64,000 nucleotides of DNA. It comes from Ancylomarina subtilis. Its GTDB lineage: Bacteria; Bacteroidota; Bacteroidia; Bacteroidales; Marinifilaceae. Below the pieces are notes generated by a model. The model was not told the origin of the DNA. It did no database searches and saw only the letters and a list, made by a program, of their open reading frames with translations. This document shows, piece by piece, positions 1-64,000 of this stretch. Position 1 is the stretch's first letter; each line of letters starts with the position of its first letter. Both the position numbers and the translations under genes were made by a program. The DNA lies in contig NZ_SHKN01000001.1 of assembly GCF_004217115.1 (NCBI RefSeq), positions 1,677,781 through 1,741,780 of the forward strand, given 5' to 3'.

Positions 1-584
1 TTTGCCGAACTATTTGAATTATGAAATACAAATCGACCATCCTCAATGTCGGTGACTTTAAAATACAAATTCCCCCAAGGATCGTTTTCACAAAATTGAA
101 GAATCACCAGTTTGGGATTATACAACTGTCCAAATTCGTAGTATCGCCTTATTTGTTGAGTCAGCGCCCAACCCGACACACTCAAATTAATTACATTATA
201 TCGATCATTCAACTTTTGATCCAACACAGTAGGATATTCCTCATTATCATTAACACCTTGCCCAAATGAATAGGAATCACCTAAAACAACGATATTATCT
301 TTGTCATATACATTCGAAACACTCAAAGCTTTTCCGCGCGAGTGTTCCTCATTGGTTGTATAGGTAAATTTCCACCTACCCGGCATTTCATTCGTTATCA
401 CCTCATTTTTGGGCCAAATGATGCCATATTTCTCAGAATATTTTACTCTGGGCCCCATTATCACTTGAGGATAAAAATTGCGAACCAAAACTTCACCTAA
501 TACAGAAATTATAACGACTGTAAAAACACCTGTTAACAGTATAAATAAAACTCTTCTTCTTAAGCTTAATTCTTTTTTAACCAT
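1..584 (-). CDS. SGNH-hydrolase-like membrane-anchored protein, partial (C-terminus beyond window)
   Basis: The minus strand is open from ATG at 584 to the window edge, about 194 codons with no stop. Residues 11-32 form a hydrophobic segment (signal anchor), so the rest probably faces the periplasm. Residues 102-104 are the GDS of SGNH block I (GDSYSFGQG), a conserved Gly sits in NLSVSG (block II), and END at 166-168 fits block III (GxND). The catalytic Asp/His block lies beyond the edge. In capsule loci such proteins often act as O-acyl esterases or acetyltransferases of the polymer. It starts 11 bp after the dehydratase gene and is the last visible gene of the capsule operon. The fold is fairly sure; the substrate is unknown. 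Confidence 0.6.
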   Translation of the reverse strand, partial: MVKKELSLRRRVLFILLTGVFTVVIISVLGEVLVRNFYPQVIMGPRVKYSEKYGIIWPKNEVITNEMPGRWKFTYTTNEEHSRGKALSVSNVYDKDNIVVLGDSYSFGQGVNDNEEYPTVLDQKLNDRYNVINLSVSGWALTQQIRRYYEFGQLYNPKLVILQFCENDPWGNLYFKVTDIEDGRFVFHNSNSSA

Positions 585-595
585 TTTCTTGTATT

Positions 596-2719
596 TTAAC
601 GATTTCTTAAGTCGTGATTATTTAATAAACTAGGATCTATCAGTTTTTCTTTTCTAAGTTTCACAATGCTAGTCCTATTCACTTCAACAGGCGTTTCTTT
701 TTTAGTTAGCCCATTCATATTGGATCGTCTCCTATTCAAAGTATCTGAATTTAAAGCTTGAGTTCCCTTTTCTTTGGATTCTATTTTCGGATTTGAAAAA
801 AGTAATAATTCATCTTCGGTTTTGTGATTGGTCGCATCTAACAATTCGTAAACAGAATTCTTCGATATGAACTCAGGGATCAATTCCTTCATTCTGGCTA
901 CGATCATCTCATTGTTTTCAACATTCAAATAATACAGAATTTTAGAAATGGCCGTATTCACTTCAGCATATTTATGAGGTCTGACCTGACCAATCATGAT
1001 TTTATCATTGTGCGTAGGCAGCGTATTTTCATTAGTTGCCAGCAACTCTTCATACAATTTCTCACCTGGTCGCAGTCCTGTAAAATGGATCTGAATATCC
1101 ACATTCAGTTTTAAGCCCGCCAAACGAATCATTTTCTTAGCTAAATCGAGGATTTTAACAGGTTCTCCCATATCAAAAACAAAGATCTCTCCTCCACGCC
1201 CCATGCATCCTGCTTCTAAAACTAACTGACAAGCCTCAGGAATAGTCATAAAATAACGGGTGATATCCGGGTGAGTTACCCGTACAGGTCCACCTTGTTC
1301 AATTTGCTTTTTAAACAAAGGAACAACTGACCCATTGGATCCTAAAACATTCCCAAAACGAGTCGTAATAAATGCGGTCTGAATATCACCACGCTGAGCC
1401 AAAGATTGAATATAAATTTCACATATTCGCTTTGAAGCCCCCATCACATTTGTTGGATTTACAGCCTTATCTGTCGAAATCATGACAAATTTCTCAATAC
1501 CAAATTCAACGGATAAATCTGCCAAAATTTTAGTTCCACCCACATTTACGTTCAAAGCCTCATAAGGATTATCTTCCATCAATGGAACATGTTTATATGC
1601 TGCGGCATTAAAGACAATTTCAGGGGTAAAATGTTCAAAAATTCTTCTCATTCGTACCGAATTTGAGATGTCTCCAATCACCAATTCAAATGATGCTTTT
1701 TTGTATTTGGAATTAAGTTCCTGTTCCAAGTCATATAATGCAGATTCAGCCTGATCCAGAAGAACTAATTTGCCAATAGGAAATCGAAGTAACTGTCGCA
1801 CAATTTCAGACCCAATGGAACCTGCCGCCCCTGAAACCAAAATTGTTTTACCAATTAAACTCTGACTAATTCGTTGCAAATTCAATTGAATTTCGTCTCG
1901 TCCTAAAAGGTCTTCAATTTTTACATCTCTAACATTTTTTGCAGGCATCTTACCATCAATCCAGTCATCAAATGCTGGTAATACTTTTACCTCCCAATTA
2001 TTTTCTAAACAAAGCTCCGTTATTTCACTAATTTTCTCTTTCCTCATTTTAGACACAGCCAAAACAAGCATCGTCACCCCTTTTTTCATCCCATTTTTCA
2101 GGGCTTTAGGAAAACTGCTCACCTGAATGTCTCTCAAATGGGTAGCCCATTTATTTTTATCATCATCTACAAAACCAACAACTTCGTAATTCTCTTTTCT
2201 TTCTTTATTCAAAATTTCCAAAGCCAATAATCCCAGGTCACCTGCACCATAAATTATGGTTTTCTTAGTCTTTTCAACCTTTGAGAGATAAGCATATACT
2301 TCCCTTACCAATAGTCGAAAACCTGTGAGAAAAAATAAAGAGAATATAAACTGTAAAACTAAAACGAGATAAGGGACATGTATCACCCCTCCATCAAATA
2401 CTTGATTAATGAAATCGAATATGAAAAGTAAGACAACCGCGCTGAAAGTCGTGTAAATCAAACGAATCAATTCACGAAGCTCGGTATGTCGGATAACCCC
2501 TTTATACGAACTGAAAATCAGAAAACAAAATGCGTAAACTCCTATACAACATCCTCCTGCAACCAAAAAATCCCAGACGCTTATATTGGGCAAATTGAAA
2601 TTCAGACGAACGACATAAGCTATAATAAAAGCAAAAGACACCAGAAATAGATCAATGACAAAGATCCACCATGGGGAAAGAATACGTCTATTAAATAAAT
2701 CAAACAACTTTTTTTTCAT
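596..2719 (-). CDS. FlaA1/CapD/PglF-type nucleotide-sugar 4,6-dehydratase (membrane form)
   Basis: This 707-residue protein matches the long membrane-bound FlaA1/CapD/WbpM/PglF family, which converts UDP-GlcNAc to the UDP-4-keto-6-deoxy sugar. About four transmembrane helices occupy residues 10-125. A first Rossmann-like domain has GAGDLG near 155. A second NAD-binding domain has SGAAGSIGSE near 293-303, then STDKAVNP near 416 followed by MGASKR, where Met replaces the usual SDR Tyr, as is normal in this family. I chose ATG 2719; a TTG 66 nt upstream would add an unlikely N-terminus. The 3' end is a low-complexity basic tail. With the aminotransferase and acetyl/formyl transferases nearby it should make a 4-amino-4,6-dideoxy sugar. 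Confidence 0.9.
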   Translation of the reverse strand: MKKKLFDLFNRRILSPWWIFVIDLFLVSFAFIIAYVVRLNFNLPNISVWDFLVAGGCCIGVYAFCFLIFSSYKGVIRHTELRELIRLIYTTFSAVVLLFIFDFINQVFDGGVIHVPYLVLVLQFIFSLFFLTGFRLLVREVYAYLSKVEKTKKTIIYGAGDLGLLALEILNKERKENYEVVGFVDDDKNKWATHLRDIQVSSFPKALKNGMKKGVTMLVLAVSKMRKEKISEITELCLENNWEVKVLPAFDDWIDGKMPAKNVRDVKIEDLLGRDEIQLNLQRISQSLIGKTILVSGAAGSIGSEIVRQLLRFPIGKLVLLDQAESALYDLEQELNSKYKKASFELVIGDISNSVRMRRIFEHFTPEIVFNAAAYKHVPLMEDNPYEALNVNVGGTKILADLSVEFGIEKFVMISTDKAVNPTNVMGASKRICEIYIQSLAQRGDIQTAFITTRFGNVLGSNGSVVPLFKKQIEQGGPVRVTHPDITRYFMTIPEACQLVLEAGCMGRGGEIFVFDMGEPVKILDLAKKMIRLAGLKLNVDIQIHFTGLRPGEKLYEELLATNENTLPTHNDKIMIGQVRPHKYAEVNTAISKILYYLNVENNEMIVARMKELIPEFISKNSVYELLDATNHKTEDELLLFSNPKIESKEKGTQALNSDTLNRRRSNMNGLTKKETPVEVNRTSIVKLRKEKLIDPSLLNNHDLRNR

Positions 2720-2888
2720 AATATAATAAACTAACAAGGAAGAACATTTTTTTCCCTCAATAAGGGAGCATGCTGAAAAGAACAAAATCTATAATCCCAA
2801 ACAGAGTATCTGTCTGAATGACTACAAACGATGTCGAAATAGAGGGTAGAACAGAGTCTGATCTTATTATCAAACTCCGATGTATGTC

Positions 2889-4025
2889 TTAAAAATGAAA
2901 TATATTCTTTAGAGTTTTGCTTATACGAACCAAATCCTCTTCGGTCATATTACTTCCTGAAGGAAGACATAAACCATGCTTAAATAAATGCGACGAAACG
3001 CCCGTCATATAAACAGGGTAATCAGAAAACACGGGCTGCGAATGCATGGGTTTCCAAAGTGGACGAGATTCAATGTTTTCTTTTTCTAAAGCCAAATGAA
3101 TATCATCTCTTGTTATTCCACCAGTCATTTTAGGATCAACAACTATAGCTGTTAACCAATAATTGGAGAAAAAACTAGCATTCGGTTCCATTTGGAAATG
3201 GATTCCCGGCACATCCTTTAATAGGGATTTATACCAAGCATTTATCTCTCTTCGTTTTGTAACTCTATCGTCTAAAACTTCCATTTGTCCCCTACCAATA
3301 CCTGCAACAATATTACTCATCCGATAATTATAACCTATTTCGCTGTGCTGGTAGTGCAGGGCTTTATCTCGAGCTTGAGTGGCTAAGAAACGTGACTTCT
3401 CAATTAAATTCAAATCATCAGAAATAAGAGCTCCTCCTCCTGATGTAGTTATTATCTTATTTCCATTAAACGATAAAACACCCAACTTTCCCCAAGTTCC
3501 CATCATCTTATTTTCCAGTTTGGAACCCAAAGCTTCTGCTGCATCTTCAATTATCGGGATAGAATAAAAATCAGCAATATCATGAATCTCTTTCATTTTA
3601 GCTGGCATTCCATACAAGTGAACTGGTATGATTGCTTTAGGTTTAATCCCTTTTGCAATTCTATCCTCGATAGCCTCTTTGAGAGCCACGGGGCACATAT
3701 TCCATGTATCCATTTCAGAATCGACAAGCACAGGCTTTGCTCCAAGATAACAAATGGGGTTGATTGTTGCTGAAAAAGTAAAATCCTGAGCAATTACCTC
3801 ATCTCCTCTTCCCACACCAAGGAGTATTAAAGCTAAATGAAGGGCTGCCGTTCCGGCACTTAAAGCAGAAGCGTAGGCCGACTGAGTATAGGCAGCTATT
3901 GATTTCTCAAATTCATCTACGTTTTGCCCTAGTGGAGCAACCCAGTTCAGATCATATGCCTGCTGCACATAAGCCATTTCACGGCCTCCCATATGAGGTG
4001 ATGAAAGCCATATTCTATTCTGCAT
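2889..4025 (-). CDS. DegT/DnrJ/EryC1/StrS aminotransferase (PglE-like)
   Basis: A 378-residue, fold-type I PLP enzyme. The PLP Lys is K190 in SFNGNKIITTSGGG, a signature of PglE/PseC-like sugar 4-aminotransferases. IIEDAAEALGS near residues 158-168 is the usual Asp motif that contacts the pyridine nitrogen. It would aminate the 4-keto group made by the neighbouring dehydratase, using glutamate, giving a UDP-4-amino-4,6-dideoxy-HexNAc. ATG 4025 is the only good start. The 169-bp gap to the dehydratase gene shows no T-tailed terminator on this strand. Assignment to PglE rather than another sugar aminotransferase rests on motif and context. Confidence 0.9.
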   Translation of the reverse strand: MQNRIWLSSPHMGGREMAYVQQAYDLNWVAPLGQNVDEFEKSIAAYTQSAYASALSAGTAALHLALILLGVGRGDEVIAQDFTFSATINPICYLGAKPVLVDSEMDTWNMCPVALKEAIEDRIAKGIKPKAIIPVHLYGMPAKMKEIHDIADFYSIPIIEDAAEALGSKLENKMMGTWGKLGVLSFNGNKIITTSGGGALISDDLNLIEKSRFLATQARDKALHYQHSEIGYNYRMSNIVAGIGRGQMEVLDDRVTKRREINAWYKSLLKDVPGIHFQMEPNASFFSNYWLTAIVVDPKMTGGITRDDIHLALEKENIESRPLWKPMHSQPVFSDYPVYMTGVSSHLFKHGLCLPSGSNMTEEDLVRISKTLKNIFHF

Positions 4026-4076
4026 ACAAATAAGTTTAAACTAAGTAAAAATGAATCGAGTCAGATGGAAATTTCT

Positions 4077-5147
4077 TTATCCATTTCTTCTATATAATGG
4101 GAAAAATTCGCACTTCTCATCTAAAACACTGCTATTATTAAGGAGTTCTTGTTTTTTAGATTCTACAAGAATGTCATATATTTCAGGATTGTATATTTTT
4201 TTACCGACGTAAAAAGGTAAGATTCTTTGAGGAGCAAAGGCCTTTTTGTAATTGAATAAACTATCCATGGGTTTATATCCCCCACCAAGAATATAATCCA
4301 TTTTACCCGCATCAACTCCCCAATTAATGATTTGATATTTAATAAAATCATTGGGTCGATATTGAAAGGCATCGCTATCAGTTCCTGATAAAAATGAATA
4401 AATACGTTGATCAGAGATTAAAACCAAATCTGCTGACACAACTTTTTCATCTTTAATAGCAAGAAAATAAACAAAATTGCCTTTTAGCTTTTCATGGATC
4501 CGTTCAAAAAACTCTTTCTTAAAATAGTATTGGTTTTCAGCCTGCCGTCTATCCATTGTGGCATAATAGATATCAAGAAATGCATCAATATTTTCTCCGG
4601 TAAAATCTAATTCCAGGCTAATCCCACTCTTAAGCGCTTTTCGAACGTTATTTCTAACTTTAGCTTTGAATTCTTTCCAAATAGTATCTTTCCCCTTTCT
4701 TAAATCACAGACAACATTGTCATTATTGTATGAAATCTCTCCATTATACTGAACTCGACTCTGACTAAAAAGATCGAAGCGAATAAATTCACTAATCACA
4801 TTTTGTGAAACAGCCCAATCACTAAACTTTAAATAAAACTCTTCAATTAAAGATTCAAAATTTCCATTACCTATCTGATACAAGCCTCCATAACCATATG
4901 GCGAAATAATATCACTATATGAGATACCATCCATATTTATATTAAGATCCTCAGAAAGGCTTCTCAAACAAAAAGGGTATATAACCATTTGATCATCCTT
5001 AGAAACCACAGCACACATAGCATGAGAATAATCATCAAATAGATTAAGATAATCAGGATGAGCAAATATTTCTTTCCCCTCCCATTGCCTCCAAATATTT
5101 AACCAAGTCAAATAATCACCTTCTATTTTAGCCGAAAGTATTTTCAT
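4077..5147 (-). CDS. FemAB/GNAT-like acyltransferase
   Basis: A 356-residue protein resembling FemAB/BioF2-type double-GNAT acetyltransferases. The N-terminal half has an ISPYGYGGL block near residue 91, and the C-terminal half has a basic RNNVRKALKSG helix followed by YFLAIKDEKVVSADLVL, typical of the second GNAT domain. Relatives transfer aminoacyl groups (FemABX) or acyl groups in polysaccharide loci. Since it lies between a sugar aminotransferase and a PglD-like N-acetyltransferase, it may acylate the new amino sugar; this is inference. No signal peptide is visible, so it should act in the cytoplasm. Confidence 0.7.
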   Translation of the reverse strand: MKILSAKIEGDYLTWLNIWRQWEGKEIFAHPDYLNLFDDYSHAMCAVVSKDDQMVIYPFCLRSLSEDLNINMDGISYSDIISPYGYGGLYQIGNGNFESLIEEFYLKFSDWAVSQNVISEFIRFDLFSQSRVQYNGEISYNNDNVVCDLRKGKDTIWKEFKAKVRNNVRKALKSGISLELDFTGENIDAFLDIYYATMDRRQAENQYYFKKEFFERIHEKLKGNFVYFLAIKDEKVVSADLVLISDQRIYSFLSGTDSDAFQYRPNDFIKYQIINWGVDAGKMDYILGGGYKPMDSLFNYKKAFAPQRILPFYVGKKIYNPEIYDILVESKKQELLNNSSVLDEKCEFFPLYRRNG

Positions 5148-5235
5148 CTTATTTTTTTCAGATAATAATTACGTATTGTTTTTTGTTTCCTTACTAAAGA
5201 AACCGTTCTAAAAAAATATTAAATTGAAACCAATC

Positions 5236-5901
5236 CTATTTGGTTCTAATAGATTCTCCAAAAGGCCAAAATTTGTTATTAGCAGGTTCATAATACCTAA
5301 TAATTCGACCCGGATTTCCAACAACAATCGCGAAATCAGGCACGTCTCTTATAATCACAGCACCAGCACCAATGGTAGCCCAATTGCCGATCCTAATCCC
5401 CGGAAGTATTGTCGCTCCGGCACCTATTTGAGTCCCTTCTCCAACTTTCACATTTCCACATAAAGTGGCCTTGGGTGATATGTGCACAAAATCACCTAAA
5501 CTACATTCATGATCGATTGAAGCTCCTGAATTAAGAATAACGTGCGAACCTACAACACAATCAACCTGAAGAATAACATTATGAAAAACGACTGTTCCTT
5601 CACCAATTTTTACGGTTGGTGAAATGCACGAGGATGGGTGGCAGATTGATCCAAAAAGATTTTTAACCTCTTCGACTATCATTTTCCGGATTTTATTGTC
5701 GCCTATAGCCACAATCAGGGGATGATTATGATTCTTTATTTTATACTCTCCCAAGAAAGGTAAATTCTTTAAACCTTTAGAATCCGGATTATCATCAAAA
5801 ACCCCTCCCACTAATTCGTGGTTTGCTTCAATACATTCAGCGATGACTTTAGCATGTCCACTACCTCCGTACAATAAGTATTGTTTATTTTTAGTTACCA
5901 T
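5236..5901 (-). CDS. PglD/NeuD-family sugar N/O-acetyltransferase
   Basis: A 221-residue protein with the PglD/NeuD layout. An N-terminal nucleotide-sugar-binding domain opens with LLYGGSGHAKVIAE near residue 8, followed by a left-handed beta-helix of hexapeptide repeats (about residues 90-205). In the helix, LNSGASIDHECSLGDF contains the Asp-His-Glu region where PglD keeps its catalytic His. PglD acetylates the 4-amino group of UDP-4-amino-4,6-dideoxy-GlcNAc with acetyl-CoA. The ATG lies inside the end of the upstream sugar-transferase gene (11-bp overlap), so the two are probably translationally coupled, as pglC and pglD often are. Confidence 0.88.
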   Translation of the reverse strand: MVTKNKQYLLYGGSGHAKVIAECIEANHELVGGVFDDNPDSKGLKNLPFLGEYKIKNHNHPLIVAIGDNKIRKMIVEEVKNLFGSICHPSSCISPTVKIGEGTVVFHNVILQVDCVVGSHVILNSGASIDHECSLGDFVHISPKATLCGNVKVGEGTQIGAGATILPGIRIGNWATIGAGAVIIRDVPDFAIVVGNPGRIIRYYEPANNKFWPFGESIRTK

Positions 5902-6493
5902 ACCACTCCTCCATTATGTCTGAGTTTGCCGGACTTTCATCTTTACCTAGCAAAACATGAATAATTGTTTTGAATAATATCTTTAAATCGAGGCCAAAAC
6001 TGACGTGATCTACATAATAAATATCTAACCTAAATTTCTCATCCCAGGAAATTGCATCTCGCCCATTAACCTGCGCCCAACCTGTAATGCCCGGCTTTAA
6101 ATCATGTCGACGGGCCTGTTCTTTATTATATCGGGGTAAATATCTCATCACGAGCGGACGAGGACCAATTACACTGATATCCCCTTTTAACACATTTATG
6201 AGTTGCGGAAGCTCATCTATTGACGTTTTTCTGATTATTCTTCCTAAAGGCGTTAAGCGATCAGCATCAGGAAGTAAGTTTCCATCTGCATCCTTTTCAT
6301 CAGTCATGGTTTTAAATTTGATGATGCGAAAAGGTTTTTCATGAAGCCCCGATCGTTCTTGATAGAAAATCGGATTGCCATCCCCTCTAAGAGCAAGCAT
6401 TATGTACACAAATAAAAGAAGAGGCGAAAATAAAATAAGAAGAAACAATGCTAAAATAAAGTCCAAGACAGGCTTTATGAATGACACATACAT
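5891..6493 (-). CDS. PglC-like initiating sugar-1-phosphate transferase
   Basis: A 200-residue small phosphoglycosyl transferase. One N-terminal membrane segment (about residues 7-30) is followed by a basic Arg-rich region, FRIIKFKTM, the DELPQL loop preceded by KTSI, and VIGPRPL, then PGITGWAQVNGRD. These are the PglC/WcaJ core motifs; family members move a sugar-1-phosphate from UDP-sugar to undecaprenyl phosphate at the inner membrane face. I use ATG 6493 (MYVSFIKPVLDF), matching the usual PglC length; a TTG at 6553 would run into the upstream gene. It is one of two such transferases in the locus, the other at 7506-8126. Confidence 0.9.
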   Translation of the reverse strand: MYVSFIKPVLDFILALFLLILFSPLLLFVYIMLALRGDGNPIFYQERSGLHEKPFRIIKFKTMTDEKDADGNLLPDADRLTPLGRIIRKTSIDELPQLINVLKGDISVIGPRPLVMRYLPRYNKEQARRHDLKPGITGWAQVNGRDAISWDEKFRLDIYYVDHVSFGLDLKILFKTIIHVLLGKDESPANSDIMEEWYGN

Positions 6494-6536
6494 AATTAAA
6501 AATATTAATATTTTATTTGAATTCCATAACAAAAAT

Positions 6537-7454
6537 TTACAACAGGATATCAAAAACCTTTAAACGGTTTTCATCAATAAACTCCCTTATTGAATAAGCA
6601 TAATGGATCTTTTTTCTTAAATTATTAATCTTAATATCCCAGGTCAATGTACTTACAATGAGATAATCATCACACAACTCCATAATAGTTCCTTCTTTTA
6701 AGTGAGATTTCGAGGATAATATCTGCATTTCAAAAACCTTAAACTTTTCTTTATTATAAAAGAAAAATGCACCTGGACTAGGATTCAACCCCCTTACTAA
6801 ACAATAAATTTGATTAGCACTCAATGAATTCCATTTTATTCTCAAATCGTTTATTGTTGGATAAGAATAATAACTGGGAGATGCACCATTGACATTAAGA
6901 TAACTAAGTGTGTTTTTCTGTATTAAAGACACGACTTCAACCAATAAATCCGATCCAATAGAAGCCAATCGACTAAAAAGAGTTCCCGCTGTGTCAACAG
7001 GCAAAATTTCAACTTCCTTTTGTGCAATAATCCTCCCCTCGTCAATTTTACCGGACATCTGATGAACTGTAACACCCGTTTTCTTCTCTCCATTTATGAT
7101 ACACCACTTGGATGCATTAGGCCCCTTATATTGGGGTAGTAGAGAATCATGAAGATTGATAGCTGCTCTTTTTGCTAAGTTTAATATTTCTTCGGGAATG
7201 ATTAAATGAAAACCTGCAACTACAATTAAATCAAACTCAAGCTTCTTGAATAAATCATAAACATACTGACAGTTGATAAACCTTAAAGAATAACACTGTA
7301 AATGATTTTTTTTTGCAAAATCAGAAACAGAATATGTTTGAAAAACAGTATCATATTTGGTGACAACACCAACAATTTCAACCTCATCTGTACCAAGTAG
7401 CTTTTCCAAAGACCTTTGTCCAATTTCGTGTATGCCAAAAAAAAGAATTTTCAT
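6537..7454 (-). CDS. Sugar N-formyltransferase (methionyl-tRNA formyltransferase fold)
   Basis: A 305-residue protein of the N10-formyl-tetrahydrofolate-dependent formyltransferase fold. The catalytic Asn-His-Asp set is visible: NLHDSLLPQYKG supplies Asn and His, and KIDEGRI supplies Asp. HQMSGKIDEG replaces the IMQMDxGLDTG of true methionyl-tRNA formyltransferase. The C-terminal part lacks an obvious tRNA-binding domain match. Relatives such as WbkC, VioF and FdtF formylate 4-amino or 3-amino dideoxy sugars in surface polysaccharides, and the neighbouring dehydratase and aminotransferase would supply such a sugar. ATG 7454 (MKILFFG) is preferred to a TTG 9 nt upstream. Confidence 0.82.
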   Translation of the reverse strand: MKILFFGIHEIGQRSLEKLLGTDEVEIVGVVTKYDTVFQTYSVSDFAKKNHLQCYSLRFINCQYVYDLFKKLEFDLIVVAGFHLIIPEEILNLAKRAAINLHDSLLPQYKGPNASKWCIINGEKKTGVTVHQMSGKIDEGRIIAQKEVEILPVDTAGTLFSRLASIGSDLLVEVVSLIQKNTLSYLNVNGASPSYYSYPTINDLRIKWNSLSANQIYCLVRGLNPSPGAFFFYNKEKFKVFEMQILSSKSHLKEGTIMELCDDYLIVSTLTWDIKINNLRKKIHYAYSIREFIDENRLKVFDILL

Positions 7455-7505
7455 AAAAAACAAATCTTAGTACTCAGTTTAAGAGTAAATTCTACCTGAT
7501 TTGTA

Positions 7506-8126
7506 CTATTTAATTCCACCTCCCCTTTCATCATTTAAATCTTTTATAACTGATCTGGGATCAACACAGCTTCCGTCAGATAACAAGACCATTCTTATTG
7601 TTCTTAATAGAATTATACAATCATTTTTAAAAGTGATATCAGTGACATATTCAACATCCAAAGCCAATCTTGTGTCCCAGTCGAGAGTATTTCCCCCGTT
7701 GATCTGAGCTAAACCTGACATACCTGGTTTAACTGTATGCCTCAAATTTTCCTTTTTTGTATAATAAGGTAAATATCTGGGTAACAAGGGGCGTGGGCCA
7801 ATTATACTGATATCCCCTTTTAACACATTTATGAGTTGAGGAATTTCATCAAACGATAGTTTTCGTATGATTTTTCCTATAAAAGTCAAACGATCTTTAT
7901 CTGGTAATAAATCACCTGAACGATCTCTTTTATCTGTCATTGTTCTGAACTTGATGATCAAAAAATATTGACCTTTATAACCTGAACGCTCTTGTAAAAA
8001 AAATGGCCTATGGATACCTGTTAAAAGCAACAGGAAAAATATGATTAGAAAAATAGGTGAAAGTGCAATCAATAAGACAAACGCTATCGTAAAATCAAAT
8101 ATTGGCTTAAAATATCTTGAGTACAT
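7506..8126 (-). CDS. Second PglC-like sugar transferase
   Basis: A 206-residue paralogue of the transferase at 5891-6493. It has the N-terminal membrane helix (about residues 8-33), FLIIKFRTMTDK, SFDEIPQLINVLKG, SIIGPRPLLPRYLP, and PGMSGLAQINGGN. The last motif reads GGN where the other copy reads GRD, so the sugar specificity may differ. Two initiating transferases in one locus could mean two alternative first sugars, two polymers, or one inactive copy. The gene lies 13 bp downstream of the PLP-fold protein gene at 8140-9189. The family is sure; the individual role is not. Confidence 0.87.
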   Translation of the reverse strand: MYSRYFKPIFDFTIAFVLLIALSPIFLIIFFLLLLTGIHRPFFLQERSGYKGQYFLIIKFRTMTDKRDRSGDLLPDKDRLTFIGKIIRKLSFDEIPQLINVLKGDISIIGPRPLLPRYLPYYTKKENLRHTVKPGMSGLAQINGGNTLDWDTRLALDVEYVTDITFKNDCIILLRTIRMVLLSDGSCVDPRSVIKDLNDERGGGIK

Positions 8127-8139
8127 ACAAAATCATCAA

Positions 8140-9189
8140 CTATATTTTCAACAACTCATTATTCACAATTTGACTCATCCAAGATATATCAGAACCAGAA
8201 TAACGAAAATCAATTGGGAGAGATAACATCCTCTTTGAAAAACCGATCACATCATCATTCGCCACTTCATTTCTTATCTCCCAAAGCACTGTCGAATAAA
8301 TTTTATTCTTCTTTAATGCTTCTCTAATGGCATTTCTATCATGCATTGAGTTGAAGAGTAAAACAAGAGAAAAAGGTGATGCATGATTTTCACCTTTTAA
8401 AATCGTGCATTTTTCCTGAGATATAAGTTTAGCCAGCCTGATATAATTATCATATTTCTTTTGGATAATAGAAATCGGAATATTTTTGATCATTTCTTTG
8501 GAGACCGATGACAATGCCGGGCATTTACGACTACCTAATTTTTCTTCAGTACGACGAAATATCTCTAGAAATCCCTTTTTATCAACATTCCCTACAGAAT
8601 CTAAATACATTTTCTTCATATTCATTGCCAAACAACGATCTTTAGAAAGTTTAGAATGATCAGAATATGAGATGGGTTCTTCAATGCATGAAATATCATT
8701 TTTAGTCGACCACAGGATACCACCGTCTGGAATGGGTATTGTTTTCCTTAATGAAGCAACACACCAATCGGCATTGCTTTTATATGCCCAATCAGAGAAC
8801 AAATCATGTGAGTGATCCTCAATCACAGTAGCATCGATATCAGAATTATCCCGAAAATTTCGTAACCCAAAATAATTCATCCTTAATAGGACGTCTCCTT
8901 TCTGGAATTTGATCGTCTTTATTAAGGCATTGTCGTTTGCTAAAGGATAATCCGAATATAATACGACCTCAATACCTGTTGATTTGATCGAATCAATAAC
9001 TTCATAACAGTAGTATTCCGGGACAAAAAGTCTTTTCCAAAGCTTTATTTTCAGATGATATTTAATCAGTGCATTTATGGCACATCTGCCACAACCATAA
9101 TAATAAGCATTCTTGTGGCAAGAAATAAAATCGGTTTCTTTGGGAAATGTATAGGTATGAAAATTTGAACCAATTTCTTTAATGGTCAT
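8140..9189 (-). CDS. Divergent DegT-like PLP-fold protein
   Basis: A 349-residue protein that I read as a distant fold-type I PLP enzyme. GRCAINALIKYHL near residue 34 fits the phosphate-binding start of DegT proteins, VIEDHSHDLFSDW near 120-132 fits the Asp motif, and WCVASLRKTIPIPDGG near 142-157 holds a Lys where DegT enzymes carry the PLP Lys, followed by the usual Gly pair. The rest is divergent. Similar proteins occur in O-antigen and capsule loci and their substrates are mostly unknown. It could aminate a different sugar from the PglE-like enzyme, or have lost catalysis. Confidence 0.6.
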   Translation of the reverse strand: MTIKEIGSNFHTYTFPKETDFISCHKNAYYYGCGRCAINALIKYHLKIKLWKRLFVPEYYCYEVIDSIKSTGIEVVLYSDYPLANDNALIKTIKFQKGDVLLRMNYFGLRNFRDNSDIDATVIEDHSHDLFSDWAYKSNADWCVASLRKTIPIPDGGILWSTKNDISCIEEPISYSDHSKLSKDRCLAMNMKKMYLDSVGNVDKKGFLEIFRRTEEKLGSRKCPALSSVSKEMIKNIPISIIQKKYDNYIRLAKLISQEKCTILKGENHASPFSLVLLFNSMHDRNAIREALKKNKIYSTVLWEIRNEVANDDVIGFSKRMLSLPIDFRYSGSDISWMSQIVNNELLKI

Positions 9190-9250
9190 ATCTGGATTTA
9201 TTAATAATATCTAATTCCTACCTTCGAAATATTAAAAAGAACAATGCTTT

Positions 9251-10396
9251 CTAACAATCGGCTATATACGAATACGTCTCCAATGCCTTTTGCCAGACTT
9301 TCTGTTGCTCATATTTGGCAACAACATTTTTACGAGTATACCCCTTCATTGAAGCGTATAAGTGTGTATCTAATAGAAGTTTCTCCATCGCTTTAAACAA
9401 GCCAATTTCATTTCTGGGTTCAATAAGAAAGCCGTTCTCCATATCCTGAATAATTTCATTACAGCCTGAAATATTCGATGAGATACATGGTATTTCCATA
9501 GCTTGAGCTTCCATCAGCGAAATTCCAAACCCCTCTCTATAACTCGGAAAAGTAAATACATTCATAGCCCTTAAAAAAGGCCTGACATCAGATTGAATGC
9601 CTGCATAAATGATATGGGGATTGGTTTTAATTTCCTCTTGATTATCAAGAGAAATTGGATCAATTTTGAGCTCAATTTTTCCTACCAATAACAAGTACGT
9701 GTTCTTATATTTTTGATTAAGCTCAACAAAGACCTTAATCAACTCATTGATTCCTTTATCTTTTACAATACGACCAACAAAACCAAAAACAAACGCATTC
9801 TGCGGAATTCCAAATTGTTCTCTTATACATTTTACATTCTTAATGGTCTCTAAGGAAAACTGATAACTATCAATACCATTGATACTGCCATGATGGATTA
9901 GATTGGTTTGTTTTTGTGTGATGCCATCTTTTTTCAAACTCTTCATCACACCCTTACTTACAACGATAATGTCCGTAGCAAACCAACAGGACAAACTTTC
10001 CATTTTCATTAACAGCTTTCTCTTCAAGCCAGTTGTCCCCTCATACCTCAACCCATGAATGTAATAGATACGTTTTGAGATTCCCAACAGAAAAGCTGAA
10101 AGCATGCAGATGAATCCCCCTTTGGGTGTGTTTCCGTGAACGATATCCGGATGAATTCGGTGCATGGTCACCAACATCCTGAACAGGCTATAAATATCCT
10201 TGAAAATTGAGATTTCTCTTTCCATTTCAACGACATGCCCTTTCACGTTTTCTCTTTCACAAATTTTAGTCATCCAATCACCTGAACTAGACAGAATTTC
10301 TATTTCAAATTTTTGTTTGAGGAATTGAATTTGTCCACGAAAAAACTGTAGGGATTGCGGAACAGTTGTAACAATTAAAAAAGTCGGCTTTTTCAT
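9251..10396 (-). CDS. Glycosyltransferase family 4
   Basis: A 381-residue GT-B glycosyltransferase. The N-terminal acceptor domain has IVHGNTPKGGFI, typical of WbpX/Cap-type GT4 enzymes. The C-terminal donor domain begins near FVFGFVGRIVKDKGI (residue about 206) and ends with FPSYREGFGISLMEAQAMEIP, containing the Glu-x7-Glu nucleotide-sugar motif. It would act on the cytoplasmic face, adding one sugar to the undecaprenyl-linked repeat unit. Its start codon overlaps the stop of the upstream GT2 gene by 4 bp (ATGA-type coupling). Donor and linkage cannot be read from sequence. Confidence 0.9.
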   Translation of the reverse strand: MKKPTFLIVTTVPQSLQFFRGQIQFLKQKFEIEILSSSGDWMTKICERENVKGHVVEMEREISIFKDIYSLFRMLVTMHRIHPDIVHGNTPKGGFICMLSAFLLGISKRIYYIHGLRYEGTTGLKRKLLMKMESLSCWFATDIIVVSKGVMKSLKKDGITQKQTNLIHHGSINGIDSYQFSLETIKNVKCIREQFGIPQNAFVFGFVGRIVKDKGINELIKVFVELNQKYKNTYLLLVGKIELKIDPISLDNQEEIKTNPHIIYAGIQSDVRPFLRAMNVFTFPSYREGFGISLMEAQAMEIPCISSNISGCNEIIQDMENGFLIEPRNEIGLFKAMEKLLLDTHLYASMKGYTRKNVVAKYEQQKVWQKALETYSYIADC

Positions 10397-11247
10397 AAAG
10401 TACTTCTATTCAGAATATCGTAATAATTCGATGTATTATTTAAATTATCAGACCTCATTTTAATCAAGTAGTCTGTTTGCTTGGCTATGTGAAACAAAAA
10501 ATAAATGATCAACTTCAATAAGAGTTTAAAATAAAAAGAGACCCTTTTTCTATCCATGTACTTGTTGTAGATATTAAAGACTACAACTAAGGATTGGTAA
10601 TACTTTTTAAAAGTGGGTACCCCTACCTCCCTATAAAAAATCATCGGTTCTTCAAGAACATGAAAACCACTGGAATCAACCGTTCTCACCCACAATTCAA
10701 GATCCTGAGATCTTCGATATTCAATATTGTAAATATTATTAACAAACCAGGACCTCTTGCCCATAACTGATGGGTGAATAAAACAGCCATTCTGAATAAT
10801 TTCCTGTTTCGAAAATCCATCTCTTTTCTTACAATTGCGTTTCCCCACAATATTATTCTGGGTATCAATGGATATTGCACAACAACCCAAAACATCCAGG
10901 CTTGGATTCTCTTCCAGAAATTTCACCTGTGTTTCAATTCTATGGGGGAACATAATATCATCAGCATCCATTCTGGCATAATATTTTCCTTTTGCCAATA
11001 ATGAGAGTTCATTCAATCGATAAGGAAGCCCTTTGTTTTGTCCATCAGAGATGACGGTAATTCTGGAATCAGACTCGTATTTTTGGGCTATTGCAAGAGA
11101 GGCATCTTCACTTCCATCATCTAATAAAAACAGCTGCCAATGCGTATAAGTTTGATTCAATACTGATCGTATCGCAAAATCCAAATATGCCTCTGAATTG
11201 TAAAACGGAATCCCGATAGAAACTAAAACCTTTGAGCTATTCTCCAT
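10393..11247 (-). CDS. Glycosyltransferase family 2
   Basis: A 284-residue GT-A protein. GIPFYNSEAYLDFAIRSVLNQ at the N-terminus is the standard family 2 opening. LLDDGSED gives the first Asp of the donor site, and ARMDADDIMFPHRIE carries the DxD metal-binding motif near residue 95. A SQDLELWVR-like segment (RRSQDLELW) supplies the ED/QD acceptor-base region. The C-terminus has a hydrophobic helix near residues 245-255 that may hold it to the membrane. The start overlaps the upstream GT4 gene by 11 bp and the end overlaps the downstream GT4 by 4 bp, so the three are tightly coupled. Confidence 0.9.
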   Translation of the reverse strand: MENSSKVLVSIGIPFYNSEAYLDFAIRSVLNQTYTHWQLFLLDDGSEDASLAIAQKYESDSRITVISDGQNKGLPYRLNELSLLAKGKYYARMDADDIMFPHRIETQVKFLEENPSLDVLGCCAISIDTQNNIVGKRNCKKRDGFSKQEIIQNGCFIHPSVMGKRSWFVNNIYNIEYRRSQDLELWVRTVDSSGFHVLEEPMIFYREVGVPTFKKYYQSLVVVFNIYNKYMDRKRVSFYFKLLLKLIIYFLFHIAKQTDYLIKMRSDNLNNTSNYYDILNRSTL

Positions 11248-12343
11248 AGATACCTTCCAATTGTCGGACGCTTTTCGTAACAGAAAACCCCTTCTCAGTT
11301 AAGACCTCTTTTATTTTATCCTTAGAAGCCGTCAATCCATTTAAAACACAATCCAAGGCCATATCCCAATCCTTAAAAGAAGCCTTTAAAGAACACCGGT
11401 GAACTAAACCCAATCCAAAATCCACATCTTCTGATATCGTATCTGAGATTAAACATGGGGTGCCAGAAGCCTGAGCTTCGACAAGTACCACCGGAAAACC
11501 TTCGAACAAAGAAGGCATAATCACGCAGGATGCCTCATTCAGTATTTGAGGAATATCCTCCCGCACGCCCATAAAATGGATACAATCATTCAAATTGAGC
11601 TTGTTTACTTTTTGAGAAAGCTCTTCCCATAATTCTCCATTACCGAGAAATGCAAATTGATATGGCTTCCCAATCCCCTTTAAATATGCAGCTAAATCAA
11701 TCGTGAAATCAAAATTTTTAACCGTGCTTAAACGACCGATTTGAACAATCAATGGCGTAACTGAACTTATTGATAATGAATCCCTGATGCTCAAAAAATG
11801 ATTCAAATCGGGATTGATGTATGTATTTAAGTTTAATGCATTAGGTAAAATCGTAATCTTCGATTGATCTACTTGAGGAAACAGAAATTGACCTGCGGCA
11901 TTACCACAGGCAATAAACCGATTCGAAAACCACTGATTTAACCTTTCTGATACTCGCAAATATGCCCTCCCTGTTCTGCTTTTTGAATAAAGAGAATTGG
12001 AACAATGCGAATGGGTAATTCGATTCTTCACACCCGCAAAACAAGCGGGTATATGGTACATGAACGAATTGTAGTTTGTGTGCGAATGTATGGCTAAATA
12101 TGGCCCTTTCTCTCTTAAGATCTTATACAACTGATACATTTTAGCAAGTGCATTCGTCTTTGTAATTCTAAAGATTCGACCACCCAATTCCAAAATATCA
12201 TTGTCGTAATCACATTCTTTATCGGTGAAATAAATAAAATCAAACTGAAACTTTGTACGATCAATATGCCTAAACAAATTAATCAACATGGTTTCTGCCC
12301 CTGCTCGATTCATTCCTCCAACCACATGTAAAATTCTTTTCAT
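11237..12343 (-). CDS. Glycosyltransferase family 4
   Basis: A 368-residue GT-B glycosyltransferase. GGMNRAGAETMLINL at residues 8-22 is the opening motif of the WcaC/EpsD/EpsF-like GT4 group. The C-terminal domain has VQIGRLSTVKNFD and PSLFEGFPVVLVEAQASGTP with the Glu-x7-Glu motif. ATG 12343 (MKRILHVV) is used; a TTG 9 nt upstream is less likely. EpsF-like relatives often transfer galactose or N-acetylhexosamines in exopolysaccharide assembly, but specificity here is open. Confidence 0.9.
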   Translation of the reverse strand: MKRILHVVGGMNRAGAETMLINLFRHIDRTKFQFDFIYFTDKECDYDNDILELGGRIFRITKTNALAKMYQLYKILREKGPYLAIHSHTNYNSFMYHIPACFAGVKNRITHSHCSNSLYSKSRTGRAYLRVSERLNQWFSNRFIACGNAAGQFLFPQVDQSKITILPNALNLNTYINPDLNHFLSIRDSLSISSVTPLIVQIGRLSTVKNFDFTIDLAAYLKGIGKPYQFAFLGNGELWEELSQKVNKLNLNDCIHFMGVREDIPQILNEASCVIMPSLFEGFPVVLVEAQASGTPCLISDTISEDVDFGLGLVHRCSLKASFKDWDMALDCVLNGLTASKDKIKEVLTEKGFSVTKSVRQLEGIYGE

Positions 12344-12445
12344 ATCATACAACGCTTAAAACTCTTATATCAAGAGATTAATCTCCTCACGCCTTCATTC
12401 AAAAGTATCTAGGGCTTATGACCTGTATAAGTGGACACAAGCTAT

Positions 12446-13897
12446 TTATTCGCCTTTCCCAATATTATAGGTTTCGAAACCAATCTCATCCAACATCTTT
12501 TTCGATAAAATGTTCCGACCATCAAATGTGAAAGCAGGTTTTAGCATATCCTTATAAATTCTTTGCCAATCGTAGGTTTTGAACTCATCCCATTCGGTTA
12601 ATACAGCTATCGCATGAGCTTTATGCATGGCTGCATATGGATCAGAATGCACATGAACTAATTTTCTTATTCTATCCATTTTAATCGACTCGAATCGACT
12701 TGTGTTATTCAAATGATACTCCCTCCTGTTATTCTGCAAAAATTCCAAATCTGAAAAAATTTTCTCTTCACTTACCTGGGGATCATAAATATGTATCTCT
12801 GCCCGATCCTGCAACAACTCATCTGCAATATAAATAGCTGCTGACTCACGCGTGTCATTCGTGTTCTTTTTAAATGCCCAGCCTAAAAAAGCAATCTTCT
12901 TACCTGAAACTGTATTAAAAAGCGTATCAATTATTTTTTTCGAGAACCGGTGTTTCTGATAATCGTTTAAATGAACGACTTGTTCCCAATAATCTGCAAC
13001 TTCCGGAAGATTGAAATGACGACATAAATACACCAAATTCAATATGTCTTTTTGGAAACAAGACCCTCCAAAACCAACTGAACTTTTAAGGAATTTTGAT
13101 CCTATTCGACTATCCATTCCGATTGCGTGTGCAACTTCATCAACATCGGCACCAGTCTGCTCACACAAAGCCGATATTGCATTAATTGAAGAGACCCGTT
13201 GTGCCAGAAAAGCGTTTGCTGTTAGCTTAGACAATTCACTTGACCAGATTCTAGTTCTAATTATTCGCTCCTTAGGAATCCAATGAGAATAAATATCAAC
13301 CAATGCTTCTTCAGCTCGTTTCCCCAGTTCATCATCCTCACTTCCGATCAGAACCCGGTCAGCATTCAGCAAATCTGATATAGCGGTTCCCTCCGCCAAG
13401 AATTCAGGATTGGAAAGAACACGAAATTGACACCCATTCTGATATGCGGACAGAATTTGCTTGATAGACTGTGCGGTACGTACCGGCAAGGTCGATTTTT
13501 CAACAATAATTTTGTCTTCATTTGCGAGCTCAGCAATTTGCCTAGCACACAGTTCAACGAATTTTAAATCGGCGGCCATTCCCCTACCAACCCCATAAGT
13601 TTTAGTCGGCGTGTTTACCGATATAAAAATCATTTGAGATTCTTGAATTGCTTTGGAAATATCTGTAGAAAAGAACAGATTTCTACCTCTGGTTTCTGAT
13701 ATAACTTCACTAAGCCCCGGTTCATATATGGGCAAATTATCCAGACATTTATCGTTCCAAGCTGCAATTCTATCCTTATTTACATCTACAACTTTGACTT
13801 TTAGATGCGGACATTGTTTGGCAATAACGGCCATCGTCGGACCGCCAACATAACCTGCACCAATACAACAAATTGCATCAACTTTATTGGGTATCAT
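12446..13897 (-). CDS. ugd: UDP-glucose 6-dehydrogenase, eukaryote-like type
   Basis: A 483-residue UDP-glucose dehydrogenase that oxidises UDP-glucose to UDP-glucuronate with two NAD+. The N-terminal Rossmann motif is [16 protein letters not shown], the form of the long animal/plant-like subgroup rather than the ~390-residue bacterial Ugd. The thiohemiacetal Cys is C280 in [10 protein letters not shown], with the family Lys in the preceding [16 protein letters not shown] block. The C-terminal domain has [22 protein letters not shown]-GlcA supply suggests the capsule contains uronic acid, or a sugar derived from it. It is followed after 6 bp by the TupA-like gene. Confidence 0.95.
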
Positions 13898-13903
13898 AAC
13901 AGA

Positions 13904-14818
13904 TCAATTATTTGTATATTCTAAAGACAGTTTTTTGCCCAAAGACAATTCAACGTCATCATCATCAAAAACGCCAAATCCTCCTTCGGGATGAAAGGTA
14001 ATCTCCCCAAAAAACACCTTTCCCTGACAATAATAAAAATCAACACGAGCAAAGGGAAAAACTTTAGAGAGCCGTTCTGCCAAACGAACCATTTCATCAA
14101 AGCGTTCAGGTTTTTTCACCGCTCTTCCATTGGGATAACAGTAGGTATAGGGTAATAAATTCCAATCAAGGTCATATAAATTGCGGGTATGATTCTCTTC
14201 TCTATCCAAATCAACCTGAATCAATTCGACACGACCATTAAGGCAGAAAAGTTTAAAATCGAAAGGAATGCTGCCATCTTCGTTCAGTAATAATTTTTCG
14301 GCAATGATACGGGGCTTGATATCCCGATATTGCCATTCACGACCTTGGTCATAATAATTCTGTCTCAGCAAATTATGAAATATCGTCCGTTGATGAGCCC
14401 AATCGATGCGATCTTTATTTTTAACAATTGTATATGATCCACTGTTATGATTGCATTTTAAGATAAATTGTTCCTCAGGCAAGTTGCCAGAATCCAATTC
14501 TTCTGACGATTCATAAACTCTTAGGATTGGAATTAAATACTCTTCCCCAACAATTTTCCTTACATAGTCTCGTACAGTCAGTTTATCCGCACATTGCACA
14601 TAAATATCTTTTCTATCGTACAATTTAAGCCATTGCAATTTTTCATGAAAATATTGAGGCTTTCTTAAATCAAGTTTCCGTCCATAGACCTTTTTGTATC
14701 TCTTCTTAGCATAAAAAATATCATTTTCTAAAAAGAGCTCAATCTTGAAATATATTCGAAACAGAAAACTCCAAAACTTAGATTCAAAAATCTCTTTTTT
14801 CTTAGGAAATTTAATCAT
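13904..14818 (-). CDS. TupA-like ATP-grasp protein
   Basis: A 304-residue protein matching the TupA-like ATP-grasp family often annotated in capsule loci as glycosyltransferase. The recognisable features are KLQWLKLYDRK and CADKLTVRDYV in the N-terminal third, FILKCNHNSGS as the ATP-binding strand-loop near residue 119, RIIAEKLL, DFKLFCLNGR, and near the C-terminus RVDFYYCQGKVFFGEITFHPEGG with metal-binding Glu. TupA itself helps build teichuronopeptide, joining polyglutamate with polyglucuronate, so an amide-forming role on a uronic acid is conceivable beside ugd. The true reaction is unproven for most of the family. Confidence 0.8.
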   Translation of the reverse strand: MIKFPKKKEIFESKFWSFLFRIYFKIELFLENDIFYAKKRYKKVYGRKLDLRKPQYFHEKLQWLKLYDRKDIYVQCADKLTVRDYVRKIVGEEYLIPILRVYESSEELDSGNLPEEQFILKCNHNSGSYTIVKNKDRIDWAHQRTIFHNLLRQNYYDQGREWQYRDIKPRIIAEKLLLNEDGSIPFDFKLFCLNGRVELIQVDLDREENHTRNLYDLDWNLLPYTYCYPNGRAVKKPERFDEMVRLAERLSKVFPFARVDFYYCQGKVFFGEITFHPEGGFGVFDDDDVELSLGKKLSLEYTNN

Positions 14819-14894
14819 AATAATAAAGTATCAAAGTTAACAGAAAGGTGAAAATGCATTCATTATTTCAAAGAACTAAATATTCTCTAAGAAT

Positions 14895-15980
14895 TTAATT
14901 ATCAGGTGTTGGCACATTCATATACATGAAGACCAGTTGATTTATAAAATAGAGCATGAAAGTAGCCAAGGTCGAAAAAGCAAACCTAAACTTTGGGTTA
15001 TAATGTTCGGTACCTAAAAACAGCACGATGGGGATAAAAACCCAACTATATATACCAAACCGATCTGAAAAAGGAATGTGAAAACAGAGAAAAAAAACCG
15101 AGCTTAAAAAAATATAAAGCTTTAAATAACGATCAAAGGCAATGCTGCTATTTCTCAGAGCCAGAAAGACTAATAAAAATAGCGTATTAAAGAGATAAAA
15201 ATCAAGCCGAAATCCAACTTTATAGATATCAATTTCTGCATTCATGTAATGATTTAGTTTTTCGATATCAAAATCAAAAATGAAACTAAACGAATGCAAT
15301 CCAATATTTGCAAAAGCCATTAGTGAACAAGCCAAATAACCAAGCAAATAATACTTTAATGGCAAACGCACAAAATGAATCACTAATAATCCAATAATGG
15401 GCAACAGGATACTTTCATGAGAAAGAATAGAAGCTACTCCCCATAAAACAGCATATTTATAATCCTTCTGTAAGGTATAATATGTACAGGGTAAAAAGAA
15501 CGAAATTGCTAAACCATTTCTTATAATATTGGATAGCATACCTGGAAATGAAAACATACTGGCAACCATTAGCAAAGCTAGTATGGCATGGGTATGATAT
15601 TTTGCGAGTTTCATGAAAAAAACATAAAACCCCAGCATTGTAAAAAAAGCTATCGAAATAAAATAGAAAGTGACACTCCCCAAGCGAGAAATGTAATAAA
15701 CAATGAATCCAAAGAAATAGTCGCCACTTATATAATTAAAATAATCACCCAAAGATGAATAACTTATCGCAAAATTAAATCGCCTGATGTAATAACCTGT
15801 ATCGGTACCGACAGAACTTGGTCGTACGCCCCAATAAAAAATACTTAACAAACAGAATGAGAGTATGAGAACTTTACTCACAACATTCTCTTCATAAGAT
15901 TTTTGACTAACCATCAGAGCTAAGCATGACAATATGATGCATCCGATTAAAATCCAGTTAAAAAGATCATAATAATCCAT
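14895..15980 (-). CDS. EpsG-family polysaccharide polymerase (Wzy-type)
   Basis: A 361-residue integral membrane protein with about nine or ten hydrophobic helices. RPSSVGTDTGYYIRRF near residues 52-67 is the characteristic GTDT(x)Y motif of EpsG/Wzy proteins, placed in the first periplasmic loop. Family members join lipid-linked repeat units at the outer face of the inner membrane. No other polymerase candidate is seen in the locus, and a Wzx flippase and Wza/Wzc pair accompany it, so it is the likely Wzy. The sequence is weakly conserved, as usual for polymerases. Confidence 0.85.
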   Translation of the reverse strand: MDYYDLFNWILIGCIILSCLALMVSQKSYEENVVSKVLILSFCLLSIFYWGVRPSSVGTDTGYYIRRFNFAISYSSLGDYFNYISGDYFFGFIVYYISRLGSVTFYFISIAFFTMLGFYVFFMKLAKYHTHAILALLMVASMFSFPGMLSNIIRNGLAISFFLPCTYYTLQKDYKYAVLWGVASILSHESILLPIIGLLVIHFVRLPLKYYLLGYLACSLMAFANIGLHSFSFIFDFDIEKLNHYMNAEIDIYKVGFRLDFYLFNTLFLLVFLALRNSSIAFDRYLKLYIFLSSVFFLCFHIPFSDRFGIYSWVFIPIVLFLGTEHYNPKFRFAFSTLATFMLYFINQLVFMYMNVPTPDN

Positions 15981-16061
15981 CTTTACACGAATCGTTTTTT
16001 CATTTAATAAATCTCAGAATCAGGTTTAAACTTTACATGAGAGACTATTTACTCACTTTGA

Positions 16062-17000
16062 TTATCGTAAAATTTTGAAAACTTGAGTTGGAAAAGAAAT
16101 ATTACGAAACTCAAACCACAACAAAATCCTGTAATAAAAAGGAATCATATCTCTGTATAAGATATTAGAATTGACCTCTTTGAATTTATTTCTGACCTGC
16201 TCTTTTTTCAAGATATGACTGTTATTAAGCAACTTAATTTTATAGTCCAGTTTAATCTTAACCAAAGACGTTTCAAATACTTTTTTGTCTTTCAACAAAT
16301 TGTTTATCTGTTGGATAACCTTCTCGATACTTGTGAGCGTTTTTAAACTTGTATTATTCGTCAGTGATGAATTTCTCTGTATGTAGATGTAAACCTCATC
16401 ATCCAAAAATGAAAGGCTTGGATTTTTAAGTAAGATCTGAGTTAAAATGAGTTTATCTTCCATACAGTTAACGTCCTCATCAAAGGATAATCCATCGTAA
16501 CAGCTTTTTTTTATCAGTTTATTCCACAAACCGGCATGAAACTCTCCCAAAAGCATTCCCTGTAAAAATTCTTCAGCCGAATGAGTGACTCTGTGCTTAA
16601 TGACTTTTTCATCATTATTGAGGCTCCTCAAAATATAGTTCGCAACCGTTATATCAGCTTGCGTGTTAATCGCTTTATTGTGCAAATTCTTTAAGGCATC
16701 GGGTCGCAAAATATCGTCTGCATCAACATGAAAGATATAGGTTCCGGTAGCATTTCTAATTCCGACATTGCGAGCAGAACTCACTCCTCCATTCACCTTA
16801 TTTATCAGCCTGACCCGTTTATCAATTTTCCCAAACGCTTCGCAGATATTTTGACTTTGATCTGTTGAACCATCATTTATCAGAAGAAGTTCGAATTCTG
16901 AAAACGACTGTGATAAAACACTTTCAATAGTCTCCTTTAGAAACTCTTCGGCATTATAAATAGGAACAATAATAGAAATAGCGGCTGAATCAGACATCAT
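16062..17000 (-). CDS. Glycosyltransferase family 2
   Basis: A 312-residue GT-A glycosyltransferase. SIIVPIYNAEEFLKETIESV opens the protein, LLINDGSTDQS follows, and FHVDADDILRP holds the DxD motif near residue 92. NCMEDKLILTQ provides the ED motif of the catalytic base region. Two start codons stand in tandem (MMSD). It lies 3 bp downstream of the pyruvyltransferase gene, so the pair is probably co-translated. Function: addition of one repeat-unit sugar; donor unknown. Confidence 0.9.
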   Translation of the reverse strand: MMSDSAAISIIVPIYNAEEFLKETIESVLSQSFSEFELLLINDGSTDQSQNICEAFGKIDKRVRLINKVNGGVSSARNVGIRNATGTYIFHVDADDILRPDALKNLHNKAINTQADITVANYILRSLNNDEKVIKHRVTHSAEEFLQGMLLGEFHAGLWNKLIKKSCYDGLSFDEDVNCMEDKLILTQILLKNPSLSFLDDEVYIYIQRNSSLTNNTSLKTLTSIEKVIQQINNLLKDKKVFETSLVKIKLDYKIKLLNNSHILKKEQVRNKFKEVNSNILYRDMIPFYYRILLWFEFRNISFPTQVFKILR

Positions 17001-17003
17001 AAT

Positions 17004-18125
17004 CTATTCGAGGTTAGTCTTTAAAAATTCCAATGAATTGTTTTTATTCGTATCCAAAATGGCATTCACCGAGGACCAATCAATGGGTGTATTTATCAGA
17101 TATTCAGAAAGATCATCAGGAGACAAAATCAATCTATCAGATAGGTTAAACATTTCCAATAGCGATTGAAATCTGGTAAGACCTCTTACTTTATTGCCAA
17201 TGGCTATAAATGGTTTATTGAAAATAATTGCAAACACGCAACCATGAAATGAGTCAGCGACAATAAATTCAGCATCATCAAAAGCCTTCAACCATTGCGT
17301 TAAAGGTGGAAACACATAAGCAGCATCATCTTTTCGAAAGTGCTCGTCAAAAGGCTTAGGCATCACTCTAAATGCTTTCAAATTCAAGACACGTGAAACC
17401 CGGTTTACAATCTCTTTATTTCGATCGGACTCATCCAATATGTAAGTAAAAAGGTTACCCGTATTTTGAGGTGTATCGTACTTCTCGCATAATTTGAGAT
17501 AATCATTTTGAGTTAATAACATCGTGGGATCCAAAACCTGTATGGCTTCAACACCAAATTTGTCTTTACAAATTGATAAGGCTGATTTTTCTCTGACCGA
17601 TACCGCTCTGAATTTCTGAATTAACGATTTACAGATTTCATGTTGATCATCGGAATATTGCCAAACATCAGTACCCAAAGACGCAGCATAAGCAATTTTT
17701 GTTTTGTCTGTAAAGTCTAAAAAGTAGTTTCGAATATTAGGTGTATAATTGGGTCTCCAAACCTGGTCACTTCCTACAATAAAAGCTTCAAAATCAGTCT
17801 CTATTTTTTTTAATTCATCGTAAGAATAGACTTTATCTGTAATGGGTTGTATTTCCTTTTTAATAAACTCTAAAGTATGCTTTGAAATAATTTTTCTTTG
17901 ATGATAATCTGGGTAAATGACAGCATTACCATTCTGAAAAAGGTATTTCTTAACACCTCTTACCATTTTATTTCTAAGCAATTGAAGTGAGGAAGGTATC
18001 GGATGATGAAAATCAATCAAACTGGCTTCATGCCCTAAATCAGCTAATATTCGCTGTAAAGCATAAGCTTGTATAATCCCACCGTAATTATACCAAAGTG
18101 GTAAAGTTAGAGTTCCAATTTTCAT
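17004..18125 (-). CDS. Polysaccharide pyruvyl transferase family protein
   Basis: A 373-residue protein of the CsaB/WcaK/ExoV family, which places ketal-linked pyruvate from phosphoenolpyruvate onto sugars. YNYGGIIQAYALQRILADLG at residues 13-32 is the N-terminal signature, GSDQVWRP near 109 is the central motif, and VADSFHGCVFAIIFNKPFIA near 269 carries the conserved His of the C-terminal domain. Pyruvylation adds negative charge to surface polymers. The gene sits 5 bp after the GH88/105-like gene and 3 bp before a GT2 gene. Family assignment is firm. Confidence 0.9.
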   Translation of the reverse strand: MKIGTLTLPLWYNYGGIIQAYALQRILADLGHEASLIDFHHPIPSSLQLLRNKMVRGVKKYLFQNGNAVIYPDYHQRKIISKHTLEFIKKEIQPITDKVYSYDELKKIETDFEAFIVGSDQVWRPNYTPNIRNYFLDFTDKTKIAYAASLGTDVWQYSDDQHEICKSLIQKFRAVSVREKSALSICKDKFGVEAIQVLDPTMLLTQNDYLKLCEKYDTPQNTGNLFTYILDESDRNKEIVNRVSRVLNLKAFRVMPKPFDEHFRKDDAAYVFPPLTQWLKAFDDAEFIVADSFHGCVFAIIFNKPFIAIGNKVRGLTRFQSLLEMFNLSDRLILSPDDLSEYLINTPIDWSSVNAILDTNKNNSLEFLKTNLE

Positions 18126-18130
18126 GATGA

Positions 18131-19291
18131 TTAAATATTTGAAAGAATCGACACCAATAAGCCCTGTGTGATTTCAGAATAACCTTTTTGTCTTGAATAT
18201 TTGTTAATGTATATGGTGTCTCCTGTGCTATTAAAAATGTATCCTTTTTTATTAATCGATCCCTGGAGTAAGGCATTAAATTCTTTAAAATCGACCTTCC
18301 GGGAAGCGATCAATCTGGAATAATAAAACATAAGCGTCGCCGAAGTATCAATTGAATTATCATTTGTATGCGCAAAAAACTGAGGCCAGAATAAACCCTT
18401 TACTTTTAATGTTTCCAGCTTACTATTAATCGTATCGTATAGCTGTTCAAAAGTTTTGTATTGGTTATTTTCTGCTTGATTAGAGTATTTTACGGCATAG
18501 GAAAGTCCGATTAAAAACCATGCTAGACCCCGTGACCAATTAAGTGGTCCAATTTTTAATCCATTTTCTAAATCATAGGCATGAAATGGTAGATGAGTCT
18601 CTTTTTCAAAAGCATTCTCAATATAGAAATTAAGTTGTTTATCTGCCAAATTTGATGCTTCAGGACACTTAGCAACCACACTGTATTCATACAAGAAAGG
18701 ACAAACCATTCCCAAAGTATCAACAAAACAAACCTTCGACTCTTTTCTGTAAAGAACCAATTGTTCGGTCTCTAGTAGAAAATCAGAACAAACCAATTGA
18801 TAGATTTCATTAGCGCCATTTAGATATTTAGTTTGACTTGTAATTTTAAACAGTCTCAGGAAAACTAAACCAAAGAGTGACTGATCAATTTTATTAAACT
18901 TAAAGAGTAAACGCCCTTCCTTATCAATCAGCTTTTCACACTGCCCCTCGACATTACCTAATATATTTACCTCTCCAGATTTTTCATATTCATCGAGTAA
19001 ACCAATCATTAACCAGGCTCTTGGAAAATTGTAGTACTGATAGGTATTTCTTCTATTAATAATTTTATTCTTCAAACCTGATAACATTACATATAAACTG
19101 TCTTCATCGTTAAAAGACATCTTAACTTTATTTGAAGACAACATGCTTTCAGACGCTCTAACGACCAAGTCTTTAATCCGTTTGAGATCTTGAAATTTGA
19201 CAATACTCTCCTTTTTATACTTCCTTTTTAACAGGGGAAGTATGTTAAGCACAAACAAGATTATAACTAAGAGTATAAGAATATAGAGCAT
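18131..19291 (-). CDS. Membrane-anchored GH88/GH105-like protein
   Basis: A 386-residue protein. Residues 2-19 form one hydrophobic helix with a basic tail after it, so the body is probably anchored at the membrane. The rest looks like the six-hairpin toroid of GH88/GH105 unsaturated glucuronyl or rhamnogalacturonyl hydrolases: FVDTLGMVCPFLYEYS near residue 190 contains the Asp that is catalytic in YteR-like enzymes, and GPLNWSRGLAWFLIGLSYA near 262 is the conserved WxRGxxW segment. Such enzymes remove the unsaturated uronyl residue left by polysaccharide lyases. Inside a capsule biosynthesis operon with a UDP-GlcA source, it may edit or trim the capsule. Fold likely, activity uncertain. Confidence 0.65.
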   Translation of the reverse strand: MLYILILLVIILFVLNILPLLKRKYKKESIVKFQDLKRIKDLVVRASESMLSSNKVKMSFNDEDSLYVMLSGLKNKIINRRNTYQYYNFPRAWLMIGLLDEYEKSGEVNILGNVEGQCEKLIDKEGRLLFKFNKIDQSLFGLVFLRLFKITSQTKYLNGANEIYQLVCSDFLLETEQLVLYRKESKVCFVDTLGMVCPFLYEYSVVAKCPEASNLADKQLNFYIENAFEKETHLPFHAYDLENGLKIGPLNWSRGLAWFLIGLSYAVKYSNQAENNQYKTFEQLYDTINSKLETLKVKGLFWPQFFAHTNDNSIDTSATLMFYYSRLIASRKVDFKEFNALLQGSINKKGYIFNSTGDTIYINKYSRQKGYSEITQGLLVSILSNI

Positions 19292-19294
19292 TTG

Positions 19295-20470
19295 CTATTT
19301 CAACTTTAAAAATTTCAGAATAGGTTGCAATCCTCTTATAAATAGATAATAATACACTTTAAGAGGAATCGTGAATTTTATCTCTCGTATTAAGTTCATT
19401 ATCTCTACTGAAAACACTTCTTTTGATCTGTAAAAATGATATAATGTTTCAGCTAAATACCTGTTTCTATTCTTATTATAATAATCTAAATCAAATACAT
19501 TTTTGTAGTTGGATAATTCGCCAAGTATATCCAAGGTAACCATTGTCCGTCTGCACTTAAAACATTTTGAACAATTTTCAATTGTCCCGCCCGTTTCATT
19601 AACATTCTCATATTCAGATGTTACAATACAAACATTTAAATATTTCTTAGTGATATCGAAATCTGTAATTGCTTTCGTTTTCTCAACTCTATTTTTAAAC
19701 AATCCGGACATTCTAACTTCCAATGATTCTGAAGATAATCCATATGAGAGAACAAGCTCCTGATCTTCGGGACTATCGCAAAAAACTTGCATATCCTGAA
19801 ATGGAACAGCATTAGAATAGTAGTAAACGCCAATCTTCTTCTCAAACAATAGAGCACAAGCAATGTTTCTATAAATACAGGTTACACCAAAGGGGATATT
19901 TAAAATTTCATTAAAATTTGTATCAACCCATAATAATGGCAAAGACAGTTCATCGGACAAATCCTGGACAATATTCTTCATTACATTAAAATATCGTCGG
20001 CTTATTTCGCCTTCGTATTGGCCAAAAGCTCCCGCATTAAAAAGTGCTAAGTGGGTAATCTCATCAAATGCATTATTTTTTTCGAGTAAAGAATAGAAAG
20101 AATCAACACCCAATGACATGGCAGTTGCAATCCCACTACCCTCATATTGAGTAGAAACAAGCTCGCATTTTACATTTATTCCTTTTAACTTATCCTGCCC
20201 CAGAAGATAAATTTCTTGTAAATATTTCGTGAATCCATAATACAAGCGTTTGGATACCGGCGTTTCAAATTCAATATCTTCCTGATTATGGAATGCAATA
20301 AGAAATAGAATTATAAAGAATGGATTACAATTTTCAACTGATATGTAATCTTCAAACTCTGAAGCTGTTTCATACCATAATGTTTGTTTATTTCCATCAG
20401 AATAAAAATCACAGGCTATCTTTATTTTTTCTCCATCAATACGTTTATAAACACCGCCTACTTTAATCAT
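19295..20470 (-). CDS. Unknown protein with PP-loop-like and Cys-cluster motifs
   Basis: I do not recognise a named family for this 391-residue protein. Residues 117-128 read AMSLGVDSFYSL, close to the SGGxDS pyrophosphate loop of N-type ATP pyrophosphatases, though the first Gly is Leu. Residues 300-306 hold three Cys in CSKCFKC, a possible metal site as in QueC-like PP-loop proteins. The middle has LWVDTNFNEIL and FGVTCIYRNIACALLF. No signal peptide is present. It is 3 bp upstream of the GH88/105-like gene and is the first gene after Wzx, so it should serve the polysaccharide. It may activate a carboxyl or modify a sugar by adenylation; this is inference. Confidence 0.55.
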   Translation of the reverse strand: MIKVGGVYKRIDGEKIKIACDFYSDGNKQTLWYETASEFEDYISVENCNPFFIILFLIAFHNQEDIEFETPVSKRLYYGFTKYLQEIYLLGQDKLKGINVKCELVSTQYEGSGIATAMSLGVDSFYSLLEKNNAFDEITHLALFNAGAFGQYEGEISRRYFNVMKNIVQDLSDELSLPLLWVDTNFNEILNIPFGVTCIYRNIACALLFEKKIGVYYYSNAVPFQDMQVFCDSPEDQELVLSYGLSSESLEVRMSGLFKNRVEKTKAITDFDITKKYLNVCIVTSEYENVNETGGTIENCSKCFKCRRTMVTLDILGELSNYKNVFDLDYYNKNRNRYLAETLYHFYRSKEVFSVEIMNLIREIKFTIPLKVYYYLFIRGLQPILKFLKLK

Positions 20471-20571
20471 AACGAATAATATTAAGATTATAATTTGACT
20501 CGACTAACAACAGTTTAAACTGATATAAATACATCTCTATAAGAGATCTTAATCAAATATTTTTTTTGAAC

Positions 20572-22098
20572 TCAACTCTTAAATTGCCATTTAAACTTCA
20601 AAATCAGATCCTTAAGAAGGTCTAGAATAATGGTTTTTTCAGAATTATTGATTGCAAAGAAATACATAAGCAAAGCGTAAATGGCTAGAAACAATAGGTT
20701 TTTAATCCCAAAATTCAACCAGCCTGTTCCAGGCAATTCTCTGATAAAAGAACCTATTATCAGAATGATTAGGAATGTAGGCAATATCCTCTTAAACAAT
20801 CCTTTAAAAAATGACAGAATATCTAACTTCAATTTTCTACTGTAATAGACATTAACCACAACAAGAGCAATTAACCATCCTAAAACAATACCATATGTAA
20901 CACCTAATATTCCTAATGAGTCTATTAAAAACCAGCCTATAATTGTTCCCAGTGTAATAAATAACAGGTAAACAAGGGCTTTGAAATAAAACTTATTATT
21001 TGCCTCAAGTAATGAATTGGCAAAGTTTTGAGCAAGAGGTATTGTATAAGCAAGCATAATAACCAAGCCAATTTTCCACGCAATATAATAGGTACTGCCT
21101 ACCCATAGCAGAATAAACTGTTGGCCAAAAAGGATAAAAGCGCCTAATATCGCTAATAGCACTATGAGAGATAATCGTCCGATCCTAACCATCATTGAAG
21201 TTAATTCGGCTCCTGATGCATTGGCAACCATCATTTGAGTTGCCCGGGGTAAAAAAACGGATGATATTGCCCCTGAAAAACTACTGTAATAATTCCCCAA
21301 CAATATACCTACGGCATAAATAGCGACTGATACGGAATCTAACTTAATACCAATAATAACCTGTCCACCTCTCAATTGAAATTGTTGAACGATTGCAAAA
21401 ACAAATATCCAAACTGAATATGAAAATATTTGTTTCACAAATCCCATTTCAAACTTGTGAAGTTTGAAAGTCACTCCTAACTTTTTGAGAACATAATAGC
21501 CATTAAATAATATAACCATCAAATTCATCAGGGTGTCTAATACTACAAGACCAATGGCATCTCCTCCTAACAATAACAGCCCGACAACTAGAAACGACCG
21601 AACTAAATAGCGTAAGATATTTATCATTCTGGGGAACACAAAATGCTCGTAAGCTGAACAAATTGCAGAAAATGCGCCTCCGGGCAAAGTAATTGCCATG
21701 TTGAAGACCAACAAAATAAACATGATCTTGGCTTTACCAATCTCACTTTCTGTTAGCGAATCGCTAAACATGACATCCAAAGAAAAATACAATGCAACAC
21801 CTAATAAAACAACTAAAAGAGAGATTGCACCATAGATCCACATGCTTATGGCCAGAAAATTTTGTTCCCCTTTTTTATCCCCTTCTGCTAAATATTTAGC
21901 AACGAAACGAATAATGGCATTATTCAGACCAAAATCTAAAACACTGATGTAACCCACAAATGCTCCAATAAGTGTATATAAACCATATTCTGCATCACCT
22001 AACTTATGGATTATAAATGGGGTAAGTACTAAACCAACAATATTCGTTAGAATTATTGATAAATATGAAAGTAAAGCACCTTTCTTTAACTGACTCAT
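20572..22098 (-). CDS. Wzx-type polysaccharide flippase
   Basis: A 508-residue membrane protein of the MOP superfamily (RfbX/Wzx/MVF-like) with about fourteen hydrophobic helices. The N-terminal LTPFIIHKLGDAEYGLYTLI is typical of polysaccharide transporters. It would flip the undecaprenyl-linked repeat unit to the periplasm, where the EpsG-type polymerase acts. The C-terminus is basic and cytoplasmic (LKFKWQFKS). A 145-bp AT-rich gap separates it from the upstream wzc gene; I saw no convincing promoter or terminator there. Confidence 0.92.
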   Translation of the reverse strand: MSQLKKGALLSYLSIILTNIVGLVLTPFIIHKLGDAEYGLYTLIGAFVGYISVLDFGLNNAIIRFVAKYLAEGDKKGEQNFLAISMWIYGAISLLVVLLGVALYFSLDVMFSDSLTESEIGKAKIMFILLVFNMAITLPGGAFSAICSAYEHFVFPRMINILRYLVRSFLVVGLLLLGGDAIGLVVLDTLMNLMVILFNGYYVLKKLGVTFKLHKFEMGFVKQIFSYSVWIFVFAIVQQFQLRGGQVIIGIKLDSVSVAIYAVGILLGNYYSSFSGAISSVFLPRATQMMVANASGAELTSMMVRIGRLSLIVLLAILGAFILFGQQFILLWVGSTYYIAWKIGLVIMLAYTIPLAQNFANSLLEANNKFYFKALVYLLFITLGTIIGWFLIDSLGILGVTYGIVLGWLIALVVVNVYYSRKLKLDILSFFKGLFKRILPTFLIILIIGSFIRELPGTGWLNFGIKNLLFLAIYALLMYFFAINNSEKTIILDLLKDLILKFKWQFKS

Positions 22099-22243
22099 TA
22101 TGGAATGTAATATTTCACAGGTAACTAAATTTATTTTTAATTAATTAGCACATTATTTATTGCAAGTGCAGATCGTTTTAAATGTTCATTGTTCAACTAT
22201 CCTCACAATATGATAATACAAAATTTCACAAACGAAATAAGTT

Positions 22244-24727
22244 TTAGTTATTGATATATTCATTATTCAAACTATATCCATAAACATAACTGTAGCCATA
22301 ACCGTATCTTGGCGTTTTAATACCATTAAGAATAAGTCCAAGATTGTTAATTTTAGCTTCACCCAGCATTTTCATATTATGATCTAAGAATGATTTATGA
22401 GTAAACTGATGACGAACAACAAAAATATTTGTGTTGGCATATGGCGTTAACAATAAAGCATCGGTTACAATCCCAACCGGACTCGTATCGATTACGATAC
22501 AATCATAACGTTTTTCCAACTCCTCAAACAAAATCCGTGTTTGCTTTGAGTCAATCAATTCAGCAGGATTGGGTGGTAGAGGTCCTGAAACGATACAGTC
22601 TAAATTTTTATATTCTGTAGTATGAATCACTTCATCAAGATTATTGGAGCCGATTAAATAGGATGTTACTCCCAATTCATCCGAAATATTTAAGTAACCT
22701 CCTATTTGAGGTTTTCTCAAATCAAAGCCCAGTAAAATCGTTTTTCTGCCTGCAAGTGCAAGTATTCCTGCAATGTTAACTGCACAAAACGATTTCCCCT
22801 CGCCGGCAGTAGATGAGGTGACTAATATGGTCTGTTTATCACTTCCATTCTTAAAATAATCCATACGCGTACGCATTGCTCTAAAAGCTTCGGTTATTGG
22901 ATCGCGTGGATACATTTGTGTTAAAACACCTCCATCTTTCTTACTGAGAGCGATATTGCCAATAATGGGTACTGAGGTTATCTCTTCAATGTCATCTTTA
23001 GTTTGAATTTTATTATTAAAAAACTCTTTCAAAAAGATAAATAAAGCAGGTAACAACACCCCAAATAAGATTCCCAATTGGAAAATGAGAGCTGTTTTGG
23101 GCTCGATTATCTCCTCAAAATAGGCCCTTTCAATAATCTCATTATCCGGCAGGTTAGATGCCTTTTGAATTTGAGCTTCCACCCGTTTTTCCAATAGCAT
23201 CGTATAAAGATTGTTCGTGAGATCAAAGTTTCGTTTGATACTCATAAATTGTTGCTCTTTACCAGGAAGCAGATTCTGCTCTCTCGAGATGCTGGTCTTT
23301 TGTTTATTTAAGACCGATTGCTGGTGACTAATATATTCTTGTTGTGAATTGATATTTTCATACAATGTGGCCAAAAGAGTCCCCTCTTGCCTCTCCAGTT
23401 TTTCCAAATACGGGTTGTTCAATTTCTCTTTCCCTTTATACTGGAATAATGATGAACGAACTGTTGCCAACTGAGTTATATACTCACTTAGGACAGTTTG
23501 TTCCAATCCCACTGATGCTGGTGAAATTAGGTTATTATAATCCTCTCTCTTATTTAAATAACCTTTGAGACGTTTGAAATAGGAGGCCTGCATTTCCAAT
23601 TTTAACAACTCAGCATCAATTTCTTGTAATCTCGTATATGCCGCTTCGACCTGAACTGTTGGCATCACAACCTTATTGGAGGTTCTGAAGCGTTGAAGTT
23701 TCGCACCCACTCGTCCCAAAGTATCACCCAGGCCATAGAGTTGCTGATCAATAAATGAGATCGTATTATTGGCAATCAAATTCTTTTGATCCAAGCCATT
23801 CTGTATCCAAACTTCCATCAATTTATTTAGAAAAGCTATTGATTTTTCAAGGCAGGTTCCCGTAGTAGACATATTGGCAATTGATGCTCCTTTTGCTGCA
23901 TACGAAACGTCTATCTCTTTAAAATCCTCAATCATTCGTTTATTATCGCGAATGACGAAGAAAAAATCATTCTCATCGACTAATTGTAGAAAATCAGGCC
24001 GTAAACTCTCAAGCGAAAACCCAAAATTCTTACCCACAATCACCTTCCCTAATTCAAGCTTCTCATTCAGGTCAAAATCATGAACTTCATCTACATCTTC
24101 ATCCTTTAAAAAACTATGAACAACCAAATCTTCACCCTTGGCAACCAATCTTAATTCCCCATTTTCCCCTTTTTTAATATGGAATTCTACATCTATAAGC
24201 TGAGGTTGTGTTGGATCTAAAATAACCTTAAACGGTTTTTCTGAGTAAAATTCATAAGTACCATGTTGTCCTGTTGAAAATAAAAAAGCATTAATCGCAT
24301 CAAAAATATTATCTGCACTATATTCCTCTATATCAATATTTTTTCTGGAAAAATAGCTCACATTAAAATCCAACTGCTCCAGTGTTTGCAATATTTGAGA
24401 TTCCGTTTTCAATAAAATAACCTGATTTTCAAAATTTTGCATATCCGGAGTCGAAAACCCACTCATCATTGCCATTTCATCTGACAATTGCCCCTTAGAC
24501 TCACTCTTAATCAGAACTGTTGAATTTATCTTATAGACAGGTGTCGTATATTTATTTATTAAGAAAGCTGTCAAAAGCCCAATAAATATAAAGCACGCAA
24601 ACCACATCCACTTATTCAAAAAAAGATAAATCCACTTCTTAATGTTTGGCTTTTCTGTCTTTGAAACGTTCCTCAGACTGAATACGTCATCAGAGATTGA
24701 TCTATTATGATTATTTGAATGATACAT
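22244..24727 (-). CDS. wzc: Wzc-type chain-length regulator and BY-kinase
   Basis: An 827-residue polysaccharide co-polymerase fused to a bacterial tyrosine kinase. The Wzz domain spans two membrane helices (about residues 33-52 and 545-565) with a long coiled-coil periplasmic part between them. The cytoplasmic kinase has Walker A VTSSTAGEGKS near 640, Walker A' LLGFDLRKP near 668, and Walker B DCIVIDTSPVGIVTD near 745. The last 20 residues are rich in Tyr, six in the YGYGYSYVYGY stretch plus one more, which is the expected autophosphorylation cluster. It controls polymer length and couples polymerase to the Wza channel, whose gene is 74 bp upstream. Confidence 0.95.
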   Translation of the reverse strand: MYHSNNHNRSISDDVFSLRNVSKTEKPNIKKWIYLFLNKWMWFACFIFIGLLTAFLINKYTTPVYKINSTVLIKSESKGQLSDEMAMMSGFSTPDMQNFENQVILLKTESQILQTLEQLDFNVSYFSRKNIDIEEYSADNIFDAINAFLFSTGQHGTYEFYSEKPFKVILDPTQPQLIDVEFHIKKGENGELRLVAKGEDLVVHSFLKDEDVDEVHDFDLNEKLELGKVIVGKNFGFSLESLRPDFLQLVDENDFFFVIRDNKRMIEDFKEIDVSYAAKGASIANMSTTGTCLEKSIAFLNKLMEVWIQNGLDQKNLIANNTISFIDQQLYGLGDTLGRVGAKLQRFRTSNKVVMPTVQVEAAYTRLQEIDAELLKLEMQASYFKRLKGYLNKREDYNNLISPASVGLEQTVLSEYITQLATVRSSLFQYKGKEKLNNPYLEKLERQEGTLLATLYENINSQQEYISHQQSVLNKQKTSISREQNLLPGKEQQFMSIKRNFDLTNNLYTMLLEKRVEAQIQKASNLPDNEIIERAYFEEIIEPKTALIFQLGILFGVLLPALFIFLKEFFNNKIQTKDDIEEITSVPIIGNIALSKKDGGVLTQMYPRDPITEAFRAMRTRMDYFKNGSDKQTILVTSSTAGEGKSFCAVNIAGILALAGRKTILLGFDLRKPQIGGYLNISDELGVTSYLIGSNNLDEVIHTTEYKNLDCIVSGPLPPNPAELIDSKQTRILFEELEKRYDCIVIDTSPVGIVTDALLLTPYANTNIFVVRHQFTHKSFLDHNMKMLGEAKINNLGLILNGIKTPRYGYGYSYVYGYSLNNEYINN

Positions 24728-24801
24728 GATCTTTGTTTAAATAGGAATTCTATGTGGAAGACATAAGATTGCTTCCTTGAGAAAAAACAATACGTGTAAG
24801 T

Positions 24802-25584
24802 TTACTTAAGAGAATTGGCCAATAAAAAGAAACTTATAATACTCGTTACCAAGCCTAAAGAGAAGGTTTCTCCAAAACCAAACATTTTAGCTTTTATAGG
24901 TTCTACATAAATTAAATCATTAGGCTGAATGTAATAGTTCTGACTATCCACCAGATTTAAATCCGTTAAATCAACGTTTATCGTTTTAGTTCCTTCTGTA
25001 GTAGGGCGTACAATTCTAACTCGTTTTCTTTTACCATATATGGTTAAATCTCCGGCCAAAGAGATCGCTTCAAAAATGGTTAATTGATCCTTATTCATAT
25101 TATACTGTCCTGGCGAATGCACTTCTCCTAAAATTGTAAATTGAGTATTTGTTAATTGCACCTGAAGGGTAAATGTGTCGATATGCTTTTTAAGGATATC
25201 CTGCATTTTAACTTTTACCTCCTTTAATGTTAAATCAACCACTTTAACCTGTCCAACATAAGGGAAATCAATATCGCCCTCGTCACTCACCTGATAGCTC
25301 TGAAACTTTAGAGTACTAGGATCTCCCATGCTGTTCATATTCATTTGTCCTGCATCCAGATTGTACAAACTTGCCACAGCCTCATCAGGTGTTAAAACTC
25401 TAATGTAGATGTAATCTCTTGGCTGGATTGTATAAGCTTCAGTAACCTCAACCGCCTTAGTATAAAGGTTGATATAACTTTTCTTTCCACTCACATCGCG
25501 CATGTAAATGGTTCTTTTCTGAGGAATACACGAAACAAACATCGATAACAACAACAGAAAAATGATAAGCCTATTAAATTTCAT
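24802..25584 (-). CDS. wza: Wza-type outer-membrane polysaccharide export lipoprotein
   Basis: A 260-residue polysaccharide export protein. The N-terminal signal ends in a lipobox-like FVSC, with Cys19 as lipidation site. A Poly_export (Wza) domain follows from about residue 50 (AYTIQPRDYIYIRV), then one SLBB domain from about 147 (ILGEVHSPGQYNMNKDQL). The C-terminal LVTSIISFFLLANS is a hydrophobic or amphipathic helix, which in Wza-like proteins spans the outer membrane. With a single SLBB it is shorter than E. coli Wza (about 380), as is usual in Bacteroidota. It pairs with Wzc directly downstream. Confidence 0.93.
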   Translation of the reverse strand: MKFNRLIIFLLLLSMFVSCIPQKRTIYMRDVSGKKSYINLYTKAVEVTEAYTIQPRDYIYIRVLTPDEAVASLYNLDAGQMNMNSMGDPSTLKFQSYQVSDEGDIDFPYVGQVKVVDLTLKEVKVKMQDILKKHIDTFTLQVQLTNTQFTILGEVHSPGQYNMNKDQLTIFEAISLAGDLTIYGKRKRVRIVRPTTEGTKTINVDLTDLNLVDSQNYYIQPNDLIYVEPIKAKMFGFGETFSLGLVTSIISFFLLANSLK

Positions 25585-25631
25585 AATTTGAAGTATTGAT
25601 TTACAAATACGGATTAACTAATCTTAAATAT

Positions 25632-27107
25632 TTAAACAACATCGATATTTTTCACTTTTTTACCTGAAGCATTCATATGTATATGCTTTGTAAAAGATAT
25701 CATCTGTGGTATCTTATATGCCGACAAATTCTGACTACAAATTCTCAATATCTTGGATTTCACCATCTCGATTTCGGCTTCACTATTCAATACAATATGA
25801 GCTTTAAGGCTCTCACCCAATAATTCATCAGCAACACCTTCGATAGTACAATCAACAACCTCGCTAACTGATAAAATAACAGACTCTATTTCCTTAGGGC
25901 TTATCCTTTTGCCACCGAGCTTTATAATTTCTTTTTTACGACTATCCAGAAAGATATAACCATCCTCATCAACCATTCCGATATCGCCTGTGTACAACCA
26001 CCCCTTTTTTAAAACTTCTTTGGTGCCTGCCGGATCTTTATAATAGCCTTGCATAATGTTATCGCCTTTGGCAACAATCTCACCCAATTCTCCTGAGTCC
26101 AAAACATTTCCTTCTGAATCAACAATTCGAAGCTCAACACCAGGAATTGCTTTACCTATCGATCCCATCTTTTCATTGAGTCGCTCTGCTGATAAAATTG
26201 ATAAACGTGCTGTTGCCTCAGTCTGACCATACATCACAAAAAATGCGATATTGGGAAACGCCTGAATAAAGGTTTCAATAAAAACATCATGCAGTTTACC
26301 GCCCGCTTGAGTCACATATCTTAAATGCGGAAATTCTGAGTTCAGGAAGCTTTGTGACTTTTTTAGCAAAATTTGGAAATGACTTGGCACCCCCGCAAAA
26401 CCGGTACACTTATATTCTTTCAGTTTCTCTATAAACGAACCAATAAAAATGAAATTATTGATTAGAACCAATGCCGCTCCAACTTTTAAGTGTGTATGTA
26501 AAAGCGATAAACCATAGCAATAATAAAATGGCAGCACAACGCCCATAATGTCTGAAGCACTCAGACCTAAATTCCCAATTATTGAATGCGTATTGGCAAT
26601 AATATTTCGATGACTTAACATCACACCCTTAGGTATTCCCGTTGAGCCGGAAGTGTAAAGGATTAAAGCCAGACGACTATCATCAAACGTCTCTCCATTA
26701 AGCCCTGGTACAATTATCTTTTGATATATAATCTTTTCAAAATCAAATTCATTAAAACAAACAAACCCTGAATCCTCTGTCGCTGATTTCCTTGCTCTAA
26801 AATCGACCATGCAAGCTGCATCAGTCGTCTTTACAATATAGGATAAGTTTGATTCCTCAATTAACGGATCTAAGGGCACACACACATTACCCGATTTTAA
26901 AATTGCCAAATAGGCGATGATTGAGAATAATGAATTTTCTGAGATCAATATGATATTTTTATTCTCGCCAATTGTATCTTTCAGATAAGAGGCAAACTTT
27001 AGGCTTTGCTGATAAATCTGACTAAAAGATGTGTTACGACTCTCTCCCAGTAAAAAGTCACTAGTCAGATTTTTTGATTCATCAAATAAATAGTCAAATG
27101 CATTCAT
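25632..27107 (-). CDS. AMP-forming acyl-CoA/acyl-ACP ligase
   Basis: A 491-residue ANL-superfamily adenylating enzyme. The core P-loop-like motif LILYTSGSTGIPKGVMLSHR lies near residues 149-168, FVMYGQTEATARLS near 292 is the A5 motif, LYTGDIGMVDEDGYIFL is A7, and KLGGKRISPKE with GKKVKNID at the C-terminus supplies the two Lys regions. It activates a carboxylic acid as the adenylate and passes it to CoA or to an acyl carrier protein. A carrier protein gene lies in the same block (30067-30366), so loading that carrier is a plausible job. Confidence 0.9.
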   Translation of the reverse strand: MNAFDYLFDESKNLTSDFLLGESRNTSFSQIYQQSLKFASYLKDTIGENKNIILISENSLFSIIAYLAILKSGNVCVPLDPLIEESNLSYIVKTTDAACMVDFRARKSATEDSGFVCFNEFDFEKIIYQKIIVPGLNGETFDDSRLALILYTSGSTGIPKGVMLSHRNIIANTHSIIGNLGLSASDIMGVVLPFYYCYGLSLLHTHLKVGAALVLINNFIFIGSFIEKLKEYKCTGFAGVPSHFQILLKKSQSFLNSEFPHLRYVTQAGGKLHDVFIETFIQAFPNIAFFVMYGQTEATARLSILSAERLNEKMGSIGKAIPGVELRIVDSEGNVLDSGELGEIVAKGDNIMQGYYKDPAGTKEVLKKGWLYTGDIGMVDEDGYIFLDSRKKEIIKLGGKRISPKEIESVILSVSEVVDCTIEGVADELLGESLKAHIVLNSEAEIEMVKSKILRICSQNLSAYKIPQMISFTKHIHMNASGKKVKNIDVV

Positions 27108-27125
27108 ACAAACTTATTTATAGGC

Positions 27126-28103
27126 TCAGAAAATAGGAGCCGATCTTAAATAACTGGTTGTGTGTTGCTTTCTCTCAAAATTCTTAAAGATATTATGAAT
27201 TTCGTCTACTGACCTTTGAAGCTCATTAGCAACGTCCTCTTCACTGTATTTATTCTCCCATGCATACCAAATTAAATCCATTTCTTTAAAAGGCATTTGA
27301 TAGAAAAATTCCTCTTGAGTCTGTTCAGCACTATAGGTATCTGTAGTTGGCGTTCGATCGATTATCTCTTGAGGAATGCCCAAGTATTCAGCTAATTGAT
27401 AAACCTGAGTCTTATAAAGATGCCCAATGGGCATGAGGTCAGCCCCCCCATCACCAAACTTCACAAAAAAACCTTGCTCAACCTCATGCTTATTAGGTGT
27501 TCCTACAACAGCGTAATGAAGACTTTCAGCATGATAATACAACATAGCCATTCTACTACGTTGTTTAAAATTAGTCGCAGCTACAATCTGCAAATATTCA
27601 TTAACCGGCAAAAGCTTGCTCATTGTCTCCCCCTCAGATGTAATAATTGTCAATGAAAATAGTGAAGGCAGATTCTGAGCAATATTCTGTTTGATTTCAA
27701 TCTTGGTTTTATCTTTCAAAGGATTAAATTCAGGAAAAACTCTCGTAATAGCCTCATCTCTTCGTTCATAACATCCAAAGCCATTAAGAGCAGAAGTTAT
27801 ATCTTCAACAACTGTTCTGACTCCATACTTATTGGCTAAAGCCTGAGCTAATGTTAAACTTTCCGGACTTGAATCTCTTTCCGGCATTAAAATACCGATC
27901 ACATTTTCCTTTCCCAATGCTCGACATGCAAGAGCAAGTACAACCGAAGAATCAATCCCTCCACTTATACCTACAACAGCACCTCTGCGTCTCAACTGAT
28001 TCTTAATATTTCCCCTAAGTTTGCGACAAATCTCTTCACAGACCAATTCGATATTTTCGATATTTAAAATCTCTTTTGAGAAAGCTTTGCTTGTTGTTTC
28101 CAT
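27126..28103 (-). CDS. nadE: NAD+ synthase-like amidotransferring enzyme
   Basis: A 325-residue member of the ammonia-dependent NAD synthetase family. The PP-loop is VGISGGIDSS at residues 44-53. VVGTPNKHEVEQGFFVKFGD and PIGHLYKTQVYQLAEYLG are the conserved substrate-binding blocks. No glutaminase domain is present, so ammonia must come from elsewhere, possibly the neighbouring asparagine-synthase-like protein. NadE paralogues within polysaccharide loci are thought to amidate a carboxyl group rather than serve NAD synthesis; here its position between an AMP ligase and AsnB favours that. It may nevertheless be the cell's only NadE, which this window cannot tell. Confidence 0.8.
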   Translation of the reverse strand: METTSKAFSKEILNIENIELVCEEICRKLRGNIKNQLRRRGAVVGISGGIDSSVVLALACRALGKENVIGILMPERDSSPESLTLAQALANKYGVRTVVEDITSALNGFGCYERRDEAITRVFPEFNPLKDKTKIEIKQNIAQNLPSLFSLTIITSEGETMSKLLPVNEYLQIVAATNFKQRSRMAMLYYHAESLHYAVVGTPNKHEVEQGFFVKFGDGGADLMPIGHLYKTQVYQLAEYLGIPQEIIDRTPTTDTYSAEQTQEEFFYQMPFKEMDLIWYAWENKYSEEDVANELQRSVDEIHNIFKNFERKQHTTSYLRSAPIF

Positions 28104-28109
28104 GCTAGA

Positions 28110-30065
28110 TTAATTCAACAGGGTTAATTTACAATCAATTAATTCAGATTTATTTAAAGCCTTTTTATGCTTCTTCACAAACAAATCATTTAAGATTTGA
28201 GTTGATAGAATTCCCATAAAAGCCATCTTGTCAACTTCTGAGATATTCTTTCCCGAATTCATTTTCATACTCAGTTTTTTCACTCTATCCGGATTAAACA
28301 AACCTGCAGATTCAATTGCCTCATTTGATAATAAATCTTTTACATAGTCAGAATCGGCGTAACTGACTGAAGGAGATCGGTAAGCCTGTTTGGGGCGATT
28401 TAAAATTGCATCGGGTAACTGCCCACGCATCATTTTTTTCAACAAAAACTTCTCATCCAAACACTTCAGTTTAAACTCAGGAGGAAGTTTCATACAAAAT
28501 TCTATAATTCGATGATCCAGGAATGGATACCGCCCTTCCACTGAATTTGCCATAGCCATCCGGTCGCCCTGAGATGATAATAAATAGCCAGACATAAATA
28601 AATTGATTTCGAGCCACTGTGCTCGAGACAACAGATCAACCCCCTTGAATCTTTCGCCCAGCTTTGCTTCTAATTCCTGAACGGGATCATAATCATTCAG
28701 TTCAGACTTAAAATGATCAGATAAATATTGTTTTATCCTCGACGTATTCTTCCATCTAAGCAAATGTGAATAAACCAAAGAATCGGTTTCTGTTAACTTA
28801 TATGAGAAAAATAGATTCAAAGCCTTTGCCCCATTCATTTGAGACATATAAGGATATAATCGTTTCAATAATAAGGGACGAATCTTAGATTGTGGATTTC
28901 TCGCCCAAAACTGCCTGATTATCGCTTCTTTAAAAATATTATACCCCCCTAAAAGTTCATCAGCACCTTCACCGGTAATAACAACTTTTATATCATTTTT
29001 CTTAACCAAACCTGACAACAAGCCCATTGGTGCTGGAGCACTTCTTAAAATAGGCGATTCTAAATGCCAGATTATATCTGCAATTCTTTGTGAAATATCA
29101 TCCTGAACACACTGAATACTTCGATGTTCTGTTTCGAAAAAATCAACAGCTTTCTTTTGATATTCAGCTTCATCGTATTCTTTATCCTCAAAGCTCAACG
29201 AAAAAGTTTGTAATTGACTCTGAATATTAGCCTTAATAAATGACGTTGTTATACTGGAGTCAAGTCCTCCACTCAAATAGGCACCCACAGGAACATCAGC
29301 TTTCAACCTGATCTTAACAGCATCCGAAAAAAGAATGCGAAACTTATCAATCGCCTCATCAATAGTCAAATCTTGATACTCTTCCGATTTACAAAGAGGC
29401 AATTCCCAGTATTTTTCTTCTCTTATCTCCTTATCATTTGCCAAAATAAAGTGGCCGGGTTGTACTTCAAAAATATCTTTAAAAACCGTGAGTGGCGAAA
29501 GCGTCGTCCAAAAGGTAAATATTTGACTTAAGGCAAGTGAAGAAATCTGTGCTTCAATTTGAGGATGCTCAAATAAAGCTTTCATTTCAGAAGCAAAAAC
29601 AATTCCGCCGTCGTGCTTGCAATAAAATAGAGGCCTTATCCCCACCCTGTCTCTGGCAAGAAACAACTCTTTTTTTAAGCTGTCCCAAATAGCAATGGCA
29701 AACTGACCATTCAATTGATTCAAACATTCAACGCCATATTCCTCATAAAGATGTAAAACCACCTCGGTATCAGTCGTTGTTTTAAAAACATGTCCCTTTT
29801 GTAAAAGGTCTTTTTTTAAGTCCAGATAATTGTAGATTTCACCATTAAAAACAATCCATAAACGATCATCTTCATTGGATAGAGGCATCCGTCCATTATC
29901 AATATCGATAATACTTAAACGTACACTTCCTAAACCGATATCTTGGGTCAGTAAAATACCACTCTGGTCTGGTCCGCGATGCTTTATTCGTGTCAGCATA
30001 CACTTTAAAACCTCAACAGAATCGTTGATTTTGCAACAGGGATAAAATCCAACTATACCACACAT
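28110..30065 (-). CDS. asnB: Asparagine synthase-like glutamine amidotransferase
   Basis: A 651-residue class II glutamine amidotransferase. Cys2 of MCGIVGF is the N-terminal nucleophile of the glutaminase domain (about residues 1-200); RIKHRGPDQSG and WIVFNGEIYNY are standard. The synthetase domain has VGAYLSGGLDSS near residue 262 and VVITGEGADELLGGY near 350. Besides asparagine synthesis, relatives in O-antigen and exopolysaccharide loci amidate uronic acids or make related amides. The 1-bp gap to the acyl carrier protein gene and 6-bp gap to nadE argue for a dedicated pathway role in this operon. Confidence 0.88.
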   Translation of the reverse strand: MCGIVGFYPCCKINDSVEVLKCMLTRIKHRGPDQSGILLTQDIGLGSVRLSIIDIDNGRMPLSNEDDRLWIVFNGEIYNYLDLKKDLLQKGHVFKTTTDTEVVLHLYEEYGVECLNQLNGQFAIAIWDSLKKELFLARDRVGIRPLFYCKHDGGIVFASEMKALFEHPQIEAQISSLALSQIFTFWTTLSPLTVFKDIFEVQPGHFILANDKEIREEKYWELPLCKSEEYQDLTIDEAIDKFRILFSDAVKIRLKADVPVGAYLSGGLDSSITTSFIKANIQSQLQTFSLSFEDKEYDEAEYQKKAVDFFETEHRSIQCVQDDISQRIADIIWHLESPILRSAPAPMGLLSGLVKKNDIKVVITGEGADELLGGYNIFKEAIIRQFWARNPQSKIRPLLLKRLYPYMSQMNGAKALNLFFSYKLTETDSLVYSHLLRWKNTSRIKQYLSDHFKSELNDYDPVQELEAKLGERFKGVDLLSRAQWLEINLFMSGYLLSSQGDRMAMANSVEGRYPFLDHRIIEFCMKLPPEFKLKCLDEKFLLKKMMRGQLPDAILNRPKQAYRSPSVSYADSDYVKDLLSNEAIESAGLFNPDRVKKLSMKMNSGKNISEVDKMAFMGILSTQILNDLFVKKHKKALNKSELIDCKLTLLN

Positions 30066-30066
30066 T

Positions 30067-30366
30067 TTATTTTCCAGATATAACCAATTTCTTCGACTCT
30101 TCTACTCCAATTCGTTTCGAAATAAATGCAGCGATCCGATTTACAGATGCAAAATTTTCGACTAATAACTCACTATCCTTAGTATCTATATGAAACGTAT
30201 CTCTTATGAAATCTATCAAAAATAAAAGTCCCATAGAATCAAAGATGCCTTCCTCAAAAAGCAGAGTATCATCTTTAATAGCATCCTTATCTAAAAAGGT
30301 AACTTCGATAATGTACTTAAGTAATTTTTCGTGTATTGCTCTATCAATGGTCATAACTTTCTTCAT
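30067..30366 (-). CDS. Acyl carrier protein
   Basis: A 99-residue carrier protein. The phosphopantetheine site is Ser44 in FEEGIFDSMGLLFLI, matching the DSL motif with Met in place of Leu. The helical pattern (ITEVTFLDKDAIKDDTLLF-like N-terminal half, then IDFIRDTFHI) fits ACP. It is not next to fatty acid synthesis genes but sits between a hexapeptide acyltransferase and the amidotransferase, with an AMP ligase three genes on. It probably carries an amino acid or small acid destined for the polysaccharide. Carrier proteins of this kind also appear in exosortase-type EPS loci. Confidence 0.88.
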   Translation of the reverse strand: MKKVMTIDRAIHEKLLKYIIEVTFLDKDAIKDDTLLFEEGIFDSMGLLFLIDFIRDTFHIDTKDSELLVENFASVNRIAAFISKRIGVEESKKLVISGK

Positions 30367-30397
30367 TTAATTTGATTACAGATAGGCTATCTATTCC

Positions 30398-31024
30398 TTA
30401 AAATTTGAGTGTCTTTTTCACAAAACCATCAAAAATTTCTTTGTGTTCCTTCATAAATTCGCGCTGAAGCTTTAGCATGTCTTTGGATCGGTTTCCCAAT
30501 TTTCTTAAAGGATGTCCCAAATACATCCCCCACTCCGGTAAATTTCTACTGACTAAGGATAATGCGCCAACAGAAGAACCTTGTCCTATAGTGACATCGG
30601 GAAGAATAATAGATTCGGCACCTATGATGACATAAGATTCAAGTTTTACAGTGCCACGTTTAACCCCCGTATATTTTTCAGGAATTGTTGGATTCGTAAG
30701 GTATTTACCGGTGTAGTCATCAGATCGACTATATATTTTCACGCCTTGCGACAAACCACTAAAGTCATTGATAAAAATTCCATCTCCTGCTGAAAGCAAA
30801 CAATATCCCCCAATATGAACGTAAGACCCTATTTCCAGGAAACCATCTCCCACTGCACAGATTGTACAGTAGGCATCAATAATAACATTGTCTCCAATAG
30901 CAATATTATTGAGGCCCATAATGGTACAATTCTTAGCAATTTTAATATTGTTCCCAAGAGATTTAAAACCCGCATCGGCTAAATCGAGTTCTGTATAATA
31001 TCCTGTATCAAAAGGATTATTCAT
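30398..31024 (-). CDS. Hexapeptide-repeat acyltransferase
   Basis: A 208-residue left-handed beta-helix protein. Hexapeptide-like turns run from about residue 25 to 165 (for example IAKNCTIMGLNNIAIGDNVII and VIIGAESIILPDVTIGQGSS). A loop near residues 100-118 interrupts the helix, as in xenobiotic/maltose-type acetyltransferases. It most likely transfers an acetyl or other acyl group to a sugar hydroxyl or amine. Its placement 31 bp before the ACP gene raises the option that the ACP-bound acid is its donor. No catalytic His can be named with certainty. Confidence 0.8.
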   Translation of the reverse strand: MNNPFDTGYYTELDLADAGFKSLGNNIKIAKNCTIMGLNNIAIGDNVIIDAYCTICAVGDGFLEIGSYVHIGGYCLLSAGDGIFINDFSGLSQGVKIYSRSDDYTGKYLTNPTIPEKYTGVKRGTVKLESYVIIGAESIILPDVTIGQGSSVGALSLVSRNLPEWGMYLGHPLRKLGNRSKDMLKLQREFMKEHKEIFDGFVKKTLKF

Positions 31025-31064
31025 ATTATTCTAATTTAAAAACCTGAATTCTATATTTTCCACT

Positions 31065-31433
31065 TTATTGAAACACATACGAACCACCGACTTTGATATA
31101 CTGAAGATTCTTATATCCAAAGTTGAAAAGTAAACCAACCGGAGAATCAATATCTTTCAGACTATTCATAAACGAATTTTCTTGTTCTTCAGATAAATAC
31201 GAATGCGTATCCAATCCAACAATAATCTTATCAAAACAAATAAATTCACTACGGTTGTTCTGGATGCCAGAAGAGTCTGTTTTTCTGGCGTAAGGAATAT
31301 TCCTTAACTCTAATTCAAGCTCTAGCACTTCCTTATAAACATGCTCCTGACAACCATGTCCTAACTGTTTGTAGATATAATTTACTACTTCTATCAATTT
31401 ATCAACCTCATCTTGATATGTGCGCTTTTCCAT
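31065..31433 (-). CDS. GxxExxY family protein
   Basis: A 122-residue protein containing the literal signature GCQEHVY (Gly27, Glu30, Tyr33) of the GxxExxY family, whose function is unknown. It keeps the family's predicted PD-(D/E)XK-like alpha/beta pattern, ending in LLFNFGYKNLQYIKV. Start ATG 31433 (MEKRTYQDEV) gives the usual length; the same frame stays open upstream and overlaps the DUF6266 gene, but that extension looks non-coding. In Bacteroidota, GxxExxY genes are frequently inserted near the beginning of polysaccharide loci, as here. Confidence 0.78.
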   Translation of the reverse strand: MEKRTYQDEVDKLIEVVNYIYKQLGHGCQEHVYKEVLELELELRNIPYARKTDSSGIQNNRSEFICFDKIIVGLDTHSYLSEEQENSFMNSLKDIDSPVGLLFNFGYKNLQYIKVGGSYVFQ

Positions 31434-31494
31434 GGTAGGTATCGGTTTAAGAATTAATACTGTTTCATTTTTACAATCAACTTCTACAATAATC

Positions 31495-32103
31495 TTATCT
31501 ACAGTCAATCCATTCACTTTTTGAGGCGAGTTGAAGATCAGGGTTCCAGAAAAAACAAAATAAATAAGAGTAACCAAATTTTTCGAAGTCCAGAACAAAT
31601 GATTCGTTCTCACGAAGAGCATCACAGGGGATCTCTTTTACAACACAATCCAAATTCATCCCGAATATCTTGAATTGATTTTGTTGACTTGTTTTCTTAT
31701 CGCGGGAATTATCATCCCAAGCAAATCGAATAATGGTATCACCGGCCATCTCTAATCTTAAATTGCTTATCTCTCCCAAATTACCTGTCGTTAACTTTAA
31801 CCGCGTTATATCCGGATAACCATCTGAATCGAAAGCATGCGTGTTGAGTTTGCAAAATAAATTTTGCCCACTCATCGAATTTCGTCTGGCTTCAGGATTC
31901 CAATAAGGTCTGATCAACTCATCTAAATTTCGACTTACAAATTGAGTCGCAGCCTTAAATTTCCCACGCTGATTTAGTTGTCCTGGCGTACGAGGGTTTT
32001 TAACCCTGCTTGGCTTACTCCTAATGTAAGTTTTACCATAGCGATGAGAAATAATCACTGGTCCGACAAGTCCGGATAATAATTTGTCTTTAATGCTAGC
32101 CAT
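31495..32103 (-). CDS. DUF6266 family protein
   Basis: A 202-residue protein of unknown function that I recognise as DUF6266-like from its N-terminus: a short start, LSGLVGPVIISHRYGKTYIR, then PRTPGQLNQRGKF and a conserved block ending in RPYWNP. The rest is predicted beta-rich, with RFAWDDNS and FCFFWNPDLQ suggesting a beta-sandwich. No signal peptide or membrane helix is seen. ATG 32103 is chosen over a TTG 18 nt upstream. A hairpin (arms 32121-32129 and 32135-32143) stands just upstream of the start. Its role between the antiterminator gene and the biosynthetic genes is not known. Confidence 0.7.
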   Translation of the reverse strand: MASIKDKLLSGLVGPVIISHRYGKTYIRSKPSRVKNPRTPGQLNQRGKFKAATQFVSRNLDELIRPYWNPEARRNSMSGQNLFCKLNTHAFDSDGYPDITRLKLTTGNLGEISNLRLEMAGDTIIRFAWDDNSRDKKTSQQNQFKIFGMNLDCVVKEIPCDALRENESFVLDFEKFGYSYLFCFFWNPDLQLASKSEWIDCR

Positions 32104-32412
32104 CCTTTTTTTTTGAAACAATCAGAAGTAAAAAACTTCCGATTTCATAAATATTTCTTTTTCCTCTTAACTTGTGTATAGTTAAATTTCAGATGAGAAT
32201 TATTTTTTTTATGTGAGATGTTTTTTTAAAGATATTGAGAGACAGATCAAGATAGTCCGATATTCCTACTTGACATTCTAAGGTCAAAACAGCAAATTAA
32301 TCTTTAATCCGCCCTATCGACATCTTATCATCCTTGGCTATATCCAAGCTTGTTCAAGAGAGTATCCAGCCTTGTTCCACCCCTGTTTGTTTTCAAAACA
32401 AAAAAAATCAAG
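32104..32412. other. Gap between upxY-like gene and DUF6266 gene
   Basis: About 309 bp of AT-rich sequence without a credible gene. It holds an imperfect hairpin (32121-32143, nine-base arms with one G-U pair) close to the DUF6266 start and a TTTGTTTT/AAAACAAA palindrome just after the upxY-like stop (around 32388-32404). Neither has a T-run on the correct side for a minus-strand terminator. I saw no promoter match. Confidence 0.4.
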
Positions 32413-32958
32413 TCAATTTTCCTTGTAAGAAAGCTCGACTGGTGTCTTTAATCTTTTCACTTCATCCATTGATATATCAGCATGTACACAACAGCCCAAA
32501 CTAATAAATCGTAGCATAATACGATGCTGACCCCGAAGTTGTACGAGCTCACCACGAACGCCCTTTAAAGGACCAATTGTAATTTCAAGATGATCGCCTT
32601 TTTTTAAACTACGAGACGTCAGTTCAACATCTCTCTTGGTATCTTCCAGAAAAAGTTTTAAAGAATCAATTTGAGCATCTGGAATAGGCACAGCACGACC
32701 TTCAAAACAGACATAGCGTACTGCCCATGTCGAATTTATTGCATCATAATATTCGCGTTCGCTTACTCTCACAAAAATATATGAAGTAAACAGAGGACTT
32801 TCAACCCATTTTTTCCGATCACTCCAAACTCTTAATTCCTTTTTAAGAGGTAAATAGACTTCAATACTTTTGTCTACAAGCTCCTTATACAACTTCTTTT
32901 CCGATCGGGATCGGGTGTATATGGCATACCATCTGTAATTTCGTTTGAAAGTCTTCAC
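32413..32958 (-). CDS. UpxY-type NusG-like transcription antiterminator
   Basis: A 181-residue NusG paralogue. The NGN domain opens with RWYAIYTRSRSEKKLYKELV, and the middle has SPLFTSYIFVRVSEREY, both diagnostic of the UpxY/RfaH-like group. The C-terminal KOW region reads KKGDHLEITIGPLKGVRGEL. In Bacteroides, UpxY proteins are encoded first in capsule operons and allow RNA polymerase to read through the long operon from its own leader. Here it is likewise the first gene of a 33-kb minus-strand locus. The start is GTG at 32958; no in-frame ATG gives a complete NGN domain. Confidence 0.92.
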   Translation of the reverse strand: MKTFKRNYRWYAIYTRSRSEKKLYKELVDKSIEVYLPLKKELRVWSDRKKWVESPLFTSYIFVRVSEREYYDAINSTWAVRYVCFEGRAVPIPDAQIDSLKLFLEDTKRDVELTSRSLKKGDHLEITIGPLKGVRGELVQLRGQHRIMLRFISLGCCVHADISMDEVKRLKTPVELSYKEN

Positions 32959-33300
32959 TATGCGAAAATTTATATTTTAGAACTAATCACATTCAAAGCA
33001 AAAAACTGTATAATTTAAGACGAGATAAACACAGCTTCGCTCTTTCAGTCCCATTTATCAGTTCAAAATGGAGCCTATTATTTGATACATTCATAAACTT
33101 GATCAAACAGATCAGTCTAAAAATGCCTTTGCAAATACGATTCTGCTTTTCGCAGTAACTTCATTACCCCGAAGGGGTCTTTCTGCCAGCATTATTCCGA
33201 AAACACCTTATTTATAAGGCATACAGAACAATTTATTTTCGTATCAAGATGAAAACGTCTGAGTTTTCGTAGAGAGTCGTTACCTTAATCAGAGTCGATA
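32959..33300 (-). promoter_or_regulatory. Hairpin-rich leader of the capsule operon
   Basis: The 340 bp before the antiterminator gene contain four short hairpins within about 130 bp: arms at 33251-33256/33263-33268 (GAAAAC/GTTTTC), 33206-33211/33214-33219 (CCTTAT/ATAAGG), 33166-33170/33174-33178 (ACCCC/GGGGT, UUC loop in the minus-strand RNA) and 33143-33146/33152-33155 (CTGC/GCAG). In Bacteroides the UpxY target lies in the 5' untranslated leader of its own locus, so this stretch is the candidate target. None of the hairpins is followed by a strong T-run, so I do not call a terminator. Confidence 0.45.
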
Positions 33301-34208
33301 AGATATCGTGCCGTCAAATTCCTCTAGATAAAAAAGACTAAAGGATTCCCATTTACTCTAACTTTAAAAGCTAGAGTTCTATTTTAAAATTTGGATGAGG
33401 TGATAAAAGTGCCCAATGAGTATCAACTAGAACAGAACTGATTTTAAAATCAGCAACAGTTTTTCTTGAATCTACTTCAGAGTTTTTCACATTTCTTCGT
33501 CCCATCTTATTCTTCAATTTCTGAAAAAAAGTAAAATCAATAATAGTTCCCAACAGGGGTGAGAGTGTAATAGGATCGTATTGCTAATCTGAACACCATT
33601 TTTATGGTATTTTTTCACAATCACATTTGAGTTCTAGTAGCTTTGGTGTATTAAATTTATGGCCTTTTATTCAAATTTGAAGAATATATCTTACCCCCAT
33701 TTGATGAATATGATATCTAATAAGACAAACAAACAAATTCTCCTGATCGACAAAAATGGGATATTGTTAAGGCCTATTAATCCAAATTCTAATCAATTTT
33801 GATGCTTATAAAAGTTCAATACAAACGAGTTAATAAACCATACTGATAAGTATATTTTCACAAAATAAGACCAAAACATCCTTAGAAACATTCTAAACAA
33901 GTGAATATCTCTACAAAACACATAATCATGCTCTAGGGAAAAGCCTTGCTAAAACAGGACTAAATAATATTTAATTTTAAAGATTATTCTGATAATTTAA
34001 CATGTAAAAGTGCCTTAAATTTATTAATATAGTAGTAGAAATCGATTTACACTCATTTCACTCATTATCTTTAAATCAATCAATTTATTGAAATCATGAC
34101 GGAATGTAGAAAATAACGACATCAAGTTCAAAAACTGTAAGCGTATTGCTCTTTAAAACAGTCTATTCAATCCAAAATTAAAAAACAATAATCCAAAATT
34201 ATATTCAT
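33301..34208. other. Long AT-rich intergenic region
   Basis: No gene is supportable in these 900 bp. The longest open stretch (33371-33553, minus) begins at TTG and has no recognisable family. Two copies of the self-complementary decamer ATTTTAAAAT occur at 33381-33390 and 33441-33450; the second is extended to a perfect 16-bp palindrome at 33438-33453. Two TAnnTTTG-like sequences on the minus strand (34173-34180 and 34194-34201) lack a matching -33 box. The capsule promoter presumably lies here but I cannot place it. Confidence 0.4.
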
Positions 34209-34391
34209 ATGAAAGAACTCTTAGAAAAAGGCATTAAAATATTTGGAACCAAAAGTCGTTTTATAAATTGGATTGAAACAGAAAATGAGGCCTTAGGCGA
34301 TGTAACGCCAGATTCACTTCTTGATTCAACTCAAGGATTATCGATCGTTTATGATTTGTTAATGAAAATTGAAGCTAATAGTATTTCATAA
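34209..34391 (+). CDS. Stand-alone MbcA/ParS/Xre toxin-binding domain (orphan antitoxin-like)
   Basis: A 60-residue protein matching the C-terminal toxin-binding domain of MbcA/ParS/Xre antitoxins (formerly DUF2384). IFGTKSRFINWIETENEALG aligns with the family's FGsxxkaxxWLxtPnxaLG, and TPDSLLDSTQGLSIVYDLL with TPxxLLxTxxGxxxVxDLLxxIE. The normal N-terminal Xre DNA-binding domain is absent: an in-frame stop (34179-34181) lies just upstream of ATG 34209. The usual partner, a RES-domain ADP-ribosyl/NAD+-degrading toxin, is not encoded nearby. It may be a remnant, an antitoxin acting in trans, or a small regulator. It is flanked downstream by a bidirectional terminator. Confidence 0.65.
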   Translation: MKELLEKGIKIFGTKSRFINWIETENEALGDVTPDSLLDSTQGLSIVYDLLMKIEANSIS

Positions 34392-34481
34392 TCCTTCTGA
34401 TTGGACATATCAGCGAATCAACATTCAAGCATAAATTAAGTCTCATAAAGCAGATCTAAATAAAACTCAGTATACTAAAAA

Positions 34482-34510
34482 GCCCAATCTATTATAACTA
34501 TAGATTGGGC
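34482..34510. terminator. Bidirectional intrinsic terminator
   Basis: A perfect 11-bp stem (GCCCAATCTAT/ATAGATTGGGC) with a 7-nt loop separates the convergent genes at 34209-34391 (+) and 34544-35197 (-). T-rich sequence follows on both strands (ATTAAATTTT on plus, TTTTTAG on minus). Confidence 0.85.
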
Positions 34511-34543
34511 ATTAAATTTTATACGCTAATTATTTTTAGTTAA

Positions 34544-35197
34544 TTAAGACTTATCACAGTCTTCGAAGCTAAGAATTCCAAATGAAGACGGGATATGAAA
34601 ATCCGGTGTTTTAGAATCAGGCTTAACCCAAGATATCCATCTTAAGTGAGATTGTGGTTCTGGCAATTTCATACAATATCCACGATATAAGCCTGCTTCG
34701 AGTACATTATCTTTCAACAATCCCAATTCCTTTAATGAAGATAGACCAATGGCTCCTTCAACCACATACCCCTCTTTGTTTTCTGAGGCTGTTACATATA
34801 GCTTATCAACTCCTGGCCACTGCCACTGATAGTCAAAATCACGATAATAACGGGTCGCATAATCCAATACGCGTCCACGGGCATCCATCTCCAAACAATA
34901 GTATGGATTTAATTTATCGTTTTGCCTAAAAAAGATTTCCACACGATCAGAATTTACAACTTCCATCTTGTCATCTTCAACTACGTAGGTCAAAACATTA
35001 GCATCTTCCACATCGAATCTGAAGTAGAAATTATCATCGTCATATAGTGCCCTAAAACTCGTTTGAGGAGCTGTTTCGTCTTCCCATGGAAAACTGAAAT
35101 CTGTATTTAAATTGGCCTGTTCCCAGATACTGTCTTTCAATTTACAAGCTGAAATCTGTTGACTAGACGAAAGGCGTCTTACGCAATATATTTTCAT
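34544..35197 (-). CDS. CBM9-like carbohydrate-binding protein
   Basis: A 217-residue protein resembling the family 9 carbohydrate-binding module group seen in Bacteroidota: FRALYDDDNFYFRFDVED near the first third, then SDRVEIFFRQND, YYCLEMDARGRVLDYA and the closing RWISWVKP. Such modules bind sugar ends, and stand-alone copies are common but uncharacterised. From ATG 35197 (MKIYCVRR) there is no signal peptide, so a cytoplasmic location is implied. Longer starts would run across the terminator of the upstream nagB operon and are rejected. It follows that operon by about 95 bp and may be expressed by readthrough or from its own promoter. Confidence 0.7.
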   Translation of the reverse strand: MKIYCVRRLSSSQQISACKLKDSIWEQANLNTDFSFPWEDETAPQTSFRALYDDDNFYFRFDVEDANVLTYVVEDDKMEVVNSDRVEIFFRQNDKLNPYYCLEMDARGRVLDYATRYYRDFDYQWQWPGVDKLYVTASENKEGYVVEGAIGLSSLKELGLLKDNVLEAGLYRGYCMKLPEPQSHLRWISWVKPDSKTPDFHIPSSFGILSFEDCDKS

Positions 35198-35240
35198 TAA
35201 AAATGGGATATTAAGTGTTGAACTCGTAAAAGTAAAAAAA

Positions 35241-35270
35241 AGGATTGAAGGCATAATATCCCCCAATCCT
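35241..35270 (-). terminator. Intrinsic terminator of the amino-sugar operon
   Basis: On the minus strand AGGATTG...CAATCCT forms a 7-bp stem, extendable by a GG/CC pair beyond a mismatch, followed directly by eight Ts (35234-35241). It stands 21 bp after the stop of the NagB-LmbE gene. Confidence 0.88.
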
Positions 35271-35291
35271 ATTCCATTTTAGAGTGTGGAT

Positions 35292-37619
35292 CTAAAACGG
35301 ATTTTCTTCAACTGCTTTTTCTAAGTCCTGAGCCATTGCTACAAACTCATCAGCATTCATTTCTTTCATATAAACCAGGCCATGCGTTGCACGAACTAAG
35401 GGGTGGTTGTTTTCGTAGAAAAAGTTCTTTCCCAACAACATCTGTATCTGTTTCAACTGATTAACCCAAACTTTTTGAGTCAGCTCATTAAATTTCCCAT
35501 CATATTCATAACTTGGGAAAGATGCATTCACCTGACTCATATAGGCTTCGGTAAAAGAATTCTCAAGTACATCAAGTGCATTCAACGAAACAGGAACAAT
35601 GGTATCTGCATCAGCAGGATGGTATTTAAACCAAACATTTCGGTAACCGATAATACGTAGGTTTGACAAATCGGCCTCTTCTTTCCATTCTTTCACAGCA
35701 CCTGCAATGGCTTGCAAAACTTTATAGTGCGTATCAGGTCCTGAACCTTCAGGATCCATGGCCAAACTAATGGTTGTTGGTTTATATTTTCTGAATTCTT
35801 CAAGAACAGGAAGCATATCACGATTCTTTTCAGGAGTTTCTGTAAAGACATCCCCTTTATAAAATCCCAATCGCAGATGATGAATATTCTTAACCGGCGT
35901 TCCAAAGTGAGCCCATACCAACTCTTCTTCAAACTCACGAATCATTCCCTTCATTCGCTGAACTTCAGGTGAGTTTTTGCCTCCATCGTAAGAATTTTCA
36001 AGCTCATCAATAATCTTTTCAATGGTCACATCCAGATTTGCTTTATCTGTGACTTTCCAAGTATCTACAATAGCACGCACCAATCGATGACATAATCCTC
36101 TTCGTTTTCCGCTCGTGTTTCGATCAGCCACGGAATTCAAAAAATGATAAACATCCTTATCCCATTTCTTAGTATAACCAAGTTCGAAAAAGTCAGGATA
36201 ATTCAGCATCTCAATCTTACCTTTTGCGATAAAATCCTGACATTCTTTTAAAACATCAATAACAAAACGATTGGTTACAGCAGTAAAACCGGATGTTAAA
36301 ACTGAAAAATGAATTTCATTACTAGCCGAACGCATCTGACGATTTGTGTAAGGCATAATACCCAACATGATATCATCGTGGTGAGGTCCGGTATGGTAAA
36401 TCACCTCATTTTCATCAGGTTTCATTCCCTTCTCCAACTTCTTTTTGATCGAATAGATTACAGACTGAACTGTGTTTTCATTCAAATTGGGAATTAAACG
36501 TGTATACGGATCGGCCTTTAAATCTTCAAGTGTTAGGTGGTGTCCATATGTATTTGACTTGTTACAAAGATCGATAATCGATTTTTCAGTCTTTGTATGC
36601 GTCCAGTCACCTGACTTATAATAACGATTGACACTATCAGTTAATTTACAAGCTGCACCAGTAGTTAAATAGAAACGACTATTTTTCTGGCGCTGCAACA
36701 CACTTGCCGGATAAACAGCATCCGGTTCGGTTTCTAATGAGTCTCTAACAATATCAGCCTTAGCCTCACCTGCTGCAAAAATAATTGAAACAGCATCCGG
36801 ATTATGTGTAATGGTATCCAATCCGATGGTAATAACCAAACGATTTCTCGATACTTCAATACCGCCTAAGTCACCTGCGGCAACAGCCTGGGTCTCAAAA
36901 TTGGTTTTGGTCAATCGTGTGGTAGAATAATGATCCGAACCTCTTGTATTGAAAGCAATGTGACCATCAGGTCCGATACCTCCCAGGAAGAAACCAATAC
37001 CACCCTTTTCACGAATTTGATGCTCGTATTCAGTACACCAATTATCGATCATGAAAATTGATTTTTGTTGCATTTCTTCCACAACACTCTTAGCATCACG
37101 GTATCGCAATGATAAATCGATATTGTAATCAGGAAAAACTTCCAGAAAATGCTTGTTATCCACCAATGGAATTTCATTGGAATTGATTAATAAAGAGTTC
37201 TTCTCTTCCAAACCAAAACCTTTGATATAATAGTTCATCACATAATTGTAAAAACTATTATGCTGAGCCGGATTTATAGGATAAAATTCATCAATCTGAA
37301 CAAATTCCAATCCGCGAAGATCAGGTTTAGCCATATTACCCAAACCATACTTGCTTCGAATATCAAGCCCCTTATTATTGTTCCAGTTCTCAAGAAGATA
37401 CTGCGTATATTTAATAAAATACTCAGGCGTTTTACCCGTAGGCAAACTGATAACTCCTTGAGGATTTTGATCAGCCCACTCCAAAAAACGAAGTGAAGTC
37501 ATCAAACCCAATTTTGGAAAATTATCAACTTCTACATAAGGAATTTTTGTGGTGATCTCCTCAATACCAGACAATTCGTAGAATGCCTTTTCTACTTTTG
37601 AATCGAATATATTTTTCAT
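35292..37619 (-). CDS. nagB: Glucosamine-6-phosphate deaminase-like / LmbE (PIG-L) deacetylase-like fusion
   Basis: A 775-residue two-domain protein. The N-terminal half is NagB-like: SLPTGKTP near 58-65, QIDEFY with Asp110, and GGIGPDGHIAFN with Asp218 and His220, equivalent to Asp72, Asp141 and His143 of E. coli NagB. Where E. coli has Glu148 this protein has Thr225 (FNTRGSD). The C-terminal half is PIG-L/LmbE-like: TGPHHDDIMLG near 405 supplies His-Asp-Asp zinc ligands, and GPDTHYKVLQA near 655 the third His. Together the domains could deacetylate and deaminate GlcNAc-6-phosphate, entering glycolysis as fructose-6-phosphate; this is inference. The gene is last in its operon, 4 bp after the kinase. 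Confidence 0.85.
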   Translation of the reverse strand: MKNIFDSKVEKAFYELSGIEEITTKIPYVEVDNFPKLGLMTSLRFLEWADQNPQGVISLPTGKTPEYFIKYTQYLLENWNNNKGLDIRSKYGLGNMAKPDLRGLEFVQIDEFYPINPAQHNSFYNYVMNYYIKGFGLEEKNSLLINSNEIPLVDNKHFLEVFPDYNIDLSLRYRDAKSVVEEMQQKSIFMIDNWCTEYEHQIREKGGIGFFLGGIGPDGHIAFNTRGSDHYSTTRLTKTNFETQAVAAGDLGGIEVSRNRLVITIGLDTITHNPDAVSIIFAAGEAKADIVRDSLETEPDAVYPASVLQRQKNSRFYLTTGAACKLTDSVNRYYKSGDWTHTKTEKSIIDLCNKSNTYGHHLTLEDLKADPYTRLIPNLNENTVQSVIYSIKKKLEKGMKPDENEVIYHTGPHHDDIMLGIMPYTNRQMRSASNEIHFSVLTSGFTAVTNRFVIDVLKECQDFIAKGKIEMLNYPDFFELGYTKKWDKDVYHFLNSVADRNTSGKRRGLCHRLVRAIVDTWKVTDKANLDVTIEKIIDELENSYDGGKNSPEVQRMKGMIREFEEELVWAHFGTPVKNIHHLRLGFYKGDVFTETPEKNRDMLPVLEEFRKYKPTTISLAMDPEGSGPDTHYKVLQAIAGAVKEWKEEADLSNLRIIGYRNVWFKYHPADADTIVPVSLNALDVLENSFTEAYMSQVNASFPSYEYDGKFNELTQKVWVNQLKQIQMLLGKNFFYENNHPLVRATHGLVYMKEMNADEFVAMAQDLEKAVEENPF

Positions 37620-37623
37620 TTGA

Positions 37624-38730
37624 CTAACTATTTTTTAATTGCTGACTACAGGTTTCAACAAAACGTTTCATCTCCTCAAACTGCTCTTCCATACTTGTTA
37701 GCAACTTGTATTGCGCATGTGTACGGATTAAGTTATGCTCTGCTGATTTTGTTTTATAATATTTATCCCCATCGATATAATCCATCAGGAAACGAAGCAC
37801 CTGCTCATAGGTAATATATTTGGCAGAAAAAGCTAAATATTCCAGCTCCGATGCCGTCAAAAATGAAATAGCTTCCTGAAGATAGCCTCTGGTAAACCCC
37901 TTGAATATTTCAATATCCATACCGACATTTTCAAGATTCTCATCATCCTCTAATCCTGTATTGGTATACGATCGCATTGCATCTCCAAAGTCATTTAACA
38001 CAGTACTATTAAGCACTGTATCTAAATCGATCACACACAATACATCGCCTTCTTTATCGAATAGAATATTATTGATTTTTGTATCGTTATGGGTGACCCG
38101 AGTAGGAATTGTGCCATTCTCGACCAAAGTCCAAAATTCTAGCATTTCATCTCTTCTATTCTCAACCCAGGCAATTTCCTTACTTAAATTTTTCTTACGT
38201 CCTACAGGATCTTTTTGTAAGATTTCATCCCACTGCTCAAAACGATATCTGATATTATGGAAGCCTGGAAGAATATCAACCAAAGGTTCTTTCATATCCG
38301 ATAACATGGATTGAAACTTACCAATTCCCTTTCCTCCGGCAAAAGCAAGCTCCGGACTATCTGCAGATTCGTATGTCAGGTTATCTTTAATGAAAAGACA
38401 CATGGTCCAGTAATTTCCTTCCTCATCAATAAAGAACCGTTCATTTTCATCAGTGAAAATAAGTGTCATTGCTTCACGGCTCACATCACCATTGGCAGCA
38501 GCAATTTTGCCTTTTAAATGCGTGGTAACTTTCTGGATATTCCCCATCATTCCGGGAACATCTTTGAAAATATTTTTATTCTTTCGTTGCAACAAATAAT
38601 CAGGATGAATGTCTCCAACTGTTTTTACAAAAAATGTATCGTTGATAAAACCTTCACCTAAAGGACGAATATTTTCGATATTCCCCTCAACCTGAAACTT
38701 CGATGCAATATAATTTAGATTTCTATCCAT
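37624..38730 (-). CDS. NahK-like N-acetylhexosamine 1-kinase (APH fold)
   Basis: A 368-residue aminoglycoside-phosphotransferase-fold kinase. RVTHNDTKINNILFD near 212-226 is the catalytic loop (HxDxxxxN, with Asp as base) and VLCVIDLDTV near 232 provides the metal Asp. RPLGEGFINDTFFV at the N-terminus is the nucleotide-binding Gly loop of the NahK group. NahK phosphorylates GlcNAc or GalNAc at the anomeric carbon. The surrounding mutase, nucleotidyltransferase and NagB-like genes fit an amino-sugar salvage route. It is 33 bp downstream of the transporter gene. Confidence 0.8.
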   Translation of the reverse strand: MDRNLNYIASKFQVEGNIENIRPLGEGFINDTFFVKTVGDIHPDYLLQRKNKNIFKDVPGMMGNIQKVTTHLKGKIAAANGDVSREAMTLIFTDENERFFIDEEGNYWTMCLFIKDNLTYESADSPELAFAGGKGIGKFQSMLSDMKEPLVDILPGFHNIRYRFEQWDEILQKDPVGRKKNLSKEIAWVENRRDEMLEFWTLVENGTIPTRVTHNDTKINNILFDKEGDVLCVIDLDTVLNSTVLNDFGDAMRSYTNTGLEDDENLENVGMDIEIFKGFTRGYLQEAISFLTASELEYLAFSAKYITYEQVLRFLMDYIDGDKYYKTKSAEHNLIRTHAQYKLLTSMEEQFEEMKRFVETCSQQLKNS

Positions 38731-38763
38731 CTGTTTAAATTAATTTCCCGCAAAATATTCTGC

Positions 38764-40032
38764 TTATTTCCAAGATTTCAGCTTATACCCTTTTATGGAA
38801 TAAAAAAGGATAAATAAGTAGCAAGGTATCATCACCCAGTAGGCTTGCTGACTTCCAAATGAATCAGAAAGATGTCCCCAAACCAAAGGCATTATTGCAC
38901 CACCGGAGATAGCCATAATTAAAAGAGCTGATCCTGTATTAATGAATCGACCCAGATTTGAAAGAGCTAGAGGCCAAATTGCCGGCCAAACCAATGCATT
39001 TGCAAATCCGAACAAAGCAACAAAAATAACTGAGGTAAGACCTGACGTAAGAATAACTCCCAGGGCGAAAATAACACCAAAAATAGCCGACATTTGAAGT
39101 GCGAATCTCTGACTTATTACACGAGGAATTAAAGTAATTCCTAATAAATAACCCACAACCATTGTGACCATGGTATAAGAAGTAAAGGCTTTTGCGACAT
39201 TTAATTCTATTCCCAAAGAGAGGCCGTAACGGATAATAGTATCACCTGCTACAACTTCAGCACCGACGTAGAAAAACAGAGCTAAAACACCAAGTATTAA
39301 ATGAGGATAGCCGAAAATATTTTTCTTAGTAGAATGATCCACTGATTCGTCATCTCCATTTTTTGTAACGTCAACTTCAGGAAGAGGGGCCATACGTACG
39401 CCAAATCCCATAATCAAAAGTACAATAGTCATCACAATATATGGATTGATTACGCGAGCCGCTAAAGTGTCTAAAGCTGTAACACGGGCAACCTCATTCA
39501 TCGTCTCTAAACTCTGCTTAAAAGCATCACCATCGTTAAGAATATAATAAGCAAGAATCAAAGGGGCCATGGCACCCGCAAACTTATTACAAATCCCCAA
39601 AATACTGATTCGACTCGCCGCACTTTCCTTGGGACCAATTACCGTTACATACGGATTTGAAGCTGTTTGCAAAATTGCAAGCCCCGTCCCCATGACAAAT
39701 AAACCCGTTAAGAAGACACCATAAGTTCTTGACATAGCCGCAGGAATGAAAATAAGGGTTCCAATAGCCATAACCCATAAGCCTACCATCATCCCATTTT
39801 TAAAGCCAGTTTTCTTTAAAATCCAAGATGAAGGCAGTGCCATAATTGTATATGCGATATAGAATGAAAAAGCAACAAACATAGCCTGAAAATCAGTCAG
39901 ATCACATGCGATTTGTAAATAAGGAATTAGAATTCCATTCAGCCATGTTACAAAGCCAAAAATAAAGAACAAGGCGCCAATGATAATCATTGGAAGAACA
40001 AAGCTCTTGAATGAAGATTGAGAAGTACTCAT
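38764..40032 (-). CDS. Sugar MFS transporter (FucP/NagP-like)
   Basis: A 422-residue major facilitator with about twelve helices. FGFVTWLNGILIPYLQIACDL near residues 24-44 is the signature of the FucP/GluP/NagP sugar:H+ symporter family, and QTASNPYVTVIGP near 123 is the conserved central motif. In Bacteroidota these import GlcNAc, glucose, galactose or fucose across the inner membrane. The operon with NahK-like kinase and NagB-like protein points to an N-acetylhexosamine or a disaccharide containing it. Confidence 0.9.
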   Translation of the reverse strand: MSTSQSSFKSFVLPMIIIGALFFIFGFVTWLNGILIPYLQIACDLTDFQAMFVAFSFYIAYTIMALPSSWILKKTGFKNGMMVGLWVMAIGTLIFIPAAMSRTYGVFLTGLFVMGTGLAILQTASNPYVTVIGPKESAASRISILGICNKFAGAMAPLILAYYILNDGDAFKQSLETMNEVARVTALDTLAARVINPYIVMTIVLLIMGFGVRMAPLPEVDVTKNGDDESVDHSTKKNIFGYPHLILGVLALFFYVGAEVVAGDTIIRYGLSLGIELNVAKAFTSYTMVTMVVGYLLGITLIPRVISQRFALQMSAIFGVIFALGVILTSGLTSVIFVALFGFANALVWPAIWPLALSNLGRFINTGSALLIMAISGGAIMPLVWGHLSDSFGSQQAYWVMIPCYLFILFYSIKGYKLKSWK

Positions 40033-40097
40033 TTTATAAGTGATTTTAGGTTAGAAAATCGAAAAGCAATTCATAAAGATATTACAGGTCGATTCTG

Positions 40098-41477
40098 TTA
40101 ATTTTGATTTTTCATTAATTGTTTAACACATTCTGCCAGATCCTTAGCATACTTTTCAGTTGTGGCTTCGGCATAAATTCGAATGATTTGTTCGGTATTG
40201 GATTTCCTCATATGAACCCAGCCTTCAGGGAAAACTATTTTCAATCCATCAATGGTATGACATAGATAATCCATAAATTTTCTGCGAACTTGCTCCAGAA
40301 TGCCATCCAAATCGACTACGCCTTCCAATTCGATTTTTTGTTTCTCGATTTTGTAATCGGGATATGTTGCGCGCATTTCACAAGAGGTCATCTTACTTTT
40401 AGCCAGATAAGTCAGGAATAAGGCAACACCCACCAAGGCATCTCTACCATAGTGTAATTCCGGATAAATGATTCCTCCATTCCCTTCACCACCAATAACT
40501 GCTGATTGCTTCTTCATTTCTCTTACCACATTGACTTCACCAACTGCTGATTCGAAAAATTCACACCCGTGCTTTTCAGCAATCTCTCGCAAAGCCATCG
40601 TCGATGATAAATTGGCAACTAAGCTTCCTTTGCTATGTTGAAGCACATAGTCAGCAACAGAAACCAGCGTGTACTCTTCACCGAAAGGCGTTCCGTTATT
40701 GCAGACCAAAGCCAAACGATCAACATCAGGGTCAACAATAATCCCCAAGTCTAATTTCTCTTTTTTAACCAGCTCGCTTATCTCCACAATATTCTCGGGA
40801 AGGGGTTCCGGATTATGAGCGAAATGCCCATCAGGCACACAATTGATTTCGGTAACTCGATTAACCCCCAAAGCTTTTAATAAACGAGGAATAGCGATAC
40901 CTCCAACCGAATTAATAGCATCAACAGCAATAGAAAAATCAGCAGCAGCAATAGCATCAACATCTACCAAGTCTAAATCAAGTATGTGTTGAATGTGCTG
41001 ATCTAAATAGGTTTCATCCTTTGCATAAGTCCCCAGCTCATCCACTTCGTTGTAGATATAGTCCTTATCTTCAACCAACTGAAGAATCTCTTTCCCATCC
41101 TGATCGGAAATAAACTCCCCTTCACTATTCAGCAATTTAAGGGCATTCCAATTTTTAGGATTATGGCTGGCTGTAATGATAATACCGCCTCCTGCATTCA
41201 TATCGGTTACAGCCATTTCCACCGTTGGCGTTGTTGCCAAGCCAAGGTCGATGACCTCCACTCCAACTGACATTAAAGAGCCAACTACAAGTTGGTTCAC
41301 CATCTCGCCACTGATTCTGGCATCACGCCCAATCACTAGCTTTTTGTTCGCCCCACTTTTTTGTAGCCAAATACCAAAAGCCCCGGCAATACTAACCACA
41401 TCCATAGGTGTTAAAGCCTGACCTGGTCTACCACCTATTGTGCCTCTAATTCCTGATATCGATTTAATTAAAGTCAT
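40098..41477 (-). CDS. glmM: Phosphoglucosamine/phosphohexose mutase
   Basis: A 459-residue alpha-D-phosphohexomutase. The phosphoserine is Ser104 in IITASHNPKNW, the metal loop is DPDVDRLAL near 238, the sugar loop GEGNGGIIYPELHYGRD near 324, and the phosphate loop RKSNTEQIIRIYAEA near the C-terminus. Start SISGIRGTIGG resembles Bacteroidota GlmM. It interconverts 1- and 6-phosphates of glucosamine or GlcNAc. In this operon it could link the product of the 1-kinase with the 6-phosphate used by the NagB-like protein; it may also serve cell-wall synthesis. Confidence 0.88.
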   Translation of the reverse strand: MTLIKSISGIRGTIGGRPGQALTPMDVVSIAGAFGIWLQKSGANKKLVIGRDARISGEMVNQLVVGSLMSVGVEVIDLGLATTPTVEMAVTDMNAGGGIIITASHNPKNWNALKLLNSEGEFISDQDGKEILQLVEDKDYIYNEVDELGTYAKDETYLDQHIQHILDLDLVDVDAIAAADFSIAVDAINSVGGIAIPRLLKALGVNRVTEINCVPDGHFAHNPEPLPENIVEISELVKKEKLDLGIIVDPDVDRLALVCNNGTPFGEEYTLVSVADYVLQHSKGSLVANLSSTMALREIAEKHGCEFFESAVGEVNVVREMKKQSAVIGGEGNGGIIYPELHYGRDALVGVALFLTYLAKSKMTSCEMRATYPDYKIEKQKIELEGVVDLDGILEQVRRKFMDYLCHTIDGLKIVFPEGWVHMRKSNTEQIIRIYAEATTEKYAKDLAECVKQLMKNQN

Positions 41478-41554
41478 TCTTGTTCTCTTTAGGGTAATTT
41501 CATTGTTATAGCCCCATGGCTATCCTTTATTTTAACCAGCAAACGCATTGAATC

Positions 41555-42454
41555 TTAACTCCAGAGCTTTACGGGATATATGCCTTTCTCAACCAATTCT
41601 AAAATAGCCTGGGCTGCTTTTTCTTTATCCTCACGATAGGTTACACCAAACCACTGTGCGTCTGATTTCAAAACCTTAACCTTAGTATTTCCCCCCTCAA
41701 TTATTTTAGCAACAACTGAAGGAATATAAAACTCCGATTTTAAGGCTTGTCCTTCTGCGGCTAAAAAACTGATAAACTGTTCTTCCAGATGATTAAACAA
41801 TTGAGGCGTGAATCCCCAAAAATTCATCGACACAGTTGTCTCCCCAGCAAGCGGCATCCACTTTTCATCTTCCTTACAGGCTATTCCCTCTTTCAATTTC
41901 TCGATATGCGTTCGCTCAACAACTGTTACCAGATGATCATCTGCATTCGTAGAACAAACACCACGTGACACTGAACCATTTTCGGATATGGTATTAGCCA
42001 GCTGATAACCCACCATACCATATTCTTGTTCCGTAATTGAATTCGTTAAGAAATTAGCCATCGTAGTAAATGCTTCCACACCATAATAATCATCTGCATT
42101 AATTACAGCGAAGGGTTCATTGATGCAATCTTTTGCCATTAAAATAGCATGACCGGTTCCCCATGGTTTTTCACGATCAGGATTAAACGATGCCCCCTCA
42201 GGCACATTCACAATTTCCTGATTCACATAAGCAACATCAATTTTGCCAGCTAATTTTGCATTAAAAATTTCTTTGAATTCCTCTTCAAAACTTTCTCTGA
42301 TAACAAAAACAATTTTTCCAAAGCCAGCTTCAATCGCGTCATAAATAGAATAATCGATAATCGTTTCGTTTGATGGGCCTATTGGATCAATTTGTTTTAA
42401 TCCGCCATAACGGCTTCCCATTCCTGCTGCAAGTACAAGTAATGTCGGTTTCAT
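41555..42454 (-). CDS. Sugar-1-phosphate nucleotidyltransferase
   Basis: A 299-residue NTP transferase. LVLAAGMGSRYGGLKQID at residues 6-23 is the nucleotide-binding signature GxGxRxxxxK, though the Gly-rich loop is shorter than in GalU. EKPWGTGHAILMA near 96 and FAVINADDYYG near 115 are the sugar-binding and metal-Asp motifs. With a 1-kinase in the operon it may make a UDP-amino sugar directly from salvage GlcNAc-1-P or GalNAc-1-P. It is 17 bp downstream of the ROK gene. Confidence 0.85.
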   Translation of the reverse strand: MKPTLLVLAAGMGSRYGGLKQIDPIGPSNETIIDYSIYDAIEAGFGKIVFVIRESFEEEFKEIFNAKLAGKIDVAYVNQEIVNVPEGASFNPDREKPWGTGHAILMAKDCINEPFAVINADDYYGVEAFTTMANFLTNSITEQEYGMVGYQLANTISENGSVSRGVCSTNADDHLVTVVERTHIEKLKEGIACKEDEKWMPLAGETTVSMNFWGFTPQLFNHLEEQFISFLAAEGQALKSEFYIPSVVAKIIEGGNTKVKVLKSDAQWFGVTYREDKEKAAQAILELVEKGIYPVKLWS

Positions 42455-42471
42455 ATCTCTTAATTTATATC

Positions 42472-43698
42472 TTAGCTTATTCTTAAAACTTCTTTCATCA
42501 CATTAGATAGGGTTCCCATCAGCGCCGCATCATCAATCAGATCAGAACACACAACTTCTGTTTCTGAACTAATTCTATCCATAGCATATTTGTTTAAAGC
42601 CATTCTCACAGGATCAACAATATACTTTCCCGTTTGAGCCAATCGTCCACCAATAATTATCATTTCCGGGTTCAAAAGGTGAATCAAAGTCACCAAGCCT
42701 TTCCCCAAATAGTCACTCATTTTATTGAGCTGATCAATAGCAAATTGATCGCCTGTATTGATAGCAGCAACAACCTCTCTCAAATCGATTGATTTGCCTT
42801 CGTCTTTACGTTGCCGTAAAAAACTTGCCTGCCCTTTTTCAATGCCTTCATTGATATTTCGAACCAGAATCTCACCCGATGTTAAAGTCTCCAAACAGCC
42901 AATCTTCCCACAATAACACTGCTCGCCTTCCGGATCAATCAGAATGTGACCAAACTCACCAGCAAAACCATTCTTACCTGAATACAACTGCTCGTTTAAA
43001 ATAATCCCCAGACCGATTCGGTTGCTTAAATTCAAACATAAAACGTCCTTTTTTCCCTTTGCTTTTCCAAAAGCTTTTTCTCCCAAAGCCATCATTCTCG
43101 CATCATTATCCAATACAACGGAGAAACCAAGCTTCTCAGTCAGATAATTTCCTAAGCCCTGCTCTGCAAAAGTTAAGTGTGTAAATGACACGCCATTTTT
43201 AGCATCAATCAAACCCGGTATGGAAAGCCCCATAGCTAAAACTTTCGATGCCGAAATATGCTTCTCATTAAGTACATCATTTATCTTACCCACCAACTTA
43301 TCGGTATATACCGATGAATTTTCAAGATCAAAATTCTTATACTCTTCACGACTAACAAGCTGATTGCTTAAATCAAAAAGTGCAATAGTGAGCGTATGCA
43401 AATTGATATCAACCCCAACAACATATTGATATGCTGAATTAATACAATACAAATTTGGACGTCTTCCTCCTATCGATTCCCCAATACCATTATCAAGTAA
43501 TACACCAAAACCCAATAAATCATCAACCAATGAAGCAACCAAAGGCTGACTTATTTTCGAATGTTTTACAATTTCGGCTATTGAAGCATTCCCTGTTTCA
43601 TACAAAAACGAAACAATCTTTCGATACTGTTCCTGTTTTCTGTTTCTTGCATTTGCAGTTCCTACTATCTCTTTTTCATATTTGAATTCCGGTCTCAA
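42472..43698 (-). CDS. ROK-family transcriptional regulator (NagC-like)
   Basis: A 408-residue ROK protein with an N-terminal winged helix-turn-helix (NASIAEIVKHSKISQPLVAS, about residues 37-56), so it is a regulator rather than a kinase. The ROK domain has GVDINLHTLTIALFD, LDNDARMMALGE, GFAGEFGHILIDPEG and the zinc cluster CYCGKIGCLET. The start seems to be TTG at 43698; the nearby ATG is out of frame. It is the first gene of the six-gene amino-sugar operon and presumably senses a pathway sugar or sugar phosphate. A perfect AT-rich palindrome lies 67 bp upstream. Confidence 0.88.
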   Translation of the reverse strand: MRPEFKYEKEIVGTANARNRKQEQYRKIVSFLYETGNASIAEIVKHSKISQPLVASLVDDLLGFGVLLDNGIGESIGGRRPNLYCINSAYQYVVGVDINLHTLTIALFDLSNQLVSREEYKNFDLENSSVYTDKLVGKINDVLNEKHISASKVLAMGLSIPGLIDAKNGVSFTHLTFAEQGLGNYLTEKLGFSVVLDNDARMMALGEKAFGKAKGKKDVLCLNLSNRIGLGIILNEQLYSGKNGFAGEFGHILIDPEGEQCYCGKIGCLETLTSGEILVRNINEGIEKGQASFLRQRKDEGKSIDLREVVAAINTGDQFAIDQLNKMSDYLGKGLVTLIHLLNPEMIIIGGRLAQTGKYIVDPVRMALNKYAMDRISSETEVVCSDLIDDAALMGTLSNVMKEVLRIS

Positions 43699-43764
43699 TC
43701 TGTTTCTATTTAGTTAGCGATTATTTCGTGATAAAAGTAAATTTATTTTTAAAAGAAATACTGC

Positions 43765-43786
43765 CTTTTAAAATATTTTTTAAAAG
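43765..43786. promoter_or_regulatory. Candidate ROK operator palindrome
   Basis: CTTTTAAAA, a 4-nt spacer and TTTTAAAAG form a perfect inverted repeat. An extra half-site (TTTTTAAAAG) lies at 43746-43755. It sits between the ROK gene and the divergent FKBP gene. NagC-type ROK operators are AT-rich palindromes of similar size, so autoregulation is plausible. Confidence 0.5.
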
Positions 43787-43855
43787 TATTTTTCAAAACA
43801 GACTAATCCATTATCACTCTAAGCAGTATCTCCTTTTAATACAGGTAGTTTTTAC

Positions 43856-43863
43856 TATATTTG
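43856..43863 (+). promoter_or_regulatory. Candidate Bacteroidota promoter -7 box for the FKBP gene
   Basis: TATATTTG matches the TAnnTTTG -7 consensus exactly and stands 24 bp before ATG 43887. The -33 box is not clear (upstream sequence CTCCTTTTAA). Confidence 0.55.
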
Positions 43864-43886
43864 CCCGCAATAAAAAAAAATTAGAT

Positions 43887-44735
43887 ATGAAATATACCCT
43901 ATTTATTTTAGCCATTTGCCTATTTGTTTCCTGTAGCAAAGATGAGGAGGCTGATTATACCGTGAAAAACGAAACTGAAATTCAGGACTATATTACAACA
44001 CACAATCTGAATGCTAAAAAGAGCAGCACAGGTTTGTATTATGTGATTGATGAGGCTGGAACTGGTAAACAAGCTATGCCAAATTCCTATGTGAATGTAA
44101 CATACAAAGGCTATTATACTGACGGACGAGTATTTGATGAAAGTAATTCTGATGGTATTTTCACTCACTTACAACAGGTAATAAAAGGATGGACAGAAGG
44201 GATTAGTTATTTTAAAGAAGGTGGTAATGGTAAACTTTTAATACCATCTCATCTGGCATATGGCAATTCAGATTACGGATCTGTACCAGGAGGATCTGTT
44301 CTTATCTTTGATATTCAACTTAAAACAGTATACGACAATTTAGAAACCTGTTTGAAAGCTAAAAACGAAACTGAAATAAAGACTTATATAGAGAAGAATA
44401 AGCTTGATGCTCAAAAATGTGAATCGGGTCTTTATTATGTGATTGAAGAAGAAGGGACAGGTATTCACCCCAATGCCGAGTCAAACGTGACTATAGCTTA
44501 CAAAGGCTATTTCACCAATGATAAGGTATTTGATCAAAGTAGTTCTAATGGCATTTCTATTGGTTTGAATGATGTTATTAAAGGATGGACTGAAGGCATC
44601 CCTTATTTTAAAGAAGGTGGTAAAGGTAAACTCTTAATTCCATCACATTTAGGATATGGTGCCAATGGTGGAGGACCAATTCCTGGCGGTACTGTTCTTA
44701 TTTTTGATGTCAACCTTATTAAGGTTAATGAATAA
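43887..44735 (+). CDS. Tandem FKBP-type peptidyl-prolyl isomerase lipoprotein
   Basis: A 282-residue lipoprotein: signal residues 1-15 with lipobox FVSC (Cys16) and acidic residues after it, which in Bacteroidota often leads to surface exposure. It contains two FKBP domains (about 50-148 and 182-282), each preceded by the same NETEI..YI helix. Both keep VFDESN/VFDQSS, GWTEGISYFKEGG/GWTEGIPYFKEGG, LLIPSHLAYG/LLIPSHLGYG and the closing LIFDIQL/LIFDVNL strands, so both could be active in proline isomerisation. I use ATG 43887; the longer open frame upstream would destroy the signal peptide. A strong terminator follows. Confidence 0.9.
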   Translation: MKYTLFILAICLFVSCSKDEEADYTVKNETEIQDYITTHNLNAKKSSTGLYYVIDEAGTGKQAMPNSYVNVTYKGYYTDGRVFDESNSDGIFTHLQQVIKGWTEGISYFKEGGNGKLLIPSHLAYGNSDYGSVPGGSVLIFDIQLKTVYDNLETCLKAKNETEIKTYIEKNKLDAQKCESGLYYVIEEEGTGIHPNAESNVTIAYKGYFTNDKVFDQSSSNGISIGLNDVIKGWTEGIPYFKEGGKGKLLIPSHLGYGANGGGPIPGGTVLIFDVNLIKVNE

Positions 44736-44769
44736 TAGACTAATCCGAAGATTAGCTTTATAAATAAAA

Positions 44770-44800
44770 AAGGCTTGCCCTAAACTTAGGAGCAAGCCTT
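44770..44800. terminator. Bidirectional intrinsic terminator
   Basis: AAGGCTTGC/GCAAGCCTT (9 bp) with a further CCTAA/TTAGG inner stem. It lies between the convergent FKBP (+) and PlsC-like (-) genes; an A-run before and TTTCTATTA after provide U-tracts on either strand. Confidence 0.85.
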
Positions 44801-44826
44801 TCTATTATGCATTAACTTAGGTTGAT

Positions 44827-45579
44827 TTACACGCCATACTTTTGTTTAAGTGGTTGATTAATCACCTCCTTAAGTTTCTCTTGTAAAGCCTCGGTATCTT
44901 GTTTTGTCAGTCCTTCTGTTGAAATAGGAGGATGAATAACCACTTCGGCAACACCTGGACAAGCATTTCCCTTAAACAAACTAGCACGCTGAAGTCGTCT
45001 CCAATTTGTTGTTTGCGTTACAGGTAAAATAGGAATCCCCATCTGAATGGCAATAGACACTGCACCTGCCTTAAACTCTCCTAATTTTGGTGCATGTGGC
45101 GGAATGGTTCCTTCCGGTAAAATAACCAAAGGATTCCCTTCATCAATCACATCTTTCATTTTCATGAAACTTTTCAATGCACCGACTCTATTGTGTCGAT
45201 CAACCAATATATTCATGCCTGAGGTATAAAATATATGAAACAAAGGCCATTTTTCAATTTCTTTTTTACCTGTAAAAACAAAGTGCTGATCGAAAATAGC
45301 ATAAAGAGGTGCCGGATCGAGAAATGATGTGTGGTTTGAACAGATTAAAAAAGGCTGATCTCTTAAAATATTTTCCTTCCCTTTTACTCTCAAGTAAATA
45401 CCTGAACCGTAAAGCCAAACTTTAGCATAAACTCTAATGATTTTAAATGCCTTAGGAAACCTCTCTTTTTTAGCCAAAAAGAAATAAAATAAAGGATAAA
45501 ATAAGATTAAGGTCAATACAAAATACAGCAGAAAATAGATTTTGTAAATCAGTTTAAACGGGAATAAAATAAAATTCAT
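44827..45579 (-). CDS. 1-acyl-sn-glycerol-3-phosphate acyltransferase (PlsC-like)
   Basis: A 250-residue membrane-associated acyltransferase. Two hydrophobic stretches cover residues 4-35. SNHTSFLD holds the HX4D catalytic motif (His83, Asp88) and LPEGTIPPHAP near 153 is the second conserved block that binds the glycerol phosphate. It transfers an acyl group to lysophosphatidate to make phosphatidate. It appears monocistronic, between a terminator and a 291-bp divergent spacer. The exact acyl acceptor is inferred from the family. Confidence 0.88.
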   Translation of the reverse strand: MNFILFPFKLIYKIYFLLYFVLTLILFYPLFYFFLAKKERFPKAFKIIRVYAKVWLYGSGIYLRVKGKENILRDQPFLICSNHTSFLDPAPLYAIFDQHFVFTGKKEIEKWPLFHIFYTSGMNILVDRHNRVGALKSFMKMKDVIDEGNPLVILPEGTIPPHAPKLGEFKAGAVSIAIQMGIPILPVTQTTNWRRLQRASLFKGNACPGVAEVVIHPPISTEGLTKQDTEALQEKLKEVINQPLKQKYGV

Positions 45580-45870
45580 TATAAAAATCGATATTAAGTT
45601 TAAGCTTTAAAAAAAATAGAGAATTGATTTATAAGACTTTAAAAATCTTAACATGCAGATACTTTTACCAAACCAATCCACTACTTACACAAAATTAAAA
45701 TATCAATTCATAATATCATTCATAATCCAATGGAATATCCAAACTAAGTTAATTAAGTCAGAACATTCGCAAGCTAGGTGCTGATCAAGATATGATATTA
45801 GACATACTTCCTCTTTTAGATATTCATTATCTTGTCCGCAAAAACAACACGAAGCTAAAACACAAAAACT

Positions 45871-47280
45871 ATGAAAAAAACATTTGTATTAGCCTTATTG
45901 CTGATGGGAATCTCCATTTTTGCAAAGGCACAATATGCAGAATATTTTACCTCTGCTACCATGCGATTGGATTACAATCATGTGGGAAATTCAAATGAAG
46001 AACACTTTGCATTCGATCAAATGGTCAACGATGGCGACTGGGCCGGAAGTAAAACCGTTTTGATTGATGATTTGAAATTAGGAAAATATTTTTTCGAAAT
46101 TAAGGATATTAAAACAGATAAACTCCTTTATTCAAGAGGGTTTTCTAGTATTTATGGCGAGTGGGAAACCACACCTGAAGCCGATACTGAATGGGGAAGT
46201 TTTCATGAATCAATTCGTTTTCCCTGGCCCAAAACCGAAGTTAAGGTAATCCTATCGAAACGTAATATTAAGAATGGTTTCGATCCTGTTTGGACTTACA
46301 AAGTAAATCCCCAACACTATCGCGCCTTTACAAGCCCTGTTAAAAATTACTATAACACCCTCGATTTAGTTGTAAACGGAAAACCCGAAAATCAAGTAGA
46401 TATTGTTGTTTTGGGTGAAGGTTATGCAAAAAAAGACATGGCAAAATTTAGAAAAGACGCTCAGCGTTTTGCTGATGTACTTTTGAACACAGAACCTTAC
46501 GCTTCTTTCAAAGATAAATTCTCGATTAGAGCCGTTGAAACTCCTTCACCGGATTCAGGTGTCAACCATCCTCATCAGGATATTCACACACGTTCAGCGC
46601 TTTCAGTAACTTATGGCGCTTTCGATTCAGAACGTTATGCCTTAGGTTTTGATAACAAAACCATTCGCAATGCAGCTGCTGCCGTACCCTATGAATTTAC
46701 AGCAATTCTAATGAATGACTCAATTTATGGCGGTGGCGGTATTTACAATCTCTATATCACAGCTGCAGTTGATAATGCGTTTCAGGAATACTTATTCGTT
46801 CACGAATTCGGTCATCACTTTGCTGATTTGGCTGATGAATATTACACATCAGCTACAGCTTACGAAATGGATGCCAAACACCTTGAACCTTGGGAGTTGA
46901 ACGTAACAGCCAATGCTGATCCAGAAACCATCAAGTGGAAAGATATTGTGACTGAAAACACGCCTATTCCAACCCCTTGGGAAAAAGAAAAATACGACAA
47001 ACACAGTATTGCCACTCAGAAAAAACGTGTCGAAATGCGTAAGGCAAAAGTTGACGAAAAAGTGATGGAAGACTTCTTTATCAAGAAAAGAACCTGGGAT
47101 GACGAACTATTGTCAAATATGAAATATAGTGACAAAGTGGGTGCGTTTGAAGGTGCTCAATATAAATCAAAAGGTTTATACCGCAGTGCTGCCAATTGTA
47201 TCATGTTCACTCGCCACGATAAATTTTGTCCGGCTTGTCAAAGAGCAATCAAACTCATCATTGATCAGAATACAAAATAA
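45871..47280 (+). CDS. Secreted M64-family metallopeptidase
   Basis: A 469-residue protein with a Sec signal (residues 1-20, ending AKAQ). An N-terminal beta-rich M64 prodomain (about 21-155) precedes the catalytic domain, whose zinc motif HEFGHHFADLADEYY lies at about residue 311, matching HExxH plus a downstream ligand. VDIVVLGEGYAKKDMAKFR near 172 and CIMFTRHDKFCPACQRAI at the C-terminus are typical of the family named for IgA peptidases. It should act in the periplasm or outside. It has its own terminator and no operon partner. Substrate unknown. Confidence 0.9.
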   Translation: MKKTFVLALLLMGISIFAKAQYAEYFTSATMRLDYNHVGNSNEEHFAFDQMVNDGDWAGSKTVLIDDLKLGKYFFEIKDIKTDKLLYSRGFSSIYGEWETTPEADTEWGSFHESIRFPWPKTEVKVILSKRNIKNGFDPVWTYKVNPQHYRAFTSPVKNYYNTLDLVVNGKPENQVDIVVLGEGYAKKDMAKFRKDAQRFADVLLNTEPYASFKDKFSIRAVETPSPDSGVNHPHQDIHTRSALSVTYGAFDSERYALGFDNKTIRNAAAAVPYEFTAILMNDSIYGGGGIYNLYITAAVDNAFQEYLFVHEFGHHFADLADEYYTSATAYEMDAKHLEPWELNVTANADPETIKWKDIVTENTPIPTPWEKEKYDKHSIATQKKRVEMRKAKVDEKVMEDFFIKKRTWDDELLSNMKYSDKVGAFEGAQYKSKGLYRSAANCIMFTRHDKFCPACQRAIKLIIDQNTK

Positions 47281-47306
47281 GGTATTAGTCATATACAACT
47301 ACAAAG

Positions 47307-47336
47307 GCGATTCACTTAAGGTGAGTCGCTTTTTTT
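47307..47336 (+). terminator. Intrinsic terminator of the M64 peptidase gene
   Basis: GCGATTCAC/GTGAGTCGC stem (9 bp, one G-U) with a 5-nt loop followed by seven Ts, 26 bp after the stop codon. Confidence 0.88.
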
Positions 47337-47423
47337 ATACACTGTCAATAAAAGATTTTAAACTCTTTAATTGTATTCATTTTAAATCTTAATATCTTAG
47401 TATTGAATTTTACAAAATTGAAA

Positions 47424-48095
47424 ATGCTAAGTCAACAACTCATACAATCACCTGTTTTTAGAGGCATCAACGCCGAAGAAATGGAGGAGCTTCTTCAAAA
47501 AGTACAATATCGCATTCGAAAATATCAAAAAGGCGACATGGTTGCTTTTCGTGAAGATAGATGTGAAAACCTCATGATTGTTCTCAAAGGTAGCGTTAAA
47601 GGTGAAATGCTCGATCCTTCAGGAAAGACAATTAAGATTGAGGATATTATGGCCCCCTATCCTATTGCTTCAGCTTTCCTTTTCGGACAAAAAAATCAAT
47701 TCCCGGTAAACGTTACAGCCAATGCTGATGTCGAAATATTCTTCCTCGATAAGCAATCGGTCATCGAACTTTTTCAAAACAATAAGACGTTCTTAGTAAA
47801 CTATCTCAATTCTATTTCAAATCGGTCACAATTCCTGGCTCAAAAGCTGCTTTTCCTCAGTTTTAAAACCATAAAAGGTAAGCTGGCCAACTTTATATTA
47901 AAGCAAGCCGCTCCTGATAAAAAGAAAATTGAACTCCCAAAATCACAAGCAGAAATGGCGCAGTTCTTTGGTGTTACACGTCCCTCATTCGCTCGAAGCC
48001 TAAAAGAAATGGAACAAGAAGGCATGATTGAAGTCAATCGTCGCGAAATTAAAATTATGAATCGACAAGCCTTATTTAGTCTGATGCAACAATAA
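47424..48095 (+). CDS. Crp/Fnr-family transcriptional regulator
   Basis: A 223-residue regulator. The cyclic-nucleotide-binding-like sensor domain spans residues 10-125 (IRKYQKGDMVAFREDRCENL, VLKGSVKGEML). The Crp-type helix-turn-helix is KSQAEMAQFFGVTRPSFARSLKEMEQEG near 176-203. There are no N-terminal Cys clusters, so it is not a classical Fe-S Fnr; its outline fits the HcpR/Dnr-like group of Bacteroidota, which senses nitric oxide. The next gene, 252 bp on, encodes a flavodiiron protein, a usual target of such regulators. ATG 47424 is chosen over an upstream TTG. Confidence 0.85.
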   Translation: MLSQQLIQSPVFRGINAEEMEELLQKVQYRIRKYQKGDMVAFREDRCENLMIVLKGSVKGEMLDPSGKTIKIEDIMAPYPIASAFLFGQKNQFPVNVTANADVEIFFLDKQSVIELFQNNKTFLVNYLNSISNRSQFLAQKLLFLSFKTIKGKLANFILKQAAPDKKKIELPKSQAEMAQFFGVTRPSFARSLKEMEQEGMIEVNRREIKIMNRQALFSLMQQ

Positions 48096-48238
48096 GCTTA
48101 TTCAGGTCGTATATAAATAACAACCAGGCTTAATTCACTCGTCATAAACAACTACCAAACAACCCAATAGCCAAACTCTATTTCGTAAACGGTCGGATAT
48201 AAAGACATTTTTATCCTTTTCAAGAAAAAAAATAATAT

Positions 48239-48246
48239 TACTTTTG
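48239..48246 (+). promoter_or_regulatory. Candidate -7 box for the flavodiiron gene
   Basis: TACTTTTG matches TAnnTTTG, about 100 bp before ATG 48348. No good -33 box or Crp/Fnr palindrome was seen in front of it. Confidence 0.4.
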
Positions 48247-48347
48247 TGCTCTGAAAGGAGACTTGACTTAACGCGTCTTAATATCAGTGCATTCAAGTCA
48301 ATTTCAACAATAAGAAAACAATATTCAAAACATATAAATCTTTTAGC

Positions 48348-49547
48348 ATGCATAATAGAGTTAACATTAGCGATAAAATTTATTGGGTAGGATGTAATGA
48401 CAGAAGAACACATCTTTTCGAAAATTATTGGCCTATTCCTAAAGGAGTCGCTTACAATTCATATGTAATTGTTGATGAAAAAATAGCCATTGTTGATACC
48501 GTTGAAAAAGGAGCTATGGATGAGTACCTTGACAATATCGAAGCGGTTTTAGATGGTCGCCAGGCTGATTATTTGATCGTAAACCATATGGAACCTGATC
48601 ACTCAGGATCGATTCGTTCATTAACCGAGCGTTACCCTAATATGCAGATCGTTGGAAACAAGAAAACCTTCCCTATGTTGAGAGGTTTTTATGGTATTTC
48701 TGAGAATTTACTTGAGGTAAAAGAAGGCGATTCAATTGATTTGGGAGAGCACAAGCTTAACTTCGCTATGGTGCCTATGTTACACTGGCCCGAGACCATG
48801 GTGACTTTTGAATCAACAAAAGGTATCCTATTCTCTGGTGATGCTTTTGGTGCTTTTGGTACTTTGGACGGTAGTATTTTCGACGATGAGTTAGATCTTG
48901 ATTATCTTGAGGAAGAAATCAGCCGCTACTACTCAAATATCGTAGGTAAATATGGTAGCCCAACTCAACAAGCACTTAAGAAATTAGGTGGATTAGATAT
49001 TAAAATGATTTGTGCGACTCACGGTCCTATCTGGAGAACGCATATTGCTGATATTATTGCCAAATACGACAAGTGGAGCAAGTACGAAACTGACGAAGGT
49101 GTTGTCATTGTATTCTCTTCGATGTATGGTAATACCGAAAAGATGGCTGACAATATTGCACGCCAGCTGGTTAAGCGTGGTATCAAAAAGATTAGAATTC
49201 ACGATGCTTCTAAAACGCACCCGTCATACATCATCAACGATATTTTCCGTTTCCGTGGTGTTATTTTAGGATCATGTGCCTACAATGGTGGTCTTTTCCC
49301 AGCTATGGAAACTCTTATTCACGAGCTGCAGAATATGGCCGTTAAGAATCATGTCTTGGGTATTTTCGGATCAAAAGCCTGGGGTGGTGGCGGCGTTCGC
49401 ACTCTTAGCAAATTTGCTGAAACCATTAAATGGGAAGTCGTTGCTGAACCTGCTGAAGCGCTATGTGCTCCTGCAAACAAGGATTACAACCAATGTGAAG
49501 AAATTGCTGAAAGTATGGCAAATCGATTGAAAGAATTGTATAGCTAG
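48348..49547 (+). CDS. fprA: Flavodiiron protein (A-type flavoprotein, FprA-like)
   Basis: A 399-residue flavodiiron protein. The metallo-beta-lactamase domain holds the diiron ligands: His80, Glu82 and Asp84 in NHMEPDHSGS, a His in LHWPETM, Asp in FSGDAFGAFG and His in CATHGPIW. The flavodoxin domain starts near residue 255 (VIVFSSMYGNTEKMADNIA) and includes LGIFGSKAWGGGGVRT for FMN binding. Family members reduce oxygen to water or nitric oxide to nitrous oxide, protecting anaerobes. There is no fused rubredoxin, so the electron donor is encoded elsewhere. A terminator follows at 49577. Confidence 0.95.
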   Translation: MHNRVNISDKIYWVGCNDRRTHLFENYWPIPKGVAYNSYVIVDEKIAIVDTVEKGAMDEYLDNIEAVLDGRQADYLIVNHMEPDHSGSIRSLTERYPNMQIVGNKKTFPMLRGFYGISENLLEVKEGDSIDLGEHKLNFAMVPMLHWPETMVTFESTKGILFSGDAFGAFGTLDGSIFDDELDLDYLEEEISRYYSNIVGKYGSPTQQALKKLGGLDIKMICATHGPIWRTHIADIIAKYDKWSKYETDEGVVIVFSSMYGNTEKMADNIARQLVKRGIKKIRIHDASKTHPSYIINDIFRFRGVILGSCAYNGGLFPAMETLIHELQNMAVKNHVLGIFGSKAWGGGGVRTLSKFAETIKWEVVAEPAEALCAPANKDYNQCEEIAESMANRLKELYS

Positions 49548-49576
49548 ATTTTAGTCTAGACATAAATATATCATTA

Positions 49577-49606
49577 AGCTCTCTCGTTAATTCGAGGGAG
49601 CTTTTT
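49577..49606 (+). terminator. Intrinsic terminator of the flavodiiron gene
   Basis: AGCTCTCTCG/CGAGGGAGCT stem (10 bp, one G-U), 6-nt loop and a T-run. Confidence 0.88.
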
Positions 49607-49631
49607 CTTTGTATGCCTTTTGAAATAAAAA

Positions 49632-49662
49632 ATCCCAACAGCACATGACATACTGTTGGGAT
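49632..49662 (-). terminator. Intrinsic terminator of the GH97 gene
   Basis: Perfect 10-bp stem ATCCCAACAG/CTGTTGGGAT with an 11-nt loop; on the minus strand it is followed by TTTTTTATTT. It lies about 83 bp after the GH97 stop. Confidence 0.82.
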
Positions 49663-49744
49663 TAAAAACGAACGAGTTTTTAGAGTCGTTTTATTGTTAG
49701 TGTACGAGTTTGTGATTTTATCTTAGCAAGATGCAATCATCACA

Positions 49745-51823
49745 TTATTTAATTTCGATCAAACTGATAGCTGCACCACCACCTGCTGCCAAGTGCATGT
49801 CAATTATTGAAGTAGCATCAACAACTTGCTCCTCAATCTTATAATCGGTCGGGTTTTTATCCCAGTGCGCCTTGTCACCATCCAAATAAAGCGTTGCCTT
49901 GTATTTTTTTCCAGAAGGAAGAAAATCAAGTTTAAGGCTCATGTCTCTGGCATTTTCATCGGTGATAGTACCAACAAACCAATTATTTGATGCTCTGTCC
50001 TGACGCGCAATTGTTACAAAATCACCAATCTCACCATTCAAAACTTTCGTTTGTTCCCAATTCACCACCACATCGCGGATAAACTGAAAAGCCGGATGTC
50101 CCTTATAGTTCTCAATTAAATCAGGCACCATCTGGATTGGGCTATTGATGACTACATAGAGAGCCAACTGATGCGCCAGTGTTGTGTTCACCTGATTATT
50201 GGCTTTATGCGGCTTCAACTTGATATTGAAAATACCGGGCGTGTAATCGATAGGACCAGCCAGCATACGAGTGAAAGCCACAATTGGCAAGTGTTCTGCT
50301 GGATTGCCTCCATCACTCGACCAGGCATTAAATTCTTGTCCACGTAAGCCTTCACGAGAAATCGCATTGGGGTAAGTACGACGTAAACCTGTCGCTTTAA
50401 TTGGCTCGTGAGCATTTACGGCTACCTTATACTTTGCTCCCATTTCCAATGCACGACGATAATGATTTACCATCCATTGTCCGTGATGATATTCTCCTTT
50501 AGGAATCAGTTTCCCCACATAACCGGTTTTCACCGAATGTATCCCTAAACTGTTCATCAAATGATAAGCTGTATCCAATTGTTGATCGTAGGTGCGAGGT
50601 GCAGCAGAGGTCTCATGGTGCATAATCAGCTCCACTCCTTTTTCCTTACCATAACGAACCACCTCAGGTAAATCGTAATCATCGTAAGCCGTTACAAAAT
50701 CGAATACCCCTTCACGATCTTCAAAACCAATCCAGTGTTCCCAACCCGTATTCCAACCTTCAACCAAAATACCACCAATCTTATTTTCGGATGCAAAATC
50801 GATTAATTCTTTAGCATATTCAGTCGTAGCTCCATGTCGACCACTAGCTTTATCCCAGGTTTTGGTTCCCAAATGCATGTCCCACCAAATCCCTACATAT
50901 TTCATCGGTTTAAAATACGAAACATCTCCAATTTTGTTCGGCTCATTTAAGTTGACAATTAAATCTGATTGGATTAGATCACCAGCTTTCTCAGCAATCT
51001 GAATGGTACGCCAAGGTGTCTGGAATGGTAAAGATCGTTTCACTTTATAGTCTGTTCTCTCAGATCCAACCAGAGTCGAAACCATCTTCATATTCGAAGT
51101 ATCTACTTTAAGTGTCATCCCAGAATAATCCGTCAGGTTGGCTTCATGAAAACTCAAATAAATTCCCTCGGCTGTTTTCATACTAACTGGCGTATTCACG
51201 GCATTATTAGGGATAGAAGTTTGAGCTAAACTTGCATGTCCTCGCAATTTTGTAGCATCAATCTCAGAAAACTGAGTTGTATGATAAAGATGCTCATAGA
51301 TATCCCAGTCTCCCGGAATCCACCAAACCTTATGATCGCCAGTTAGATTGAATTCTGTATTCTCTTCCGCAATCAAAAGCTCTTTCATAGCTTCCTGCTC
51401 TGGAAACTCATATCTGAAACCAATTCCATCATTATAGGCTTTAAACTCCAGATTCATTTTTCTATTGGGAGCTTCTTTTTCAGATAAAGCTACAATAAGT
51501 TCGTTAAAGTGATCTTCAACCACACGCTTTTCACCCCAAGGCATTTCCCATGTAGAATTGCTACTGGTTTGTTTGGCTGATACAATTTCCCACCCCGACT
51601 TGATGGCTGGCATATTGGTAAAATCGAAACCCAGTGTTGAAGGTTTAATAACTGATTTCCCATTGAAACTTACTTGATAAGTTGGTTGACCACTCTCAAG
51701 ATTAATTGAAATAGTAATTATACCATCAGGTGATTTAAGTTCTTGTTTTTGCATATTGCTATTACAAGAAAGCATGGTTATTGATAGAATAATCATGCCA
51801 AATAAAAGTCTTTTGATGTTCAT
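49745..51823 (-). CDS. GH97 alpha-glucosidase (SusB-like) lipoprotein
   Basis: A 692-residue glycoside hydrolase family 97 enzyme. The N-terminus (MNIKRLLFGMII, then LSC) is a lipoprotein signal; an upstream in-frame ATG would place 20 charged residues before it. A beta-super-sandwich domain covers about 25-290, then a TIM barrel beginning KYVGIWWDMHLGTKTWD. MHHETSAAPR near 400, NAHEPIKATGLRRTYPN near 470 and GLRGQEFNAWS near 495 provide the three Glu residues of inverting SusB-type enzymes, and VKTGYVG replaces the Asp-nucleophile motif of retaining alpha-galactosidase members. It should release glucose from alpha-glucans. It is monocistronic, with a DUF6377 regulator just upstream. Confidence 0.9.
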   Translation of the reverse strand: MNIKRLLFGMIILSITMLSCNSNMQKQELKSPDGIITISINLESGQPTYQVSFNGKSVIKPSTLGFDFTNMPAIKSGWEIVSAKQTSSNSTWEMPWGEKRVVEDHFNELIVALSEKEAPNRKMNLEFKAYNDGIGFRYEFPEQEAMKELLIAEENTEFNLTGDHKVWWIPGDWDIYEHLYHTTQFSEIDATKLRGHASLAQTSIPNNAVNTPVSMKTAEGIYLSFHEANLTDYSGMTLKVDTSNMKMVSTLVGSERTDYKVKRSLPFQTPWRTIQIAEKAGDLIQSDLIVNLNEPNKIGDVSYFKPMKYVGIWWDMHLGTKTWDKASGRHGATTEYAKELIDFASENKIGGILVEGWNTGWEHWIGFEDREGVFDFVTAYDDYDLPEVVRYGKEKGVELIMHHETSAAPRTYDQQLDTAYHLMNSLGIHSVKTGYVGKLIPKGEYHHGQWMVNHYRRALEMGAKYKVAVNAHEPIKATGLRRTYPNAISREGLRGQEFNAWSSDGGNPAEHLPIVAFTRMLAGPIDYTPGIFNIKLKPHKANNQVNTTLAHQLALYVVINSPIQMVPDLIENYKGHPAFQFIRDVVVNWEQTKVLNGEIGDFVTIARQDRASNNWFVGTITDENARDMSLKLDFLPSGKKYKATLYLDGDKAHWDKNPTDYKIEEQVVDATSIIDMHLAAGGGAAISLIEIK

Positions 51824-52003
51824 GAGTTTATAATTTGATTTTGATTGTTTTCGATAATCAAAATAAGAGCATTCAGTTTCCAATAACTAAAATATAAACC
51901 AATATATAGACGATAACTGATAACTCAAAGAATTAACCAACTCATAAACTGTTAATTTAAAAAAACTGAAAATTCGATAAATATAGATGATATAAAGGAG
52001 AAT

Positions 52004-53587
52004 TTACACCGACTTAATTGCCATTACCTTTAAATCGAACGCTTCGTTGGGATAGATGGAGCGATTACGAATCTTGGTTTTGTAGGTATAAATGGTGTTG
52101 ACCGAAAGGTTGAGGATGCTGGCGATTTTCTCGTTATCGGCAACACCAATTCGAATCAAGGCAAAAATGCGCAGATCCGTATTCAGAGATAAATCATCCT
52201 TTAAACAGATGCGATCCTTTTCATCGAAAAGCTGATTAAAACGATCAACAAAATCAGGAAAGAGCTTTAAGAAGATTCGATCGAAGTCTTCAAATAAGCG
52301 TTGGCGTTCCTTTTTTGAATTGTATTTCTTCAATTCCTGTTCAATATTATCATAGGACTTGGTGATCATCTGTCTGGAGATAGACTTCTTAAAATCTTCA
52401 AGTTTATCGATGTATTGCGAACTAAAATTGAAATAATAGCCAATGTACTCTTCTTTAATTCGACTGGCCTCTCTAAGCAGTTCATTCACATGCGTTAAAT
52501 TTTGATTGCTTCGCTCAATTTCCTTTCGCGCTTGACGCAGTTTCTGCAACTGACGAAGGATAACCAATGAAAAAACCAAAACCAACACACCAATCAGCCC
52601 AAGCATCTTTTTTTGCTTATTCTCTTTCTGGAAACGAGCCGATTCAATCAGAGGTAAGATATATGAAATTTCAAATTTGCGTTGTTCCGAACCATAAAAA
52701 TCGGCATCAGCTTTAGCCAGTAAAATGTATTGATATGCTTTATCAATTCTCCCTTCCTTGTAAAAAAGTTCGGCTAATGATCGGCAGGCTGTGGTTTCTT
52801 TTGTCGACGATTTGATATCGGCAATACTGGCTTTCATTAAGTATTCTTTTGCCTTCTCCACTTCCCCCCTGTCCGAATAAATAAAACCCAAACCCGAAGT
52901 CACAATCGCAGTTTCATGATCATTCAGTTTGAATTGATTCAACAAGTCGATATAATAGTCTTCGGCTTGATATAACTTACCACTCACCATGCTTTGTAAT
53001 GCCAATCCCAACAGCTTTTCAAATGAAGGCTCCTTGAACTCATCAATCAGTTTCTGACTGTAGAAATGCCCTAATTTCTTATAGGCTTCACTGTAATGTT
53101 TATCTCGTGAATAGCCTGACAAATCGTAATAAGCCCGATATGCCGTGCTATAAAATTCCTTCCTTTTTTCATTAGACAAGTATTGATAATCAACCGTATT
53201 TAAAGTATCAATCGACGACGTATACAAACCTTTTAAAAGCATAATCAAGCTGAGCTTCGACTTAGACTCAGCAATTTTCGACTTATCTTTTAATTGATAA
53301 GCCAAACCGTTAGCTGCCTGTGCATATTTAAATGCTGAATCGTAAACAAAATATTCGTATGCTCTTACAGATTTCATTAGGGCTGAGAATTCCTTGTCAC
53401 TATTTTTTTCTTCCCTGGTAGATCGCAAATCTTCCAAAAGATTTTTAATCATCTCTTTCTTGGCAGCATCAATCTCATCGCGTTTCGAGATATAATGATC
53501 CAATTGCTTTGACCAATCTGTTTGAGCGATACTAGTCTGACAAAAAATGATCTGAATAAATAAAATAGAAAAGAAAAGCCTTAGCAT
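52004..53587 (-). CDS. DUF6377 TPR/membrane regulator with C-terminal HTH
   Basis: A 527-residue protein. A signal sequence (residues 1-21) precedes a periplasmic TPR-like region (about 25-315, including DFYGSEQRKFEISYILPLIE near its end). One transmembrane helix lies at about 327-346 (LGLIGVLVLVFSLVILRQL), then a coiled coil and a cytoplasmic C-terminus with a LuxR/GerE-like HTH (NEKIASILNLSVNTIYTYKTK, near 480-500). This is the DUF6377 layout of Bacteroidota, thought to be a membrane transcription regulator that couples an outside signal to DNA. It is next to the GH97 gene, which it might control, but both seem to be separate units. Confidence 0.82.
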   Translation of the reverse strand: MLRLFFSILFIQIIFCQTSIAQTDWSKQLDHYISKRDEIDAAKKEMIKNLLEDLRSTREEKNSDKEFSALMKSVRAYEYFVYDSAFKYAQAANGLAYQLKDKSKIAESKSKLSLIMLLKGLYTSSIDTLNTVDYQYLSNEKRKEFYSTAYRAYYDLSGYSRDKHYSEAYKKLGHFYSQKLIDEFKEPSFEKLLGLALQSMVSGKLYQAEDYYIDLLNQFKLNDHETAIVTSGLGFIYSDRGEVEKAKEYLMKASIADIKSSTKETTACRSLAELFYKEGRIDKAYQYILLAKADADFYGSEQRKFEISYILPLIESARFQKENKQKKMLGLIGVLVLVFSLVILRQLQKLRQARKEIERSNQNLTHVNELLREASRIKEEYIGYYFNFSSQYIDKLEDFKKSISRQMITKSYDNIEQELKKYNSKKERQRLFEDFDRIFLKLFPDFVDRFNQLFDEKDRICLKDDLSLNTDLRIFALIRIGVADNEKIASILNLSVNTIYTYKTKIRNRSIYPNEAFDLKVMAIKSV

Positions 53588-53653
53588 ATTGGACTGTACG
53601 TATTAGAATAAATGTTGAATACAAAGTAAAGCATAAAATGTAAAAACAAAAAC

Positions 53654-53680
53654 AGGAGATCAAGTGCTAACCGATCTCCT
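53654..53680 (-). terminator. Intrinsic terminator of ilvA
   Basis: AGGAGATC/GATCTCCT stem (8 bp) with an 11-nt loop, followed on the minus strand by GTTTTTGTTTTT, 22 bp after the ilvA stop. Confidence 0.8.
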
Positions 53681-53702
53681 ATTCTTGCTAATTCTAATGG
53701 AC

Positions 53703-54968
53703 TTAAACTATAAACTGAAACAAATCTGTTTTATCATTCAGGTATTCGAAAATAAATTTTCGATCCGTCATTCTATCTTGCAAACGCTTTAAGTCTTCAG
53801 GTTTTTGCACCTCAATTCCAATGACAGCCGGGCCTTTTTCACGACTACTTTTCTTATAATATTCAAAGTGAGTGATGTCGTCACCCGCATCGAGCACATC
53901 GTTCACAAATTCCTTTAGTGCGCCTGATCGTTGTGGGAAACGGACTATAAAATAATGCTTCAATCCTTCATACAGCAGGCTTCTTTCCTTTATTTCCTCC
54001 ATTCGGGTAATGTCGTTATTGCTGCCACTAAGAACACAAACCACATTTTTCCCTTTGATCTTATCCCCCATCAACTCCAAAGCTGCTATTGATAAAACAC
54101 CAGCAGGCTCTGCAACTATAGCATCCTCATTATACAAGCGTAATATCGTTGAGCAAATCAAACCTTCGGGCACAATCAGAATGTCATCCAAAACCTTATC
54201 GCAAATTTGCCAGGTATAATCGCCAACCTTCTGAACGGCTGCGCCATCAACAAATCGATCGATACTTTCTAAGGCCAGATTACACTTATTATCCAAAGCC
54301 AATTTCATGGATGGAGCTCCTTCTGGCTCAACACCTATAATTTTTGTATTGGGGCTGAATTCCTTAATCCACGCACCAACACCCGAAGCCAATCCTCCGC
54401 CACCTATGGGTAGAAACAAATAATCGATAGGTTCGGTAAATTGTTGCAATATTTCAAGTCCAATTGTACCTTGTCCTTCTATGGTTTTAGGATCGTCAAA
54501 AGGGTGAATAAAGGTCTTACCTTGCTCTTTGGCATCCGCAATCGCCTTTGATGATGCATCATCAAAAGTATCACCTGTCAAGAAAACTTCCACAAAGTCG
54601 CCACCAAACATCTTCACCTGCTTAATTTTCTGACGAGGCGTGGTTTCGGGCATGTAAATACTGCCAAAACATTTCAATTTCTGACAAGAATAGGCCACTC
54701 CCTGAGCGTGATTCCCCGCGCTGGCACAAACAATTCCCTTATCTAAATTCACCTTGCTCAAACTTGCAATCTTATTGAAAGCCCCTCTTATTTTATAGGA
54801 CCGAACCAATTGCAAATCTTCTCTTTTTAAATGAACATTGGCTTTATAGCGCGATGACAAATTCAAATTATTAAGCAATGGAGAAGCTAACACCACATCC
54901 TGAACCGTTCGATTCGCTTTGACTATCTCCGACATTTTCGGATAATATTCCTTTTTATTTTCTGACAC
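53703..54968 (-). CDS. ilvA: Threonine ammonia-lyase (threonine dehydratase)
   Basis: A 421-residue PLP enzyme converting threonine to 2-oxobutanoate, the first step to isoleucine. The PLP Lys is K59 in LVRSYKIRGAFNK; the Gly-rich phosphate loop is LPIGGGGLASG near 185, and SGSNND near 310. The C-terminal ACT-like part (HYFIVRFPQRSGALKEFV to the end) is a single regulatory domain, like the short IlvA of Bacteroidota and Bacillus. The start appears to be GTG 54968 with AAAAGGG upstream; ATG 54935 is an alternative. It follows leuB by about 100 bp and closes the branched-chain block. Confidence 0.93.
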   Translation of the reverse strand: MSENKKEYYPKMSEIVKANRTVQDVVLASPLLNNLNLSSRYKANVHLKREDLQLVRSYKIRGAFNKIASLSKVNLDKGIVCASAGNHAQGVAYSCQKLKCFGSIYMPETTPRQKIKQVKMFGGDFVEVFLTGDTFDDASSKAIADAKEQGKTFIHPFDDPKTIEGQGTIGLEILQQFTEPIDYLFLPIGGGGLASGVGAWIKEFSPNTKIIGVEPEGAPSMKLALDNKCNLALESIDRFVDGAAVQKVGDYTWQICDKVLDDILIVPEGLICSTILRLYNEDAIVAEPAGVLSIAALELMGDKIKGKNVVCVLSGSNNDITRMEEIKERSLLYEGLKHYFIVRFPQRSGALKEFVNDVLDAGDDITHFEYYKKSSREKGPAVIGIEVQKPEDLKRLQDRMTDRKFIFEYLNDKTDLFQFIV

Positions 54969-54992
54969 TATTTTCCCTTTTAAAATTCAAAT

Positions 54993-55019
54993 AATGCTCA
55001 GGAATTAATCCTGAGCATT
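54993..55019 (-). terminator. Terminator-like hairpin between leuB and ilvA
   Basis: Perfect 10-bp stem AATGCTCAGG/CCTGAGCATT with a 7-nt loop. The following minus-strand sequence (ATTTGAATTTT) is only a weak T-tract, so termination may be partial. Confidence 0.6.
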
Positions 55020-55068
55020 GAGTACAAACTTGCTAAGAGGGTAACCACTCCCCAATACACAAGATTAA

Positions 55069-56145
55069 CTACAAACTGTTCTCTTTTATAAAATTGACTA
55101 ACCAATCACCGACTTCAGTCGTTGAAAAGGCTTTGCCCCCCTCAGCTAAATCTTCAGTCACAAAATTGGCTTCAATTGATTTCTCTACAGCTAGACGAAC
55201 CAAAGCTGATTCCTGTTTCAACCCAAAAGCATGATCAAGCATCATGGCAGCTGATAAAACGGTAGCACATGGATTCGCAATATTTTTGCCTGCTGCTTGC
55301 GGATAAGATCCATGAATGGGTTCAAAAATTGAAGTATGAACACCTATTGAAGCTGAAGGCAACATTCCCAGTGATCCCGAAATCACACTCGCCTCATCTG
55401 TCAATATATCACCAAACATATTCTCAGTTACCATCACATCGAAACGCTTCGGCCAGGTGATAATTTGCATTGCTGCATTATCCACAAACATATACTCCAC
55501 CTCAATTTCCGGGTATTCTGGCTCTAGTTTCTGTGCAATTTCTCTCCAAAGACGGGACGTAGCTAAGACATTAGCCTTATCTACAATTGTTAATTTTTTT
55601 CTGCGTTTTCCTGCAAATTCAAAGCCCAAACGCACAATACGTTCCACTTCTTCGGCAGTATAAACACAGGTATCATAAGCCGTTTTTCCATCTTCTGATC
55701 TGCCCTGAGGACGACCGAAATAAATACCACCTGTCAACTCACGTATACACAAGAAGTCGACTCCTTCGAGCAATTCTGTCTTGAGGGGCGACTTGTGCAA
55801 TAAAGCCTTAAAAGGCTCCAAAGGACGAAGATTGGCATACAAGCCCAACTTTTGTCTCATAGCCAACAACCCCTGCTCCGGACGAACTTTTGCATTCGGG
55901 TCGTTATCATATTTGGGATCGCCAATGGCTCCAAAAAGAACCGCGTCCGAATTCATACACAGCTTATGCGTTTCATCGGGATACGGAGTTCCATGCACAT
56001 CAATGGCTGAAGCTCCAATTAAAGCTTCAGTATATTCAAATTGATGGTTAAATTTTTCTGCAATCGCATCAAGCACATTACGTGCTTGTGCAACAATTTC
56101 GGGACCGATACCATCACCGGCTAAAACTGCAATTTTATATGACAT
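55069..56145 (-). CDS. leuB: 3-isopropylmalate dehydrogenase
   Basis: A 358-residue beta-decarboxylating dehydrogenase of leucine synthesis, oxidising 3-isopropylmalate with NAD+. [13 protein letters not shown] opens the protein; [15 protein letters not shown], with the Arg and Tyr of the active site, lies near residue 134; [19 protein letters not shown] near 243 carries the metal-binding Asp residues; and [14 protein letters not shown] near 275 is the NAD site. Length is normal. The 125-bp gap to leuD contains the heptamer repeat array at 56238-56278. Confidence 0.97.
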
Positions 56146-56237
56146 CTTTTAGATGGTTTATTTATTTGTAAATGTGTTATTAAGTCGAATAGTCTTTAAA
56201 TCAAAAGAGCCTTCGTTCCAATAAAATAAGTCAGCGC

Positions 56238-56278
56238 AACCTTTAACCTTTAACCTTTAACCTTTAACCTTTAACCTT
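56238..56278. repeat. Tandem heptamer array (AACCTTT, nearly six copies)
   Basis: Five full copies and six bases of a sixth. The right end overlaps the leuD stop codon (56271-56273): the last codons GAA GGT TAA are part of the repeat unit on the minus strand. The remaining units are non-coding. Two copies of the same heptamer occur at 58445-58458. Confidence 0.95.
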
Positions 56279-56849
56279 CAAAGTCTTGGATCTTTGCCTT
56301 TTTGTCAATTAAGTAATCGATATCATCGAATCCATTTAATAAACAGTCTTTTTTATAGGGATTTATCTCAAACTGAAAAGCTTCATCATTATACCTCAGC
56401 TCTTGTTTTTCAAGATCAACCCCTACTTTCTGAGAATGATCTTTCTCAATAGCCTTGAATAATTTTCTCAGGAATTCAGCAGATACCTGAATCGGCAACA
56501 CCCCATTATTCAAGGCATTATTTCTAAAAATATCGGCAAAGAAACTGCTGATGACAACTTTGAATCCATAATCGGCAATAGCCCAGGCAGCATGTTCTCT
56601 TGAGGAACCGGATCCAAAATTCTTACCAGCAAGCAGAATTTGTCCTGAATACTCGGACTGATTTAACACAAAATCTTTAATCGGTTCTCCAGAAGAAGAA
56701 AAACGCCAATCTCTAAAAAGATTTTCTCCAAAACCTTCACGGCTGGTTGCTTTTAAAAAACGAGCGGGTATAATCTGATCGGTGTCTACATTCTCGTTGG
56801 GAAGTGGCACACAGGATGATTCTAAATATGTAAATTTATCTACGGACAT
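56271..56849 (-). CDS. leuD: 3-isopropylmalate dehydratase small subunit
   Basis: A 192-residue LeuD, the swivelling domain of isopropylmalate isomerase. [19 protein letters not shown] near the N-terminus and [18 protein letters not shown] near 74-91 are the family motifs, the latter binding substrate phosphate-like groups. It pairs with LeuC, encoded 75 bp upstream, to convert 2- to 3-isopropylmalate. Its stop codon lies inside a tandem repeat, so repeat slippage to the left of the stop would not change the protein. Confidence 0.96.
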
Positions 56850-56924
56850 TGTTTTATTTTTTGAAATGAATGTAAACTCAGTTGTCGGTTTTCTGTTTTT
56901 CAGTATCAGACAAGTGACAAGCTG

Positions 56925-58325
56925 TTACAAGAATTCTCTGGGATCGGTGATCACACCTGTAATGGCTGCAGCGGCTGCAGTGAGCGGACTTGCTAATAAG
57001 GTTCTTGCCCCCGGTCCCTGTCGTCCTTCAAAATTTCTATTGGATGTGGAAACACAATATTTACCAGCAGGTACCTTATCTTCATTCATTGCCAAACAAG
57101 CTGAACACCCTGGCTGTCTCAATTCGAAACCAGCCTCTTCCAAAATCTCGACCAAGCCTTCTTCCATCGCTTGCTTTTCGACCTTTTTAGAGCCCGGAAC
57201 AATCCATGCCGTGATTGAATCGGCCTTTTTGTGTCCAGCCACCAAAGAAGCAAAAGCTCTTAAATCTTCAATTCTGCCATTGGTACAGGAGCCAACAAAA
57301 ACGTAATCAACTTTCTTACCCAAAATTTTTCTACCAAACTCATATTCCATATAGGCCAATGATTTCTTAAACGATGGCAGCTCCGAAGCTTGAATATCTG
57401 CTTGAGCCGGAACACATGCTGTAATTCCCATTCCCATCCCCGGGTTGGTTCCATAAGTAATCATGGGTTCTATATCTTCAGCCCTATAGGTATATTCCAT
57501 ATCAAACTCAGCACCTTCATCGGATTTCAAAGTTTTCCAATAGGTTAATTTCTCATCCCATTCGTCTCCTTTGGGAGCGTATGCTCTACCTTTTATGTAT
57601 TCAAATGTTGTTTCATCAGGCGCAATCATTCCTCCTCGAGCGCCCATCTCGATACTCATATTACAAACGGTCATTCTGCCTTCCATACTCAGGCTACGCA
57701 CAGCAGATCCGGCATATTCAACAAAGTAACCCGTAGCTCCGCCTGTTCCCAATTGCGCTATCACATAAAGCGTTAAATCTTTCGCTGAAACGCCTTTAGC
57801 TAATTCGCCATCAACGGTAATCCGCATCTTTTTAGGTTTGGATTGCATGATACACTGCGTGGCAAAGACCATCTCAACCTCCGATGTTCCAATTCCAAAA
57901 GCCACAGCACCAAAAGCGCCATGCGTTGAGGTATGACTATCGCCACAAACCAAGGTCATGCCAGGTTGCGTATGTCCCAGCTCTGGTCCAACAACATGAA
58001 CAATGCCGTTGTTGGGATGATTCAAACCGTACATCTCAATCCCGTTCTTCTCACAGTTCGCTTTTAAAGTTTCAACTTGCGAACGTGATTCCATGTCAAC
58101 GATAGGCAAATGTTGGTTCACAGTAGGGACATTGTGATCCGGTGTTGCGATAGTTCTTTCCGGTCTAAATACGTTTAAACCTCTTGCATTCAAGCCCGAA
58201 AAAGCCTGTGGACTGGTTACCTCATGAATCAAATGCTTGTCGATGTAAAGAATGTTTGGGCCACCTTCAACATGTTCGACCACGTGTGCGTCCCAGACCT
58301 TATCAAATAATGTTTTTGCTTTCAA
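56925..58325 (-). CDS. leuC: 3-isopropylmalate dehydratase large subunit
   Basis: A 466-residue aconitase-family protein. The [4Fe-4S] ligands are Cys in FVGSCTNGR near 348 and the two Cys of [13 protein letters not shown] near 410. [15 protein letters not shown] near 126 is a conserved substrate loop. The start is TTG 58325, giving [16 protein letters not shown], which matches the normal N-terminus; no ATG fits. A 16-bp tandem duplication lies 14 bp before this start, so it could affect translation initiation. Confidence 0.96.
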
Positions 58326-58339
58326 TGTATATGTTTTGT

Positions 58340-58371
58340 GAATTCGTGAGTTTATGAATTCGTGAGTTTAT
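58340..58371. repeat. Two tandem copies of a 16-bp unit
   Basis: GAATTCGTGAGTTTAT is repeated exactly at 58340-58355 and 58356-58371, directly upstream of the leuC start (minus strand). Confidence 0.95.
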
Positions 58372-58444
58372 AATGAATAATCAAGTCAAATAGTCTGAAA
58401 GTCTTAAATGTCAAAATATCTTATTAACAGACAACAGCCAGCGG

Positions 58445-58458
58445 AACCTTTAACCTTT
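58445..58458. repeat. Two AACCTTT heptamers in the leuA-leuC gap
   Basis: Two tandem copies, preceded by CAGCGG as the longer array at 56238 is preceded by CAGCGC. An AAGTC(A/G)AATAGTCT block lies about 50-56 bp away in both gaps (58383 and 56182), so the two intergenic segments share ancestry or function. Confidence 0.85.
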
Positions 58459-58460
58459 CC

Positions 58461-59954
58461 TTAAACCAACTTCGCCAAGGCATTCACCAAGGCTTCAACT
58501 GAAGCGGTAATAATGTCGATATTGGCTCCAAAGCCATAATACATTTTCCCTTGGTGCTGCAATTGGACATGAACTTTTCCCAAATCATCGCTGCCACGAG
58601 TCAAGGTTTGAACAAGAAATTCTTCCATAGAAAACTTCTGTTTAATCAACTTCTTAACCGCATTGAAACAAGCATCAATAGGACCATTTCCCTCAGCAGT
58701 AGCTGCACAGGATTCACCTTTAATCTTAAGATGAACCGTCGCCATAGGAGTCGTCGATTTACCGGCAAGAACCTGTAATAATTCCAACTCAACGGATTGA
58801 GTTTCCAACTCATGATCCCCCATCAACTCAGCCAAATCATTTTCATTCACATTCTTTCTCTCATCGGCCATCACCAGAAATTTTGAATAGGCATCATCCA
58901 AGTCTTCCTTCGAAAGGGTATAGCCCATTTCATTTAAGTGATGATTTAGTGCCGCACGACCACTTCTGGCTGATAGTATAATGGCCGATTCCTTAATACC
59001 AACATCAGCAGGATCGATAATCTCATAATTCTCGCGATTTTTCAAAACCCCATCCTGATGAATACCTGATGAATGCGCAAAAGCATTGCGACCAACAATA
59101 GCCTTATTCGCCTGAACCGGCATATTCATTAATGAAGAAACCAAACGGCTGGCCTCGTAAATACCCTTCGTATTAATATCGGTATGGTAAGGCAAATCGT
59201 GATGTGTCTTAATCGCCATCACCACTTCTTCAAGAGAAGTATTCCCCGCACGCTCCCCAATTCCGTTTAAGGTCACCTCAACCTGACGCGCTCCATTAAT
59301 CACTCCACTCAATGAGTTGGCTGTGGCCATACCCAAATCGTTATGACAATGTGTCGACAAAATCGCCTTGTGAACATTGGTTACATTCTCCATCAGATAC
59401 TTGATTTTCGCACCATATTCACCTGGCAAACAATAACCTGTTGTATCCGGAATATTGATAACGGTTGCTCCTGCTTTAATCACAGCCTCAACCACTCTTG
59501 CCAAATATTCATTATCCGAACGTCCCGCGTCTTCAGCGTAGAATTCCACATCCTCAACATAGCGCTTAGCATACTTCACTGCTCGTACAGCACGATCAAG
59601 AATTTCATCTGGGTTTGAATTCAGTTTATTGAAAATATGATAAGGCGAAGTCCCAATACCTGTATGAATTCGGCCTCTTTTAGCAAACTTCAGTGCCTGA
59701 GCAGCCACATCAATATCCTGTTCAACGGCACGGGTTAATGCACAAATGGTAGGATTGTTCACTGCTTTGGCTATTTCCACCACGGATTGAAAGTCTCCCG
59801 GACTTGATACAGGGAAACCCGCTTCGATCACATCCACGCCTAAAGCTTCAAGCGTTCTTGCGACTTCAATTTTCTCAATTGTGTTTAACTGACAGCCAGG
59901 GACCTGCTCCCCATCGCGCAATGTGGTGTCGAAAATAAATAATCTATCACTCAT
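58461..59954 (-). CDS. leuA: 2-isopropylmalate synthase
   Basis: A 497-residue LeuA, joining acetyl-CoA and 2-oxoisovalerate; the committed step to leucine. [17 protein letters not shown] at residues 9-25 and [15 protein letters not shown] near 200 carry the metal ligands. The C-terminal regulatory domain (about 385-497) ends in [12 protein letters not shown] and [16 protein letters not shown], consistent with leucine feedback. Transcription into it seems controlled by the attenuator at 59997-60140. The leuC gene follows after 135 bp. Confidence 0.97.
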
Positions 59955-59996
59955 TTTTTCTTGTGTTTTGTGGTTAAGTTCTATTCAGTTAATAGC

Positions 59997-60026
59997 AAAA
60001 AAAAAGCCCTTCCTTGTGGGAAGAAC
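59997..60026 (-). terminator. Attenuator (intrinsic) terminator in front of leuA
   Basis: On the minus strand GTTCTTCC-CACAA-GGAAGGGC forms an 8-bp stem with two G-U pairs (60006-60026), followed by nine Ts (59997-60005). It ends 42 bp before the leuA ATG and 30 bp after the leader-peptide stop. Its 5' arm, UCUUCCC (60018-60024), can pair instead with GGGAAGA at 60068-60074. Confidence 0.85.
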
Positions 60027-60074
60027 TTCGTATAATTTCATCTGTTCTGATTCAAATTATAGCACAGTCTTCCC
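60018..60074 (-). promoter_or_regulatory. Antiterminator pairing of the leu attenuator
   Basis: Seven perfect base pairs can form between GGGAAGA (60068-60074), inside the last codons of the leader peptide (ACA GGG AAG ACT), and UCUUCCC (60018-60024), the 5' arm of the terminator. The two structures exclude each other. A ribosome at the leader stop codon would cover GGGAAGA and let the terminator form; one stalled on the Ile/Leu codons would leave it free. Confidence 0.65.
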
Positions 60075-60140
60075 TGTCGAACTCATAATAATGAGGTCGA
60101 TAATGAGAATTAATCCGATAAGAATAGAATTCGTATTCAT
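60057..60140 (-). CDS. leu operon leader peptide (27 aa, Ile/Leu-rich)
   Basis: The short frame from ATG 60140 reads MNTNSILIGLILIIDL and continues to a total of 27 residues, with seven Ile, five Leu and one Val; eleven of the first eighteen residues are Ile or Leu. It lies between ilvC and leuA, directly before a terminator and antiterminator pair. That is the layout of classical attenuation of branched-chain operons, where slow translation through Ile/Leu codons prevents termination. A small membrane peptide is an alternative reading, but the matching RNA structures favour a leader. The frame is open further upstream (to 60242) but the ATG fits better. Confidence 0.75.
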   Translation of the reverse strand: MNTNSILIGLILIIDLIIMSSTGKTVL

Positions 60141-60193
60141 GATATTTTCATTGCTGTGATATAACCAATTAAGACCCTTTCTCAATTGCTGAA

Positions 60194-60201
60194 CAAACCT
60201 A
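60194..60201 (-). promoter_or_regulatory. Candidate -7 box of the leu operon promoter
   Basis: On the minus strand TAGGTTTG matches TAnnTTTG and would start transcription about 47 nt before the leader-peptide ATG. TATGTTTG at 60276-60283 is a second match further upstream. Neither has an ideal -33 TTTG. Confidence 0.45.
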
Positions 60202-60488
60202 AAAACTATACAACTTGAGTGAAAACAATTTATCCGATTCAACTACGATCTTCAAATCAATCTGGCCTTCAGATTCAAACATACAAAAATCAGCCAATCG
60301 CTTAAACAACTGAAACTTAAAAACCAGATCTGTTTTGAATAGAATGGGTTATCCAACATTCATTTTTATAAAAAAGATCAAGTCACATTAAGACTATTAG
60401 CACCCCAAAATGAGTATGGGGTACCAATAGTTGATTGCAAATTAACAGGGTGCAAACATGTCTTACACCTAATCAACTAAGTCTTCAC
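60202..60488. other. Remaining ilvC-leuA spacer
   Basis: AT-rich, no gene. A hairpin AACTAAG/CTTAGTT (60475-60494) overlaps the ilvC stop without a T-run, and ACCCC/GGGGT (about 60400-60423) forms a weak second one. A second TAnnTTTG box (60276-60283) lies here. Confidence 0.4.
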
Positions 60489-61535
60489 TTAGTTGTTCTC
60501 CGGGCGAAGCTTACGAACCGCTGTTCCGGCTTGCCACATTTCACTATCACGTAACTCCTCTAATTCAGCATCCAATTTCACTCGATAATCCTCTTGTGAG
60601 TTCGAATCGATGGAACGTTGCGCTTCATTTCCGGCAGCAACTTCCTTATACAACTTTTCGAAAACGGGTTTGGTTGCATCACGGAAAGGCTTCCACCAAT
60701 CCAGTGCACCACGCTGTGCCGTTGTCGACGTATTGGCATACATCCAATCCATACCATTTTCAGCAACAAGAGGCATCAAACTCTGTGTCAACTCTTCAAC
60801 CGTCTCGTTAAAAGCCTCAGATGGCGAATGACCATTAGCACGCAAAACTTCGTACTGAGCAGCGAAGATCCCCTGAATACATCCCATCAAAGTACCACGC
60901 TCACCTGTCAGATCAGAATAAACTTCACGCTTAAAGGTGGTTTCGAAAAGGTAACCCGATCCAACACCAATACCCAAGGCAACTACTCGCTCGAAAGCAC
61001 GACCTGTTGCATCCTGAAAAATAGCATAAGAAGAATTCAAACCACGTCCCTCAAGAAACATACGACGCAAACTGGTTCCAGAACCTTTAGGTGCAACCAA
61101 AATCACATCCACATCAGCCGGAGGCACAATACCGGTTCGTTCCTTATAGGTGATCCCGAATCCATGAGAGAAATAAAGGGCCTTACCCGGCTTCAAATAT
61201 TTCTGAACTGTTGGCCAAACAGCAATCTGGCCTGCATCAGACAATAGATACTGAATAACTGTTGCCTTATCCAAAGCTTCTTCAATCTCGAAAAGATCTT
61301 TACCGGGAACCCAGCCATCAGCTACCGCCTTATCCCAGGTTTTGGAATCTTTACGTTGTCCAACGATAACATTAAAACCATTATCTTTCAGGTTTAAAGA
61401 CTGTCCCGGACCTTGTACTCCATAACCAATAACAGCAATGGTTTCATCTTTCATCACTTCGCGAGCTTTTTCCAATGAAAACTCTTCACGTGTCACAACT
61501 TGTTCTTCTGTTCCTCCAAAATTTATTGTTGCCAT
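60489..61535 (-). CDS. ilvC: Ketol-acid reductoisomerase
   Basis: A 348-residue NADPH-dependent enzyme acting on acetolactate and acetohydroxybutyrate, shared by valine, leucine and isoleucine synthesis. The N-terminal Rossmann motif is AVIGYGVQGPGQSLNLKD near 35-52, LVAPKGSGTSLRRMFLEG near 146 covers the conserved Lys/Pro-Gly loop, and SDLTGERGTLMG near 212 carries the metal-binding Asp/Glu. The length (about 350) is that of the Bacteroidota form. It is 115 bp downstream of ilvN. Confidence 0.97.
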   Translation of the reverse strand: MATINFGGTEEQVVTREEFSLEKAREVMKDETIAVIGYGVQGPGQSLNLKDNGFNVIVGQRKDSKTWDKAVADGWVPGKDLFEIEEALDKATVIQYLLSDAGQIAVWPTVQKYLKPGKALYFSHGFGITYKERTGIVPPADVDVILVAPKGSGTSLRRMFLEGRGLNSSYAIFQDATGRAFERVVALGIGVGSGYLFETTFKREVYSDLTGERGTLMGCIQGIFAAQYEVLRANGHSPSEAFNETVEELTQSLMPLVAENGMDWMYANTSTTAQRGALDWWKPFRDATKPVFEKLYKEVAAGNEAQRSIDSNSQEDYRVKLDAELEELRDSEMWQAGTAVRKLRPENN

Positions 61536-61650
61536 TTCTTTTAATTTTTATTTGGGATTTAAGATTAAGAAAAGCACATTCATACTTCTTTCATCCCACT
61601 TTATTATTTATTCAATTTTTATTCTTTTTATTTTCAATTCTAAATGAGAA

Positions 61651-62172
61651 TTAACTGGCTTCCGCCAATTCCTTCAGATAAGTGGTAAAATCTTTCTGCA
61701 AAGTTGATACCGCTACGCGTCCCGATCGTGCGAATTGCAAAACGCCATATTGCTCCAACTCCTCAAACAAATCTTGGTTTTCAGCCTTATAACCAACTCT
61801 CTCAATCACCAAAAAATCGGTACTCACCGTTAAGATTTTTGCATTATAGTTTCGGACCAAAGCTTCCAGATTTCCATTCAAGTTTTTTGAATTCGCAATT
61901 TTAAACAAAGCCACCTCCTGATGAACAATCTCTTCTGCATCGAAATAAATCGCTTTGAAAACACCAATAATCTTCTCGATCTGAAGCACAATATTCTCAA
62001 CTTTGCTTTCGTCCATAAAAGCGACAATCGTGTATCGGGACACTCCCTTTACCTCTGACTCCGAAACAGTCAGGCTTTCAATATTGATCTTTCTCCTTGA
62101 AAAAACGATGGTTATCTCATTCAGAAGACCGATATTGTTTTCCGAGAATACGGTTATTGTATATTCTTTCAT
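61651..62172 (-). CDS. ilvN: Acetolactate synthase small (regulatory) subunit
   Basis: A 173-residue IlvN/IlvH with an N-terminal ACT domain (YTITVFSENNIGLLNEITIV, RRKINIESLTVSESE) and a C-terminal ALS_ss domain (about 85-170). It gives feedback control by valine to the catalytic subunit IlvB. ATG 62172 (MKEYTITV) matches the family start; a TTG at 62214, 2 bp after the ilvB stop, is less likely. Transcribed with ilvB. Confidence 0.94.
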   Translation of the reverse strand: MKEYTITVFSENNIGLLNEITIVFSRRKINIESLTVSESEVKGVSRYTIVAFMDESKVENIVLQIEKIIGVFKAIYFDAEEIVHQEVALFKIANSKNLNGNLEALVRNYNAKILTVSTDFLVIERVGYKAENQDLFEELEQYGVLQFARSGRVAVSTLQKDFTTYLKELAEAS

Positions 62173-62216
62173 CTCTTTAATTTTTAGTTCCTTTTCAAAC
62201 TCTAGACTTATCAACT

Positions 62217-63953
62217 TTACTCCAGTCTCATATCAGAAACAGCCGCTCCCGGTGCGATCATGGGTAGTACATTCGATTCGGTTTCAACAACAACTTCAAG
62301 AAAATAGGCATTGGGTGATTCCAGCATTTCTTTAATGGCTGCATCCAAATCTTCTCGCTTACTAACTCTTTTGGCTTGTATGCCGTAGCCCTCAACAATT
62401 TTCACAAAATCCGGATTATCCAATCGGGTGCACGAGAAACGTTGATCGAAAAACAGATCCTGCCACTGTCGAACCATTCCCAGAAATGAATTATTCAGTA
62501 CAATGGTTTTAACCGGCAAACTATATTGTCTGATCACAGCCAATTCCTGCAAAGTCATCTGAAAACCACCATCTCCCGATATGGAAACAACCGTAGCCTC
62601 TTTATCTCCAATTTGAGCACCAATGGCTGCCGGCAATCCAAACCCCATGGTTCCCAAACCACCAGAAGTAATTTGCGTATTCGGTTTTTTAAATTGATAA
62701 TAGCGAGCCGACGCCATCTGATGCTGTCCCACATCGGTACATAATACAGCCTCACCATGGGTTTGTTCCGACACCAAACGAACGACTTCTGCCATATTAA
62801 TCTGCTCCCTATCCGAATAAGCTTGTTTCCTGATCACCTTATCAAATTCAAGCTGATAAAAATCACTGAAACTCTTCATCCACTCGGATTTAAACTTTCC
62901 ACTAACCAGTTCATTCAAGGCAGTCAAAGCTTGTCTGGCATCAGCCAATATCGGCACATCAACCTTAATATTTTTATTGTGTTCCGACCGATCAATATCG
63001 ATATGAATGATTTTAGCCTGCTTGGCATATTTCGCGGTATCACCTGTTACCCTATCGTCGAAACGCATGCCCACAGCAATCAACACATCGCATTCGTTGG
63101 TGTTTTTATTGGGTCCGTAATTCCCATGCATGCCCAACATGCCCACATACAAAGGATGATCTGTTGGGAAAGAAGACAAGCCCAAAAGGGTACATGCCAC
63201 CGGAATCTGAGTCTTTTCAACAAATGCTTTCAACTCCTTTTCAGCCCCTGACAATAAGATACCCTGACCAGCAAGCAGTAAAGGTTTCTTCGCATTATTG
63301 ATCAATTCGGCTGCGGCTTCAATCTGGCTCATATCTAACTTGGGCGTGGGCTGATAAGAACGGATAAACTCACACTTTTTATACTTATAATCTGCCGTTG
63401 CAATCTGTGCATCCTTGGTGATATCAATCAAGACAGGCCCCGGACGCCCTGAGCGCGCTATATAAAAAGCTTTGGCCATCACCTCAGCAATCTCCTCAGC
63501 TTTGGTAATTTGAAAATTCCACTTCGTAACCGGCATAGATAAACCAATCATGTTGGTTTCCTGAAAGGCATCCGAGCCCAAAAAGCCACTGGCTACTTGT
63601 CCGGTAATGATCACAAGTGGAGTTGAATCCAGATAGGCATCAGCCAATCCGGTTAAAACATTAGTCGCTCCCGGCCCCGAAGTGGTGAAACAAACACCAG
63701 GCTTCTTACTGATTCGCGCATAAGCCTGCGCCGCATGAGTTGCCCCCTGCTCGTGGCGCGCTTGATAATGCTGCAGTTCATCCTGATGATCATATAAGGC
63801 ATCGTACACCGGCATAATCGCCCCTCCGATATAACCAAATATGCTATCCACATCTTCTTCTACCAGACTTCGAACCAATATTTCTGCACCAGATAAATGC
63901 TCTGTGGCTTTAGTCATGGTATTCGTATTTTGAGTTATTGTTGCTACTTCCAT
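62217..63953 (-). CDS. ilvB: Acetolactate synthase large subunit
   Basis: A 578-residue ThDP enzyme. FGYIGGAIMPVYDALYDHQ near 38, with RHEQGATHAAQAYAR supplying the catalytic Glu, is the N-terminal active-site region. GDGGFQMTLQELAVIRQYSL near 456 is the ThDP/Mg motif, and LNNSFLGMVRQWQ near 482 completes the site. The loop reads GYIGG where many homologues have GYPGG. It condenses pyruvate with pyruvate or 2-oxobutanoate. ATG 63953 is used; an internal ATG at 63917 (MTKATEHLSG) is also possible. The upstream gene, perhaps ilvD, is outside the window. Confidence 0.96.
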   Translation of the reverse strand: MEVATITQNTNTMTKATEHLSGAEILVRSLVEEDVDSIFGYIGGAIMPVYDALYDHQDELQHYQARHEQGATHAAQAYARISKKPGVCFTTSGPGATNVLTGLADAYLDSTPLVIITGQVASGFLGSDAFQETNMIGLSMPVTKWNFQITKAEEIAEVMAKAFYIARSGRPGPVLIDITKDAQIATADYKYKKCEFIRSYQPTPKLDMSQIEAAAELINNAKKPLLLAGQGILLSGAEKELKAFVEKTQIPVACTLLGLSSFPTDHPLYVGMLGMHGNYGPNKNTNECDVLIAVGMRFDDRVTGDTAKYAKQAKIIHIDIDRSEHNKNIKVDVPILADARQALTALNELVSGKFKSEWMKSFSDFYQLEFDKVIRKQAYSDREQINMAEVVRLVSEQTHGEAVLCTDVGQHQMASARYYQFKKPNTQITSGGLGTMGFGLPAAIGAQIGDKEATVVSISGDGGFQMTLQELAVIRQYSLPVKTIVLNNSFLGMVRQWQDLFFDQRFSCTRLDNPDFVKIVEGYGIQAKRVSKREDLDAAIKEMLESPNAYFLEVVVETESNVLPMIAPGAAVSDMRLE

Positions 63954-64000
63954 CTTGTTAGTTATTTGTCAATGATCCTTGTGAATCGTTTATCCTCACA

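Follow-up and report, generated by a model that had tools for sequence, protein, structure and literature searches.

What lies in the long gap before leuA in Ancylomarina subtilis, and could it control the genes behind it? NCBI assigns the genus to Marinifilaceae in the Bacteroidota. The window, by which we mean the whole stretch of 64,000 nucleotides analysed here, ends at its right side in a branched-chain amino-acid cluster on the minus strand. There ilvB-ilvN-ilvC is followed, after a gap of 534 nt, by leuA-leuC-leuD-leuB-ilvA (names by likeness; Table 1). The names leuC, leuD and leuB are presumed from sequence likeness together with gene order, and ilvA from sequence likeness. LeuA to LeuD make leucine, LeuB, LeuC and LeuD are also used in isoleucine synthesis from citramalate (CimA), and IlvA supplies an isoleucine precursor from threonine.

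A leader element with all the parts of an attenuator precedes leuA

Read from the sequence, positions 60140–59997 of the minus strand hold a peptide frame, a terminator and a competing antiterminator. The original prediction had described a 27-codon peptide with seven Ile and five Leu codons, and this frame is confirmed on the minus strand, from 60140 to 60057. Its tract of nine Ts also stands, but the terminator stem has 10 bp, two G-U pairs included, rather than the 8 bp first given. Likewise, GGGAAGA and UCUUCCC are complementary over 7 nt as claimed. In 10 of a set of 13 close relatives that includes the window, the seventh, outermost G-C pair does not form, so that the conserved antiterminator core is GGAAGA/UCUUCC, and an inner helix formed by UAUAAUUU and AAAUUAUA had been missed. 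A TAnnTTTG box, TAGGTTTG, is present before the peptide, 53 nt from the ATG and not 54 bp; by eye, the sequence shows no clear -33 box at the usual spacing upstream of it.

Table 1. Features of the ilv-leu cluster and of the leuA leader (window coordinates)
Feature	Position	Strand	Remarks
ilvB	62217..63953	-	ilvD lies beyond the window end
ilvN	61651..62214	-	start codon provisional
ilvC, upstream neighbour	60489..61535	-	534 nt gap to leuA
Bacteroidota-type -7 promoter box (TAnnTTTG), TAGGTTTG	60194..60201	-	candidate; 53 nt before leader ATG
Leader peptide frame MNTNSILIGLILIIDLIIMSSTGKTVL, 27 aa, 7 Ile, 5 Leu	60057..60140	-	ATG at 60140, stop TAA 60059-60057; relatives carry an Ile/Leu-dense frame too
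Control codons, codons 6-18, ILIGLILIIDLII	60087..60125	-	putative stall region for uncharged tRNA-Ile/tRNA-Leu
Antiterminator 5' arm GGGAAGA	60068..60074	-	within the peptide frame, 12 nt past the last Ile codon of the run
Inner antiterminator helix, 5' side UAUAAUUU	60054..60061	-	overlaps the stop codon; pairing holds in 76.5% of cells across 13 close relatives
Inner antiterminator helix, 3' side AAAUUAUA	60031..60038	-	pairs with UAUAAUUU
Antiterminator 3' arm UCUUCCC	60018..60024	-	overlaps the terminator 5' arm; complementary to GGGAAGA
Intrinsic terminator hairpin AAGUUCUUCC-CACAA-GGAAGGGCUU, 10 bp	60004..60028	-	predicted; pairing kept in 97.7% of cells across 13 close relatives
Nine-T tract of the terminator	59997..60005	-	from sequence
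leuA, first gene behind the putative attenuator	58461..59954	-	
leuC	56925..58325	-	presumed; sequence likeness and gene order
leuD	56271..56849	-	presumed; sequence likeness and gene order
leuB	55069..56145	-	presumed; sequence likeness and gene order
ilvA (threonine dehydratase), isoleucine gene behind the putative attenuator in this genome	53703..54968	-	presumed; sequence likeness

The leader is predicted to adopt two mutually exclusive folds

The 236-nt leuA leader folds more stably than expected by chance (z = -2.8). For a ribosome placed on the run's last Ile codon, the RNA left free ahead of it is predicted to fold best into a 57-nt antiterminator (-19.0 kcal/mol), without a terminator. 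Moving the ribosome to the stop codon makes the terminator the best fold (-12.9 kcal/mol), and the terminator is predicted to form as well when no ribosome is on the leader. By sequence and predicted folds alike, antiterminator and terminator are mutually exclusive.

These parts suggest the following course of events, in which promoter use, translation of the peptide, stalling, and actual termination and read-through are steps that we infer from the sequence. RNA polymerase would start at the TAGGTTTG promoter, or read through from ilvC, with a ribosome trailing it along the leader frame rich in Ile and Leu. If charged tRNA-Ile and tRNA-Leu are in ample supply, the ribosome would reach the stop codon and mask the GGGAAGA arm together with the 5′ side of the inner helix; the terminator would then fold and transcription would stop near 59997. 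With either tRNA uncharged, the ribosome would stall in the ILIGLILIIDLII run, its front edge just short of the arm, and the freed arm could pair with UCUUCCC, block the terminator and let transcription enter leuACDB-ilvA.

An alternative fold is also what a different kind of sensor would use: a T-box, a metabolite riboswitch or an RNA-binding protein could act on the same terminator, with an antiterminator driven by a ligand. At gathering score, Rfam gave no match, T-box included, in window positions 50000–64000, and in 19 related loci it matched only rRNA and tRNA, with no leader, T-box or riboswitch family. At a relaxed threshold it returned no leader or riboswitch family either, the best sub-threshold hit being Phe_leader with an E of 0.41. 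These searches, and an arm position that tracks the codon run, make another sensor very improbable. Taken together, the parts, the exclusive folds, the recurrence in relatives, the arm spacing and the fit between codons and genes bear out the classical leader-peptide reading of the original prediction, and we consider it highly probable that the leuA leader is a ribosome-mediated transcription attenuator reading leucine and isoleucine.

The element recurs before leuA and ilvD

We sought leuA in 58 relatives (33 with a match), in 392 genomes of the phylum (242) and in 295 of the order (122), and added 80 named loci. From the leuA-bearing genomes a subset was fetched, comprising 30 loci and 20 regions of the 242 and 80 regions of the 122. 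Our detector required an Ile/Leu/Val-dense frame of 9–45 codons with ATG as the only start allowed, followed by a terminator, together with a helix from the frame end to the terminator 5′ arm, with an antiterminator helix score threshold of 14 in its strict form and 11 in a looser one; the thresholds were chosen within the present analysis. Genes in relatives were named by likeness to those of the window. Left out were seven loci with another LeuA type (L097, L098, L100, L103, L123, L126 and L132), leuA matches below 45% identity, loci that duplicated another across their final 150 nt (120 nt when ilvD was counted with the looser detector), and genes with too little upstream sequence.

A comparison of the leuA spacer across relatives, the check that the original prediction proposed, found the Ile/Leu frame, terminator and antiterminator together in 77 of 227 distinct leuA upstream regions (34%), including every one of the 13 distinct sequences that come from the six nearest genera (LeuA identity at least 86%). 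The background of the detector is about 1%, with 6 calls in 681 dinucleotide shuffles and 9 upstream of 972 other ORFs, each 250 aa or longer, from the same loci. All three parts also precede ilvD in 39 of 67 upstream regions, against 1 of 201 dinucleotide shuffles, and ilvE in 3 of 7. When whole loci were scanned, 8 of 41 matches fell at unrelated sites and appear to be chance hits. Of the 77 leuA leaders, 66 have a TAnnTTTG box no more than 80 nt from their ATG, compared with 79 of 1540 mononucleotide shuffles, and just four have Shine-Dalgarno-like strings.

Named loci with a leuA-type attenuator are, by title or taxonomy, presumably Bacteroidales, the unnamed ones come from the window's order, and none was found in loci L036–L059, fetched from other orders of the phylum. 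In loci titled as members of Flavobacteriales, Cytophagales, Chitinophagales or Sphingobacteriales, units found near these genes sit before ilvD or ilvE. No attenuator was found before leuA in four more distant loci of the window's own family (L018, L021, L026 and L027), where leuA begins at most 170 nt from ilvC.

Gene spacing bears directly on a simpler account, that the hairpin is a plain terminator of the ilvBNC unit, followed by unregulated read-through or a promoter for leuA, and that the short frame is incidental. The terminator and the upstream ilvC are there, as this account needs, and terminators between units are common; here, however, the promoter box precedes the terminator instead of following it, and frame, codon make-up and antiterminator arm recur at a fixed spacing. 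Moreover, among 42 clusters with both ilvD and leuA in view, leuA has its own attenuator in 0 of 25 where it lies less than 200 nt from the preceding gene (18 of these 25 have one before ilvD) versus 15 of 17 where the gap is larger. We therefore give a plain terminator very little credence, and continue with the attenuator.

One locus stands apart. The 420 nt before ilvD in L164 (genome G024) are identical (420/420) to those of L163 (G001), which belongs to another genus. Against L170 (G013), of its own genus, G024 matches at 140 of 420 positions before ilvD (an unaligned count), yet its leuA leader matches that of G013. Either part of the cluster was transferred recently or the assembly is contaminated (reported contamination 5%).

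Arm position and pairing fit a stalled ribosome

The antiterminator arm begins 10–14 nt past the last Ile/Leu codon in 56 of the 77 leuA leaders, whereas 20 runs with shuffled terminator arms gave a mean of 21.35 and a maximum of 31. The front half of a stalled ribosome reaches about 12–15 nt from the P site, a figure quoted in PMC3641672, and the observed spacing roughly fits it. Some arms are as far as 31 nt upstream of where the stop codon ends, a position that a terminating ribosome would not cover.

We then scored each arm against its own and other terminators, with leaders picked by frame and terminator only, since preselection for a helix biases this comparison. leuA arms scored 19.5 with their own terminator and 13.3 with others' of different sequence, the own score being higher in 68 of 76; for ilvD the scores were 18.6 and 13.6, with the own score higher in 39 of 48. 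Without helix selection, scores below 14 were found for 3 of 76 leuA candidates and 10 of 48 ilvD candidates, the second ilvD unit of the window's own genome among them. Taken individually, only 41 of the 77 arms did better than shuffled versions of themselves (p < 0.05). The species counted throughout are related and not independent, so that p-values are overstated.

In the 13 nearest sequences, none of the 15 antiterminator pairs changed on both sides, the covariation score was reached by 427 of 500 shuffles, and a slide by three columns paired nearly as well (74.6% versus 81.3%) and scored higher for covariation. Variation in the core GGAAGA/UCUUCC is slight among these sequences, and L011 breaks two arm pairs uncompensated. 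The terminator stem carries one-sided changes at 7 of its 10 pairs, with 97.7% of cells paired. Compensatory change, which had been proposed as support, is suggested between families, where arms differ and stay matched (the 68 of 76 above), but is not seen among the 13 near relatives, where no change is two-sided.

Leader codons fit the genes downstream

Counted in 14-residue windows, the 77 leuA leaders hold 345 Ile, 350 Leu and 12 Val codons, and 65 ilvD/ilvE leaders (looser detector) hold 359 Ile, 142 Leu and 176 Val. The codons fit the genes: leuA leaders would read isoleucine and leucine, and ilvD/ilvE leaders also valine.

The isoleucine content of leuA leaders varies with what lies behind them. 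With cimA or ilvA downstream (63 leaders), the mean Ile share is 0.53 and each window has at least two Ile; with neither downstream (six leaders), the median share is 0.06 and five have zero or one Ile codon (one-sided Mann-Whitney p = 0.0014, kinship ignored; 8 of the 77 leaders were not classable by downstream genes). The Leu-only group thus consists of five leaders, two of them of one genus. The sixth leader (L030/L087) contains Ile; in its genome, G037, cimA lies on another contig (60% identity), and the only ilvA match is weak (3.9e-11). Another leader, L071, contains Ile with no cimA in its cluster; its genome, G716, has cimA elsewhere, and ilvA was not found there. Absence of cimA from the operon was tried on its own as a rule and fails for L030/L087 and L071, both of which a genome-wide cimA search explains. 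A genome-wide search found no cimA in the Leu-type genomes G683, G621, G030, G715 and G449, an absence that is weaker for G030 because that genome is 84% complete; all five carry ilvA elsewhere, at 60–64% identity (38% in G449).

Within Ancylomarina, leaders with ilvA behind the attenuator (G000, the window's genome, G002 and G004) have seven Ile and four to five Leu in the window of residues, and those with ilvA before it (G001 and G003) have three Ile and six to seven Leu; G003 has cimA downstream, yet only three Ile. The gene itself has two places in the genus: just before the leuA attenuator in two species (L162 and L163) and at the end of the leu unit in three.

A strict rule by which the ilvD leader loses Leu once leuA has its own attenuator was also tried, and fails locus by locus, with L063 and L199 keeping Leu. 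On average, the Leu share of ilvD leaders is 0.41 in 18 merged clusters versus 0.17 in 15 split ones, 12 of the 15 being from the window's family.

Serial units and leaders for other amino acids

Beyond the window, two units in tandem, MQLNTTIIINVIIRVLIGHESRLCILN and MLSSKLVIIIIIMVIVIIRMRMRESVHTQ, precede ilvD of the same genome (start G000:C1:1743665, minus strand), and each has a terminator to itself (locus L160, G000:C1:1741500-1746500). Their antiterminator helices have 6 bp with a score of 13.5 and 5 bp with a score of 13; both scores miss the strict threshold of 14, which is why the 39 of 67 do not include this ilvD. The second helix has 6–9 bp in most near relatives and 5 bp in G000 and G002. 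At the looser threshold of 11, two units precede ilvD in 17 of 66 upstream regions, 13 from the window's family together with L112, L205, L209 and L219, and the same detector run on 660 dinucleotide shuffles called one unit in 17 and two in none. L112 is from Lutibacter, a flavobacterium with two tandem branched-chain leader attenuators before ilvD. The ilv-leu cluster of the window's genome thus has three leaders on one strand, two before ilvD and one before leuA. With three attenuators in series, leu expression that starts at the first promoter would depend on three ribosome decisions multiplied together.

The same genome carries candidate leaders for other amino acids. Two His leaders precede hisG (L286; the first has a helix score of 15, and the second has a hairpin whose interrupted T-run was not called a terminator), two Phe/Tyr leaders precede pheA (L321; helix scores 11.5 and 19.5), and one Trp-Trp-Trp leader precedes trpE (L303), whose helix score of 10 means that an antiterminator there is not supported. 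Across loci, a matching frame and terminator were found before hisG in 14 of 15 (0 of 75 shuffled), before trpE-family genes in 11 of 17 (5 of 85 shuffled) and before pheA in 14 of 15 (7 of 75 shuffled).

These versions speak against a third explanation of the leuA frame, that it encodes a functional small hydrophobic membrane protein whose Ile and Leu content reflects a membrane helix. The frame is indeed Ile/Leu-rich and about one helix long. Its length as called, however, runs from 14 to 39 residues, the residues outside the Ile/Leu run vary between families, and the peptide tail tracks the RNA arm, reading for example Gly-Ser-Glu where the arm is GGAAGTGAG. Ile is also scarce in leaders with no Ile gene downstream. 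A membrane protein is thus the least plausible of the alternatives, with a negligible chance of being right.

From the His, Trp and Phe/Tyr leaders and the ilvD tandems, control by leader peptides therefore looks general in these bacteria, with serial units frequent. We think it somewhat more probable than not that leader-peptide attenuation is a general form of amino-acid control in Bacteroidota, often serial, as here with two Ile/Val(/Leu) leaders before ilvD and an Ile/Leu leader before leuA, and that leader codons evolve with gene order, Ile being gained or lost as cimA or ilvA enters or leaves the unit.

Discussion

The mechanism itself is classical leader-peptide attenuation. The leu and ilvGMEDA attenuators of E. 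coli and Salmonella share with the present leader a short frame of end-product codons, a terminator and a competing antiterminator before leu or ilv genes. Unlike them, the leuA leader here combines Ile and Leu almost without Val, belongs to a set that is nearly devoid of Shine-Dalgarno-like strings, lies inside an ilv-leu cluster behind two tandem ilvD attenuators, and has no Rfam match. What is new is an attenuator that recurs in a phylum poor in Shine-Dalgarno sites, outside the families of Rfam and often in series.

The original prediction held that few leader-peptide attenuators are documented in this phylum, a fair statement: one paper, on Flavobacterium psychrophilum, speaks of 'strong clues' of such attenuation before amino-acid operons (PMC9723704). 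It names structured 5′ elements before pheA and hisG; its main text mentions neither leuA nor ilv genes, and its attenuation section has no codon or comparative analysis. In the same phylum, leader-like short frames have been described in 5′ UTRs of Bacteroides thetaiotaomicron (PMC7366714), where the example is BT_4401, a hypothetical protein, and the main text does not name leuA. Two leader frames in series within one leader RNA are likewise found in Salmonella mgtCBR (PMC3641672), where the account describes two different signals (ATP and proline) and stem-loops unlike intrinsic terminators; the ilvD tandem, unlike mgtCBR, has an intrinsic terminator for each frame, and both frames would read branched-chain codons. 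RNA control of amino-acid genes outside Proteobacteria is also described for actinobacterial leader elements (PMC1262725) and for a Corynebacterium ilvBNC uORF (PMC10272879), in another phylum. Naville and Gautheret stated in 2010 that, apart from the atypical ermC leader, they knew of no leader-peptide system demonstrated beyond Proteobacteria and Actinobacteria earlier than their own case in Firmicutes (PMC2965389). Our literature search, which covered subscription journals thinly, returned no leuA or ilvD leader attenuators in Bacteroidota and no tandem ones before amino-acid operons; Lopatovskaya et al. 2010 (Mol Biol 44:128; cited in PMC4833913) may hold predictions for the phylum.

The main weight of these findings, with every function putative, would lie in the breadth of leader attenuation in Bacteroidota, in leader codons that track operon content, and in serial units. 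Natural variation of the phylum in codons, gene order and unit number offers ready-made experiments on codon sensing, on whether these bacteria couple transcription to translation, and on the contribution of attenuators in series. The findings also suggest a role for unannotated short frames and terminators before amino-acid genes of marine and gut Bacteroidota. If the proposed reading is true, a phylum that makes little use of Shine-Dalgarno sites would couple transcription to translation, in its leaders at least.
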